DNA of 42,565 nucleotides, from IMG/VR virus record IMGVR_UViG_3300017781_000025, positions 1-42,565 of that record; one strand, given 5' to 3'. The notes under the pieces are model-generated. The model ran no database searches and had not been told where the DNA came from. It saw nothing but the letters and a program-made list of their open reading frames with translations. Each line of letters starts with the position of its first letter. Positions within the stretch are counted from its first letter, which is position 1. Made by a program: the position numbers and the translations under genes. The DNA is from a virus. Shown one piece after another: positions 1 to 42,565 of this stretch.

Positions 1-9
1 CTATGGGAT

Positions 10-141
10 CTACTTACTCTTTTTGCGAAGATGAGCCCGAGACTTCTTCTTCGCCCGAACGCAATTAGGAACCATACGATTCCCTTTTTTCTTCATACCT
101 TCTTGAACGTAGCCGTCCCAACAAGTTCCCTGTTTAGCCAT
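10..141 (-). CDS. Small basic protein with WDGY/VPNC motif
   Basis: This 43-residue frame starts with ATG and ends at TAG. It begins MAKQGTCWDGY, continues with a GMKKKGNRMVPNCV stretch, and has a Lys/Arg-rich tail. Small proteins with the same CWDGY and NRMVPNC pattern are, as I recall, common in marine cyanophages and have no known function. Its start overlaps the end of the next gene upstream by 8 bases, as expected in a tightly packed operon. The two cysteines (residues 7 and 27) and the high charge could suit nucleic-acid or metal binding, but nothing proves this. Confidence 0.6.
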   Translation of the reverse strand: MAKQGTCWDGYVQEGMKKKGNRMVPNCVRAKKKSRAHLRKKSK

Positions 142-361
142 TTTTCTTAGATGCTTTGTAAGAACGAGCTTTTTTACCAGCTCTTTTTGCTGTCTCAGTG
201 TTAGCTACATGCGTATTGACAGGCTTTCCCTTTGTGGCACGCTTTTTCTTTTCGTCGGTAGCACGACGCTCTTCCTTTGACATAGACGCCCACGCTGCTT
301 TTGGCAGATAGCGTTCTGTCCTCCCTTTTTCCCGAGCTCTATCCGCCACTGCCTCTTCCAT
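134..361 (-). CDS. DUF5872-like protein, C-terminal half
   Basis: This is a small, very basic protein of 75 residues from the ATG at 361; an in-frame TTG at 373 would add four residues. It carries ERYLPKAAW, then SKEERRATDEKKKRA, TKGKP and a Lys/Arg-rich tail. In phage and algal-virus DUF5872-like proteins, as I remember them, these motifs form the C-terminal half of one chain of about 120-130 residues. The matching N-terminal half is a separate gene at 532-753, with an unrelated gene between them. The role is unknown; the charge suggests nucleic-acid binding. Confidence 0.6.
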   Translation of the reverse strand: MEEAVADRAREKGRTERYLPKAAWASMSKEERRATDEKKKRATKGKPVNTHVANTETAKRAGKKARSYKASKKNG

Positions 362-545
362 ACTCAAACTCAAATATAGCTCCTTGTAGGAAGTATCTCA
401 AATCTATTATTTTTTCTTGGTCAATATCTCCTTGACCAGCCCAATTATTCAAAGTGAAAATAACAGCGTCATTTAACGCACGTACAGAGCGTTCGTCAAA
501 AATGCAAGTTACGTAAGCTTCTTCTCCAAAATCACTTTTTTTCAT
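339..545 (-). CDS. Small acidic hypothetical protein
   Basis: This 68-residue protein begins MKKSDFGEEAYVTCIFDE and has a predicted helical pattern (VRALNDAVIFTLNNW, then IIDLRYFLQGAIFEFEY). Proteins of this size and pattern occur in cyanophages without known function. It overlaps the gene upstream by 14 bases and the one downstream by about 23, in a different frame from both. It sits exactly between the two halves of a DUF5872-like protein, so it may have been inserted there. It is acidic, unlike its Lys-rich neighbours. Confidence 0.55.
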   Translation of the reverse strand: MKKSDFGEEAYVTCIFDERSVRALNDAVIFTLNNWAGQGDIDQEKIIDLRYFLQGAIFEFEYGRGSGG

Positions 546-753
546 ACTCTTCTTTGGTCTGCCAATCCTCTTTAGACCATTTAGAGAGTTTGTTTTTCTT
601 AGATTTTTTACCTTCGTACTCTCCGCCCGCGTCTTTGTAGTATTTGGTAGCCAACTGCATAGCTCGAGCAGAGTGTCCGCCCATTTTTTTACGAGCTTTA
701 GCCTTGGCTCTAGCCCATTTTTCAGGATGTTTTTTCTTCGCAGTCTCAGCCAT
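532..753 (-). CDS. DUF5872-like protein, N-terminal half
   Basis: This 73-residue basic protein has the order HPEKWARAKAKARKKMGGHS, ARAMQLATKYYKDAGG, YEGKKSKKN and LSKWSKEDWQTK. In DUF5872-like proteins this arrangement is followed in the same chain by RYLPKxAW and a basic tail; here that part is in the gene at 134-361. The protein therefore seems to be half of a split ancestor. Its start shares bases with the stop of a 27-codon frame upstream (TAATG). DNA or RNA binding is plausible from composition only. Confidence 0.6.
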   Translation of the reverse strand: MAETAKKKHPEKWARAKAKARKKMGGHSARAMQLATKYYKDAGGEYEGKKSKKNKLSKWSKEDWQTKEEYEKK

Positions 754-836
754 TAGATAATTTCACAAACGAATTGAGAAAGGAGATAATCCCGTCCTTT
801 AATTTTAGCTAATACAGTCAAATCGTATTTTCTCAT
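753..836 (-). CDS. Possible 27-residue leader protein
   Basis: An ATG at 836 opens a 27-residue frame beginning MRKYDLTVLAKIKGRDYL. It ends in a TAATG overlap with the start of the following gene, which is typical of translational coupling. No strong ribosome site is visible. It could be a genuine small gene or a leader that couples translation of the downstream basic protein; the evidence is only the overlap and protein-like composition. Confidence 0.35.
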   Translation of the reverse strand: MRKYDLTVLAKIKGRDYLLSQFVCEII

Positions 837-891
837 TTAAAAGTAATCATCAAGGCAGTATCTTAAGGTACGACACGTAAATTTCTACGCC

Positions 892-1152
892 ATGGCTGAA
901 GAAGAAAGCCAAAGTAGCAAACGATCGTTCGAATTACTTGGTGAAGTCGTAAAAGTATCAGTTCTTGCGTGGAGTGCTGCATTGCTAACACTCTCGTACA
1001 TGGGCTACTTTCAAAAAATGGATCCTACTTTTATAGCCTCCATTTTCAGTGGATCTTTAGCTGGTTATGGAATCTCACGTGCAGTTGATACCAACGGAAA
1101 ACAAAAAAAACCTAAGATAGAAGAGGATAATATTACGAAAAGTAAACCATGA
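892..1152 (+). CDS. Small membrane protein, holin candidate
   Basis: This is an 86-residue protein with a charged N-terminus, a hydrophobic segment at about residues 21-41 (VVKVSVLAWSAALLTLSYMG) and a second, Gly/Ser-containing segment at about 47-66, followed by a Lys/Glu-rich tail. Two membrane segments and a charged tail suit a small phage holin, but no family was recognised with certainty. Its stop overlaps the start of the next gene (ATGA), so the two are probably co-translated. That neighbour is an exported protein, so an envelope role fits. It opens a plus-strand island inside a minus-strand region. Confidence 0.5.
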   Translation: MAEEESQSSKRSFELLGEVVKVSVLAWSAALLTLSYMGYFQKMDPTFIASIFSGSLAGYGISRAVDTNGKQKKPKIEEDNITKSKP

Positions 1153-1511
1153 CCAAACTCACATGGCTAGTTTTACTGAGTCTTTTCAGTCCAGTTGGAG
1201 CATTCGCGAACACTGCACCAGCCTTTACTCAAGGCTCAATGAACAGCACCACAACCACGGAACAAACAATCACAGAAACAATCGAAATCGAAAAGTTTGG
1301 AGGAGCATACTCCAGTTACACGGGACACAACGCCACTCCGAGTGCAGCAATTGGAGCTACGGGCACTACTTACTCAATGAATACCGGAGCAGAAAATTGG
1401 CAGTTAGAGATAGTAACCAGAGCAGCCAACGCTGTCACAGAAACTCAAGACATCACACGGACGATAGAAACAGAATCTACAACTACTTCGTTAAGTGTGT
1501 TCTCGCAGTAA
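1149..1511 (+). CDS. Exported Thr-rich protein with signal peptide
   Basis: This 120-residue protein has an N-terminal signal peptide (MTKLTWLVLLSLFSPVGAFA, likely cut before NT). The mature part is rich in Thr, Ser and Glu, with APAFTQGSM, TTTTEQTITETIEIEKFGG and an end of TTTSLSVFSQ. I recall similar proteins in cyanophages, where they sit beside a second exported protein, as here. The function is unknown. It starts in an ATGA overlap with the membrane protein upstream, and its last bases overlap the signal peptide of the next gene in another frame. Confidence 0.6.
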   Translation: MTKLTWLVLLSLFSPVGAFANTAPAFTQGSMNSTTTTEQTITETIEIEKFGGAYSSYTGHNATPSAAIGATGTTYSMNTGAENWQLEIVTRAANAVTETQDITRTIETESTTTSLSVFSQ

Positions 1512-1999
1512 CTCTGTGCTGTAACACCGCTTACGCTCAGACGAATGAAGGAACTTCTGTTATTGCAAACCCAATCGCTTCGAGCACCGGGTCAGTTACA
1601 AATTCTGCGGTGCAAATAAATCAAGGATCTTACAGCACACAAGGATTCGGAGCTGGGCATTACTGCAATAGCGGCACTGTGGTTTTTTCACCTTTTTATC
1701 TTGGTAATGGCTTTCACCCGCAGTACACCCGCAGTGAAAATTATGGTGCTCAAATCAGTATCAGTATCCCGTTAGACGGAAATATTACAGAAATATGCAA
1801 AGAACTAGGTCGTAAAAGAATACAAAAAACAAGAGTGGATATCTTGCTCACAAGAATGAGAGAGTGTACAAACATGTACGACAAGGGGTACATGATCCGA
1901 CCCGAGTCGCCTTATTCAGCTATTTGCGATGACGTTGTGCCAATCGCTGCCTACTCCAAGTTGGGGGCTTCTTCCCTAACTTCCGCTGAACCCGATTAA
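1475..1999 (+). CDS. Exported protein lacking a canonical start codon
   Basis: The frame encodes a clear signal peptide (NYFVKCVLAVTLCCNTAYA before Q). The mature part has SVIANPIASSTGSVTNSAVQ, a central ISISIPLDGNITEICKELG segment and a Cys-containing C-terminus. Similar exported proteins follow the preceding gene in other cyanophages, as I recall. No ATG, GTG or TTG lies close to the signal peptide: the nearest are TTG at 1397, which gives an overlong leader, and ATG at 1163. I set the start at the ATC at 1475 as the only position giving a normal signal peptide. The end overlaps the opposite-strand gene by 80 bases. Confidence 0.5.
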   Translation: MYNYFVKCVLAVTLCCNTAYAQTNEGTSVIANPIASSTGSVTNSAVQINQGSYSTQGFGAGHYCNSGTVVFSPFYLGNGFHPQYTRSENYGAQISISIPLDGNITEICKELGRKRIQKTRVDILLTRMRECTNMYDKGYMIRPESPYSAICDDVVPIAAYSKLGASSLTSAEPD

Positions 2000-2507
2000 A
2001 TATTTGCTTAACAATTGGTTTTAGGGCACTAACGCACTTTTTAAAAACTGCAGTAGCTGTAAGCGTTGCCGCCACGGATATAGTTGCCGTCGTACCAGCA
2101 GCGACAAGTATCTCAGGCTTAGGTATAGGTATTTCTAAATTTCCAGGGAGGCTCACAGTATTAACAACTTGAGAAGCTGCCTGCTCTTTTTCAGCTACTT
2201 CAAGTTTAAATTTATCTAGATCTGTCCGTAGTAAATCTATTAAACCAGAGTATGCATCGAAGGAAGGCTGTACAGCATCTACGACATCCTCAACAATTTT
2301 TTCTGCAACAGATTTTTCAGATTTAGGTTCTTCAACAGGGCCTTTTGGCGTAACTTTTGGAAGATAATTACTTGCTTTACCAGGACGATAAGAAGGCACC
2401 AAGACCGTCGGATAATCAGGCGGTTTTGGTGCTAAATAATCTATTACAGGTTCCGGAAATTTTTTAACTTCCGGAAGCTTTATATCGGGGAGTAAAAACT
2501 CCGGCAC
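1920..2507 (-). CDS. Pro-rich protein with central hydrophobic segment
   Basis: This 195-residue protein begins MPEFLLPDIKLPEVKKFPEP and is Pro-rich for about 65 residues. A charged helical region follows, then a short Pro stretch (LEIPIPKPEILV), an Ala/Thr-rich hydrophobic segment at about residues 135-155 (TTATISVAATLTATAVF) and a basic tail ending PPTWSRQRLAQRHRK. The same architecture occurs in cyanophage proteins of unknown function. A membrane-associated or virion role is possible but unproven. Its 3' end overlaps the convergent gene by 80 bases, and both frames there look protein-like. Confidence 0.55.
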   Translation of the reverse strand: MPEFLLPDIKLPEVKKFPEPVIDYLAPKPPDYPTVLVPSYRPGKASNYLPKVTPKGPVEEPKSEKSVAEKIVEDVVDAVQPSFDAYSGLIDLLRTDLDKFKLEVAEKEQAASQVVNTVSLPGNLEIPIPKPEILVAAGTTATISVAATLTATAVFKKCVSALKPIVKQIFNRVQRKLGKKPPTWSRQRLAQRHRK

Positions 2508-2795
2508 TTATAGCCTTCCGCTAGTGCTCCGCTCGTCACGACCACCGCGCGACTTTGCTTCACCTTTACGTTCTTTTTCACGCTCAATCTTGTATTTCTC
2601 AGATCGCGTTTTTGCACGAGTAGCCTTGCTCATCTCACCACGGCGTTTGCCTTTTTCAGTCGCTTGCACGGTTCCGTCTTTTAGATCTCCAGATTTTTGA
2701 AGAGTTTTTGTAGCAATCGCGTAGGCAGCCCCCTCTTTCATACCGGGGTTGTCTTTCATAATTGACTTGACTGCGTCCTCGAGAATGGCAGGCAT
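2508..2795 (-). CDS. Small basic cyanophage-type protein
   Basis: This 95-residue protein begins MPAILEDAVKSIMKDNPGMK and continues EGAAYAIATKTLQKSGDLK, then becomes extremely Lys/Arg/Glu-rich (KGKRRGEMSKATRAKTRSEK). Small phage proteins with an AIATKxLQKxG motif are frequent in marine phages and usually lie in virion regions; their function is not known. Its stop is directly followed by the start of the next gene. The TATAAATA sequence 22 bases ahead of the ATG could be a promoter. Confidence 0.55.
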   Translation of the reverse strand: MPAILEDAVKSIMKDNPGMKEGAAYAIATKTLQKSGDLKDGTVQATEKGKRRGEMSKATRAKTRSEKYKIEREKERKGEAKSRGGRDERSTSGRL

Positions 2796-2816
2796 CGATT
2801 TAGAATTCTGGGAGTA

Positions 2817-2824
2817 TATTTATA
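2817..2824 (-). promoter_or_regulatory. TATAAATA late-promoter-like motif
   Basis: The minus strand reads TATAAATA here, 22 bases ahead of the ATG of the basic-protein gene that ends at 2508. This octamer is the core of T4-type late promoters. The region is AT-rich, so chance occurrence is possible, and the phage does not otherwise look T4-like. Confidence 0.3.
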
Positions 2825-2842
2825 TTGTATCGACTTTTTATC

Positions 2843-3019
2843 ATGTCTTTCCTACTAGAAAACTGGTCTAGTATCGTCGGCATTGCTGGTGCAGCCCACC
2901 TACTTGCGTTGGCAATTGTCAACATGACCCCAACACCCAAAGACGACGAAATTTACGCAAAATTTTACAAAATTATTGAGATGATCGCCGGTATTGTTAC
3001 TAAGGTTGCTAAAAAATGA
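2843..3019 (+). CDS. Small holin-like membrane protein
   Basis: This 58-residue protein begins MSFLLENWSSIVGIAGAAHL, with a hydrophobic segment to about residue 27 (LLALAIVNMTPTPKDDE) and an amphipathic C-terminal helix ending in lysines. A small protein with a LAIxNxTPTPKDD motif is widespread in marine phages and is sometimes treated as a holin. I prefer the ATG at 2843 to the TTG at 2825 because it gives the typical N-terminus. The stop overlaps the next start (ATGA), which links it to a small exported protein. Confidence 0.5.
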   Translation: MSFLLENWSSIVGIAGAAHLLALAIVNMTPTPKDDEIYAKFYKIIEMIAGIVTKVAKK

Positions 3020-3213
3020 CGTCGTTGATGTTGGTTTTATTCTTGTCAGCGGGTGTACCTGAGGGATTTCTTAGCTGCAAAGAGACTAACGATTTGATAA
3101 AAACGCTAAACGAAGATACATGGATAAATAAGAAAGAAAATATAAATTACAAGAAAAAATTAGGGTCACAGATACGCCGTAGTGGACCTCGTAACTGCGG
3201 TGTAATTTTATAG
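3016..3213 (+). CDS. Small exported or membrane-anchored protein
   Basis: This 65-residue protein has a hydrophobic N-terminus (MTSLMLVLFLSAGVPEGFLS) and two cysteines (residues 21 and 60), with a Lys-rich middle and an IRRSGPRNC end. It is co-translated with the holin-like gene through an ATGA overlap. A short secreted or anchored protein after a holin-like gene could be a spanin-type component, but there is no lipobox and no firm match. The function is unassigned. Confidence 0.45.
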   Translation: MTSLMLVLFLSAGVPEGFLSCKETNDLIKTLNEDTWINKKENINYKKKLGSQIRRSGPRNCGVIL

Positions 3214-3219
3214 ATTATT

Positions 3220-3801
3220 TTGGAAAATTTTATCAGGCGTTACAACGCACCGAGTAATGTAAAGTGCACTGAAGTGATACAGTGGTTTGAAGATAATGAG
3301 AGTAACCACGCAGCTGAAGGGCGCATATCTGGAGGAGTTAACAAAAAAATTAAAGAGTCATTGGACATATCTATTTCCTTAAAAAATGGTTCTCAGATAC
3401 CGTGCATGGTTAACTTATTAAACTTTTTATGGGACGGTGTTAAAAAATATTCAGAAGAATTTCCAATAATTAAAGAGGCTGATTTTGGACTTATAGAAGA
3501 CTTTAATATTCAAAAATATACTCCTCCTGCAGGTGGGTATAAGTCAACGCATTTTGAAAACGAATCGTTACGAACCTGTAAAAGATTTTTGACTTGGATG
3601 ATTTATTTAAACACCGTCGAAGACGAAGGAGAAACAGAATTTGTATATTTAGGTTTAAAAGAAAAAGCTGTAGAGGGAAAACTGCTTATTTGGCCTCCGT
3701 CTTTTACTCACGCTCACAGAGGAGTTATTTCTAAAACAGAAAAAAAATACATAATGACTGGTTGGTATAGTTTAATTGAACCAGAAATATTTATAGATTA
3801 A
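3220..3801 (+). CDS. 2OG-Fe(II) oxygenase, prolyl-hydroxylase type
   Basis: This is a 193-residue protein with a TTG start. The double-stranded beta-helix features of 2-oxoglutarate/iron dioxygenases are visible: an H-x-E pair (H111, E113) after YKSTHFE, a STRAND-GETEF-STRAND core, the distal H166 in HAHRGV, and K175/K176 in KKYIM as the likely 2OG-binding position. Glu replaces the usual Asp in the facial triad. Such enzymes hydroxylate protein or small-molecule substrates; the substrate here is unknown. Its end overlaps an opposite-strand HNH gene by 11 bases. It is one of three such oxygenases within 2.3 kb, and the DNA is conspicuously AT-rich. Confidence 0.7.
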   Translation: MENFIRRYNAPSNVKCTEVIQWFEDNESNHAAEGRISGGVNKKIKESLDISISLKNGSQIPCMVNLLNFLWDGVKKYSEEFPIIKEADFGLIEDFNIQKYTPPAGGYKSTHFENESLRTCKRFLTWMIYLNTVEDEGETEFVYLGLKEKAVEGKLLIWPPSFTHAHRGVISKTEKKYIMTGWYSLIEPEIFID

Positions 3802-4198
3802 CCAAAGTAAGATTAACAGCTGTAGGTAAAGCAAGAATTTCTTCGCTTGATTTTTGAGCCCATATGGGTGAAATACTATCGGGATCAGGTTGGTTAATCC
3901 ACTTTAAAATTTTGTCTTCTCTTTCCGAAGTCCAAAAAATTTGACCCCGATACCACTCAAACCAAGGTGAGTCTGATTTTTCTAGATTACAAGCACCACA
4001 AGCCCCGATTAAGTTGTTTCGAGTGTGTAGACCTCCCCCAGCTCGGGGCACAACATGGTCGAGAGTAGTGGGGTTATGGCGAGCACAATAAGCACACTCG
4101 GGCCAGTCGTCCAAAATGCTTCGTCGGAACCGTTTTCTAGCAGACTTTTTCTGTAAACATTGGAGATTGAATACAAGCTCAAGTTCCGAACCGACCAA
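3791..4198 (-). CDS. HNH endonuclease
   Basis: This 135-residue protein has a complete HNH core: C35-x2-C38, the LDHVVPR motif (D47, H48), GGxxTRNN (N61, N62), and the second Cys pair C67-x2-C70 followed by N71. The two pairs probably bind a structural zinc, and H48 would be the catalytic base. An N-terminal basic patch (ARKRFRRSILDDW) may contact DNA. Free-standing HNH genes are common in phages, as homing endonucleases or packaging factors. Its position between two oxygenase genes, away from the terminase, favours a mobile-type nuclease. Confidence 0.8.
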   Translation of the reverse strand: MVGSELELVFNLQCLQKKSARKRFRRSILDDWPECAYCARHNPTTLDHVVPRAGGGLHTRNNLIGACGACNLEKSDSPWFEWYRGQIFWTSEREDKILKWINQPDPDSISPIWAQKSSEEILALPTAVNLTLVNL

Positions 4199-4257
4199 AA
4201 TTAATGGTGCGATTTACCTATAGCTTAGTCGTATGTTTAGTTAAAAGTAAAGCAGAG

Positions 4258-4830
4258 TTAATTAGACATAAATATAGATAAGCAAATTCTTCCTTCTATT
4301 GCACTTAAAGACTCGTCCATTACTACAGGAGTTACTTCGTGAAACGCCTGACTTGGAAACATTATCATTGTGTTATTTTTGAAGGGTATTGTTTCGTCTA
4401 AATCATGAAGAATTAAATCACCGCCTGTAAAAGATTTAGGTTCTTTACATAACCAAATCAAAGCAGACGTAACCGAAGTATCTCTGTGTTTTTTGTAGAA
4501 TCCAGTATTTGTATAAAGACTACATAACATAGAGTGACGATTAGTGTTAATAACCGGATAGTTAGCGAAACACATTTCAGCAAATGTGCTGGTATAACCG
4601 TCAAATAATTTGTCTACTGATTTAGTAACACCCTGCAGTAAATGATTGTTTTCTTTATCAAGAAATAAACCAGACCTAGAGACCATGCTAGGTTCATTCT
4701 GTCCTAAGGACCGTGGTTGCCACAAAGATCGAGCAAATGTAATCGCTAAATCATCCCAGACAACGCTTAGTTCTTCTTGAGTAAAAAAGTCCTCAACAAG
4801 CATATACTCATATGGTTTAGTCTGTTGCAT
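4258..4830 (-). CDS. 2OG-Fe(II) oxygenase
   Basis: This 190-residue protein shows the H-x-D pair (H115, D117 in KKHRD), a GGDL turn after the second core strands, the distal H164 (AFHEVTPV) and R181 (GRICLSIF), which should bind the 2-oxoglutarate carboxylate. Together these form a full catalytic set for a P4H-like dioxygenase. The substrate cannot be read from sequence. It is divergent from the next oxygenase gene across a 66-base gap that must hold both promoters, and is unlike that neighbour in detailed sequence. Confidence 0.75.
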   Translation of the reverse strand: MQQTKPYEYMLVEDFFTQEELSVVWDDLAITFARSLWQPRSLGQNEPSMVSRSGLFLDKENNHLLQGVTKSVDKLFDGYTSTFAEMCFANYPVINTNRHSMLCSLYTNTGFYKKHRDTSVTSALIWLCKEPKSFTGGDLILHDLDETIPFKNNTMIMFPSQAFHEVTPVVMDESLSAIEGRICLSIFMSN

Positions 4831-4896
4831 TTTTAGACATTCCTAAATAGTATGGTAACATGTCTACTGTAAAAAACAGCTAGCTTAAAAATAAAT

Positions 4897-5538
4897 ATGT
4901 ACAGTGATAAAAATTTACAAGAATTTATAAATATTCAACACGGTTTATTTTCAGAAGATTTATGTGACGAAATTATTGAAACTTTAGAAACAGATTACGG
5001 AGATTCATGGGTGCGATCCGGAGTAAACCACCCAAAAATAAATCCTGAAAAATATAACGAAGTTGATTATGTATCTAGCGACGTTGTTGTAGAAGATGTA
5101 AGAACAAGTGAAGAAATTTGGTTATCTAATTTACCCCTTTCTCAAAAAATAAAAAGTATGGATAATAAAATATTTGAACAAATTACACATGGTGCTCATA
5201 AATATGTTGATCAATATCTACACTTACAATTTACATACGACGAGGGTTATTCAATACTTAAATACTCCGAAGGCTGTGTTTTTAAGGAGCATATAGATGA
5301 GTTATATGCTAACGACAACAAAGGCACAGAATTAGAAGGAATAAATAGAAAAGTGAGCTGCTCAGTACAACTTAACGATGATTTTGAAGATGGTGGTTTA
5401 TCTTTTTTTAATAATTCAGTAAAAATTGAGCAAAAAAAAGGAACTGGAATATTTTTTCCATCTAACTGGATGTACCCTCATCAAGCATTACCAGTAACTA
5501 AAGGCACACGATATGCTCTTGTTACATGGCTTAGGTAA
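4897..5538 (+). CDS. 2OG-Fe(II) oxygenase, P4H type
   Basis: This 213-residue protein has all facial-triad residues: H132 and D134 in FKEHIDE, H195 in MYPHQALPV, and R205 in GTRYALVTW as the 2OG anchor. The core SCSVQLND-DFEDGGLSFF is typical of prolyl 4-hydroxylase-like proteins, including those of cyanophages. The substrate is unknown. Its DNA is noticeably more AT-rich than the fibre genes beside it, which hints at separate acquisition. It ends two bases before the convergent collar-protein gene. Confidence 0.8.
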   Translation: MYSDKNLQEFINIQHGLFSEDLCDEIIETLETDYGDSWVRSGVNHPKINPEKYNEVDYVSSDVVVEDVRTSEEIWLSNLPLSQKIKSMDNKIFEQITHGAHKYVDQYLHLQFTYDEGYSILKYSEGCVFKEHIDELYANDNKGTELEGINRKVSCSVQLNDDFEDGGLSFFNNSVKIEQKKGTGIFFPSNWMYPHQALPVTKGTRYALVTWLR

Positions 5539-5540
5539 AT

Positions 5541-6092
5541 TTATACAGCTACACAAATATAAGGAAAACAAGTAACACCACCTACTTCAAAACAATTAGC
5601 TGTAGTGCCTGACGTGTGAATATTAGTCCCGTGATCAGGACTATAGTATGGAATATTCGTACTTGTTACTTCTGTAAGCGTCAGTGGGCCACAAGGCGTG
5701 TACTGGTTTGAGGGGCAAATAGGATTAGGTCCAAAACCATGGAATCCACTTGCACCTGTGCCAGAAACATGAACATGTGACAACATCTGTCCAGCCTGAA
5801 AACTGCCTGTCTGCTCACCCGAAGGAAGAATACCAGAAATAGATACTCTATCTGCCCTATCTGGATCAGCGCCCCGACCTAAATCAACACCTCGTAATTG
5901 ACAATACGATATATCGGGAATAACCATTTCGGTTGCAGTAGAACCGAAAGAGCCTATAGCCCAGTATACAGATAAGTTAGGGAAGGACGTTCGGCTTATT
6001 GTCTGATTATTCATCAGCACATAAGTTGCTCCTGTAGCAGAAACAAAGGATGTACCTTTATTAACAGCAGAATAGGTGATGTGACCAATCAT
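5541..6092 (-). CDS. Tail collar-domain fibre protein, last of cluster
   Basis: This 183-residue protein looks like one phage tail-collar module: FVSATGATYVLMNNQTISRT, SFPNLSVYW, a VIPDISYCQLRGVDLGRG segment, then a His-rich stretch (MLSHVHVSG and PDHGTNIHTSG). In T4 gp12-like fibres the HxH motif binds metal. It probably forms a receptor-contacting tip or short tail fibre. It follows the two-module collar gene with only two bases between them. Its C-terminus is Cys-containing (CFEVGGVTCFPYICVAV), which is unusual for this family. Confidence 0.7.
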   Translation of the reverse strand: MIGHITYSAVNKGTSFVSATGATYVLMNNQTISRTSFPNLSVYWAIGSFGSTATEMVIPDISYCQLRGVDLGRGADPDRADRVSISGILPSGEQTGSFQAGQMLSHVHVSGTGASGFHGFGPNPICPSNQYTPCGPLTLTEVTSTNIPYYSPDHGTNIHTSGTTANCFEVGGVTCFPYICVAV

Positions 6093-6094
6093 AG

Positions 6095-7159
6095 TTAAAT
6101 AGCGAAAGTGTCAATAACAACACAGTTCAATGCTGTTATATTAGGTGGTCTATTTTCAACTGCACCACCAATATTTGATGCTAATGAAGATGGAGGGCCA
6201 TAAGCTTCTCCGAAAGGATCGATAGGTGCGCCTCCGTCAAGAGTTTGTTGTTGTACGATGTTGATAAATAAAGTTTGGTTAATTCTATGCCTATGTCTAT
6301 GAAAATCAGACTCAAAATATCCACTACCCGTGATTGCTCCAGAAGGCTGTATTCGTAGTCCTCCGTCAGATCCTTGTATACCACGGATGAAGACGCCTCG
6401 ATAATCTGGAATATTAAACGTTGTAGATCCGTTTCCTACACCGTAATCAGTTCCAATTTTTCCAAATAAGTTAGAGTATGTAGTTCGACTGATCGGCTGA
6501 CCACTAGCAATGACAACGTTGTCAGGAAGAAGAGTCGCAATAAGTGTTGGTGAACAAGGTAACATAATCTGAATAATGGAGCCCACTGGGTAATCCATCT
6601 CAGTATTAGTTATACAACAAACAGTTTCTTTAAAACGTCCGTTGTTAAGAGATCCGTCATAGCTACTCCACCAACCAGAAGCCTGAGTCTCGTTAGCTCG
6701 ATAGTCAAGTCTTCGCGGTGTATTAGATTGAGGTTTAAAAAATTGGTGAGTATGCTGAGGCAAAGTGCCAGAAGAATAAGTCCCTGAGACAACATTAATA
6801 TCTGGTTTTAAATAACCCAGATCATCACTTACATCAGGAACCCCAAAATTAGCAGCTCCATCTCCAATACCAAAATTTGTACCAATTACTTGGAAAAGAG
6901 GTTCAGCAGTTGTTCTTGAAACGTTAGCTCCATGAGCGGGTATAAATTCAGTACCACTACCAGTTACTACACCACTAGAAATAGCATAAAAGTATTCTCC
7001 TGTATTTAAACCAATTTCTCCAACAGGAAAAACAGGCCACTCCCCCCGTAATTTAAAACGATATTGTTCTTCTCTGGACCAAGAACCTTTACCCGTACTG
7101 TCTGTAGGAAAAGGGGTATTACCGGTGGCACCGCCAATTTTTCTGTTACCGCCTGCCAT
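6095..7159 (-). CDS. Tail fibre protein with two collar domains
   Basis: This 354-residue protein has two consecutive collar-like modules. The first spans about residues 38-150 (FPVGEIGLNTGEYFY, SRTTAEPLFQVIG, FGIGDGAANFGVPDVSDD, LPQHTHQF). The second spans about 190-310 (YPVGSIIQIMLP, SRTTYSNLFGKIGTDYG, FNIPDYRGVFIRG, FHRHRHR). Both carry a His cluster like the metal site of gp12-type fibres. It probably works with the downstream single-collar protein at the host-contacting tail tip. The internal duplication is the main oddity. Confidence 0.75.
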   Translation of the reverse strand: MAGGNRKIGGATGNTPFPTDSTGKGSWSREEQYRFKLRGEWPVFPVGEIGLNTGEYFYAISSGVVTGSGTEFIPAHGANVSRTTAEPLFQVIGTNFGIGDGAANFGVPDVSDDLGYLKPDINVVSGTYSSGTLPQHTHQFFKPQSNTPRRLDYRANETQASGWWSSYDGSLNNGRFKETVCCITNTEMDYPVGSIIQIMLPCSPTLIATLLPDNVVIASGQPISRTTYSNLFGKIGTDYGVGNGSTTFNIPDYRGVFIRGIQGSDGGLRIQPSGAITGSGYFESDFHRHRHRINQTLFINIVQQQTLDGGAPIDPFGEAYGPPSSLASNIGGAVENRPPNITALNCVVIDTFAI

Positions 7160-7161
7160 AT

Positions 7162-7947
7162 TTAAGCTCCGGGTGCTTTATCTAGACGATTCTGCTCTAT
7201 CGTAGCAGCTACTCTATCGCTATAAACACTAGATTCTTCAACATAGTAGTAACCGGAAATATTAAAATCAGCATCAGAAATGCAGTAATTTTCTGGGATA
7301 AAATAATTTCTATTAACTAAATCTTTTGGAAGAGACCCCGAACCTTTTGTCCAATCAGCTGGGATTGAAGGTAAAAGTTCAGCTTCAACACCAGAAGGAA
7401 CAAAAATTAAACCATAATCTTCATAATCTGTTCGAGATTGTGGCTCGATGTTTATAAAATTTTCTGCTCGTTCTTGAGCAAATGACAAACTAACTAACGA
7501 CTCAGGACGTAAGGGTGTTTCACCCCAAGAGATTTTACCTCCTTCAGCAGCCTTATCTGCTAATAACTCACGAATTTTACCCTGATACAACCACAGCTCT
7601 CTTTTGGAGGAAGGAGAAAGTTTTCCATCCGTGACGACAGTAGAAAGTCGAAGTTCTGAACTTAAATACTGAACAACCTCACTATTTTCAAAATCAGGGT
7701 CAACGGTAGAACTAACTGTAGTTACAACCCAGTTTGAATTAACACTATCCCAAGTTACTATCTGACCTACAGAAGAAAATGGAGGTTGATCGATAGGTCC
7801 AATGTACCCAGCTGCTGTTATATCACTTAATAAACATGATTTACTACGCCTAGCGTCACCGTCAGGTAAGAAAAAAATTTCTGGAAGATAAGCTGGGTCA
7901 CTGCCTTCTTTAGTAAATAAAGCAGAAGTCCAATTTTTAATTTCCAT
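7162..7947 (-). CDS. Tail/fibre-region structural protein
   Basis: I recognise no family in this 261-residue protein. It begins MEIKNWTSALFTKEGSDPAY and has the segment VGQIVTWDSVNSNWVV, which resembles the short 'WD/WxV' modules of cyanophage fibres. It is acidic, has no membrane segment, and sits between collar fibres and a small beta-rich protein, two bases from each neighbour. A role in the tail fibre or baseplate is inferred from context alone. Confidence 0.5.
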   Translation of the reverse strand: MEIKNWTSALFTKEGSDPAYLPEIFFLPDGDARRSKSCLLSDITAAGYIGPIDQPPFSSVGQIVTWDSVNSNWVVTTVSSTVDPDFENSEVVQYLSSELRLSTVVTDGKLSPSSKRELWLYQGKIRELLADKAAEGGKISWGETPLRPESLVSLSFAQERAENFINIEPQSRTDYEDYGLIFVPSGVEAELLPSIPADWTKGSGSLPKDLVNRNYFIPENYCISDADFNISGYYYVEESSVYSDRVAATIEQNRLDKAPGA

Positions 7948-7949
7948 TT

Positions 7950-8270
7950 TTAGACCTCTACATAAGAGACGATCGTATCCATACTTCCACTAACTGTAGA
8001 TTGAACAGCTATTTTTTTGCCGCTAGGAATAATAAACTTGTTTGAAATTACATCAAGATTACTTTGAGCTGGTACAGGAATTGTACGAGCTAAGTAAGCT
8101 TCTAGACCATTTGCTGAATTGTCTTGCTGTACAGTTACATCAGCAGAAGTAGAACCGGTGGTATTTGCAACGAGAATACTCAAGACGATCGTGCTGTCAG
8201 AAGTAGATTGAAATACTGCAATCTTCCCCGTATCTACATTTTTAACAACTTTGTTATAGAAGGTAGCCAT
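7950..8270 (-). CDS. Small beta-sandwich virion protein
   Basis: This 106-residue protein is rich in Thr, Ser and Val, with alternating hydrophobics (IVLSILVANTTGSTSADVTV, then FIIPSGKKIAVQSTVSGSMD) that suggest a beta-sandwich. Proteins with a 'VxxNTxxxxAxVTVxxxD ... LxxGxxI' layout are common in marine phage tail regions. It has no signal peptide or membrane segment. It lies between the repeat fibres and other fibre genes, so it is probably a tail or fibre component. Confidence 0.55.
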   Translation of the reverse strand: MATFYNKVVKNVDTGKIAVFQSTSDSTIVLSILVANTTGSTSADVTVQQDNSANGLEAYLARTIPVPAQSNLDVISNKFIIPSGKKIAVQSTVSGSMDTIVSYVEV

Positions 8271-8324
8271 TCGACTTCCAGGTGGCCGTAGATAAATTAA
8301 TTATAGCTGATTAGCTAGAAATAT

Positions 8325-9833
8325 TTAAGAGAGCGCCATTATTAATCCGATCATCTGTTCTTGGTCTACTGGAGGATTATTTATGATCAAAGTCAAAGCA
8401 GCGTTACCAGAAGCAAGTGCTTGGTTACCGTCGAAGATTAAAGCGTTACCAGAAGCTTGGGCTTCTACTCCAGAAACAATAGCTCTATCGGCTTGAGTTA
8501 CTGATAAAACACCACTAGTCGTTGCTGTAGCAGACGTAGCAATTGCTGCCACACCACTGACAATTGCAGTGTTAGCAACGGATATGGAAGTAAGTGATTC
8601 TGAGATACTTGCATCACCAGATGCTTTGGCCTTGAAAGAAAGGGAAAGCGCTGCGTTACCTGAAGCCTCGGCTACAAGAGCAACTGTTATAGAAGAGTTA
8701 CCAGAAGCAGTAATCTCAGGAATAAGAGCTAAGGCTGCATTTCCGGAAGCCAAAGCAACTGCAGCAGGAGCATGAACGGCATCACCGGAAGCAATAGCCG
8801 TCGGTGCAATAGCTTCACCAGCTAACCCCGAAGCAATGGCTGTGTTTGAGGTTTCAACTGCTTCGTCGTGCAGAAAAATAGCAAAGATTGATTTGACAAC
8901 TGCATCAGAAGCTCTATCTAAAGCCTCGACACTGTTAGCGAGAGCAAAATTACCTGAGGAAGTAGCTTGATTTGCTTGAACAACTGCTGCATTTCCCGAA
9001 GCCAGTGCCTCAGTAGCTGCAGTAGATGCGGCACTACCAGACGCAAACGCAATTGAAGAGTCGGCTAAAGCTGCATTACCAGAAGCTAAAGCAATTGATG
9101 AATCAATAATCGCTGCAGTTCCAGAAGCAATTGCTACCGCACTTACTTGAACAGACGCAGCACCAGAAGCTATAGCAGACGCTGAATTTACAACCGCACT
9201 TGATCCAGAAGCGATTGCAGATTGATTATTAAATAAAGCAGCGTTGCCAGAAGCCTGAGCTGAACTTGCTCTGAACTCTGCTGCAAATCCAGAAGCAGCC
9301 GCAATATTTGCTTTGACTAATCCTTGTTGTCCAGAAGATGTAGCGACTGCAGTGTCAACAAGAGCATCTATACCAGATGCAAGTGCTTCAGTGTTAAGAG
9401 ATAAACTTGCATCACCAGACGCTTGAGCTTCAAAACCAGAAGCTAAAGCATTGTTTGCGATACTTTGAGCACTTAAAGAAGTAGCAATAGAAGCGTTACC
9501 TGAAGCCTGAGCTTCGGCAGCTTCGATAACTGCTCCTTCTCCAGAAGCTAAGGCAGTAACTGCAAGAGAAACAGCGGCACTACCGGAAGCAATTGCAGTG
9601 AGACCTAAAGTTAAGTCAACACCATCAAGTCCTAGTTTTCCGTCAGCTGTGTATAAAAGTCCCGAAGGATTTACAGGTAAATCAGTTTGAACAAAATTAG
9701 CTAGACCGAGCGTAAAAATACGACCACCGAGGCCGCTACCTGCGATTAAGTCACCAGTAATTGGGATGACGTCATCGTCATGGCTTTCGGCAATAAAACC
9801 GCCGGAATAAACGAGACCTCTACGCAGAGTCAT
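8325..9833 (-). CDS. 29-repeat fibre protein, degenerate copy
   Basis: This 502-residue protein has three parts: a 79-residue head domain, exactly 29 units of 14 residues (80-485), and a 17-residue end ending QEQMIGLIMALS. The unit consensus is roughly A-x-A-S-G-N-A-A-L followed by five variable residues, but many units here have drifted. The head domain shares a PSGLLYTADGKLGLDGVDL-like segment with the next gene, which is clearly a paralogue. The 14-residue period would fit a left-handed beta-roll like the YadA head or two coiled-coil heptads; I cannot decide. It is probably a long tail fibre shaft. Confidence 0.75.
   Translation of the reverse strand: MTLRRGLVYSGGFIAESHDDDVIPITGDLIAGSGLGGRIFTLGLANFVQTDLPVNPSGLLYTADGKLGLDGVDLTLGLTAIASGSAAVSLAVTALASGEGAVIEAAEAQASGNASIATSLSAQSIANNALASGFEAQASGDASLSLNTEALASGIDALVDTAVATSSGQQGLVKANIAAASGFAAEFRASSAQASGNAALFNNQSAIASGSSAVVNSASAIASGAASVQVSAVAIASGTAAIIDSSIALASGNAALADSSIAFASGSAASTAATEALASGNAAVVQANQATSSGNFALANSVEALDRASDAVVKSIFAIFLHDEAVETSNTAIASGLAGEAIAPTAIASGDAVHAPAAVALASGNAALALIPEITASGNSSITVALVAEASGNAALSLSFKAKASGDASISESLTSISVANTAIVSGVAAIATSATATTSGVLSVTQADRAIVSGVEAQASGNALIFDGNQALASGNAALTLIINNPPVDQEQMIGLIMALS
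8379..9596 (-). repeat. 29 tandem 42-base coding repeats (degenerate)
   Basis: The repeat tract spans 1,218 bases, exactly 29 units of 42 bases, inside the fibre gene. The motif A-x-A-S-G recurs at each unit start. In units 4, 25, 26 and 27 the ASG/VSG triplet is displaced by seven residues, exposing a 7-residue sub-period. DNA identity between units is low, so the repeats are old and kept at protein level. Confidence 0.85.
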
Positions 9834-9834
9834 T

Positions 9835-11346
9835 TTACGAAAGCGCGATAATTAAGCCGATTGCAGCGCCCTGACTTAAGCCTGGGTTCGCCGCGTAAGC
9901 TGCGAGAGCGGCATTGCCAGAAGCTTGAGCTACAGGCACGATTACCAAACCAGCATTACCAGAAGCTAGTGCAGTACTAGAAACTGATAATGCTGCGTTA
10001 CCTGAAGCTAGAGAAGTATTAGCTACCACAAGGGCAGCGTTGCCAGAAGCTTGAGCAATAGCTGAATCGCTGATTGCGGCGTTACCAGATGCAGCAGCGG
10101 CAGCAGCAAGAACTAAACCAGCGTTACCGGAAGCTAAAGCAACGATCCCGTCTGAAATTGCTGCATTGCCGGAAGCTTGAGCTGCAAGTGCAAGAGCGAT
10201 ACCTGCGTTACCGGAAGCAGCAGCTCCTGCTAGATCTTCGAGAGCAGCATTACCAGAAGCTTGTGCTTGTACTGCTACAGCCAGACCAGCATTACCAGAG
10301 GCAAGTGCGTTTAAAGAAACACTGATCGACGCGTTACCAGATACAGCAGCGGATTCAGCTACAGCTACAGCTGCATTACCCGACGCAAGTGCGACGTTTG
10401 CCAGGTTTAGAGAAGCCTGACCAGAAGCTAAAGCTGTGTTTGAAAGAACGACTGCTGCATTGCCTGAAGCAAGAGCGACAGCGGAGTCGACGAGGGCAGC
10501 ATTTCCTGAAGCAAGAGCAACAGCAGAATCAGCTAAGCCCGCATTACCAGAGGCAAGAGCTGAATTTGCTAGGGAAACGGCAGCAATACCAGAAGATAAA
10601 GCTTGCTCAGAATCTGTTAATGCGGCATTACCAGAAGCTAAAGCTGAGACAGAAACTGTCAGCGATGCGTTGCCAGAGACAACGGCTGCCACAGCATCTG
10701 CAAGACCTGCGTTTCCAGAGGCCAACGCTGTACTAGCGTCTTCCAGGGCTGCATTACCTGAGGCAAGCGCACGAACGTTGGTGATTAATGCTGCGTTACC
10801 TGAAGCAAGTGCTTCTTCAGATAAAAGCAGTGCCGCGTTACCAGAAGCAAGAGAAGTAGCAGCGTCTGCTAAGGCAGCATTTCCTGAAGCAAGTGCGTAT
10901 TCGCCAAGCTGAAGAGAAGAATTACCAGAACTTAGTGCTGTCTCAGCAACTTCTAAAGCTGCATTTCCAGAGGCAATCGCAATAGCAGCCTCTGTTAGAC
11001 CAGCATTACCAGAAGATAAAGCTACGGCTGCATTAGATAAAGCTGCATTTCCGGAGGCTAATGCATTCGTAGAATCTAATAAAGCAGCATTGCCTGAGGC
11101 CAATGCGTCTGTAGAACGTTTAAGCGCAACACCATCGACGGAAATCTCGTTTCCTACATAAATAAGACCACTTGGTTGAGCTGTAAAAGCTACATCTAAA
11201 CGAATAGTGGAATCTGTATTACCGCCACCTACTAAACCACTGCCTGCGGTAAGAAGACCGCCAGAAGCAGAGGTGATAATACTGTCACCAAAAGGTAGCT
11301 CGGCGAGAGCACCGCTAACTAAAACTACCGGCCTGCGGACTACCAT
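9835..11346 (-). CDS. 29-repeat fibre protein, regular copy
   Basis: This 503-residue protein has an 80-residue head domain, 29 perfect-register units of 14 residues (81-486) and a 17-residue tail ending GAAIGLIIALS. The dominant unit is ALASGNAAL plus five variable residues. The head contains GGLLTAGSGLVGGGNTDSTI and PSGLIYVGNEISVDGVALK, the latter shared with the neighbouring paralogue. A GGAGGG-type ribosome site lies ahead of the ATG. The regular 14-residue period suggests a fibrous trimer, as a beta-roll or coiled coil. It probably forms a tail-fibre shaft; the paralogue separated by one base may pair with it or replace it. Confidence 0.8.
   Translation of the reverse strand: MVVRRPVVLVSGALAELPFGDSIITSASGGLLTAGSGLVGGGNTDSTIRLDVAFTAQPSGLIYVGNEISVDGVALKRSTDALASGNAALLDSTNALASGNAALSNAAVALSSGNAGLTEAAIAIASGNAALEVAETALSSGNSSLQLGEYALASGNAALADAATSLASGNAALLLSEEALASGNAALITNVRALASGNAALEDASTALASGNAGLADAVAAVVSGNASLTVSVSALASGNAALTDSEQALSSGIAAVSLANSALASGNAGLADSAVALASGNAALVDSAVALASGNAAVVLSNTALASGQASLNLANVALASGNAAVAVAESAAVSGNASISVSLNALASGNAGLAVAVQAQASGNAALEDLAGAAASGNAGIALALAAQASGNAAISDGIVALASGNAGLVLAAAAAASGNAAISDSAIAQASGNAALVVANTSLASGNAALSVSSTALASGNAGLVIVPVAQASGNAALAAYAANPGLSQGAAIGLIIALS
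9889..11106 (-). repeat. 29 tandem 42-base coding repeats (regular)
   Basis: The tract is 1,218 bases long, again exactly 29 x 42 bases. Almost every unit keeps S-G-N at positions 4-6 and a Leu/Ile/Val at position 9. Units differ by synonymous and variable-position changes, so recent DNA-level expansion is unlikely. The antisense strand is open over long stretches only because of this periodicity. Confidence 0.9.
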
Positions 11347-11357
11347 GATTTAACTCT

Positions 11358-11873
11358 TTACCCTCCAGTATAAAGAAGAACTGGTGGAGAAATTTCCACA
11401 CTTAGTTGTGTAGATGTAATAGCTAGCCCAACACTTGTCGCAGCTTGATATGCATTAGATCCGGAACCTGTGACAGTCCCCGAAGTTGTGGTGAACCTTA
11501 CAACTTCTCCTTCAAATTTAGATAAATAATAATATTCTCCGGGAATAAGAGCTGTGTCTGCAGTGATATTTGCTGAAGTTAAGCCAATCACTCCATCTAG
11601 ATTTACCACAACGTCTGAACCTTGGGTTGCCGCTTCTCCGGCAAAACCAATTGGAGAAAACTGATAAGCGTTTACACCACTAAGAGCGATAGCAGGTACT
11701 GCAAAAGCACCACTAGCGGAAACCATATCTCCCGCAATTAAGTTAGCGCCAGCTGTCAAAGTAGCCTCAGGAGCAGGGTTTGTGACAACTCCCTGACCAT
11801 TAGCTAGGTATACAGTTGTACCGTCAGCTTGATAACTTGTGTAATTGCGGTTGAATATCGATCTGTTCGGCAC
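11358..11873 (-). CDS. Beta-barrel structural protein, paralogue A
   Basis: This 171-residue protein has the sequence order LTAGANLIAGDMVSASG, VVVNLDGVIGLTS, LIPGEYYYLSKFEGEVV and VGLAITSTQLSVEI. The gene upstream (11913-12308) shows the same order, so the two are paralogues. The 'GD-V ... G ... GxYYLS' pattern resembles small beta-barrel virion proteins such as DUF2190-like decoration domains. As it lies in the fibre cluster, it may be a fibre-associated or receptor-binding piece rather than a capsid decoration. No membrane segment is present. Confidence 0.45.
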   Translation of the reverse strand: MPNRSIFNRNYTSYQADGTTVYLANGQGVVTNPAPEATLTAGANLIAGDMVSASGAFAVPAIALSGVNAYQFSPIGFAGEAATQGSDVVVNLDGVIGLTSANITADTALIPGEYYYLSKFEGEVVRFTTTSGTVTGSGSNAYQAATSVGLAITSTQLSVEISPPVLLYTGG

Positions 11874-11912
11874 CGATCACAACCAGATACTTACGCTTTA
11901 TTCTACACTTTT

Positions 11913-12308
11913 TCAAAGGTATCCACTAACAACGTATCGAGGTTGTTGAGGACAAATTCTAAGTGAACCAGTACTAATTGCTGTTCCTAGTTCTACTAAA
12001 TAAGCTCCAGAAGCTCCCAACTGATCGAAACCAGCTACATAGGTTGGGTAATCAACGACTTTTCCCCCGCTTGCACTCACAAAATATCTAGTACCAGGAA
12101 TCAAACCCGAATAAACAACTGCTTGTGCGTCGGTAACCACACGGCAAAGTGTCCCAGTACTCACATCGTCGACAGAAACACCAATCGTGTTTGCTTCATC
12201 AAGGTCTCCTGAGGATCTAGCTGTACGGATATAGCCAGAAGTGCTCATATCTACAGCTACTGCATCACCTAGAGCGATGTTTTCACCAGCACGAAAAGAT
12301 AAGAGCAC
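11913..12308 (-). CDS. Beta-barrel structural protein, paralogue B
   Basis: This 131-residue protein starts at GTG; a stop lies just upstream in frame. It has FRAGENIALGDAVAVDMSTS, TIGVSVDDVSTGTLCRVV, SGLIPGTRYFVSASGGKVV and VELGTAISTGSLRI, in the same order as its paralogue next door. The pattern matches small beta-barrel 'GDxV ... GLxPGxxYxxS' proteins. It is probably a virion component in the fibre region; the exact role is unknown. Confidence 0.45.
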   Translation of the reverse strand: MLLSFRAGENIALGDAVAVDMSTSGYIRTARSSGDLDEANTIGVSVDDVSTGTLCRVVTDAQAVVYSGLIPGTRYFVSASGGKVVDYPTYVAGFDQLGASGAYLVELGTAISTGSLRICPQQPRYVVSGYL

Positions 12309-12333
12309 GTTTCTACCAGATTCTTATATAAGT

Positions 12334-12453
12334 TTACTTGCCTTGACCTTTATAGGGCTTACGCCCGTGCGAAGGTTTCGAGTGACGCCCATTGCCCTGT
12401 TTAGTACGTTTTGGTTTTGCTTCGATTTGATTTTCAGTCCTAGGTTTTGTCAT
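12334..12453 (-). CDS. 39-residue basic protein (KQGxGxHSKPS motif)
   Basis: An ATG-started frame of 39 residues contains RTKQGNGRHSKPSHGRKPYK and ends GQGK. Small proteins with this KQGxGxHSKP and YKGQGK pattern are, as I recall, conserved in cyanophages, which makes it a real gene despite its size. It is strongly basic and may bind nucleic acid or act in the virion; its function is not known. It sits between the fibre gene and the beta-barrel paralogues. Confidence 0.6.
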   Translation of the reverse strand: MTKPRTENQIEAKPKRTKQGNGRHSKPSHGRKPYKGQGK

Positions 12454-12477
12454 CTTTAGAGGAATTATCTGAGAATA

Positions 12478-13827
12478 TTAGCTCAGACCCATGATTAGAC
12501 CAATAACGTCACCTTGAGACATACCTGGAGAATTGCCGCTCGCAATGACGTTATCCCAAGCAGAGCCATCCCAAACGTGAATGACATTGTTACGGGAATC
12601 AGTCCACTGAGCGCCTGTTACTGCATTAACAGGAGGCACATCTCCGTAAGAAGGAGTACGGGAAGGAGCTGATTCGTACCAACCGCTTGTAGCAGCGTCG
12701 TAAACGAACAGTGAACCCATGAGATTGTTGAACCAAATGGTTCCATCTCTTGGAGGAGCGTTGAGTCCGCCTGTGCCAGAAGGAGGAACTTCGCTCTTAA
12801 TTGCTAAAGCTTCAGCGTTAGCGATATACCAATCAGGTTTGGTAACGTTATTTCCAGACGCATAAACGAAGAGGCGACCTTCGTTAGTGTCGAACCAAAG
12901 AGAACCGCCGACGAAGTTACTTCCAGGGTCACCCGAAATCGTAACCACAGCGGCACCTGCTTCAGCAGTGCTGTTGTACTTAATAAAGGATCCCGAGTAA
13001 CCGATTGTTACGTTGGTTCCTGGTAGAGATCCAACGTCGATCTGTTGATAATCGCCGCTTGTTCTTACAGCAGAACCAGAACCAGCAACTAACAGACTTT
13101 CGAGAGAGACAAACGATCCGGAGTAACTAGCACCAATACCGGTGTCCCCAATAATTCCGATATCAACAACCTGGAAGTCTCCACTCTGGCTGACACTTGT
13201 TCCAGATCCAGCAACAAGAAGTTGTTGAGAAGTTCCAGAAATTACTCCAACCCGAGCACCGTTGTAGGAGAAATCGACTGATCCTTGACCAATAAGGTCA
13301 GTGCTGACAACAGCAGTTGAACCACTAGCCGTAACAGTAATTCCGTCACCACCTACAAGTCCACTAACAACAGCAACAGCACCTTCGTTAGTGCCAGAAA
13401 CTTGAATTAGTTTTCCGTCGTACTCAACATCGTTATTTCCTAATCCTTGAATATTTACGTCAAAGAGAGTTCCTTGTCCACTAGGAACACCAAGTACACC
13501 AGACCCCGGAAAAGACTGGGTAATGAGACTTGCAATGATGCTGTATAAACCACTCGTCGTAATACTGATCCCAGAACCAGGGACTAGTAATCCTCCAGTA
13601 GCTTCGATACCACTAGCAGTGGAGTTTAAATCTTCGAGTGCCCTTACTACACCTTCGAAGTTAGGTGGGTATCCATAAGGACATCTGGTGTAGCTAGTAG
13701 TTCCCACGCCGCTGATGGTTTCGATGAGGTTATCGACTACCGACACAATTCCGAAGAAGTTGTGCGGTGCACGTGCCCTGGGTAAAACGCCGTGAAGTGG
13801 ACACGCAGGGCTATTACGTTCAGGCAT
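12478..13827 (-). CDS. Fibre protein with WD-like modules
   Basis: This 449-residue protein is rich in Ser-Gly. After an N-terminal domain with Cys and Pro (SPACPLHGVLPRARAPHNFF), it has repeated beta units with the form AGSGxxVxxSGDxQxxDIG (about residues 200-290). Three short modules follow: GSLWFDTNEGRLFVYASG, GTIWFNNLMGSLFVYDAATS and GAQWTDSRNNVIHVWDGSAW. These are typical of cyanophage fibre or structural proteins. It ends SQGDVIGLIMGLS, the same tail as the two 29-repeat proteins. A GGAGG ribosome site precedes the ATG. It is probably the first gene of the fibre operon. Confidence 0.7.
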   Translation of the reverse strand: MPERNSPACPLHGVLPRARAPHNFFGIVSVVDNLIETISGVGTTSYTRCPYGYPPNFEGVVRALEDLNSTASGIEATGGLLVPGSGISITTSGLYSIIASLITQSFPGSGVLGVPSGQGTLFDVNIQGLGNNDVEYDGKLIQVSGTNEGAVAVVSGLVGGDGITVTASGSTAVVSTDLIGQGSVDFSYNGARVGVISGTSQQLLVAGSGTSVSQSGDFQVVDIGIIGDTGIGASYSGSFVSLESLLVAGSGSAVRTSGDYQQIDVGSLPGTNVTIGYSGSFIKYNSTAEAGAAVVTISGDPGSNFVGGSLWFDTNEGRLFVYASGNNVTKPDWYIANAEALAIKSEVPPSGTGGLNAPPRDGTIWFNNLMGSLFVYDAATSGWYESAPSRTPSYGDVPPVNAVTGAQWTDSRNNVIHVWDGSAWDNVIASGNSPGMSQGDVIGLIMGLS

Positions 13828-13882
13828 TTAAATAGTCCACCTCCTTATAACAGTCTATCTGAGTATTTGTAGAAATTAAATT

Positions 13883-14044
13883 CTACTGTTTATTTACTCT
13901 GTCTAAAAAAGTTAGTTTTTCAGAATCTGTATGACGAGCAGCATCTTCTGCGAGCTTCCAAGCTGGTATACCTAAGAGATCAGCTTGTCTTCGAAGTGAT
14001 TCCCAAGAGCTAGGCGGAGCATCAGGAGCAGGAGTGAGTTTCAT
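13883..14044 (-). CDS. Small hypothetical protein
   Basis: This is a 53-residue frame starting at ATG, MKLTPAPDAPPSSWESLRRQ, with a helical middle (ADLLGIPAWKLAEDAARH) and an end of DRVNKQ. The Pro-rich start and helix look protein-like, and it is the first minus-strand frame after the divergent region. No family was recognised. It may be a small virion or chaperone-type protein for the fibre operon that follows. Confidence 0.5.
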   Translation of the reverse strand: MKLTPAPDAPPSSWESLRRQADLLGIPAWKLAEDAARHTDSEKLTFLDRVNKQ

Positions 14045-14392
14045 AATTACCAAGTTCTTTTTAACATTGTATACGATTGTAACTTGTTCTGCTGCCCACA
14101 GGAGGTCTGAAACAGTGCTTGCAAAATGAAACCTTATTAGAGCTTTTATTTTCAGTAATTGTCGTCTAATTAGTTATTTATATAAACGTATAGATAAATA
14201 AAATAGGGTTACAAGGGGTATTTGGACTGATTTTCGCTGGGGCAAAACTAGATACACGTCTGTAAAAAACCGCCGTTTTCTTCAGAAACTGACTCTCAAG
14301 AAGAAAGTTAGATTACTTAGAAAATCTGTTGATACTGCACAAACCATGACTTGTGTGCGCTACACTCGGTTTATAAAAACAACAACACGCCT
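14045..14392. promoter_or_regulatory. Divergent regulatory region
   Basis: About 350 bases separate the leftward fibre operon from the rightward regulatory island. The region holds an AT-rich core and, on the minus strand, TATAAATA at 14175-14182, a T4-type late-promoter octamer. A TATACA box on the minus strand (around 14072-14077) could serve the 53-residue gene. On the plus strand TTATAAAA lies just ahead of the ATG at 14393. No canonical gene is obvious, but a plus-strand open frame spans 14220-14396. Confidence 0.35.
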
Positions 14393-14396
14393 ATGA
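14220..14396 (+). CDS. Possible basic protein without canonical start
   Basis: A plus-strand frame is open from just after a stop at about 14200 and ends in TGA overlapping the next ATG (ATGA at 14393-14396). The translation looks protein-like and very basic (TDFRWGKTRYTSVKNRRFLQ, then KLTLKKKVRLLRKS). No ATG, GTG or TTG precedes this part; an ATT at 14220 follows an AAGGGG ribosome-site-like sequence by one base, which is too close. It could be a gene with a rare start, the remnant of one, or chance. Confidence 0.25.
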   Translation: MWTDFRWGKTRYTSVKNRRFLQKLTLKKKVRLLRKSVDTAQTMTCVRYTRFIKTTTRL

Positions 14397-15079
14397 ACAC
14401 AAGAAACGTTCGAGCAGCTGCGCTGTTCGGGCTTTTGGAGCCTTTCGAACCTCCTGAGCCCACAGAGACTCCGTTACTGGTAAAAAGCCGTGGACACTGG
14501 GATGTCCTTTACTTTTCTGGGTGTGTTACCTGGAGGTGTAGGTGCGGCAGGTCAGAGCCCTTTCGATTGACCCTTGCGACTCATGAAAGAGTTGAGCTTC
14601 CTTTTGACGGAGTACACGCTTGTGAGGCATGTAGATCCGAAATCCTTAGTGCTAAGACTCAGCACGATCGATTTTGGGCTTGGTTCAACCAAAACCGAGC
14701 ATGCATAGACCCAGAGCGATGCTTAGAGTTTCCCGGCGACGGAGGGAAGCTTCGAGGACCTGACGATTCTTTCTACACTACGACGCGTAGAAGTATCTTT
14801 ACGCAATTCTGGAATAAACCAGTGCAAAAGGAGCACTCTGTGCGCTCCAGTTGCTCAAATTCAAAGTGTATCAATCCTTACCATCTATGTCTGACTTCAT
14901 CTCCGAGAACTCCTCTAACCGATCAAGCCAAGAAATTTCTAGAGGTTCTGGTCCTAAAAAAGGTGTCTACAGGGACAATCAAGCAATTGCTGCAAGAGAA
15001 GCTCTCTATAGAGCTGTCAGAGAGATCGATTCAAAGAATAAAAAAAGATATAACCAAATACAAAAGCTGCGCTTTTTAG
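14393..15079 (+). CDS. Zinc-binding HNH-like DNA-binding protein
   Basis: This is a 228-residue protein from the ATG at 14393. I reject the TTG at 14351 because it lies ahead of a TTATAAAA box. It has Cys pairs C49/C51 and C77/C80, then SCSNSKCINPYHL (C154, C159, N161, H164), like the C-terminal part of HNH_3-type nucleases. The last 60 residues form a helix-turn-helix-like region (VSTGTIKQLLQEKLSIELSE). It could be a homing nuclease or a regulator of the following genes. The final 193 bases overlap another frame. Confidence 0.5.
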   Translation: MNTRNVRAAALFGLLEPFEPPEPTETPLLVKSRGHWDVLYFSGCVTWRCRCGRSEPFRLTLATHERVELPFDGVHACEACRSEILSAKTQHDRFWAWFNQNRACIDPERCLEFPGDGGKLRGPDDSFYTTTRRSIFTQFWNKPVQKEHSVRSSCSNSKCINPYHLCLTSSPRTPLTDQAKKFLEVLVLKKVSTGTIKQLLQEKLSIELSERSIQRIKKDITKYKSCAF

Positions 15080-15303
15080 TTTTTGAGTTACAGTCTCTTC
15101 AACCGGTAGACGTAAACGAATTATCTGAGGCTTTGGGTCAGTCTCAGGCAACTACTAGGGAGCAGCTAAAAAAACTTCGCAAGCTTGACTTAGTCATCCG
15201 TACCCGATTTGAACACCACACTCTCTATTGCACTAATGGCGATTTCAACCAGTACATCGAAGACATTCTCGAGTCCTTCTACTGGGGAAACCAAGCAGCT
15301 TAA
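14887..15303 (+). CDS. Winged-helix DNA-binding protein
   Basis: The C-terminal half looks like a winged helix-turn-helix: VDVNELSEALGQSQATTREQ, then LKKLRKLDLVIRTRFEHHTL, in the style of ArsR/HxlR regulators. In this frame the only ATG start is at 14887 (a TTG lies at 14851), so the N-terminal 64 residues must be read out of frame with the end of the preceding gene. That segment is itself plausible (QAIAAREALYRAVREID). It is probably a phage transcription regulator. The 3' end overlaps the next gene in a third frame. Confidence 0.5.
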   Translation: MSDFISENSSNRSSQEISRGSGPKKGVYRDNQAIAAREALYRAVREIDSKNKKRYNQIQKLRFLVFELQSLQPVDVNELSEALGQSQATTREQLKKLRKLDLVIRTRFEHHTLYCTNGDFNQYIEDILESFYWGNQAA

Positions 15304-15697
15304 ACCTAATCTTTGGGCTGAGGAATATATCATTCCAAATCTTCCGCCTTGGATATACAGCGATAACGAACCTCCAATTTCTATTCAAGACTGCACAGCA
15401 AAAATTTCATCGATTGAGTACACCATCGTTGATATCGATTTACAGATTGATATCCGGCAGTCTGAGTGTGCGATGGGTAGCAGCAGGTATAAGTCGACTT
15501 TCGATTTTGAAAAATGGCGATGTCAAGCTTTAAAAGCTAAACAGTCACAATACTACTTACTGAACGCACACAAATATTGGATGATTCTGAACAGCACAAA
15601 AAGCCTTGACGTCTCTGGAAGGCTAGATAAGCTTATCCAGTTACTCATTGAGGACGCTCCGACCTTCCATAAAGAGGTACAAGCACTACTAGACTGA
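15236..15697 (+). CDS. Hypothetical protein, helical C-terminus
   Basis: This is a protein of 153 residues from the ATG at 15236; an ATG at 15209 would add nine residues. After a Ser/Thr-rich start comes KPNLWAEEYIIPNLPPWIYS, then SIEYTIVDIDLQIDIRQSE and a helical part (WRCQALKAKQSQYYLLNAHK). No family was recognised; cyanophages carry similar helical proteins with an 'ALKAK' segment. It follows the winged-helix gene with an overlap of about 70 bases, so it is probably part of the same regulatory island. Confidence 0.5.
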   Translation: MAISTSTSKTFSSPSTGETKQLKPNLWAEEYIIPNLPPWIYSDNEPPISIQDCTAKISSIEYTIVDIDLQIDIRQSECAMGSSRYKSTFDFEKWRCQALKAKQSQYYLLNAHKYWMILNSTKSLDVSGRLDKLIQLLIEDAPTFHKEVQALLD

Positions 15698-15740
15698 CCC
15701 TGGTCACAGCGTAAGAAACGGCACTGTGTCCATGGAAGGT

Positions 15741-15771
15741 TGAGGTAGCGTTTTACCGTTTTCCGCCCTCA
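15741..15771 (+). promoter_or_regulatory. Hairpin in 130-base intergenic region
   Basis: TGAGG at 15741-15745 pairs with CCTCA at 15767-15771, and GCG with CGC inside, giving a small stem. It lies after the helical-protein gene and before the helix-turn-helix gene, in about 130 bases without a clear gene. It could be a transcription attenuator, RNA processing site or chance; there is no U-run after it. Confidence 0.25.
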
Positions 15772-15788
15772 CGTAAGTCGCTCTGATT

Positions 15789-15802
15789 ACCTGACGTCAG
15801 GT
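15789..15802. promoter_or_regulatory. Perfect 14-base palindrome, operator candidate
   Basis: ACCTGACGTCAGGT is a perfect palindrome 26 bases ahead of the ATG at 15828 of a helix-turn-helix gene. Perfect palindromes of this length ahead of a small DNA-binding gene often serve as operators, here perhaps for the winged-helix or the excisionase-like protein. It overlaps the alternative GTG start at 15801. Confidence 0.35.
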
Positions 15803-15827
15803 GGTCGAGAGGATCCTTCCTATTGCC

Positions 15828-16154
15828 ATGATTATGGAATCTTTAAAAAAAGAAATTAAATCAATTTCAGATTTACTCAGCAGCATCGATGTTTCTCTTC
15901 AGATGATTGCTAATACAAAAACACGCAGAACATCTGCTTTTGTAAATCGAAAAACTATCGCTCAGAGAATGGGTGTGCCCACAGTAGCTATCGACAAACT
16001 AATTTTTCAAGGAATTTCTTCAGGTGGGTCTTCTGGTTTAGTAGAAGGTAAACATTTCTGCAAGCTTGATCCACTAGAAAAAAACAGCTCTAAATTTCTG
16101 TATGATCCTTATGAAATCCTGCAGGCCGCTTGGAGCAATTTCAAATATGACTAA
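15828..16154 (+). CDS. Excisionase/MerR-like small DNA-binding protein
   Basis: This is a 108-residue protein from the ATG at 15828; alternatives are ATG at 15834 and GTG at 15801. AGAGGA at 15808-15813 may be a distant ribosome site. A helical N-terminus (MESLKKEIKSISDLLSSIDV) is followed by VNRKTIAQRMGVPTVAIDKL, which has the spacing of an excisionase or MerR-type helix-turn-helix. A hydrophobic end AAWSNFKYD follows. It is probably a regulator. Its stop overlaps the next start. Confidence 0.45.
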   Translation: MIMESLKKEIKSISDLLSSIDVSLQMIANTKTRRTSAFVNRKTIAQRMGVPTVAIDKLIFQGISSGGSSGLVEGKHFCKLDPLEKNSSKFLYDPYEILQAAWSNFKYD

Positions 16155-16560
16155 TGACGCTGTAAATCGATTACGTCAAATGGTTTCTCAGGGATCTGAG
16201 GCTGAGCGAAAGCTCAGTGCTGGGGTTTTCAGAAGCATCATTAGTGACATGATCACTCTTTACCATGAAAATCGAAAGTACAGAGGAAAAGGAATTTTAG
16301 TTTTTAACCCTGGTGATCCGAACACTAGTAAGTACGTGACCATTAATGATCTAGAAACGGATGTAGCTATTGCTCAAGAAGCCATGAACAGTTTCATGGA
16401 AGACATGTTCAAAAAAATTATAAAATTTGTTGAAAAAGAAGATGAGTGTGATCTTGCTCTTGTTGCCTTTTACGAAGAAGAGCGATTAGAGCTTATGCGT
16501 CTTGACCCAGAGCATGCAAACGAACAAATCGATTCAGCAACTAACGGATTGATCTTTTAA
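16147..16560 (+). CDS. Hypothetical helical protein
   Basis: This is a 137-residue protein from MTNDAVNRLRQMVSQGSEAE; the ATG overlaps the preceding stop by eight bases. It is acidic and mostly helical (SIISDMITLYHENRKYRGKG, then AIAQEAMNSFMEDMFKKII). It also contains VFNPGDPNTSKYVTINDLE. No family was recognised. Position in the regulatory island and strong coupling suggest it acts with the small DNA-binding proteins around it. Confidence 0.5.
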   Translation: MTNDAVNRLRQMVSQGSEAERKLSAGVFRSIISDMITLYHENRKYRGKGILVFNPGDPNTSKYVTINDLETDVAIAQEAMNSFMEDMFKKIIKFVEKEDECDLALVAFYEEERLELMRLDPEHANEQIDSATNGLIF

Positions 16561-16562
16561 AT

Positions 16563-16838
16563 ATGGTTCAAAAAAGACCCCCTGCTGTTCCCAAATTCAA
16601 AGAAGGAGATCGAGTAACAGAACACCATCACGCGGGAAGACTCTTTATAAGCTTGAACGCTCAGAAAAAAGTCAAAACAAGCAAAGACAGAGGAGTTGGA
16701 ACAGTAAAGTCAATTACTGTCAAGAAAAACAAGGTAGGAGCAGGTCATTTCTTCTACGATGTTATCTGGGATGGTACAGGATGCTCTGGTTTGATTAGTC
16801 AAATGAGATTAATGTTGGCTACTGAAGAAAGTGAGTAG
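16563..16838 (+). CDS. SH3/KOW-like small protein
   Basis: This 91-residue basic protein has FKEGDRV near the start, then DRGVGTVKSITVKKNKVGAG and FFYDVIWDGTG: alternating short strands of an SH3-like barrel of the kind found in KOW and nucleic-acid-binding modules. HHH at about residues 21-23 could bind metal. Its stop overlaps the GTG start of the methyltransferase-like gene by one base, so they are co-translated. The function is unknown. Confidence 0.5.
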   Translation: MVQKRPPAVPKFKEGDRVTEHHHAGRLFISLNAQKKVKTSKDRGVGTVKSITVKKNKVGAGHFFYDVIWDGTGCSGLISQMRLMLATEESE

Positions 16839-17416
16839 TGGTACTTGCTTCCTTTGACTTTGTTTCACCTCTTGACTTAGTCGCAACGACCACAGCATTT
16901 TTAGGTGGTGAAATATTCTTAGATCCTGCTTCGAGTAGTGATGCCAACGTTGTTGTTCAAGCTACACGCTTCTTCGATTGGAAAGATAACGGACTAAAAC
17001 AAGAGTGGAAAGCTAAAAATATTTATTTATATCCTCCTAGAGATATCGCTCTAGGTAGCGAACAACCAAAATCAAGCAAATTATTCGAAAAATCAAAGTA
17101 TTTTAAAAAATCAAATCAACGAGTTTGGCTTGAAACTGCTTATAAAAAATGGATCAAGAAAGAGTTTGACGAAGGTATAGTGTTTATCACGTCTACTGAG
17201 GTTGCACTTATTGTCACTCAAAAATTAAATATAGATCTTCCTATGTGCGTTTTAAAAGAACATCCTCGCTTACTTAAAGACACAAAAGAATTTGAGCCAG
17301 TACTAAATTCCAAAGTATTTGGTTTTGTTTTTTATATGCCGTCAGTTAGTAACTGGGAGCAGAGAGTCCAAGATTTCCACCGACTATATAGTGATCTCGG
17401 TCGTGTATACGTCTAA
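16838..17416 (+). CDS. Degenerate phage N6-adenine methyltransferase-like protein
   Basis: This is a 192-residue protein with a GTG start. The order LDPASSSDAN (28-37), then DNGLKQEW (50-57), then NIYLYPPRD (61-69) matches phage Dam-type N6-adenine methyltransferases, where the last motif should be (D/N/S)PP(Y/F/W). Here it is YPPR, so the catalytic Asn/Asp and the aromatic residue are both missing. The rest (QRVWLETAYKKWIK, then EGIVFITSTEVALIVTQKL) is well preserved. It is probably a non-catalytic relative or an enzyme with a changed role. It overlaps the convergent gene by 71 bases. Confidence 0.55.
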   Translation: MVLASFDFVSPLDLVATTTAFLGGEIFLDPASSSDANVVVQATRFFDWKDNGLKQEWKAKNIYLYPPRDIALGSEQPKSSKLFEKSKYFKKSNQRVWLETAYKKWIKKEFDEGIVFITSTEVALIVTQKLNIDLPMCVLKEHPRLLKDTKEFEPVLNSKVFGFVFYMPSVSNWEQRVQDFHRLYSDLGRVYV

Positions 17417-17657
17417 GTGAATCTTTTGAATCCCAGTCATTGTCAGGACCGTACTCATCTTTATTAGCGAAACCGTAACCTACTGGACGGCTACGCTGTA
17501 AAGAAGATCTTTCCTCTTTACGTTTTTCGGTGCGAACATCAGATTCTTGAAATATACGACCGGCTAAACGAAAACTAGGATTTTTATCTACGTGGCTATC
17601 TTTCCGGTATGTGTACCGGTTGGCTTTTCTTTCTATGTCCGATCTAAAGAGACTCAT
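17346..17657 (-). CDS. Basic Arg/Ser-rich hypothetical protein
   Basis: This 103-residue protein begins MSLFRSDIERKANRYTYRKD and is rich in Arg, Ser, Asp and Tyr throughout (RTEKRKEERSSLQRSRPVGY). It has no membrane segment or recognised motif. Its start shares an A with the stop of the virion-type gene upstream (TAATG), and its last 71 bases lie under the convergent methyltransferase-like gene. It may be a small virion or DNA-associated protein. Confidence 0.45.
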   Translation of the reverse strand: MSLFRSDIERKANRYTYRKDSHVDKNPSFRLAGRIFQESDVRTEKRKEERSSLQRSRPVGYGFANKDEYGPDNDWDSKDSLRRIHDRDHYIVGGNLGLSAPSY

Positions 17658-18529
17658 TAATAAGATGAGTAACTCATCAGCTGTTGTACACCAGGATCGT
17701 TTGCAAAGAAACCAGCCATGCGTTGGCGATCATATTTAGTCCCAGGAGCACCAGCTCCTTGAATAAATTCTTGCGACTGGGGATCACCATAATCATACAT
17801 TCTGCTCATATTTGCTTTGTCCATATACTTATTAATTTGCTTGTCGTAAACCGAGGGGTCGATAGAGACTGTAGTTGGGTTCTCAGCTTGATCCATGAAC
17901 GTTTTACGGTTCAGGTTGCTGTAAGACTCTAAATAATCATCGATTGAGCCCCTGACTTTGTCACTATCCCCTGCGATTGTTTCTTGAAATTGAGCTGGCC
18001 TGTTAAAGAGATAGTCATAACCACGCTGTGATGCTGGCTCTAAATAACCTGCGTACCTAGCGTCTGTTTCGGAGACAAACTCAGGTGTGCTTTTACCTGT
18101 CAGATAAGCAATATCATTTAAGGTATTCCTTAAATCATTTAGACGAAGTTCTGTTTCAGCACCAATACGCTGAACAGTCTCTTCTGTCAGTTCGTTATCG
18201 AACCCAGGATAAGGATTGCCATCTCCGGAAGAAAAAAGAGCTCTGATCCCCCCTTTAACTTCGTCAGTGTTTAAAAAACCTAAAATATTATTTAGATTAT
18301 TTTGTGAACCACTCTCGCTAGATCCAAAATTGATAGAACCTGGTTTAACCGGGAAGGTAGGAGCATTCCCACCGTATCCGGTAAGATCACTATTCATCAA
18401 GTCAGGAAGCGAAAAGCCACCAGTATTATTAAAGTCAAACCCTCCAGTGAAATCACTACCCATCGTGTAGCTAGGAGTACCAGCATCACCAAAGTACATC
18501 TGTCCGTTAGAGAGGATTGGCGTACTCAT
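17657..18529 (-). CDS. Probable internal or structural virion protein
   Basis: This is a 290-residue protein, MSTPILSNGQMYFGDAGTPS at the start, rich in Gly, Asn and Asp for about 100 residues. A helical middle follows (ETELRLNDLRNTLNDIAYL) and an end of Tyr/Ser-rich residues. No family was recognised. Cyanophage virion regions often contain such Gly/Asn-rich acidic proteins. It lies between the lytic transglycosylase and a basic protein, so a virion role is inferred from context. Confidence 0.4.
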   Translation of the reverse strand: MSTPILSNGQMYFGDAGTPSYTMGSDFTGGFDFNNTGGFSLPDLMNSDLTGYGGNAPTFPVKPGSINFGSSESGSQNNLNNILGFLNTDEVKGGIRALFSSGDGNPYPGFDNELTEETVQRIGAETELRLNDLRNTLNDIAYLTGKSTPEFVSETDARYAGYLEPASQRGYDYLFNRPAQFQETIAGDSDKVRGSIDDYLESYSNLNRKTFMDQAENPTTVSIDPSVYDKQINKYMDKANMSRMYDYGDPQSQEFIQGAGAPGTKYDRQRMAGFFANDPGVQQLMSYSSY

Positions 18530-18565
18530 TTTTATCCGAGACCTTTAATTAAATTATACCTTTTT

Positions 18566-19498
18566 TCAAAGCACTGATTTACCCATCTTGTACTGAACTG
18601 CATTGTTTATAGCTCCTTTCGACTTGTTCATGAATGATTCAAAAATACGTTGATCTTCAGCTTCCTGTGCTGACTTCATGCTTTGTTGAAAAAGTTTTTT
18701 TAGTAGATCAGCTTGTACTGACGTATCATCCTTAGGTTTATCTGCTCCTGTAATTGTATTTTTTTGTTCCTCGCTCAACCCAGCGCTAGCTTGTTGGAAC
18801 ATCTGTAAGATTGCTGCACGCATTTGATCTTCAGCCACGGGGGAAGCTGTTTGGTTCAAAGCACTTGAAGCTTCGTTTAATTTTCCAAGGGCACCATTTA
18901 CTTCGCGACCCGGTTGTGCCTGAGGTAAATTTGAACTTCCATTAGAGCTTGTGTTGTCATAGCTGTTATCAGATGCTGTTTCAAGATTTTTTCTAGCAGC
19001 TACTAAATTTACTAATTCAGCTGGAGCATTTTGGCCTAACGCTGCCATTGCCTTGTCGCTTGCTGGAGCATTGCTTTGATTCATGGCTGGACCTGAGGGA
19101 AGATGGTCTTCATATCTTTTATTTGTGTAATCTGACCAAGCTCCAAATCCTTCTTCATCAAATACTCTCTTAGCTGCTTTTAAATTAGTAAGAGGATCTT
19201 TAAGCTCTTCATTGCTTGAGATTCCAAATTTAGCACGACGCTCCGGTCCCATAGCCCCCAGCATGTTGATCTGGCAAAGCCCGTAGGAGTTGTCACCCAT
19301 TGAAGCGTTGGGGTTATGAGCTCCGGCAAATCCAGCAGATTCAGATTTACAGACGGCAGCAATCGTATTCGAGTTTTGAGAAGAAAAACCAGCTTTCTCT
19401 GCAAGAACTCTTATTTGTTGCTGAGTCAGTGTCTGAGCCATCACGCTAACCGGAAGGAAAATACTTGATAAAAATAAAAGTGAGAAGGAGATCTTCAA
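18566..19498 (-). CDS. Exported lytic transglycosylase
   Basis: This 310-residue protein has a signal peptide (MKISFSLLFLSSIFLPVSVM, cut after A21). The catalytic domain spans about residues 45-130: AVCKSESAG with the probable catalytic E53, GDNSYGLCQINMLG, and LTNLKAAKRVFDEEGFGAWS. This is the layout of SLT/goose-type lysozyme-like enzymes that cut peptidoglycan. The C-terminal 180 residues are Ala/Gln/Asn-rich with no recognised domain. The signal peptide implies export by the host and release in the periplasm, with no need of a holin. It overlaps the NblA-like gene by four bases. Confidence 0.75.
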   Translation of the reverse strand: MKISFSLLFLSSIFLPVSVMAQTLTQQQIRVLAEKAGFSSQNSNTIAAVCKSESAGFAGAHNPNASMGDNSYGLCQINMLGAMGPERRAKFGISSNEELKDPLTNLKAAKRVFDEEGFGAWSDYTNKRYEDHLPSGPAMNQSNAPASDKAMAALGQNAPAELVNLVAARKNLETASDNSYDNTSSNGSSNLPQAQPGREVNGALGKLNEASSALNQTASPVAEDQMRAAILQMFQQASAGLSEEQKNTITGADKPKDDTSVQADLLKKLFQQSMKSAQEAEDQRIFESFMNKSKGAINNAVQYKMGKSVL

Positions 19499-19722
19499 TC
19501 TTCTATTTCTTCGAACACACTTATATTAGGGTCAACAACCACACCAAGTTCGTCGACAATAAATTTAAAAGCTCTTTCTCGGCAGACTAATCTGACAATT
19601 CGATTCCAGAGATACTGCTCTCTGTCTCTTCCTTTAAGGTCATAGGCGGCATTTTTAATACGAGTAAGGGTGAACTCATCTTCCAGTGTGAGACTAACGT
19701 TGACATGCTCAGAGCCGTTCAT
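19495..19722 (-). CDS. NblA-like phycobilisome degradation adaptor
   Basis: This 75-residue protein has the NblA order: a short start, then SLTLEDEFTLTRIKNAAYDL (compare L-x-L-E-Q-E-F-x-L in NblA), then a second helix with YLWNRIVRLVCRERAFKFIV and a closing ELGVVV. The central helical hairpin of NblA, which bridges phycobilisomes and a Clp protease, has this size and spacing. It also carries an insert (KGRDREQ) and a longer acidic end, so it is a diverged relative. It is a candidate only; it could instead be another small helical phage protein. Confidence 0.45.
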   Translation of the reverse strand: MNGSEHVNVSLTLEDEFTLTRIKNAAYDLKGRDREQYLWNRIVRLVCRERAFKFIVDELGVVVDPNISVFEEIED

Positions 19723-19785
19723 CAGAAGTCTGTCTCTGAGTTCAGTCTACTTAGGAATAGATACTGAAAAGGTATAACTAGATGC

Positions 19786-20037
19786 TTACCATTTCTTACA
19801 TGACCAGTATCCTGCTGAAAGCTTTGACTTTTTCTCGTCACAGCTGTGTCTAGCACGAAAGTTTTTACGTCTCTCAGGGTTGTCACTCTTGTTTTCCATG
19901 TTCGCGTCGCCGAAGCGGACTAAACGAACCTTGTCTCCTTCTTTAGCTGCTACAGAGAATTGTTTACCCCCTTGCACATCACGCTTGGGTTTGTTATATC
20001 CCGAGAAAACTTCGCCAGCTAATCGGACTTGTGCCAT
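19786..20037 (-). CDS. FRARHxC...YWSC small basic protein
   Basis: This 83-residue basic protein has LVRFGDANMENKSDNPERRK and FRARHSCDEKKSKLSAGYWS, ending CKKW. The set FRARHxC ... YWSCKxW recurs in many marine phages, often as part of or beside capsid-maturation proteins; its function is unknown to me. Two Cys and one His could form a metal site. It is the last minus-strand gene before a divergent region. Confidence 0.6.
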   Translation of the reverse strand: MAQVRLAGEVFSGYNKPKRDVQGGKQFSVAAKEGDKVRLVRFGDANMENKSDNPERRKNFRARHSCDEKKSKLSAGYWSCKKW

Positions 20038-20113
20038 TAGTTACTGTCAAATCAACCTTAACAAATCATAACGCCTGTAGAACATTAAGACAAATAGTAA
20101 ATCAGTTTTCGTA

Positions 20114-20141
20114 TTGCTATTGTCTTTATCCCTGCTAATCT
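20114..20141 (+). promoter_or_regulatory. Candidate sigma-70-type promoter
   Basis: TTGCTA (20114-20119) and TAATCT (20136-20141) are separated by 16 bases, 34 bases ahead of the helix-turn-helix gene at 20175. This is the only clear pair in the 137-base divergent region. It is a weak match to the host consensus and only a suggestion. Confidence 0.3.
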
Positions 20142-20174
20142 CATGCTGTTAAAAGCACTCAAAACCTGTTTCGC

Positions 20175-20462
20175 ATGGAATCCCAGAAGCTGCTCACAAT
20201 TGCGCAAACTGCTGAGCTGCTCAACTGCTCAGCTGGATTTGTTCGTAAGCGCATCTCTCTCACTGAGTCACGTCAACCAGGTGGTTGGCCTAAGAGCACT
20301 TACGTAAACCTTCAGCCCAATGGTGTTAAATCCCTCTTCCGAATCAATCGTGACGCTCTACAGGAGTACCTCAAGAGCCAAGCTAATCAGAAAGATGTAA
20401 ACGAAGAAGCTACAGTAGAAAGTGAAACTTCTACGTGCAGCACCGGTACCTGTACGTTTTGA
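20175..20462 (+). CDS. Helix-turn-helix protein, excisionase-like
   Basis: This 95-residue protein begins MESQKLLTIAQTAELLNCSA, then GFVRKRISLTESRQPGGWPK: the helix-turn-helix arrangement of small MerR/Xis-like proteins (HTH_17). FRINRDALQEYLKSQ is typical of the family's recognition wing. It ends STCSTGTCTF, a Cys-containing tail that is unusual. It probably regulates phage or host promoters. Its stop is six bases from the next start, so it is likely co-transcribed with a Dps-like gene. Confidence 0.65.
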   Translation: MESQKLLTIAQTAELLNCSAGFVRKRISLTESRQPGGWPKSTYVNLQPNGVKSLFRINRDALQEYLKSQANQKDVNEEATVESETSTCSTGTCTF

Positions 20463-20467
20463 GATAA

Positions 20468-21001
20468 ATGACTTCCTCTAATCTGCAACAAGTTTTCCAA
20501 GAAGCTCTAACCGCTCCCACGGAGGAAGTTGTAGTAGAGGAGATCGTCGTAAAGAAAGAAGCCAACGTAGACAATCTGATTTATCGGATGGTTGAAATGG
20601 CTTCTTATCTTTATCACTTAAATATTCAAGCAAACTTGATTTCACTAAATATTGAAGGTGCCAATCACCTGACTGTCAGTGAATTTTTAAAAGAAGAGTA
20701 CAAACAACATTTATGTGATTTCAATCGAATTGCAGAAAAAGTTCGAAGCATGGACTACTTGATGCCGATGTGTCAAAAAGGACTCATGGGTTCCTACAAG
20801 AGTTTTAAGACTACAAAATCCTACGATGCTCGCGAGAGCATGGTTACATACATTCGAAATCTTGAGGACTGCGGTTTTAAAGGCAAAGATCTTTATGACA
20901 CTGCCAGAGAAGTAGGCGCTCCCGACATCGAAGTTTGTGTCGCAGAAATTGTTGGTAATCTTTTCGACGCAGCCGGAAAAATGAAGGCGTGCCTTCGTTA
21001 A
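20468..21001 (+). CDS. Dps-like four-helix protein, ferroxidase site lost
   Basis: Residues 36-97 of this 177-residue protein match the Dps pattern: LYHLNIQANL, then LNIEGANHLTVSEFLKEEY, then CDFNRIAEKVRSMDYLMP. In Dps the conserved His residues of the HWN-x-x-G-x-F and following helix, and an Asp, form the ferroxidase site; here the aligned positions are Ser/Leu, Ser and Asn. Only the Glu of AE(K/R) is kept. It may keep a shell or DNA-binding role without iron oxidation. The call is fair but not certain. Its end overlaps the convergent gene by four bases. Confidence 0.4.
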   Translation: MTSSNLQQVFQEALTAPTEEVVVEEIVVKKEANVDNLIYRMVEMASYLYHLNIQANLISLNIEGANHLTVSEFLKEEYKQHLCDFNRIAEKVRSMDYLMPMCQKGLMGSYKSFKTTKSYDARESMVTYIRNLEDCGFKGKDLYDTAREVGAPDIEVCVAEIVGNLFDAAGKMKACLR

Positions 21002-21591
21002 GCAGCTGGAACCCATCCTCCGCCGAAAGAGACGTACAAACCGCTTGGCGGATCGACTCTGTACCCAAAACTTCCTGAGGGAGGTACTGCGGGGAAAGCA
21101 CCACTAATCAGAGCAATACCTACACCCGAAGCAAGGACAGACCCAAGAGACCCTGAGGCAATTGGAGTTCCTAAAGCTCCAGAAGCGGTTATCGATCCAA
21201 ACGATCCAGAAGCTACTAAAGCACTGTTAGCAAAAATCGCTCCTGAAGCGATAGATACCGTGGCAGTCCCTGCAACGTCAGCAAAAGCAGCACCGATCTT
21301 TATAAATGTAGATCCGTCCCACACTCTTAGAAAGTTATTAGTCCCATCTTCAAGCCAGAGCTCCCCTACAGAATTACCAGTCTCACCAGCGGCAGAACTA
21401 TTAGGGGCAGCACTACCGTAATGAACCCCAGTGACCTTGCGAATATCACCTAAAGAATCTTTGAAATAAAGACCATTTTCGGCAGCAGCAAAGTTTATAG
21501 CTAGTTCACCTGCTTGGACCGTCGTAACTAAAGGACGGTCGGAAGCATTACCAGAACGTTTGGATAAGAGGGTAACCGGTGTGGTAGTCAT
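20998..21591 (-). CDS. Short Ser-Gly-rich tail fibre protein
   Basis: This 197-residue protein has an N-terminal domain typical of cyanophage fibres: TVQAGELAINFAAAENGLYF, then GDIRKVTGVHYGSAAPNSSA and GELWLEDGTNNFLRVWDGST. It is followed by six to nine ASG/ISG-containing segments about 8-12 residues apart (IASGAIF, VASGSFG, TASGALG, IASGSLG, LASGVGI) and an end of SGLYVSFGGGWVPAA. A GGAGG site precedes the ATG. It is likely a short fibre or fibre-tip protein. It shares the ASG theme, but not the 14-residue period, of the large fibres. Confidence 0.7.
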   Translation of the reverse strand: MTTTPVTLLSKRSGNASDRPLVTTVQAGELAINFAAAENGLYFKDSLGDIRKVTGVHYGSAAPNSSAAGETGNSVGELWLEDGTNNFLRVWDGSTFIKIGAAFADVAGTATVSIASGAIFANSALVASGSFGSITASGALGTPIASGSLGSVLASGVGIALISGAFPAVPPSGSFGYRVDPPSGLYVSFGGGWVPAA

Positions 21592-21592
21592 A

Positions 21593-23161
21593 TTAGTATG
21601 TACCTCCGTTCACGATAGGGCTGAATAAAGGAGGCAGTGGAGAGCCGTTCAAATACTGTCCTCCATCATAAATAATTGTTCCGCTAACACCACTAGGCGA
21701 ACCGTTTTGATATATACCACCATCAAAAATTGGTCGCGCTTCTGGAGGAACAGGCTGTAAAGGGTTAAATTCGTCGATGTCGAACATCACGAATCCACTT
21801 GGCACTAGAGGGATTGAAACCCCAGATGCGAGAGTGTCAAAGTTAAGGACTTTGACCATCGTCGGGTTCATGTCCGAATAAAGCACATGATTCGGAACGT
21901 CTGACCTAGCTGGTGAATAAGATTCCCACCAGTTCAAGCTTTCAGCTGTTTGAAGAAACTGAGTCTGTTTTTCCAAGGTACGTTGAAAGTACTCTCTGTA
22001 CCTTCCGTCCATAGGTTCGTCAGTAGGCTGAGCTAGAAAGGATTTGAGATATGAATAATTCCCAAATCGGTTTTGCATATCCCACCACGAGGCATAAATA
22101 TGTTTACAGAATCTCGGCTGAAAGAATAAAAGATTTGGATCTGAGTAGGACGACTGCTTGCTGTCCGTTCCTTGAGGTGCTCCTAAAAGAACCTTGGTGT
22201 AAATAAAACCAAAATCTCTAACAAATCCAGGTAGGTCTCTTGTGTTTGTTGGCCTTTCACCAGAAAATGTTTCGGTACCTGCGTCGTAAGTACCAGGTTT
22301 TAAATCTTGTGTCCCCGTGTAAGGGTATGTCTTTTTCTGAGCGTACTTGTAAAGATTGAAATCCTCTCTTGCAAGATAGTCCGGGCAGTTACACCCAAAT
22401 CTCATCGCACTCGATAAGAACTCACCTACTATCGGATTCGACGCTGCTGGTGCTGCAAACGATTCATCTTTTATGGTCGTGAAACTTCGCTCTGCGTCTA
22501 CCGAGAGAAACAGAGTATCTAAGTTTGCTGCACCGGTAGGTACCTGAGGACCTCCAGCTTTAGTACCAACTGCAAGAACCGTGTAATTGTTATATGTCGT
22601 TTTTGGAGTACCGTCAGCTCTAAATCGATCCGATACAAGTTCCCCAGTCATATCAGACACAGGTGGACCAAAGTTACTACTTAACTCAACACCAATAATT
22701 TTGTTAAGGATGTCAAAGTTAAAAACGCTCTTTACAGATAAACCTAAGTCAAGAAGGTTGATACTATCGCGTGGTTTTATAACTACCATCCGCATACCCA
22801 TGTCTTGTTGAGTAGACGGGTACATGTACATCAAACCAGGAATCTCTGTGCCACCAGACCCTGATTGTCCGTTCATTGCATAACGAAATGTATAGTTCAA
22901 GCCAACCAAAGCTTGATTCGTATACATAAACAGTTCGTATCCTCTCCTCCACCGCGTCCACATAGACGCGTAGTTGTAATCAAAAAGGATACTGAAATCT
23001 TTTAAATTTTGTTCCGGTCTAAATTTTTGATCCCACGGCATTGGCCTGTCTAAGGATCGTTTGGTATTAGCTCCTTTTACTGCCCCAAAGTCAAACCGAG
23101 AACTCTTGGGTGCGAAGTTATCCCACCCAAAAAAATCAGAACCCTTGCGACGTTTGCTCAC
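21593..23161 (-). CDS. Virion protein with SWIM-like zinc motif
   Basis: This is a 522-residue protein with a GTG start. C257-x-C259 (GCNCPDY) and C352-x-H354 (FCKHIYA) form the CxCx(n)CxH set of a SWIM zinc motif, with n of about 92, longer than the usual spacing. The rest is rich in Tyr, Phe and Arg, with MWTRWRRGYELFMYTNQALV. The last 60 residues repeat GGIYQNGSPSG, GGQYLNGSP and NGGTY. It lies between fibre and head-tail genes, so it is probably part of the particle, perhaps at the neck or baseplate. No family was named with certainty. Confidence 0.5.
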   Translation of the reverse strand: MSKRRKGSDFFGWDNFAPKSSRFDFGAVKGANTKRSLDRPMPWDQKFRPEQNLKDFSILFDYNYASMWTRWRRGYELFMYTNQALVGLNYTFRYAMNGQSGSGGTEIPGLMYMYPSTQQDMGMRMVVIKPRDSINLLDLGLSVKSVFNFDILNKIIGVELSSNFGPPVSDMTGELVSDRFRADGTPKTTYNNYTVLAVGTKAGGPQVPTGAANLDTLFLSVDAERSFTTIKDESFAAPAASNPIVGEFLSSAMRFGCNCPDYLAREDFNLYKYAQKKTYPYTGTQDLKPGTYDAGTETFSGERPTNTRDLPGFVRDFGFIYTKVLLGAPQGTDSKQSSYSDPNLLFFQPRFCKHIYASWWDMQNRFGNYSYLKSFLAQPTDEPMDGRYREYFQRTLEKQTQFLQTAESLNWWESYSPARSDVPNHVLYSDMNPTMVKVLNFDTLASGVSIPLVPSGFVMFDIDEFNPLQPVPPEARPIFDGGIYQNGSPSGVSGTIIYDGGQYLNGSPLPPLFSPIVNGGTY

Positions 23162-23164
23162 AGA

Positions 23165-23719
23165 TCAATAGAAACCACCCTGCGCCCAGATGGAAATACC
23201 AGAAGGACTCAGACCACCTGAAACCGCGACGACAGAATCACCTAGATACCCAACTCCAAGAACGTATCCTTTTTCAAGATACAAAGCTTCAGAACCGCCT
23301 AGCTCGATTGGGCGAACTAAAGCTGTATCTCCCACCTGAGGTGTAGGAGCGATAGTTTTTGGCAGCTCCACTCGTTGAATTAAACCTTCAGTGCTTCCTG
23401 AAAGACCAACAGTAAATTTGTTAATCAGAATTGAAGCAGCAGTTGAGGGTGCAGCTTGGTTCGGTGCGTAAATGTAGATGCCAAAAGCAGCCGCACGCAC
23501 ACCACCGTTATCTGGGTAACTTTCGTTTGAAACAACGAAGATATCTTCAACGATTGCCGCATCCTCAGAGGGGATATCGCCAACTCGTACCAGCTGCACT
23601 AAATTTGCAAACTGAGTATTTACAGGATCAACAGTTGGTGTTGCACTGGTGATTTTTGCGCCCCTTAAAAAGGGACGATCGACCATCATTGGTTGCTTGT
23701 TAGTCGAGGTCGATGCCAC
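23165..23719 (-). CDS. Virion protein, beta-rich, function unknown
   Basis: This 184-residue protein begins MASTSTNKQPMMVDRPFLRG and has alternating beta segments (IFVVSNESYPDNGGVRAAAF, then IYIYAPNQAAPSTAASILIN) and ends with SGISIWAQGGFY. It is three bases from the SWIM-motif protein and clearly in the same operon. It has no membrane segment. A neck, tail or decoration role is likely from position, but no family was recognised. Confidence 0.45.
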   Translation of the reverse strand: MASTSTNKQPMMVDRPFLRGAKITSATPTVDPVNTQFANLVQLVRVGDIPSEDAAIVEDIFVVSNESYPDNGGVRAAAFGIYIYAPNQAAPSTAASILINKFTVGLSGSTEGLIQRVELPKTIAPTPQVGDTALVRPIELGGSEALYLEKGYVLGVGYLGDSVVAVSGGLSPSGISIWAQGGFY

Positions 23720-23788
23720 TGTTTAACTCCTACTAGGTACCAGTTTAAGTCAAGAATACTGCAGATAACTGCTTACGCAGTGGTCTAC

Positions 23789-25318
23789 TTACTGTCGGAT
23801 CAGATTAAAAAGCCTTCCAACCGCTTCGTTAGATCCAGCCATACGTGCGCCAGGAACAGTTTCTTGTAAGAAAGTTTCTGTGCGTTGTAGTTGCGGACGA
23901 ACGATTGGGCGAGAAGCATCAATAATTTCATTATTTTGCTGAGCTCGAGCAGCGCCTTCAAGCGTTCCGCCCATCATCTCAGCTTGCACGTTGTCAGCAG
24001 CAGCGTTTGCTTGACCCAAAGCATTAGCGACATTGTCGTCACCGAGTGAACTACCAACAGTCTCAGTAGTAATTTGCTCGGAAGTTTGCTCACTCAGCAT
24101 GGGGTTAGGACGCTCTCCTTGTCCACGCATCATTAGTTCGTAAGCAAGGGTGGGATTGCTTTGCACAAACTCCATGATGTTCTCAGGAGTCATCTGAGGT
24201 GACTCCTCAGCTACGGCTTCTTTCATGTTTTCTTTAAACTCTCCACCCTGCATGGACTCGACAAAACGACGGCGGTCAGCGTAGTAATCACCGATATTTT
24301 TGTAGGTAGAAGGATCTCTAGGTGCTGCAGCTTTGACCCTTTCAGTAGCTTCAGCGCCAGAACTTTGCACTGCTTGTAAAACGTCGCTGATTAAACCATC
24401 GATGGCAGCAGCCTCTTCACCCATTGGCTGACGGGCAACAAATTCTTCAATTTCTTGAGCTTGGCTAGAGGGCTCAACAATTTGACGAGGTGCAGCAGAT
24501 TCAATCTGAGCTGCAATTCGATCTTGAAGAGAAGTCCCTACTGGAGCTTGCTCTTGACCATCACCCATCATCATGCCACCGGCACCGCCAGCAATTCCTA
24601 AAGCACCAGCAAGGATCGCATTCCGAATGTCTGCTTTGCTGAGATCAGTAGTGGTGATTCCACGTGGGCGCATTTGCTCATCAAAAATATTCATTTGACC
24701 TTCTGCAACTTGTGAAGGCTGACTACGGCGTCCGGCTTCCATAATGTCCATCACATCACGATCGGCATCTGCTTGGAAAGAGCCGCGAACTAAATCGCGA
24801 TCAGCAGGTGATGAACTTTTACCGCTGTAATACTGACCTCCCATACCCTTTCCAGTGTTTGGGTTGACGGCACCAGTCGGATTTCGAAGATCCAGATTCA
24901 TCTGGCGCAGTGCTTCAAACCTTTCCAGTTCGGGAGGAAGATTTTGAGCAGGACCTTGAGGAATTCTTCCAGCTTCTGCAGTCGGTGGCCTTGTAGAAAA
25001 ACTTGGACCTCGAGTGAGTCCTTCCAAAGAAGGATTACCGGAGGGGATCCCAGGCTCGGGACGGCGTGTCATTCCACCTCCAAATTCTGGTTTCACAGAA
25101 CGGCGAGGTAAAACTGGAAGTTCTCGCATTCCAGCTCCGTAAGAACCAGTTTGCTGCATAACGTCTTGAACAGCACTCCTTGGAGGAGCTACTTGCTCCA
25201 AGATCTGACGAGCACCTTTATTTCCTAAAAACTGCTGCAGACCTTCCAAAAAAACTTGAGCATTAGACGCACCTGTAGTTACGGCATTTGCTAATCCTTT
25301 AGCTCTAGAAGATGACAC
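23789..25318 (-). CDS. Ala/Gln/Glu-rich virion-region protein
   Basis: This is a 509-residue protein with a GTG start. It is low in complexity: Pro/Gly/Arg-rich for about 180 residues, then a short Gly/Ala-rich hydrophobic stretch (ILAGALGIAGGAGGMMMGDG, about residues 235-254), then acidic helices rich in Ala, Gln and Glu. Such proteins can be internal virion or ejection proteins or assembly scaffolds. The hydrophobic stretch could cross a membrane. No family was recognised. Confidence 0.45.
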   Translation of the reverse strand: MSSSRAKGLANAVTTGASNAQVFLEGLQQFLGNKGARQILEQVAPPRSAVQDVMQQTGSYGAGMRELPVLPRRSVKPEFGGGMTRRPEPGIPSGNPSLEGLTRGPSFSTRPPTAEAGRIPQGPAQNLPPELERFEALRQMNLDLRNPTGAVNPNTGKGMGGQYYSGKSSSPADRDLVRGSFQADADRDVMDIMEAGRRSQPSQVAEGQMNIFDEQMRPRGITTTDLSKADIRNAILAGALGIAGGAGGMMMGDGQEQAPVGTSLQDRIAAQIESAAPRQIVEPSSQAQEIEEFVARQPMGEEAAAIDGLISDVLQAVQSSGAEATERVKAAAPRDPSTYKNIGDYYADRRRFVESMQGGEFKENMKEAVAEESPQMTPENIMEFVQSNPTLAYELMMRGQGERPNPMLSEQTSEQITTETVGSSLGDDNVANALGQANAAADNVQAEMMGGTLEGAARAQQNNEIIDASRPIVRPQLQRTETFLQETVPGARMAGSNEAVGRLFNLIRQ

Positions 25319-25347
25319 GTCAGAACTTTATATTTGATACTTACACA

Positions 25348-25968
25348 TTAGCGCCAATTTGCTTGGAAATATAACCGGTCAGATCGTGATACGTCAGGAG
25401 GTCCAGGAATTGCTTGGATAAACTCACCACCTGATCTTTCAAAACGGTAGCGAGAAGCTACGGGGTCTCTGTAGTTAGGAACGTAAAGCATTTGAGCGAG
25501 TCGATCACACTCATACATATAGTTCTCACGCCAAATTCTTGCGGTCTCGCGTTTGTCTTGAATATTGATTGAACGACTGACGTCTCCAAGAATAGTTTCT
25601 TGTCTACTAGTCGCTCTACCGTCCGCTAGTTCAGTAAATCGTTCAGCTTCTTCACAACGCTCAATTTGCTGAACAATTTTATCGTTATAAAATTCACTAG
25701 GAATACTGTTGCACGCTTCAATAAGCCTTGCATAATCTCCTGCTGGAACAGTAGCTATGTTGTATGCAAGATGGTACGCAGTACGACTGAAATTATAATC
25801 GTCTAATTTATAGCCAAATACCTGAGCAGGGTTGCGGGTGATTTGGTTTATTGCCGCATAAACAATCTCACGCTTAGTGGCGTCAGTTGTGTTGGCGTTA
25901 AAGGTTACTCCTTGTTGAGCTAGATAACTCTGAATCTGCTCTAATTCGTTTTGAGTTAACTGAGCCAC
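25348..25968 (-). CDS. Head-tail-region protein, function unknown
   Basis: This 206-residue protein begins MAQLTQNELEQIQSYLAQQG, is acidic and largely helical (NFSRTAYHLAYNIATVPAGD), and has a C-terminal DRLYFQANWR. No known family is visible. Its place between the HhH protein and the Ala/Gln-rich protein in the head-tail module suggests a connector or neck role. This is inference from order only. Confidence 0.4.
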   Translation of the reverse strand: MAQLTQNELEQIQSYLAQQGVTFNANTTDATKREIVYAAINQITRNPAQVFGYKLDDYNFSRTAYHLAYNIATVPAGDYARLIEACNSIPSEFYNDKIVQQIERCEEAERFTELADGRATSRQETILGDVSRSINIQDKRETARIWRENYMYECDRLAQMLYVPNYRDPVASRYRFERSGGEFIQAIPGPPDVSRSDRLYFQANWR

Positions 25969-25988
25969 GATTTACCTGACATATGCTT

Positions 25989-26438
25989 TTATTCTACGTA
26001 AACTTCTCCGGTCGAAAAAACTTCGTCCCAGTCGATTCTTTTTACTGTTTTAAGTTGTTCAAGCTTTGTAAATCGCTCACCGGGCAAACCTTGCTTTAAT
26101 TCAATAATTTCTTTAGCTGTTTTGATACCTACTCCCGGAAGAACCTGTGTCAGCCCTTCTGCAGTCAACGTATTTAGGTTGACACGGTTATCCGTAGGCA
26201 CCTGAGGTTTTACGACGATTGGGTCCTTAGTTTTAGAAATGCTGCGTCGTCCACGGCGATTTCTGGAGCCAGTGTCGGTTGTTTCAGACTTTGTATCGAT
26301 TGACTCTTCGATCTGGTCCTTATGAGCAAAAAATACTTTTCCGCTTGTATCCGAACGGACCATGTAGTATTCGCCGTCATCATGAATTGATAAAACGGTA
26401 ACCTTGATCCCGCTTGGAGCAAAAAATTTGGTAGACAT
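25989..26438 (-). CDS. Helix-hairpin-helix DNA-binding protein
   Basis: This is a 149-residue protein from the ATG at 26438; a GTG at 26447 would add three residues. The N-terminal part looks like a small SH3-like barrel (SGIKVTVLSIHDDGEYYMVR). The C-terminal part has VNLNTLTAEGLTQVLPGVGI and KTAKEIIELKQGLPGERFTK, the ComEA-type helix-hairpin-helix with the LPGVGxKTA hairpin, which binds DNA without sequence preference. It is a likely DNA-handling protein packed among virion genes. A virion-linked role in DNA ejection is possible. Confidence 0.65.
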   Translation of the reverse strand: MSTKFFAPSGIKVTVLSIHDDGEYYMVRSDTSGKVFFAHKDQIEESIDTKSETTDTGSRNRRGRRSISKTKDPIVVKPQVPTDNRVNLNTLTAEGLTQVLPGVGIKTAKEIIELKQGLPGERFTKLEQLKTVKRIDWDEVFSTGEVYVE

Positions 26439-26504
26439 GGCAGTCACTATACGAGCAGTAGCTTAAACCAGTATCGATTAAAATAGTGCCATCGGGCAAA
26501 AACT

Positions 26505-26978
26505 ATGTCACCACTTAAAAGATTAGCAGGCGAGTTTGTTAAGAAAATAGCGTCTAACTACGACACTCCACTTAAAAAACTTGCTGGTGCAGCAGACGCA
26601 CAGGCTATTGGTTTTGAACTTAACTCACCTGAACCTGATCCAGTGCAAAGGTTCAAGAACGCAGCGATTGTGGGAGGTGGTGGTATTGCAGCATCACTTG
26701 TTACAGGTGGAGCTGATTTAATTCCGTTTGCAGTCGAGCTATATAACGAAACGGCTAAACAAAACGATTGGCCCCGAGGACCTAGAGAAGTTCAAGATGC
26801 TTTAGATTCTGCTCCGTTGTTTAATGTCGAAAACTATCTTCGTTTAGCGGCTTACGGTGGAAACCACCCTGAAACTAAGCAGATATTTACCGACGCTATG
26901 GAAGCTCAGGGAAGAGTTCAAGCAAGAATCCCTAGAGCTGGTGGCTTAATGATTCCTATGAGTTCTTCTGGTTTCTAA
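26505..26978 (+). CDS. Hypothetical protein with hydrophobic centre
   Basis: This 157-residue protein has a basic, helical N-terminus (MSPLKRLAGEFVKKIASNYD). It has a Gly/Ala-rich segment (AAIVGGGGIAASLVTGGADL, about residues 53-72) that could insert in a membrane, then a charged C-terminus. No family was recognised. It is a lone plus-strand gene in the head module, divergent from the HhH gene and overlapping the next convergent gene by four bases, which suggests a later insertion. Confidence 0.45.
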   Translation: MSPLKRLAGEFVKKIASNYDTPLKKLAGAADAQAIGFELNSPEPDPVQRFKNAAIVGGGGIAASLVTGGADLIPFAVELYNETAKQNDWPRGPREVQDALDSAPLFNVENYLRLAAYGGNHPETKQIFTDAMEAQGRVQARIPRAGGLMIPMSSSGF

Positions 26979-27265
26979 AAGTCTGAACCCGAGCTTCCTG
27001 AATCCCACTTAATATCGTATTCCTTCTCCATTACCGTGGAGAGCTGCTTTAGCTTGCCTAGTCTTTTCTCCCAGGTATCTCCAGTTTCCGAACCCTTTTC
27101 AGGGTTAATGCACTCCGGTGAATTGACCGTGTTGCAAACTAAACCTGCCAAATCATCGTTCTTTCCTTTTTTGCCTGTTGCCCAGTAAAGCTGATCGTTT
27201 ATCCACTTAGCACCGCATTTCTCACACTGCCTGCACTTAATCATTTGATCTGTGAGATCAGACAT
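26975..27265 (-). CDS. Small zinc-ribbon protein
   Basis: This 96-residue protein has MIKCRQCEKCGAKWINDQLY near the start. It has Cys residues at about 11, 14 and 17 and again in LVCNTVNSPEC (about 44 and 52), so a zinc-ribbon-like fold is likely. The rest is acidic and Ser/Gly-rich. Cyanophages carry related 'QCEKCGAKW' proteins of unknown function. It lies beyond the terminator of the capsid genes, so it needs its own promoter or read-through. Confidence 0.55.
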   Translation of the reverse strand: MSDLTDQMIKCRQCEKCGAKWINDQLYWATGKKGKNDDLAGLVCNTVNSPECINPEKGSETGDTWEKRLGKLKQLSTVMEKEYDIKWDSGSSGSDF

Positions 27266-27336
27266 AGTGCTATTCGTTTGTTACTCATATTTTAGTTACG
27301 TAAATAATTTAGAAATAAATATATGTGGTTAAAGAC

Positions 27337-27369
27337 AAAAAAAAGACCCTTCCCGAAGGAAAGGTCTTT
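27337..27369 (-). terminator. Rho-independent terminator after capsid genes
   Basis: On the minus strand AAAGACC pairs with GGTCTTT around a CCTT/AAGG inner stem, followed directly by a run of eight T. It lies 22 bases after the stop of the second capsid-module gene, the expected place for ending the very abundant capsid transcript. Confidence 0.85.
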
Positions 27370-27390
27370 GGTCCTCGCTTGCTGAGTATA

Positions 27391-28257
27391 TCAGGAAGGA
27401 GAAGTGGAGGTGTACACCTGAGATTCGGTGAGGCCATCGGGTTGCAGAGCAACGTCCTGGCGCTCGGGTGGCTCATCAGGAATAATCCAGCAGACTTCGC
27501 AGATAGCGAGAGCCTTGTCATCACCAGCCAACTTGTTGACACCGGCACGGGGGTCATAGACACCTGAGCCTTGGTAAAGACCAGAAGCACTCTGATCATT
27601 AGTGGTGAACAATTTCCAAGTAGTCTCAGAACCCAAAGCAGCCCAGCTGCTGGAGTCGAAGATGTTCGTGGAAGCAACACTACCGTTAGCGATAGCGCTG
27701 TTAGCACCAGTAATGGTTGCACCGAACTGACCGGAGACGACAGTGCCGTCATCCTTAAGACCTTCGCCCACAGCGGGAACGAGGGTTAGTTCAGGAGTAG
27801 AATCAGATCCAGCAACGCCGCTGCTAACGATGTCGCCACCGCTAAGGCGCAGAGAAGCGCGATAAACGTAGGCTGTTGCAGGGACTTTAATGCCATCGGT
27901 AATGTCAGCCCGGACATCTTTGTGGAAGTCGGGTGAAGGAACGATAACGTTGGCGTTCAGGAAAGGCTGCTGAGAAGCGTTCTGACCTGAGCCATAAGGT
28001 TGCGCATAGTAGGCAAGCTGGTTGTTAGTGCCAAGAGCTTGGTAGCTCATGTCGACATAACCAACTGCCTGCTGTGCAATCCAGCCAGGCTGGAACACAA
28101 CACCGACAGGACCACCAACGGGCTGACCCGTCATGGTCGTGTCAACACCATTTGCATTCTGAGATGCAATGGATTTTACTTCGTGCCAGTAACGAAGAAC
28201 ATTCGTGTAGTTACCAGGATAAATCTTGGCAACGTGTAACTGATTAGCGTTAATCAC
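27391..28257 (-). CDS. Second capsid-module protein
   Basis: This is a 288-residue protein with a GTG start. It has a very strong ribosome site (GAGGAGG at about 28269-28275) that overlaps the capsid gene's stop. Its sequence has many small residues and Tyr/Gln-rich parts (GYVDMSYQALGTNNQLAYYA), with YVYRASLRLSGGDIVSSG in the middle and AICEVCWIIPDEPPE near the end. No family was recognised; a decoration or minor capsid protein is likely because it follows the major capsid gene and is ended by a strong terminator. Its DNA is more GC-rich than the fibre genes. Confidence 0.6.
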   Translation of the reverse strand: MINANQLHVAKIYPGNYTNVLRYWHEVKSIASQNANGVDTTMTGQPVGGPVGVVFQPGWIAQQAVGYVDMSYQALGTNNQLAYYAQPYGSGQNASQQPFLNANVIVPSPDFHKDVRADITDGIKVPATAYVYRASLRLSGGDIVSSGVAGSDSTPELTLVPAVGEGLKDDGTVVSGQFGATITGANSAIANGSVASTNIFDSSSWAALGSETTWKLFTTNDQSASGLYQGSGVYDPRAGVNKLAGDDKALAICEVCWIIPDEPPERQDVALQPDGLTESQVYTSTSPS

Positions 28258-28272
28258 TGTTTAATTTCCTCC

Positions 28273-29388
28273 TCAGGCGTCAAAGGAGTAAGCAATTGTG
28301 GCGAAATCAGCGTTCAGAAGTTCGAAACCTGCATAGAGGCTCCAAATCATCATGATGAAACGGCTGAAGTCGTCATTGTTGTTGAGAAGCACCTGAGCGT
28401 TGTTACCGCCGATGCCCACACCAACAGACTGAGGACCGAAGAACATGCCGATGGCAGCCTTGGTATCTGCAGTCGCACCTGCGATCGTTGCACTCTGGGT
28501 CTGGGAAGGCATGTTGGTGGATTCGAAGAATCGCACGCCTTCAAAGACGAAGCCAGTTGGCATGATCGGTTCGCCAGCCACAAACGTAGCTTGGCCGAAG
28601 CCCTGACCCATGTAGATGCTGGCGTTCGGCTGCATAGCCGACATCAGCGGGTTGATCTGTCCGTTACCTGGGTAACGAGCGACCTCACGGAAGTCAGAGT
28701 TCTGACGCAGGTGCATCAGGAATGTAGGATCGCAAACGCAGCGATAGAAACCGTCCTGGTAGGTCGGCGTGTTGCGCTTACGGAGGGACTTGACCACACG
28801 GAGGAGGTCGTCCTTGACGTCGAACTTAGCTTGTTCGGCGTTGGTGTAGGTAAGGGCACCAGTTGCTAGATCACCTGGGAAGTAATAACCACCCTGGGAA
28901 TCAGAACTTTGTCCCTTAGAAACAGCTTTAAGGAGTTCATTAATGAACACCCGATCGCGCCACCGACGATAGTCATCGAGCAGGGTCAGACTGCCGATTG
29001 ACTGATGGAAGGTGGTCAGGTTGCCTGTATCAAGCAGCAGTCGCTGCGCAGTGATAAGGGTTTCCCGAGCAATCTTGAAAGTAGAAGGCTGAGTTGGATC
29101 GTTAGGGTCCGCAGGTCCGGTGTACTCCTTAAGAGTCACCAGGACTTTGTCCTTGACGATGTTACGGCTGTTAGCAGTACCAATGGTCTGCTCTGCAGTA
29201 CGTTCCCGAGATTCCTTGGAGCCTGGGTTACCGAAGAAACGATAACGATCGAGCTGAACAGTCTGACCAGGCTGCTTAGAAAAATCATGAACGACCACCG
29301 GTTCGGCAGCCATTTCAACGATATAAGCAGGATGGGGACGATACAGTTCCGCACCAAGAATCTTGGGGAAATCATTATCGATAAACAT
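28273..29388 (-). CDS. Major capsid protein, N4-gp56-like
   Basis: This 371-residue protein is in the right place after portal and scaffold. It shows the N4-gp56 family order: FYRCVCDPTFLMHLRQNSDF, then GEPIMPTGFVFEGVRFFEST, with helical and arm-like parts before. These are the elements of an HK97-type fold (G-x-F-x-F-x-G-V-x-F-x-E-S-T). The N-terminus has FSKQPGQTVQLDRYRFFGNP. The codons are visibly more GC-rich than average here, as for a highly expressed protein. The stop overlaps the next gene's ribosome site. I am fairly sure of the role, less of the family. Confidence 0.7.
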   Translation of the reverse strand: MFIDNDFPKILGAELYRPHPAYIVEMAAEPVVVHDFSKQPGQTVQLDRYRFFGNPGSKESRERTAEQTIGTANSRNIVKDKVLVTLKEYTGPADPNDPTQPSTFKIARETLITAQRLLLDTGNLTTFHQSIGSLTLLDDYRRWRDRVFINELLKAVSKGQSSDSQGGYYFPGDLATGALTYTNAEQAKFDVKDDLLRVVKSLRKRNTPTYQDGFYRCVCDPTFLMHLRQNSDFREVARYPGNGQINPLMSAMQPNASIYMGQGFGQATFVAGEPIMPTGFVFEGVRFFESTNMPSQTQSATIAGATADTKAAIGMFFGPQSVGVGIGGNNAQVLLNNNDDFSRFIMMIWSLYAGFELLNADFATIAYSFDA

Positions 29389-29436
29389 CGATAAGTGTCC
29401 ACAAGAAACTACAAAATAATCTTAGCCTTTTATCAA

Positions 29437-29450
29437 CTATGTCTACATAG
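29437..29450. promoter_or_regulatory. Inverted repeat ahead of capsid gene
   Basis: CTATGT-CT-ACATAG is a 14-base inverted repeat in the 82-base gap upstream of the major capsid gene, about 50 bases from its ATG. It could be an operator or part of a promoter for the capsid transcript. No clear -35/-10 pair with normal spacing was found. Confidence 0.3.
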
Positions 29451-29470
29451 CTGACGTCTCGTTTTTAGCG

Positions 29471-30298
29471 TTAAATACCTTTTTGGTTAGAACTATTAAC
29501 TGTAGAACTAAAGGTGCGGATCATGCCTCTAACACCTTCTCCTAGTACTCCATAGATTCCACCGTAATTTGGAACATACCGAGAAGATCTACCTCTATAA
29601 CTACCTCTTACGATTGGATTCGTATTGTCAGCTGTTTCGCCTGGAGGAACTCTTGACGTCGTCGATTCTGTCCACACCTTGCAGTACACAGGAGTGTTAT
29701 AAACCCAATCAGCCCTAGATCCGGTTACGCCTTGTGTCGGGTTAGTTAAAAGAGGGAATTGCGAGAGAGGGTAAGCGACAGGTCCACCTGTACTACCTTG
29801 CGCTGCTGTATTTCCTTCAGGTGTCTCAAACGGACCATAAAATTGATTATCTGGAAGGTTTCTTCCGTAGGAAATGTAAGGTCCAATGTCTTTTAGACCA
29901 GGTTCAGGCCCAAAAGCAGTTTGTACAGTGCTGTTAGCAGTATTAATTAAACCTTGACGTCTAAATCCGTTGTAAACAGTTAAAAGTCCCGATGAATGAG
30001 GATAAGTGTTTTGATAATCGGTCCAGTAGCCTGACACAGCCGTGGGCACAGCTCTCCAGTCAGTAGTGAAGTAACCAGAACTATTTGGTGGCCCAGGAGT
30101 GACTATTCCAAAGTTTGCTCCTTGATCGTGCAAAGCGACAAAGGTTTGTTGTTGCCCACTTGCGTAAACGTACCCACTTGACGTAAGTAAGTAAGTATCT
30201 GTGAGATTTAAGTTAGATCCAGTTCGCTGAGGTCCTGACTGGATGTTGTGATATAACGATTTGTCGTATTTCCAGTTTGTAAGAGCAGCAAAAGTCAT
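29471..30298 (-). CDS. Structural protein, Ser/Gly/Tyr-rich
   Basis: This 275-residue protein has many SG and SSG turns (LLTSSGYVYASGQQQT, NSSGYFTTDWRA, PHSSGLLTVYNG) and Tyr/Pro/Asn-rich segments, then an Arg-rich GSYRGRSSRYVPNYGGIYGV. This is typical of cyanophage virion proteins. No named family was recognised. As it is next to the capsid genes it may be a head-associated or vertex protein; the fibre-like composition also allows a tail role. Confidence 0.45.
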   Translation of the reverse strand: MTFAALTNWKYDKSLYHNIQSGPQRTGSNLNLTDTYLLTSSGYVYASGQQQTFVALHDQGANFGIVTPGPPNSSGYFTTDWRAVPTAVSGYWTDYQNTYPHSSGLLTVYNGFRRQGLINTANSTVQTAFGPEPGLKDIGPYISYGRNLPDNQFYGPFETPEGNTAAQGSTGGPVAYPLSQFPLLTNPTQGVTGSRADWVYNTPVYCKVWTESTTSRVPPGETADNTNPIVRGSYRGRSSRYVPNYGGIYGVLGEGVRGMIRTFSSTVNSSNQKGI

Positions 30299-30364
30299 TT
30301 ACCGAGCTTTTTTTATACTCTAAGTCTGATTAAGATTCATATAGCACTAATACTTAATAGTCAG

Positions 30365-30700
30365 ATGCTAGAGAAAGTTGCATCTATGATGGCAGTTGAT
30401 GCTGGTCTAGCAGGTAGCTCTATTGCAGGCACCGTGACTGAAGCTTTAGTCAACCCACGAAGTAAACGCGAGTTCATAACACATTTTTTAAGAGCATTAT
30501 CTGTCGGCTGGTTACTTGCGACTTTTGTCAGCCCTGCGATAGCTGAGCGAATGAAATTAAGTAAAACAGAAGCCGTTGCAGTGGCTTTTGTAGGTGGTTA
30601 CGCCGGTATAAAAATACTAAATACCCTTGAAGTTACGGTGCTCCACAAAATTAAAGAAAAAACAAGTAAAGATCTTCAGCTAACCGACAAAGATTCTTGA
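30365..30700 (+). CDS. Holin-like membrane protein
   Basis: This 111-residue protein has three hydrophobic stretches: about 9-25 (MAVDAGLAGSSIAGTVTEAL), about 43-60 (ALSVGWLLATFVSPAIAE) and about 68-84 (EAVAVAFVGGYAGIKIL), with a Lys/Glu-rich tail. The 'FxxGxxG' packing and charged tail fit a phage holin. It is a single plus-strand gene in the head module, far from the lytic transglycosylase. Its end overlaps the convergent gene by 25 bases. Confidence 0.45.
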   Translation: MLEKVASMMAVDAGLAGSSIAGTVTEALVNPRSKREFITHFLRALSVGWLLATFVSPAIAERMKLSKTEAVAVAFVGGYAGIKILNTLEVTVLHKIKEKTSKDLQLTDKDS

Positions 30701-30936
30701 TGGATTACTTGCATCGTGTTTTTTAACTTGCTTACGTCTTGCAGGCCGTTGACATCAAACCACGGTGCTGTTGCCCAGTCAAAACCTTTGCCAAAAGTGT
30801 TATCTGGTGCGACTACGTACCAATGACAGCTGACATCGGGTACATCAACAGCGCATCTTGACCAGTCGGCTTCCCATTGAGGCACTTGAACCCACAAGAC
30901 AGCGGCAAGAACTAGCGAAAAAAGACTACGCAACAT
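30676..30936 (-). CDS. Small exported protein (WYVVAPDN motif)
   Basis: This 86-residue protein has a signal-like N-terminus (MLRSLFSLVLAAVLWVQVPQ). Conserved-looking motifs follow: WSRCAVDVPDVSCHWYVVAP, DNTFGKGFDWATAPWF and DVNGLQDVSKLKN. I recall cyanophage proteins with this 'CHWYVVAPDN ... DWATAPWF' order; their role is unknown. Two cysteines (28 and 36) could form a disulfide after export. It overlaps the holin-like gene at its 3' end. Confidence 0.5.
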   Translation of the reverse strand: MLRSLFSLVLAAVLWVQVPQWEADWSRCAVDVPDVSCHWYVVAPDNTFGKGFDWATAPWFDVNGLQDVSKLKNTMQVIHQESLSVS

Positions 30937-30966
30937 AAATCTGACAAAAATAGTGACTAAAGAGAA

Positions 30967-31101
30967 TCAGAGTTGAACATTTTCGTCAAATACCTCTTGT
31001 TCAGCCGCAGTTTGTTTGGCTGGGCCTGGGGATGCTCCTACACGAGGTTTTTTCTCCTTCCCTTTGCTTTTATCTCGACCACTAGCTTGTAAAGACTTCA
31101 T
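30967..31101 (-). CDS. Small Lys-rich protein
   Basis: A 44-residue ATG frame, MKSLQASGRDKSKGKEKKPR, then VGASPGPAKQTAAEQEVFDE. It is strongly basic at the start and acidic at the end. It lies between the terminator at 31131-31159 and the exported-protein gene. It is likely a small gene of the phage, but there is no recognised family and the supporting evidence is only an ATG and a protein-like sequence. Confidence 0.4.
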   Translation of the reverse strand: MKSLQASGRDKSKGKEKKPRVGASPGPAKQTAAEQEVFDENVQL

Positions 31102-31130
31102 AATTAGCTTCTTTTTTATCAAGATAGCAG

Positions 31131-31159
31131 AAAAAAGACCCCCCTTTCGAGGAGTCTTT
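31131..31159 (-). terminator. Rho-independent terminator after scaffold gene
   Basis: On the minus strand AAAGAC and GTCTTT pair around a C/T-rich and G-rich inner stem with a GAAA loop, followed by six T. It lies 61 bases after the scaffold gene stop, which suggests that portal and scaffold transcripts end here before the capsid genes begin a new unit. Confidence 0.75.
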
Positions 31160-31219
31160 CCCTGGGCAGAGCCCCCTAAACCCTTCCACTTAATAAAGTT
31201 ACAGGGTTTAAGGTTTAAG

Positions 31220-32131
31220 TCAAGAAGCTTCCATAAAGAGGAGCTTAGAACGCAGAGCTTCAGGGCTCATATGTGCGAGATGACGCCATGCGTTCTCAGG
31301 TGAACGATTCATAGCGTCGCCGAAGGCATCCCACTGCTGCTGTGGTTGAGCAGCTTGCTGTTGACCGGCAGTTGCAGCCGGAGGAGCAGGCATGTCGTAG
31401 TTCTGCTGATACTGCTGAGGAGCCTGAGTTTGAACATCGCTATCGATGTCAACAGGAACCACTTCAGTAAAGAAACGATCAGTGTAATCAGCCAAGAAAT
31501 CAGGGTTGGTAAGGATTTGCTCCATACCACCGGCTCTTTCGGTGATTTGATCGGTCTTTTGTGCCTGCTGAAGGAGCATGTCCTCCAAAGCGCAAGCATA
31601 AGAATTCAGAATTCCAGGAGCTTCAACACCAAACTGTTTAATTACCTCGACGCTTGCGGCGCTGAGTTCCCCGTTGCTGGTTTCCGTAGAAGCCTGCGAG
31701 GAAGTTTGGGTCGGTGAGGCGCTGGTAGGCAATGTCTGCGGAGCCTGCTGCTGGTAGGCCCAAGGCTGGACCTGTGAAGGCTGACTCAGCTGTGTTGTAC
31801 CCTGCAGTGTTTCCAGGGTCTGTGATGGTGCTGCCTGGTTGGGGGATGGAATCTGGCCCAACACTCGTTCCAGGGACCCCATCGCTGCTTCCCAAGGGTT
31901 GCTCGGGGAGGATTGCGACGTTGACGGGCTGGACGGGGCGTTGATAGAAGGGTCCGAAACCGGTGCCACCTGCTGTGGCGCTTGGGCTGTAGGCACCGAA
32001 GCTACCGCCGGGGTAGACGTTTGTGCCACCCACTGCGGGAAGGCGGTTGTTGAGCCCTGGTCGTTGTATACCGCCGGGGCTGCCGCCGGGGACACCGGGC
32101 TCGGGGTCGAAGCTTGGATCTGCTGGCTCAT
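31220..32131 (-). CDS. Scaffold / capsid assembly protein
   Basis: This 303-residue protein starts in a Pro/Ser/Gln/Ala-rich region and has helical parts such as WEAAMGSLERVLGQI. Later it contains LEDMLLQQAQKTDQITERAG and LTNPDFLADYTDRFFTEVVP, the kind of helical, acidic C-terminal part seen in cyanophage capsid assembly proteins. It lies between portal and major capsid genes, the usual scaffold place. Its first 165 codons are read in a different frame from the portal's last 165 codons on the same strand. No cleavage site or strong ribosome site was found. Confidence 0.6.
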   Translation of the reverse strand: MSQQIQASTPSPVSPAAAPAVYNDQGSTTAFPQWVAQTSTPAVASVPTAQAPQQVAPVSDPSINAPSSPSTSQSSPSNPWEAAMGSLERVLGQIPSPNQAAPSQTLETLQGTTQLSQPSQVQPWAYQQQAPQTLPTSASPTQTSSQASTETSNGELSAASVEVIKQFGVEAPGILNSYACALEDMLLQQAQKTDQITERAGGMEQILTNPDFLADYTDRFFTEVVPVDIDSDVQTQAPQQYQQNYDMPAPPAATAGQQQAAQPQQQWDAFGDAMNRSPENAWRHLAHMSPEALRSKLLFMEAS

Positions 32132-33857
32132 AGCTACCCGAGTAAGTTAATTCTTCCGCAAGGTGATCAAACGTCCTGTAAAGGAGCGGTGTGATATTCA
32201 GTCTAGGATCAGCCGCAAGGGGTTGATCAGGCGCAAGAGGATGCGGAGACTGATACATCTGATTTAATAATACCAGGAATTGCTGCATTGCCGACTGTGT
32301 TTGTCCAACCATTCTGAAAGGGAATCCTTTCAACATTTCGGCACGTTCGGCTTCAGTCTTATCCGGGAATAGGTACTTAATAGCTTCAACACTATTAACA
32401 CCAACCTCTTGCATGTTCCTTACAACGATTGACTTTTGCTGTAAGTCAAAGGCCGTATCTTCGTACACATCGCCCATAAAGCGATATGAAACGCTACGGT
32501 CTCCATCTTCTGGTAAACCAATAACGCCGCGAGGAACTTTGTTTTTCTCTAAGGCTTTTTTAATTTCTTCGTCGAGCTTCATGTCAAAACGACGTAAAGC
32601 TTTCTGATATTTTTCAGTTGAGTCTTCGGTTAATTCAGTTGGTTCTTTAGGTTCCTTTAATCCTGAGGCCGCAATAAACGACTCACGGAAGATCATTTCC
32701 TGGTGGTAAATCATCATCTCTAAGAGACGACAAAAACCGTAAGTAAGGAAACTTTTGTTTTTTCGAAGAGCCGTGGCTTGGGCACGACCCATCAAACCTT
32801 TAATTTCTGTCGCAGTTGCGCCTGCCGAGATTGAAATTTCGTCCACACCGCCAAGAGCGGTACGGATTTCTTCTCTCAGCAACAGAACATAACGGTTCAT
32901 GTCACCGCTAATCGGGTCAGGCGTCATGTAGCCGACACGATCTGAAGGTTCGACGTTAGCGATGATGCGAGGCACACGAAGGCCACCTCCCATCGCTGAA
33001 CCGAATGGTTCACTAACGCGTGTTGAAGGAGAATCTCTCCCAGCAAACCCACTTTGAGAACTGATTGTGGGACGGAAAGCACTTCCGGCATCAGCAGCTT
33101 CGACCAGGTCAGACCGTGGTCGGCTGGAGATCAGAGTAGGGTTACCAAAAAATTCAATATTCTTTGAGATGTTGGTGATCATCTCGTTATGAAGCACAAT
33201 TTGCTCCATAAACGGATCAAAATCACCTTCTCCTTCTGTGCCGCTGGCGTTAGGTTTGTTTAAGCATTCAACAGCGGGCACAAAACCAAGAGAATTTGCG
33301 CGAACTTTAGTGCCGTTGATACCTGGGCCTGGTTCTACTTCGAAACTTAGTTCTGAGTCAGACTCAACTTCGCTGATTGTCTCAGCTGTAATCGAAAGTC
33401 GAACATACCGTTTGTTTTGTCCGTAGACATCGCTCGGTAGACCAAGGGTGGCGTTCTTTACTTTGTAATCGTAAATAATTACGACTTCTTCAATTTGACC
33501 ATTCAGATCGTGAAAGACCCGATATTGATTTTTGTTAAAGAAATAGATTTGATATTTAAGTTTTTGATCTGGGCGGAAGTAAAACAGGCCACAACCATCA
33601 ATTAGGAAGTTTCGGATAATCGCTGGAAAACGAATATCAAGCCGATTTAACTCGATCACATCGTGCAGAAATCTTGTTCTGCTTTTTAGAGTGTCTTGGT
33701 CGCAGTAAAAAGAGATCCCCTTTTTAATCATCAAGAGGGTCATCTGCTGCAAGTGGCTCAGCACCACCATGGTTGCAGCTTGGTTCTGTCGACCTTGAGT
33801 CCGAGCAGCCTCTAAGATCTCCTCGAACTTATTCCGCGTGTCAAGTGAGGCTGCCAT
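31638..33857 (-). CDS. Portal protein
   Basis: This 739-residue protein has the general shape of phage portals: an N-terminal helical part (FEEILEAARTQGRQNQAATM), alternating alpha/beta segments with RFPAIIRNFLIDGCGLFYF, then a long helical stem (LLREEIRTALGGVDEISISA, then GRAQATALRKNKSFLTYGF). The last 150 residues are Pro/Gly-rich and look disordered (VPGGSPGGIQRPGLNNRLPA), with a basic end (QRRKRRGN). It lies upstream of the scaffold and capsid genes. Its final 494 bases are shared with the scaffold frame. Confidence 0.75.
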   Translation of the reverse strand: MAASLDTRNKFEEILEAARTQGRQNQAATMVVLSHLQQMTLLMIKKGISFYCDQDTLKSRTRFLHDVIELNRLDIRFPAIIRNFLIDGCGLFYFRPDQKLKYQIYFFNKNQYRVFHDLNGQIEEVVIIYDYKVKNATLGLPSDVYGQNKRYVRLSITAETISEVESDSELSFEVEPGPGINGTKVRANSLGFVPAVECLNKPNASGTEGEGDFDPFMEQIVLHNEMITNISKNIEFFGNPTLISSRPRSDLVEAADAGSAFRPTISSQSGFAGRDSPSTRVSEPFGSAMGGGLRVPRIIANVEPSDRVGYMTPDPISGDMNRYVLLLREEIRTALGGVDEISISAGATATEIKGLMGRAQATALRKNKSFLTYGFCRLLEMMIYHQEMIFRESFIAASGLKEPKEPTELTEDSTEKYQKALRRFDMKLDEEIKKALEKNKVPRGVIGLPEDGDRSVSYRFMGDVYEDTAFDLQQKSIVVRNMQEVGVNSVEAIKYLFPDKTEAERAEMLKGFPFRMVGQTQSAMQQFLVLLNQMYQSPHPLAPDQPLAADPRLNITPLLYRTFDHLAEELTYSGSYEPADPSFDPEPGVPGGSPGGIQRPGLNNRLPAVGGTNVYPGGSFGAYSPSATAGGTGFGPFYQRPVQPVNVAILPEQPLGSSDGVPGTSVGPDSIPQPGSTITDPGNTAGYNTAESAFTGPALGLPAAGSADIAYQRLTDPNFLAGFYGNQQRGTQRRKRRGN

Positions 33858-33865
33858 TTAAAAAA

Positions 33866-34009
33866 TTACTTCTTTTCTTTGAAGGAACGAGCTTTTTCTT
33901 TAGCCCGTTTCTGTTTTTCCATCTTAACCTCGTCACCACTAGGAGCCTTTTTTTCGTCGCGATCCTTTTGGAACTTAGCCAAAACCTCCGCAGGCATTTT
34001 GTCAGCCAT
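33866..34009 (-). CDS. 47-residue Lys-rich protein before the portal
   Basis: This 47-residue ATG frame begins MADKMPAEVLAKFQKDRDEK and is Lys/Glu-rich to its end. Cyanophages often have a short 'MADKMPxxxLxxFxxK' protein beside the portal gene, so it is probably real. Its start overlaps the stop of the glycosyltransferase gene upstream by eight bases. It may be a small head protein. Confidence 0.55.
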   Translation of the reverse strand: MADKMPAEVLAKFQKDRDEKKAPSGDEVKMEKQKRAKEKARSFKEKK

Positions 34010-34814
34010 CAGGTAAAAGGTATTTTCTAACTCTTTCTATTCTAAGGGCACCTTCAGGAAGTTTATCCACTGGATACGAAGTCAACAAATGATCCTGACG
34101 ACCAAGCATGTCTGTGTTGCCTTCTTCAGGTTTGAATTCGTCACACAACTCCTGTACTTCAGGTTTATCCCAGATGTAATACTCAGCGATGGAGCGTAAC
34201 TTAGTTCGTCGTTTATCTGCATCACCCATCCAGCTAAAATGCCACCCTGCATCACGTTCACCTACGTAATAATTGTTCGTAGTGGCTCGTAACGAAGAAA
34301 GAGTTCCGAATTCCCTTAGACCATCAACCGTACTAACTACCCCACAGCGCCAATCGAATTTTTCTTCTTGTGGTGATTGAAGCTGTCGGTCAGCTCGTCC
34401 GTAGTGCATAGACATACTCAAACGAACTGTCTTATCAGGGTTATCTAGAACAGCTTGTTTTACCTCTTCTAGCTTTTCCGGATTTGCTATTTCGTCACAA
34501 TCGGAGCATATAAAAAAAGTATCTCCTGGCAGCTGAAATAAACCAACACTTAAAGCGTCTCTCTGTCCTCTTTCTCTGACCCAGGGGTCTGGTGCTTCTT
34601 CGTACGTAGGTAACTCAACGTGGAGCACTTGCACTTTGTCTTCGGGAATCCCGAGCTCTCTGAGAGTATTAACGCAAGTAAATTCTTTAGGTTCCCCTCT
34701 GTGCGTATAATTAGCATCTGTTATCAAGAAGCCATCTACATGATCGTAGAGAGTTTTGATACGAAGTTCTAATAGCTCCTTTTCATTGAAATAAGGAAAG
34801 CAATCGATCAGCAC
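34002..34814 (-). CDS. GT17-type glycosyltransferase
   Basis: This 270-residue protein has the GT17 pattern: MLIDCFPYFNEKELLELRIK at the start, DHVDGFLITDANYTHRGEPK, and the metal-binding FFICSDCDEIANPEKLEEVK (S104 to E108). GT17 enzymes include beta-1,4-N-acetylglucosaminyl transferases. The active-site DxD-like SDCDE is present. The acceptor is unknown; it could be virion protein, host lipopolysaccharide or another glycan. Its gene lies between the portal and a small acidic protein in the packaging module, a notable place for a glycosyltransferase. Confidence 0.75.
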   Translation of the reverse strand: MLIDCFPYFNEKELLELRIKTLYDHVDGFLITDANYTHRGEPKEFTCVNTLRELGIPEDKVQVLHVELPTYEEAPDPWVRERGQRDALSVGLFQLPGDTFFICSDCDEIANPEKLEEVKQAVLDNPDKTVRLSMSMHYGRADRQLQSPQEEKFDWRCGVVSTVDGLREFGTLSSLRATTNNYYVGERDAGWHFSWMGDADKRRTKLRSIAEYYIWDKPEVQELCDEFKPEEGNTDMLGRQDHLLTSYPVDKLPEGALRIERVRKYLLPDG

Positions 34815-34851
34815 AGAAGAACGATTCGAGTAGCAATATGCTACCTCAGTC

Positions 34852-35145
34852 TTAGACGTCTGCTACTTGATTCAAGCGTTTCTTAGATACTTCCAGTAAG
34901 TAATTTTTAGTGCGTTCTACGTTTTCGTTTACTTCCTCGTCCATACCAGTATCAAACTGCGGGTTACTCCCATCGTCCGGCATTGTTGGAGGAACAGGGC
35001 CACCGGCTTCTTGATTCAAGTCTGACTGAACTTGCCCAGCGAATTGCTGTGTGGATTCTTGATCCCGACGCCTTTGATTATCAGCGGCGGCAATAGACCG
35101 TCCGTAACGATCAGCAAAAATATCGGAGTAACCAGTAAAACTCAT
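34852..35145 (-). CDS. Small acidic hypothetical protein
   Basis: This 97-residue protein begins MSFTGYSDIFADRYGRSIAA, with a Gln/Asp-rich middle (QQFAGQVQSDLNQEAGGPVP) and an acidic, helical end (NYLLEVSKKRLNQVADV). No family was recognised. It lies with small membrane and beta proteins between the terminase and the portal. A virion or assembly role is likely from context. Confidence 0.45.
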   Translation of the reverse strand: MSFTGYSDIFADRYGRSIAAADNQRRRDQESTQQFAGQVQSDLNQEAGGPVPPTMPDDGSNPQFDTGMDEEVNENVERTKNYLLEVSKKRLNQVADV

Positions 35146-35151
35146 CTTTAT

Positions 35152-35718
35152 TTAGCAGTCATTAACTATGCTACCAACGGTAGATCCAGCAGCAGAACCT
35201 AATTTTCCGCCTAATAGTGAAACCCATCCAGCAGCTAGCCACCCAACATACGGGATACCGATAACAGCAGGAACACCAACACCAGCAGCAATACTAGTTC
35301 CGGCCATTGCACCTTGTGACCGTGCTCCAGCGTCCGCCACGATGCACTCTATGTCTTTTGCAGACTTTCCCTCACCATCTGCTACGACACCTCCTAGGTT
35401 CCTAGTGCCGTCCATAGTGAACTGGTCTTTGCGCCACTCGTGACGATTTTCACTACCACCACCGAAAAATCCTTTCTTTTCCTTATCTAGCGATAAAGAT
35501 TTTTGTGACTCAAGAACAGTAGGATCGTTTGCTTTGTATTCGACTGTATAACCTTCTTTATCTGCTTTGACTTTGTAAGAAGAATAATCTCCTCTGGGAA
35601 AATTTATAACTGGAGCTTGTGGAGCTTTCGTTGCTTTGATAATGTGCCCCAACACACCAATGTGTGCTACAGCAACAACACTACCGACTCCTAATGCAGT
35701 CCACTTAAATAAATTCAT
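35152..35718 (-). CDS. Membrane protein with glycine-zipper end
   Basis: This 188-residue protein has an N-terminal membrane segment (FKWTALGVGSVVAVAHIGVL) and a charged middle (KVKADKEGYTVEYKANDPTV). Its C-terminal Gly/Ala-rich segment (AGTSIAAGVGVPAVIGIPYV, then GWLAAGWVSLLGGKLG) resembles glycine-zipper membrane domains. Similar proteins with 'VINFPRGDYSSYKVKADKEG' occur in cyanophages. It could be a virion membrane-active or host-envelope protein; the function is unknown. Confidence 0.5.
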   Translation of the reverse strand: MNLFKWTALGVGSVVAVAHIGVLGHIIKATKAPQAPVINFPRGDYSSYKVKADKEGYTVEYKANDPTVLESQKSLSLDKEKKGFFGGGSENRHEWRKDQFTMDGTRNLGGVVADGEGKSAKDIECIVADAGARSQGAMAGTSIAAGVGVPAVIGIPYVGWLAAGWVSLLGGKLGSAAGSTVGSIVNDC

Positions 35719-35725
35719 AGTCCTA

Positions 35726-36013
35726 TTAGTAAAGGACGACTACGCCGTTCACAGAACCTCCGCTTAGTGTAACTGCCCCAAAAGGCAACTCGATATTGCC
35801 ATCAACATTTTCAATATGTATAAATTGATTTTCTCCCATGTCGTTTAGACGTACATAAACGTCATCTGTCCCAGGAGTACTTTTAGATTCGACGAATAGA
35901 GAACGGCAGGTAGGAAAAGTTTTTTGACCGTCCGAAGGCACCCAAACAAACCCACTTGCGTAAGGCAGTATGGGCGTCTGCCCGTATACAGATCCGAAAG
36001 CGCGGATGTCCAT
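35726..36013 (-). CDS. Small beta-rich virion-type protein
   Basis: This 95-residue protein has alternating beta segments: GFVWVPSDGQKTFPTCRSLF, VYVRLNDMGENQFIHIENVD and PFGAVTLSGGSVNGVVVLY. The length and pattern suit a small decoration or head-tail component. No family was recognised. It lies eight bases from the membrane protein gene and 16 bases from the DUF3310 gene. Confidence 0.45.
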   Translation of the reverse strand: MDIRAFGSVYGQTPILPYASGFVWVPSDGQKTFPTCRSLFVESKSTPGTDDVYVRLNDMGENQFIHIENVDGNIELPFGAVTLSGGSVNGVVVLY

Positions 36014-36029
36014 TTGTGAATTCTTTCTG

Positions 36030-36320
36030 TCAGTCTAACTTATTCAGCTCAATAAGCTTTTTTAAGTACCAATCAGCTTTTTTTAAATCTTCAACTCCGT
36101 TCTTGTGTTGAAAGCGCCAGAGATACTTCATGCAAGAGAGGTGACAAAAGTTTTGTACAGCATCTTTTCCAGCTGCAGCAAGCATTGCGTCAATGCACTC
36201 GACATCACCTTGGTTGTAGTGACTGGGGTGGTCCACAGTGCTGCCGGGAAAAATACTCGGCATAGCCATGTCAAACTCGATACCTCCCAGGGTGATGGTG
36301 TCATCGGAGTAAGAGAACAT
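36030..36320 (-). CDS. DUF3310 family protein
   Basis: This 96-residue protein carries HPSHYNQGDVECIDAM at 31-46, then a helical part with HLSCMKYLWRFQHKNGVEDL and KKADWYLKKLIEL. This is the DUF3310 pattern, frequent in phages and often annotated as a nucleotide-kinase-like protein without proof. It lies one base after the glycosyltransferase gene and probably forms one operon with the terminase. Confidence 0.8.
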   Translation of the reverse strand: MFSYSDDTITLGGIEFDMAMPSIFPGSTVDHPSHYNQGDVECIDAMLAAAGKDAVQNFCHLSCMKYLWRFQHKNGVEDLKKADWYLKKLIELNKLD

Positions 36321-36321
36321 G

Positions 36322-37194
36322 TCAGTATGTAAACATTGTGTCTGTGTCGATCATAGGAGAGTTTTTTAAAAGTGCAGAGGAGTACTTATTATCCAAGTGC
36401 TGAACTAAGGCGCACTCAGGGATTTTAATTTTTCCATTTTCGTTTATCAGAGGAATAGCTCGGCGATGTTCTTGCCCTGGGAGCAGTTTTTCAAAAGCCA
36501 AACCCATTGATGATCGATCGGCAATCGGCCAGTTTCTTAAACCAATTTTTGCGTGACTTTTTACAGGGTGACTGCTGTCTGAGCGAATGTACTCTTCAGA
36601 GTCTTCTTGATCCATGATCATAAAACCACCGTATGGGTTACCTAGTGTTGTAAAACCAATCACACCGGACTCAGCCGGACGGAATTTAAAACCGCAGTTG
36701 TATCCGATTGGTCCCCAAACATCTGGGGTGACACCACTTAAATTCCAGCGACGGTAGTTGTCAAAAGGAATAAATTTATCTTGTACTTTTTCGACTCGAC
36801 AAAAACCTGGTTCTTGATTTTCTTCTTTTAAAACATCTTTATATTCGATCCAGTAATCAAATTGTTTCTTAGTAAAAAGAATATCATTTTCTGAGTACAT
36901 GTAATAATCATGTTTTTTATTTACAACTTGGTAAGCTAGAGACGGTTTGTGTGCCCAGCAAAGTGAGTAACCTACATACTCTGGAGACGCTACAGTAAAG
37001 CTTACGCGTTTTAAGTTAGTGTTACCGGCAACTATTAATGAGAACTCATCTAGGTCATAAGCATGTTCATGATCGATCGTAATATCAATTTCTTTATCCA
37101 GATCAAGAGTCTCATAACCCTTTAAAACTTCAAGAAGAGTCTCAATGCGGCTTAGTGGATTGTAAGCTGTGACAGAGATGTAAATAGAAGACAT
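36322..37194 (-). CDS. GT-A-type glycosyltransferase-like protein
   Basis: This 290-residue protein begins MSSIYISVTAYNPLSRIETL, a typical GT-A start, with DITIDHEHAYDLDE and the segment YYMYSENDILFTKKQFDYWI, in which SEND could act like a DxD metal site. A Trp/Tyr/Gly-rich middle follows (GYNCGFKFRPAESGVIGFTT). It shares one base with the terminase stop, so it is in the same transcript. It may modify a virion or host glycan; the acceptor is unknown. Confidence 0.55.
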   Translation of the reverse strand: MSSIYISVTAYNPLSRIETLLEVLKGYETLDLDKEIDITIDHEHAYDLDEFSLIVAGNTNLKRVSFTVASPEYVGYSLCWAHKPSLAYQVVNKKHDYYMYSENDILFTKKQFDYWIEYKDVLKEENQEPGFCRVEKVQDKFIPFDNYRRWNLSGVTPDVWGPIGYNCGFKFRPAESGVIGFTTLGNPYGGFMIMDQEDSEEYIRSDSSHPVKSHAKIGLRNWPIADRSSMGLAFEKLLPGQEHRRAIPLINENGKIKIPECALVQHLDNKYSSALLKNSPMIDTDTMFTY

Positions 37195-38714
37195 TAGAAC
37201 TCAACAGAGAAGTTTCCGCGACGTTGAAGATAAGTCATAAGCCAAGTGTAAGCGTCGAGAAGATCATCATGAGACGTCGCCCCTACGTTAATTAGCTGAT
37301 CTATAAGAGCATCGAACTTCCTGTATTTGTTAAAAATAACTTTTTTATTTTCCAAAAGACCGAGAGTACCTCTGAACCTCGCGACTTTATCTCCCCGGAA
37401 TCCTTTTACTTCGTGGACATGCAGATTACCTAGACCTCTTTCGTTTAACAAGACACGACGAAGGTCAGCCGCAAGAGAAGCCTGATAAGCCACAGCTTCA
37501 ACAACGAGAGTCACTGTGGAGTACGTGGGGAAATGTTGATCGTTCTGTAGTTCTAGGATTCCCCACTCAACTAACATGTCGCACAACAAGTCAATCTTTT
37601 CAAGGTTGCCTATGGTCCGCACCTGATGTGCATCGATGACGTAGTATTTGTCCCCGAGTCTCCCACCGAGAACAAAAGCGGTGTAATCAGAAGTCTCGTT
37701 CTTGCTGGCGGATAGATCGATCCCTACAGCCAAGGAATCAAACTCAGTTTCGACTTCCCCTTTAACGATCAAGTCAGGAGAAAGGACGAGATCTGAAGTC
37801 ATTACAGGTTGTTGCTGGTACTGGTAAGCAAAAGCAACAGGATCCAGTTCTTTTTGGCCTTGCAGATATTCGACAGACCACTGCTCAGGCCAATAACTAA
37901 CCGCTTCCCCGTCTTTGTTGTACGTGAGTGCTTCTTGTGAGACTTGTTTCCAGCCCTTCTGCGGGATAAACATTGTTTTATGTATATCCAAAGGGTGAAA
38001 ACGAGTTCCTAGACAGATAGATCGACCTCCCTCAAACACGATGGGAGCAATGACCGATGACCAGTTACCGTTCATCTCCTCACGAACAGTAGGGTTTTTA
38101 ATATCGGTACTTGATTTAATAGGGTCATCCACGATCACGAGGTGAGCTCGTTTAGACGTAATCGAACCTCTCAGACCAGCTGCTCTTAAGGTAAATTCCT
38201 CGTCACCAATACGAGTGATGCCCGCATAATCAAAGTCGACAGACCAGCCTATGTCGCTTTGCATCCCAGCTTTTAACTTGACTTTTGGAAATATTTTTTT
38301 GAAAGTCGATGAATCGATAATTTGTTTAATAATTCGACTTTTGGGAATAGCTGTCGCGATGTTGTATGAGCAATAAATAATCTGAAGAGGTCTACCAGCC
38401 TGTGTATGTCTGCCGATAACCCAAGCAGTAAACAAGTTGAGTACAGTGCTTTTGGCTGAACCACGAGGACTCAGAATATCTAAGTTCGGACCCGCGATAT
38501 CTATAAGGTACTTATTGCTTTCTCCAGTTATGAGCTCTCTATGCCACTCCAGCATATGTCTGGCTGGAGGTTTATCTAAAAGAGTGCAGAAGGTTAAGAA
38601 ATCAGTCTGTGCACGAGAGAACACATTATCGATCGTCGTGTCTTCAGTTTCCAACGCTTTTTGAGCGCGTAGTTTTAAAGCTCGGCGATACGCGAATGTT
38701 TCCCTGCTAGGCAT
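37194..38714 (-). CDS. Large terminase subunit
   Basis: This 506-residue protein has a Walker A-like SPRGSAKST (82-90), Walker B LVIVDDPIK (192-200), and C-terminal RNase H-like nuclease residues: D333 in VGIDLSASKNETSDYTAF, E406 in VVEAVAY and D483/D487 in HDDLLDAY. It cuts concatemeric DNA and drives it into the prohead through the portal. Length is normal for the family. No small subunit is adjacent; a candidate lies at 41142-41672. The gene is divergent from the GT4 gene, separated by 44 bases. Confidence 0.85.
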   Translation of the reverse strand: MPSRETFAYRRALKLRAQKALETEDTTIDNVFSRAQTDFLTFCTLLDKPPARHMLEWHRELITGESNKYLIDIAGPNLDILSPRGSAKSTVLNLFTAWVIGRHTQAGRPLQIIYCSYNIATAIPKSRIIKQIIDSSTFKKIFPKVKLKAGMQSDIGWSVDFDYAGITRIGDEEFTLRAAGLRGSITSKRAHLVIVDDPIKSSTDIKNPTVREEMNGNWSSVIAPIVFEGGRSICLGTRFHPLDIHKTMFIPQKGWKQVSQEALTYNKDGEAVSYWPEQWSVEYLQGQKELDPVAFAYQYQQQPVMTSDLVLSPDLIVKGEVETEFDSLAVGIDLSASKNETSDYTAFVLGGRLGDKYYVIDAHQVRTIGNLEKIDLLCDMLVEWGILELQNDQHFPTYSTVTLVVEAVAYQASLAADLRRVLLNERGLGNLHVHEVKGFRGDKVARFRGTLGLLENKKVIFNKYRKFDALIDQLINVGATSHDDLLDAYTWLMTYLQRRGNFSVEF

Positions 38715-38758
38715 TATCTAGTACTGTTTGTATACTGATACCGAAAGTCTAGACCCCA

Positions 38759-39922
38759 ATGGCAAAGATTCTGTGGTACGGAGATGCTGTTTCAAATACA
38801 GGGTTTGCACGAGTAACTCACAGTATTCTCGAGCATTTATCGAAAACCAATGAAGTCGTCGTATACGGCATTAACTACACAGGGGACCCTCACCCGTACC
38901 CGTTCAAAATTTATCCTGCTGCACCGCACAACCCCGCTGATCGTTTTGGTCTAGGTAGAATTCAGTCAATCGTCGAAAACGAACGTCCAGACTGGTTTAT
39001 TTGCCTTAATGATATTTGGATCGTCAATCAAGTTTGGGAACGGATTCACCTTTTAAAACATCAACTCAAGTTCAAATTTATTGGTTATTTCCCCACAGAT
39101 TCTGAGTGGTACCCCCTCTCGATGTTGAGGTATATCAAAGACTTCGACTTTGCTATTACGTTTACTATCGAGCAAGCCCAAAGGCTAATGGCTCATGGAA
39201 TTCAACCTAAAAAATTAGGGGTGATCCCTCATGGACTTGATAAAGGAAAATTTCATGAGCTAGACATGATTGAGACTCGTAAAAAACTTGGTGTACCTCT
39301 AGACAAATTTGTCGTATTTAACGGCAATAGAAATCAACCTAGAAAGAATATCGACCTGACAATCAAAGCATTTGCTGAGTTTGCCACGGGGAAAGACGAT
39401 GTCATGTTGTACCTGCACATGGGAGAAAAGGATCTCGGGTGGGCGGTAAAAGAGCTTTTTGAAACTGAGATGCGTCGAAGAGGAAACGATCCCACTCAGA
39501 AACTGGCTTTGACACCAAACATGAACTACATGGGCGCTCCACCTGATGAGCAGCTCAATCTTATTTACAACATCTCGGATGTCGGAATCAATACGGCCAA
39601 CGGTGAAGGATGGGGTTTAGTTCCTTTTGAACATGCTCTTTGTCGAAAACCTCAGATCGTTCCGAACCACACCTCTTGTAAAGATGTCTGGCAGGGTAAG
39701 GGTTTATTGATTGATGTAGCTGCGTGGATTACCGATAAAGATCTCGGCGTCGAGCGGGGAATTATCGACTATAAACATGCTGCAGAACTTCTAAATAAAG
39801 TTTACGAAGATAAAGATTATCGTAAAAAAGTAGCTGACGATTGCTTTGAAGTTACTCAAAATCCTTCGTATTCCTGGGAACGGGTAGCCGAAGGATTTAC
39901 TAAAGCAATGGAGACTGCCTAA
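38759..39922 (+). CDS. GT4-family glycosyltransferase
   Basis: This 387-residue protein is a GT-B-fold glycosyltransferase. The start MAKILWYGDAVSNTGFARVT and VIPHGLDKGKF are typical, RNQPRKNIDLTI gives the nucleotide-binding region, and NGEGWGLVPFEHALC (281-295) is the E-x7-E sugar-nucleotide motif. It is likely to transfer a hexose from an NDP-sugar. It overlaps the next gene by one base (TAATG) and forms a pair with the beta-propeller protein. The substrate is unknown. Confidence 0.8.
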   Translation: MAKILWYGDAVSNTGFARVTHSILEHLSKTNEVVVYGINYTGDPHPYPFKIYPAAPHNPADRFGLGRIQSIVENERPDWFICLNDIWIVNQVWERIHLLKHQLKFKFIGYFPTDSEWYPLSMLRYIKDFDFAITFTIEQAQRLMAHGIQPKKLGVIPHGLDKGKFHELDMIETRKKLGVPLDKFVVFNGNRNQPRKNIDLTIKAFAEFATGKDDVMLYLHMGEKDLGWAVKELFETEMRRRGNDPTQKLALTPNMNYMGAPPDEQLNLIYNISDVGINTANGEGWGLVPFEHALCRKPQIVPNHTSCKDVWQGKGLLIDVAAWITDKDLGVERGIIDYKHAAELLNKVYEDKDYRKKVADDCFEVTQNPSYSWERVAEGFTKAMETA

Positions 39923-41013
39923 TGACACTTCAAATCAACCGACACACCACTGCGCTTAAGTATCTTCAAGTACCTATTAATATTCGACAGAAAGATGGTT
40001 ACGCCACTGTTTATCAACAGGCCGATGATATTGGAGGAAAATTTACGAGAATCAACTGGGGACTGCCTGACCAAGCAATTGCAAATTTTAGTCCTTGTCT
40101 ACTAACTCGCAAAGGCCACAAACTTATTTCGTTCAGGAGTCAACCTGAACCTTTTGTATTCAGACACGACAGAAAATATTTTTACTACAACAACACCCCA
40201 ACTGATATCTATATCGGTGAACTAGTAGCAGAAGATCGTATTGAGAATGCACGCAAAATCAGATCTACACCTCATAGGTTGAGCTACGAAGATGCTCGAC
40301 TTTTTGAAGGTCCAGACAAAGAACTTTACATGCAGTTTATTACAAGTTCTTACGCTTCGAAATGGGATACTTCATCTCGCATGCTCGTGAAAAGCCCCAA
40401 AGTTTGCGTGGGAAAAGTTGATAAAAAAGGCCAGGTAACAGACTGTGTTTACCCTCCTGCTGGGCAAAATTTAGTTAAAGATAAAGCTGAGAAAAACTGG
40501 TGTTTCTTTACTGATGGCGAAAAATTAAGGTTGCAGTATTCAACTCTGCCTCTTGTCTTTAAAACTCCTGGAGAACCCGATCGAGTAATTGATTCGTCGT
40601 CTCTCAAAAAGGTCGTCAGTGATTGTCCTACCTTTAACTCGACCGCTCCTATAAAAATCGGAGACGAGTGGTTGGTGTTTTTCCACTGGAAATACATGGC
40701 TTTTGATACAAAGACACAGAGGCAACACCTTCTTTATCACCTAGGCGTATACACACTCGATGAAGGTCTTACTAAAATTACGCGGCAATGCACTGAAGCA
40801 CTTTTTAGTGGCTCTTTGCACGACGATTTAATTTGGTGGACTGACTGCACAGGTCAACCTGTTTCTACGCAACCTGCTTGTATCTTGCCTTTCGGAGGTA
40901 GTTACGTCGAAGAAGACGACACAATCGAACTAGCTCTCGGAGTTAATGATTCCTTCATGGGAATCTTTAAGTGTCCTCTGGTCAATATCCTCGGACTCCT
41001 CGAACCCGTTTAG
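39922..41013 (+). CDS. GH130-like beta-propeller protein
   Basis: This 363-residue protein carries the GH130-like propeller signs: SYEDARLFEG (E123, D124, R126), EKNWCFF (about 190-196), FNSTAPIKIGDEWLVFFHWK, and a final blade with ELALGVNDSFMGIFKC. GH130 enzymes cleave or phosphorylyse mannosides; viral relatives can be linked to glycan synthesis. Catalytic function cannot be claimed as only some residues are visible. It is co-translated with the GT4 gene, so they probably act on one glycan. Its last 84 bases overlap the convergent gene. Confidence 0.6.
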   Translation: MTLQINRHTTALKYLQVPINIRQKDGYATVYQQADDIGGKFTRINWGLPDQAIANFSPCLLTRKGHKLISFRSQPEPFVFRHDRKYFYYNNTPTDIYIGELVAEDRIENARKIRSTPHRLSYEDARLFEGPDKELYMQFITSSYASKWDTSSRMLVKSPKVCVGKVDKKGQVTDCVYPPAGQNLVKDKAEKNWCFFTDGEKLRLQYSTLPLVFKTPGEPDRVIDSSSLKKVVSDCPTFNSTAPIKIGDEWLVFFHWKYMAFDTKTQRQHLLYHLGVYTLDEGLTKITRQCTEALFSGSLHDDLIWWTDCTGQPVSTQPACILPFGGSYVEEDDTIELALGVNDSFMGIFKCPLVNILGLLEPV

Positions 41014-41175
41014 ATACGTGACGATGAGTTCTTTAAGCTCGTTGTAGCGAACAAACCAATCCGGCAGTAGACCGTAATGCGGTAAAACTTCTCTGTCGTA
41101 TTCGGTGTCTTCGATGTACTGAATAATTCGTTCAGCGTCCGTCACGTTTTTTCTTCGCGTTCGATTGTTGACCAC
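40930..41175 (-). CDS. Small acidic hypothetical protein
   Basis: This is an 81-residue protein with a GTG start, MVNNRTRRKNVTDAERIIQY, and helical segments (YDREVLPHYGLLPDWFVRYN, then ELKELIVTYLNGFEESEDID). No family was recognised. Its start overlaps the gene upstream by 34 bases in another frame, and its last 84 bases lie opposite the propeller gene. It may be a small packaging or assembly protein. Confidence 0.45.
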   Translation of the reverse strand: MVNNRTRRKNVTDAERIIQYIEDTEYDREVLPHYGLLPDWFVRYNELKELIVTYLNGFEESEDIDQRTLKDSHEGIINSES

Positions 41176-41672
41176 ACAACGATAGAAGCATCGTCGAGTA
41201 AATCGGCCATCGTAGGAGAATCTTCGAAGCTATTCATTAGTTCTCGCAGGCATCGATCAGCTCCAGCAAGCAGAAGTCCGCGTCGATCAACACCGTCAGT
41301 GAGCTGTCGGACTGCTTGAATGTGAGACCGAAGCTCTTTTTGAAGTACAGAAATTTTTGTTGCCGCTGTGGCATAGTCCAACATCCCTGTGTTGGTCATA
41401 TCTCTTACGTTATCGATATCCATCTTCAGACTGTCGATTTCAATTAACAAGACTTTACGTAGATCTTGTTTGGGATATTTTTCTTGCACCCAGGCGGATA
41501 AATCGGCAATTGAGCCGTTATAACCAGGACGCAAAAAACGAGCATATAAATACGACTCAATTTCGCTAGTGCTGTTCTTGACATAGTGCAAGAAAGCATC
41601 CTTTTCAGTTTTGCCTAATGCTGTAAGCCAAGCCCCGACTGTACTAGTATCGCGAACTTGTGTTTCAATCAT
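41142..41672 (-). CDS. Possible small terminase subunit
   Basis: This 176-residue protein is mostly helical: SIADLSAWVQEKYPKQDLRK has helix-turn-helix-like spacing, followed by LLIEIDSLKMDIDNVRDMTN and a long helical end. Small terminase subunits often combine a DNA-binding helix-turn-helix with oligomerising helices, and this one lies upstream of the terminase module on the same strand, although the GT island separates them. The call is tentative. It overlaps the internal protein gene by four bases. Confidence 0.35.
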   Translation of the reverse strand: MIETQVRDTSTVGAWLTALGKTEKDAFLHYVKNSTSEIESYLYARFLRPGYNGSIADLSAWVQEKYPKQDLRKVLLIEIDSLKMDIDNVRDMTNTGMLDYATAATKISVLQKELRSHIQAVRQLTDGVDRRGLLLAGADRCLRELMNSFEDSPTMADLLDDASIVVWSTIEREEKT

Positions 41673-42481
41673 CCGAAGAATCGCTGACCAGTAAGCGCAA
41701 TATTCATTGCGTTTTGACGTAAATCTTTGGTAGCACCCACATTCGCACGAACGCGTGCAAGATCACTTTCTGTTCTGGCTTTGTTAAGAGTCAAATTACC
41801 GACAATCTGCGCATCATATTTAGCCAGATCACCGGCAATTCGCTGTGAACCAAGAGCAAGATTTGCTGCTCCAGTTGCACGGGTTTGGGCCATAGCTCCC
41901 AAATCTTGCGCATACCTTTGAGCAATATTAGTTTTCGCGCCTTCTTGTAAGGCTTTAAGACCAAGATTCGTATAAGCTAAGTTCTGAGCAAGTGTGTTGT
42001 CACCCCCGCGTGCTGCTGTGGCAGCTTGGCTTAAGAACTGAGGATCAAGCAGTCCAACACTAAGTCTTGCGTTACCAAGTGCAGATTGTAAATCAAGTCC
42101 TTTACCGATAAGATCGGCAACCTCTTTGACTTGCGCCTGCGAAGAAAGCTGACCACGCTCTGCCGCATCTCGTAAAGCAGTCAATTGTCCGCTTGAGAGA
42201 CTTGACCCTAAAAGACCTTGAGCACCAGAAACACTAGAGACAGTTTGTCCATAACGTTGTCCAGCTAAAGTCAGAGGAGCATTAGCTGACGCAGCTTGAG
42301 CTCCATACTTTGCGTAATAATCTATAGGGGCGGGTCCAACAGCAGCGCTACCTCCACTACTGGAGGACCCTCCTTCTCCTGAAAGAGCGCCGCCAACTGC
42401 GCCGACAAGAGCTCCGGGTGGACCGCCTGCAGCGAAACCGGAAAGGCCGCCTTTAATTATATTGCCGATATTTAATCCCAT
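41669..42481 (-). CDS. Internal virion / ejection-type protein
   Basis: This 270-residue protein begins with a Gly/Ala-rich hydrophobic stretch (GGLSGFAAGGPPGALVGAVG, about residues 12-31), then helical Ala/Gln-rich parts (ALRDAAERGQLSSQAQVKEV). This resembles podovirus gp14-like internal proteins that insert into the host envelope during DNA ejection. No definite family match was made. Its stop overlaps the start of the gene after it by four bases. Confidence 0.45.
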   Translation of the reverse strand: MGLNIGNIIKGGLSGFAAGGPPGALVGAVGGALSGEGGSSSSGGSAAVGPAPIDYYAKYGAQAASANAPLTLAGQRYGQTVSSVSGAQGLLGSSLSSGQLTALRDAAERGQLSSQAQVKEVADLIGKGLDLQSALGNARLSVGLLDPQFLSQAATAARGGDNTLAQNLAYTNLGLKALQEGAKTNIAQRYAQDLGAMAQTRATGAANLALGSQRIAGDLAKYDAQIVGNLTLNKARTESDLARVRANVGATKDLRQNAMNIALTGQRFFG

Positions 42482-42483
42482 GA

Positions 42484-42565
42484 TTACTTAAGTACCGAAG
42501 AACCCATTTTGTAAGCTCCGATAACGCTAGGAGCTGTAGCGTTCATTGCTTGCATGACACTCACA
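42484..42565 (-). CDS. C-terminal end of a partial gene
   Basis: An open minus-strand frame enters the window at its right end and stops at TAA (42484-42486). The last residues are MQAMNATAPSVIGAYKMGSS then VLK. Its stop is two bases ahead of the internal-protein ATG, so it is the preceding gene of the same operon. Too little is visible to name it. Confidence 0.5.
   Translation of the reverse strand, partial: VSVMQAMNATAPSVIGAYKMGSSVLK

Follow-up and report, generated by a model that had tools for sequence, protein, structure and literature searches.

Equal numbers of 14-residue units in two adjacent repeat genes of a probable cyanophage

The window analyzed here, which is the whole 42,565-base stretch of the virus record IMGVR_UViG_3300017781_000025, carries two neighboring repeat genes, A and B, which are arranged in tandem on the minus strand with one base between them and contain the same number of 14-residue units in their shafts (Table 1). 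Among the matches listed in our searches, the two counts are equal in 19 of 19 records (window included) in which both genes are complete and unbroken, 15 of these records being in the state 29/29 and 4 in the state 8/8. The equal counts, a joint change of unit number on the tree of the heads, and purifying selection on both genes are observed; co-assembly of the two proteins, their stoichiometry, their place in the virion, and their coiled-coil fold are what we infer. We tentatively propose, as a reading that falls a little short of an even chance, that A and B form a single hetero-oligomeric fiber, with chains of matched length and a probable coiled-coil shaft.

Table 1. Repeat genes A and B, their parts, and neighboring genes in the window
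Feature	Positions	Strand	Description
Gene A	8325..9833	-	502 aa; a head and a C-terminal tail flank 29 drifted 14-residue units
Head of A	9609..9833	-	Residues 1-75; falls in a separate group of A heads on the head tree
Shaft of A	8391..9608	-	Residues 76-481, 29 x 14
Units 17-18 of A	8853..8936	-	Without SG; irregular here in 9/9 aligned 29-unit A shafts
Tail of A and stop	8325..8390	-	C-terminal end MIGLIMALS
Gene B	9835..11346	-	503 aa; 29 regular 14-residue units between an N-terminal head and a C-terminal tail
Head of B	11119..11346	-	Residues 1-76; conserved AGSGLVGGGN...RLDV...PSGL...DGVA
Shaft of B	9901..11118	-	Residues 77-482, 29 x 14
Tail of B and stop	9835..9900	-	C-terminal end AIGLIIALS
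Gene C	12478..13827	-	449 aa, without long shaft; similar tail VIGLIMGLS
131-aa neighbor	11913..12308	-	Adjoins A/B in 14/14 relatives compared
171-aa neighbor	11358..11873	-	Present in 14/14 relatives compared
354-aa protein with tail-collar domain	6095..7159	-	Downstream of A, diverging fast

In the phage collection searched, Synechococcus phage S-EIVl (KJ410740) has the nearest counterparts of two window proteins, the terminase (50% identity) and the portal-like structural protein (43%). Thus, it is suggested that the virus is probably a cyanophage. The 171-aa neighbor shows a weak likeness to a phage cement protein (Pfam E value of 0.028 and 15.2 bits, with a cutoff of 24). Among the nine proteins scanned against Pfam, the Collar domain (PF07484) is confined to the 354-aa neighbor, which is likely an adhesin, and is absent from A and B. 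No match to A or B was obtained in the phage collection at an E value of 1e-5. No family of Pfam, PHROGs, or NCBIfam exceeded its cutoff for either protein; PHROGs yielded nothing, and NCBIfam gave one match to A, far below its cutoff. A PDB sequence search returned nothing for A and one weak match to the B profile (6xr2, dTor_3x57R; E value of 0.0049), and a genome scan of 82 stretches found a single weak relative, which belongs to a Planctomycetia MAG.

Read in the register xxxxALASGNAALx, both shafts comprise 406 residues, that is, 29 units of 14, and both tails comprise 21 residues. This recount agrees with the initial annotation, which had assigned 29 such units to each of the two proteins of 502 and 503 residues; its heads of 79 to 80 residues and tails of 17 residues delimit the identical array, in a register read about 4 residues later than ours. 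The array of B is regular and that of A drifted. A unit profile fits all 29 units of B and, in A, 26 of 29; the fit is partly by construction because the profile was built from the A and B shafts. Self-identity in B is 0.45 to 0.48 at lags of 14, 28, 42, and 56 residues and just 0.20 to 0.23 at lags of 7, 21, 35, and 49, and in A it peaks at 0.32 at a lag of 14. The worst-fitting units, averaged over nine A shafts, are units 4, 17, 18, and 27; the SG motif of A slips by 7 residues and then slips back, and the total remains 29. A search for repeats of multi-unit blocks found only adjacent units to be somewhat alike (A, lag 1, z score of 3.3; B, lag 2, z score of 2.3). At the DNA level, Tandem Repeats Finder detected three short imperfect arrays with no more than 3 copies and 59 to 81% matches, all of them in B.

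The A and B shafts of the window are 41% identical. There is no index-level similarity between the A and B shafts (lag 0 identity of 0.330 versus 0.320, with a standard deviation of 0.010), and a unit-index trace of copying or pairing between the two genes was rejected, as the lag 0 value ranks 6th of 29. For per-unit conservation in A and B, lag 0 gives a correlation of 0.40 (permutation P = 0.017), with another lag reaching 0.35, and the correlation of the per-unit scores is 0.22 (P = 0.135).

Viral contigs were scanned six times for relatives, with A, B, and alignments of them as queries; a profile search for the heads then yielded at least 93 records with a head of the A/B type (window included). 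Three viral-contig scans cover the best 80 matches only, with weaker relatives missing. A seventh scan with a deeper alignment of A gave at least three further contigs (L203, L234, and L237) and added no A/B pair among the matches listed. Contigs are named here by the IMG/VR number following IMGVR_UViG. The unit count is the span from the first to the last unit that fits the profile. When pairs are considered distinct at less than 95% identity in A, 14 A/B pairs exist among the matches listed, 10 at 29/29 and 4 at 8/8; the window and 3300017762_000008 are near-identical and account for two records and one distinct pair. Between 23 and 26 of the 29 units fit the profile in the 29-unit A proteins. 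Of the four 8-unit A proteins, the one in record L060 has 7 of 8 fitting units and the other three have just 4 of 8, so that the count of 8 in these three is derived from the span and the equal total length. The 8/8 pairs measure 211/211 aa, or 209/207 aa in L060. Left out of the 19 records were pairs cut by contig ends (3300017721_001740 and 3300013131_000079), frameshifted copies (both genes of 3300046170_000464 and A of 3300037847_008284), and records in which a single member was found or complete (3300037847_007584, 3300030395_002052, 3300007541_001675, 3300025093_000354, 3300013131_000150, and 3300017721_001480); every complete member in these records has a count of 29 or 8. Counting units in related phages, as the initial annotation had proposed, thus gave numbers of A and B that do not vary freely, with equality in all 19 records among the matches listed.

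A related group with three paralogues has the counts 3/3/3 in each of the 13 records (among the matches listed) where all three copies are uncut, despite protein lengths that span 245 to 646 aa. Two pairs among these 13 look near-duplicate (3300021958/3300021960 and 3300010354/3300010370); 3300030708_003705, with 3/3 and one copy cut, was left out, and 3300044631_003061 has two copies at 3/3. This group provides weaker evidence for matching, because three is also a common count in single-copy relatives. Unequal counts occur in two multi-copy relatives with two complete head-bearing proteins each, 3300019784_000691 (3/4) and 3300047282_000628 (3/1). Single-copy relatives outside the A/B family have 1 to 10 units among the matches listed, by an automatic count in which some proteins are cut and two are uncounted. 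A second repeat protein with another type of head, counted by eye, is unequal in several genomes and gives 5/5 in L104.

The phylogeny of the heads places 19 of 19 A heads, from 29- and 8-unit proteins alike, on one side of a branch supported at 99/97, with the B heads and all others on the opposite side; the tree was made from 94 rows and 79 columns, and its output warns of few columns. The 29-unit A rows form one group (100/93), as do the 29-unit B rows, with weaker support (77/92). In the 8/8 record L060, A adjoins the 29-unit group (92/44), in a row flagged as long and of odd makeup, and B falls inside the 29-unit group (92/86). Judged from the heads, the A/B duplication predates the 29/8 split. 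Hence, both genes changed by 21 units, and inheritance from one 29-unit ancestor is insufficient as an explanation. The 29/8 difference may represent one joint change, in either direction, and because it is perhaps a single event, the statistics are thin. A tree of the neighboring genes, in which several outgroup rows used one open reading frame for both neighbors, did not settle the direction of the change. As for the site of the 21 units, the best of nine splits lies after unit 5 in both genes (A, score of 44.2 against a 99% null of 37.1; B, 28.3 against 27.1, and 28.2 for split 6), a weak result that is not relied on. The equal count had been taken to imply strong selection on length, as for a ruler. 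Of this claim, the coupling of the counts stands, with 19 of 19 equal pairs among the matches listed and a duplication older than the 29/8 split, whereas a universal 29-unit ruler is unsupported because the A/B pair occurs at 29 and at 8.

Both shafts are conserved in length within the 29-unit group: nine A shafts align without gaps at pairwise identities down to 45%, and eight B shafts do so at identities down to 59%. Since the DNA repeats are too diverged for easy slippage, stasis in this group alone is no proof of selection. A and B are under purifying selection: in three close pairs, whose dS is 0.6 to 1.1, the shafts have dN/dS values of 0.07 to 0.08 for A and 0.04 to 0.06 for B. In comparisons of the window with L003, L004, L005, and L008, identity is 73 to 75% for A, 83% for B, 86 to 87% for C (three of the four), and 33 to 34% for the 354-aa collar-domain protein. 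The fast-evolving collar-domain genes would thereby resemble exchangeable adhesins, and A, B, and C would resemble a scaffold. Among the 13 relatives with a complete copy, the length of protein C ranges between 302 and 466 aa. A C-terminal tail motif is common to A, B, and C in 18 of 19 records, the C protein of L010 being without it, and the motif is also found at the end of three single-copy relatives. Because the tail motif is common to the three proteins, it is suggested that A, B, and C may meet at their C termini.

The evidence on the fold of the shaft is mixed. In the nine 29-unit A shafts, unit positions 2, 5, 6, 9, 12, and 13 are poor in D/E/K/R (0 to 4%), as are positions 7 and 8 (4%); positions 6 and 13 mostly hold L/I/V, positions 5 and 12 hold A, and positions 2 and 9 hold S/A/G. 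The first six of these charge-poor positions are compatible with a heptad core in which a corresponds to 6 and 13, d to 2 and 9, and g to 5 and 12. The periodicity of I/L/V/M/F peaks at 103 degrees in A and at 154 degrees in B, above the B value at 103. Hydropathy is largest at 180 degrees in both (37.4 versus 26.3 at 103 degrees in A; 117.4 versus 29.6 in B), which is beta-like, and the conserved SGN might form a turn. In one group of distant relatives (for example, L092), the motif recurs at spacings of 7, 11, and 17 residues besides 14; these fit the stutters of coiled coils, which tolerate such spacings.

Structures were predicted for single chains. For B, the one good model among the five from AlphaFold2 (model means of 81.5, 53.7, 40.6, 33.9, and 30.5) is a beta-solenoid, with a pLDDT of 90 to 97 along most of the shaft; for the head of B, no fold was predicted confidently. 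For the drifted 8-unit A protein of L034, the best model has one helix at residues 75 to 194 and another at residues 200 to 210, with block pLDDT values of 77 to 90 over residues 81 to 190 and a pTM of 0.29 (model means of 69.6, 65.6, 55.2, 45.4, and 44.0); its tail is modeled as a short helix. Fold searches with both models found nothing at an E value of 0.001, the best PDB match of the B model having an E value of 0.013 and a TM score of 0.27. A Pfam scan with E values up to 1 gave no YadA family for A or B and a subthreshold match of A to LbR_Ice_bind (E value of 0.051 and 14.1 bits, with a cutoff of 30). On the heptad charge pattern of A, the spacings in relatives, and the helix of the short L034 protein, we favor an alpha-helical coiled coil over a YadA-type roll. 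The L034 helix is given more weight than the B beta-solenoid because of a reported bias that bears on the B model. The initial annotation had named both folds; its coiled coil is thus the one leaned toward, and its YadA-type roll found no family match, although the B beta-solenoid model and the 180-degree peak point the other way.

In the shared fiber that we propose, each chain would start with a head at its N terminus and finish with a short tail at its C terminus, the long shaft between them probably being an alpha-helical coiled coil. The 14-residue unit would correspond to two heptads, giving 58 heptads per shaft and a length of about 60 nm if helical, at a helix rise of 0.15 nm per residue. 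The A and B chains would run parallel in one bundle, with the heads at one end and the tails at the other. A bundle with both heads and tails in register would require an equal unit number in the two shafts, and a shift in fiber length between 8 and 29 units would require the same change in both genes. That separately encoded chains make up one heteromeric fiber with a jointly set unit number, in two genes (8/8 and 29/29) and likewise in three genes of the related group (3/3/3), is a proposition that we regard as plausible and slightly less probable than its opposite.

The main rival to a shared fiber is that A and B form two separate homo-oligomeric fibers, whose equal length would follow from a side-by-side arrangement or from a need to reach one plane; selection would then act on length and not on register within one bundle. 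The count data fit such separate fibers equally, homotrimeric fibers are the rule in phages, and the lag 0 rank of 6 of 29 gives no sign of index-level similarity between A and B. However, a spare unit would add just about 2 nm to 60 nm if the shaft is helical, and yet none of the 19 pairs among the matches listed is unequal; moreover, the tail motif common to A and B would favor direct contact. On balance, separate fibers appear unlikely. Less likely still is an origin by inheritance and recombination only, in which a gene was duplicated, divergence of the DNA repeats ended slippage and so kept the count, and one recombination altered both lengths, without selection on matching. The three short imperfect DNA arrays that remain in B, the lack of an indel in nine A and eight B shafts of 29 units, and the possibility that the 8/29 change was one event agree with it, but the A and B heads split before that change, so that both shafts shifted by 21 units, and the unit index holds no trace of A copying B, though such a trace may have been erased.

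The shaft might instead fold as a beta-roll or beta-solenoid of the kind known from YadA heads or ice-binding proteins, and A and B might stack or pair with an equal number of turns. We consider this improbable, to the same degree as inheritance alone. The best AlphaFold2 model of B, the 180-degree hydropathy peak in both proteins, and the subthreshold LbR_Ice_bind match of A (E value of 0.051) point to it, whereas only one B model in five is good, the drifted homologue is modeled as one helix, no YadA family appears in the Pfam scan, the closest PDB fold to the B model is a weak match (E value of 0.013; TM score of 0.27), and relatives have spacings of 7, 11, and 17 residues.

If the two unit numbers do shift jointly from lineage to lineage, this would indicate that selection acts on the matching of shaft length or register, and the A/B pair would offer a natural system for testing how partners are matched by whole units. 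The pair also poses a test for structure predictors, as the regular B is modeled as a beta-solenoid and a drifted homologue of its partner A as a helix. Coiled-coil phage fibers and length-matched heteromeric rods are each already known; the combination of a coiled-coil fiber and a length-matched rod with a joint change of unit number looks new. A search of the full-text literature by title and start of abstract, with few subscription journals covered, gave nothing on point for heteromeric or repeat-matched phage fibers; a paper on the T1 tail tip (PMC11945409) uses the term heterotrimer.

Among the isolates of the phage collection searched, S-EIVl is the nearest by its portal-like protein and terminase, and A/B heads were not found in either of its genome stretches at an E value of 0.1, a gene across the start of the record not being covered whole. 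The YadA-type heads of trimeric autotransporters are beta-rolls with a unit of about 14 residues that is rich in A, S, G, and N, like that of A and B; unlike them, A and B have no YadA family match, and a helix is predicted for the drifted homologue. T4 fibritin is a coiled-coil phage fiber, and A and B resemble it in possibly having a long coiled-coil shaft with an end domain and in lying near fiber-like genes. Fibritin is, however, a homotrimer encoded by a single gene, whereas A and B are two genes with equal unit counts, and no sequence relation to it was found in Pfam, PHROGs, or the PDB. Type I and type II keratins and the fibrillar collagens are hetero-oligomeric rods with partners of equal length. 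Although they are unrelated to A and B, which are putative partners, they maintain a matched rod length despite sequence divergence, as A and B do.

Collar-like and adjoining proteins, downstream of the fibre-like protein A, match the corresponding proteins of relatives at 25 to 44% identity, even in those relatives in which A, its neighbour B, and the 449-residue protein C are kept at 73 to 87%. Low identity beside well-kept A, B, and C is the pattern expected for swapped adhesins. A and/or B are interrupted by frameshifts, through sequencing error or decay, in the related contigs L009 (3300046170_000464) and L006 (3300037847_008284). The three open reading frames (ORFs) opposite the repeat shaft of B are a side effect of repetitive codons, without sign of being genes.

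Positions of the features discussed
Feature	Record	Position	Strand
Collar-like and adjoining proteins	window	5541-7947	
ORF opposite shaft of B	window	10074-10325	+
ORF opposite shaft of B	window	10389-10736	+
ORF opposite shaft of B	window	10436-10912	+
Enzyme-like gene	L010	6527-7150	
Enzyme-like gene	L010	9977-10573	
Enzyme-like gene	L010	10580-11215	
Enzyme-like gene	L039	2924-3292	

In the three-paralogue contigs (L038, L108, L110, and others), the C-terminal domain of the paralogues resembles the cement-like 131- and 171-residue neighbours, with an insert of about 370 residues that is apparently optional, as judged by eye and from protein lengths. The enzyme-like genes near the fibre cluster of related contigs L010 and L039, likewise recognized by eye, read like 2-oxoglutarate oxygenases and, in one case, an S-adenosylmethionine decarboxylase.
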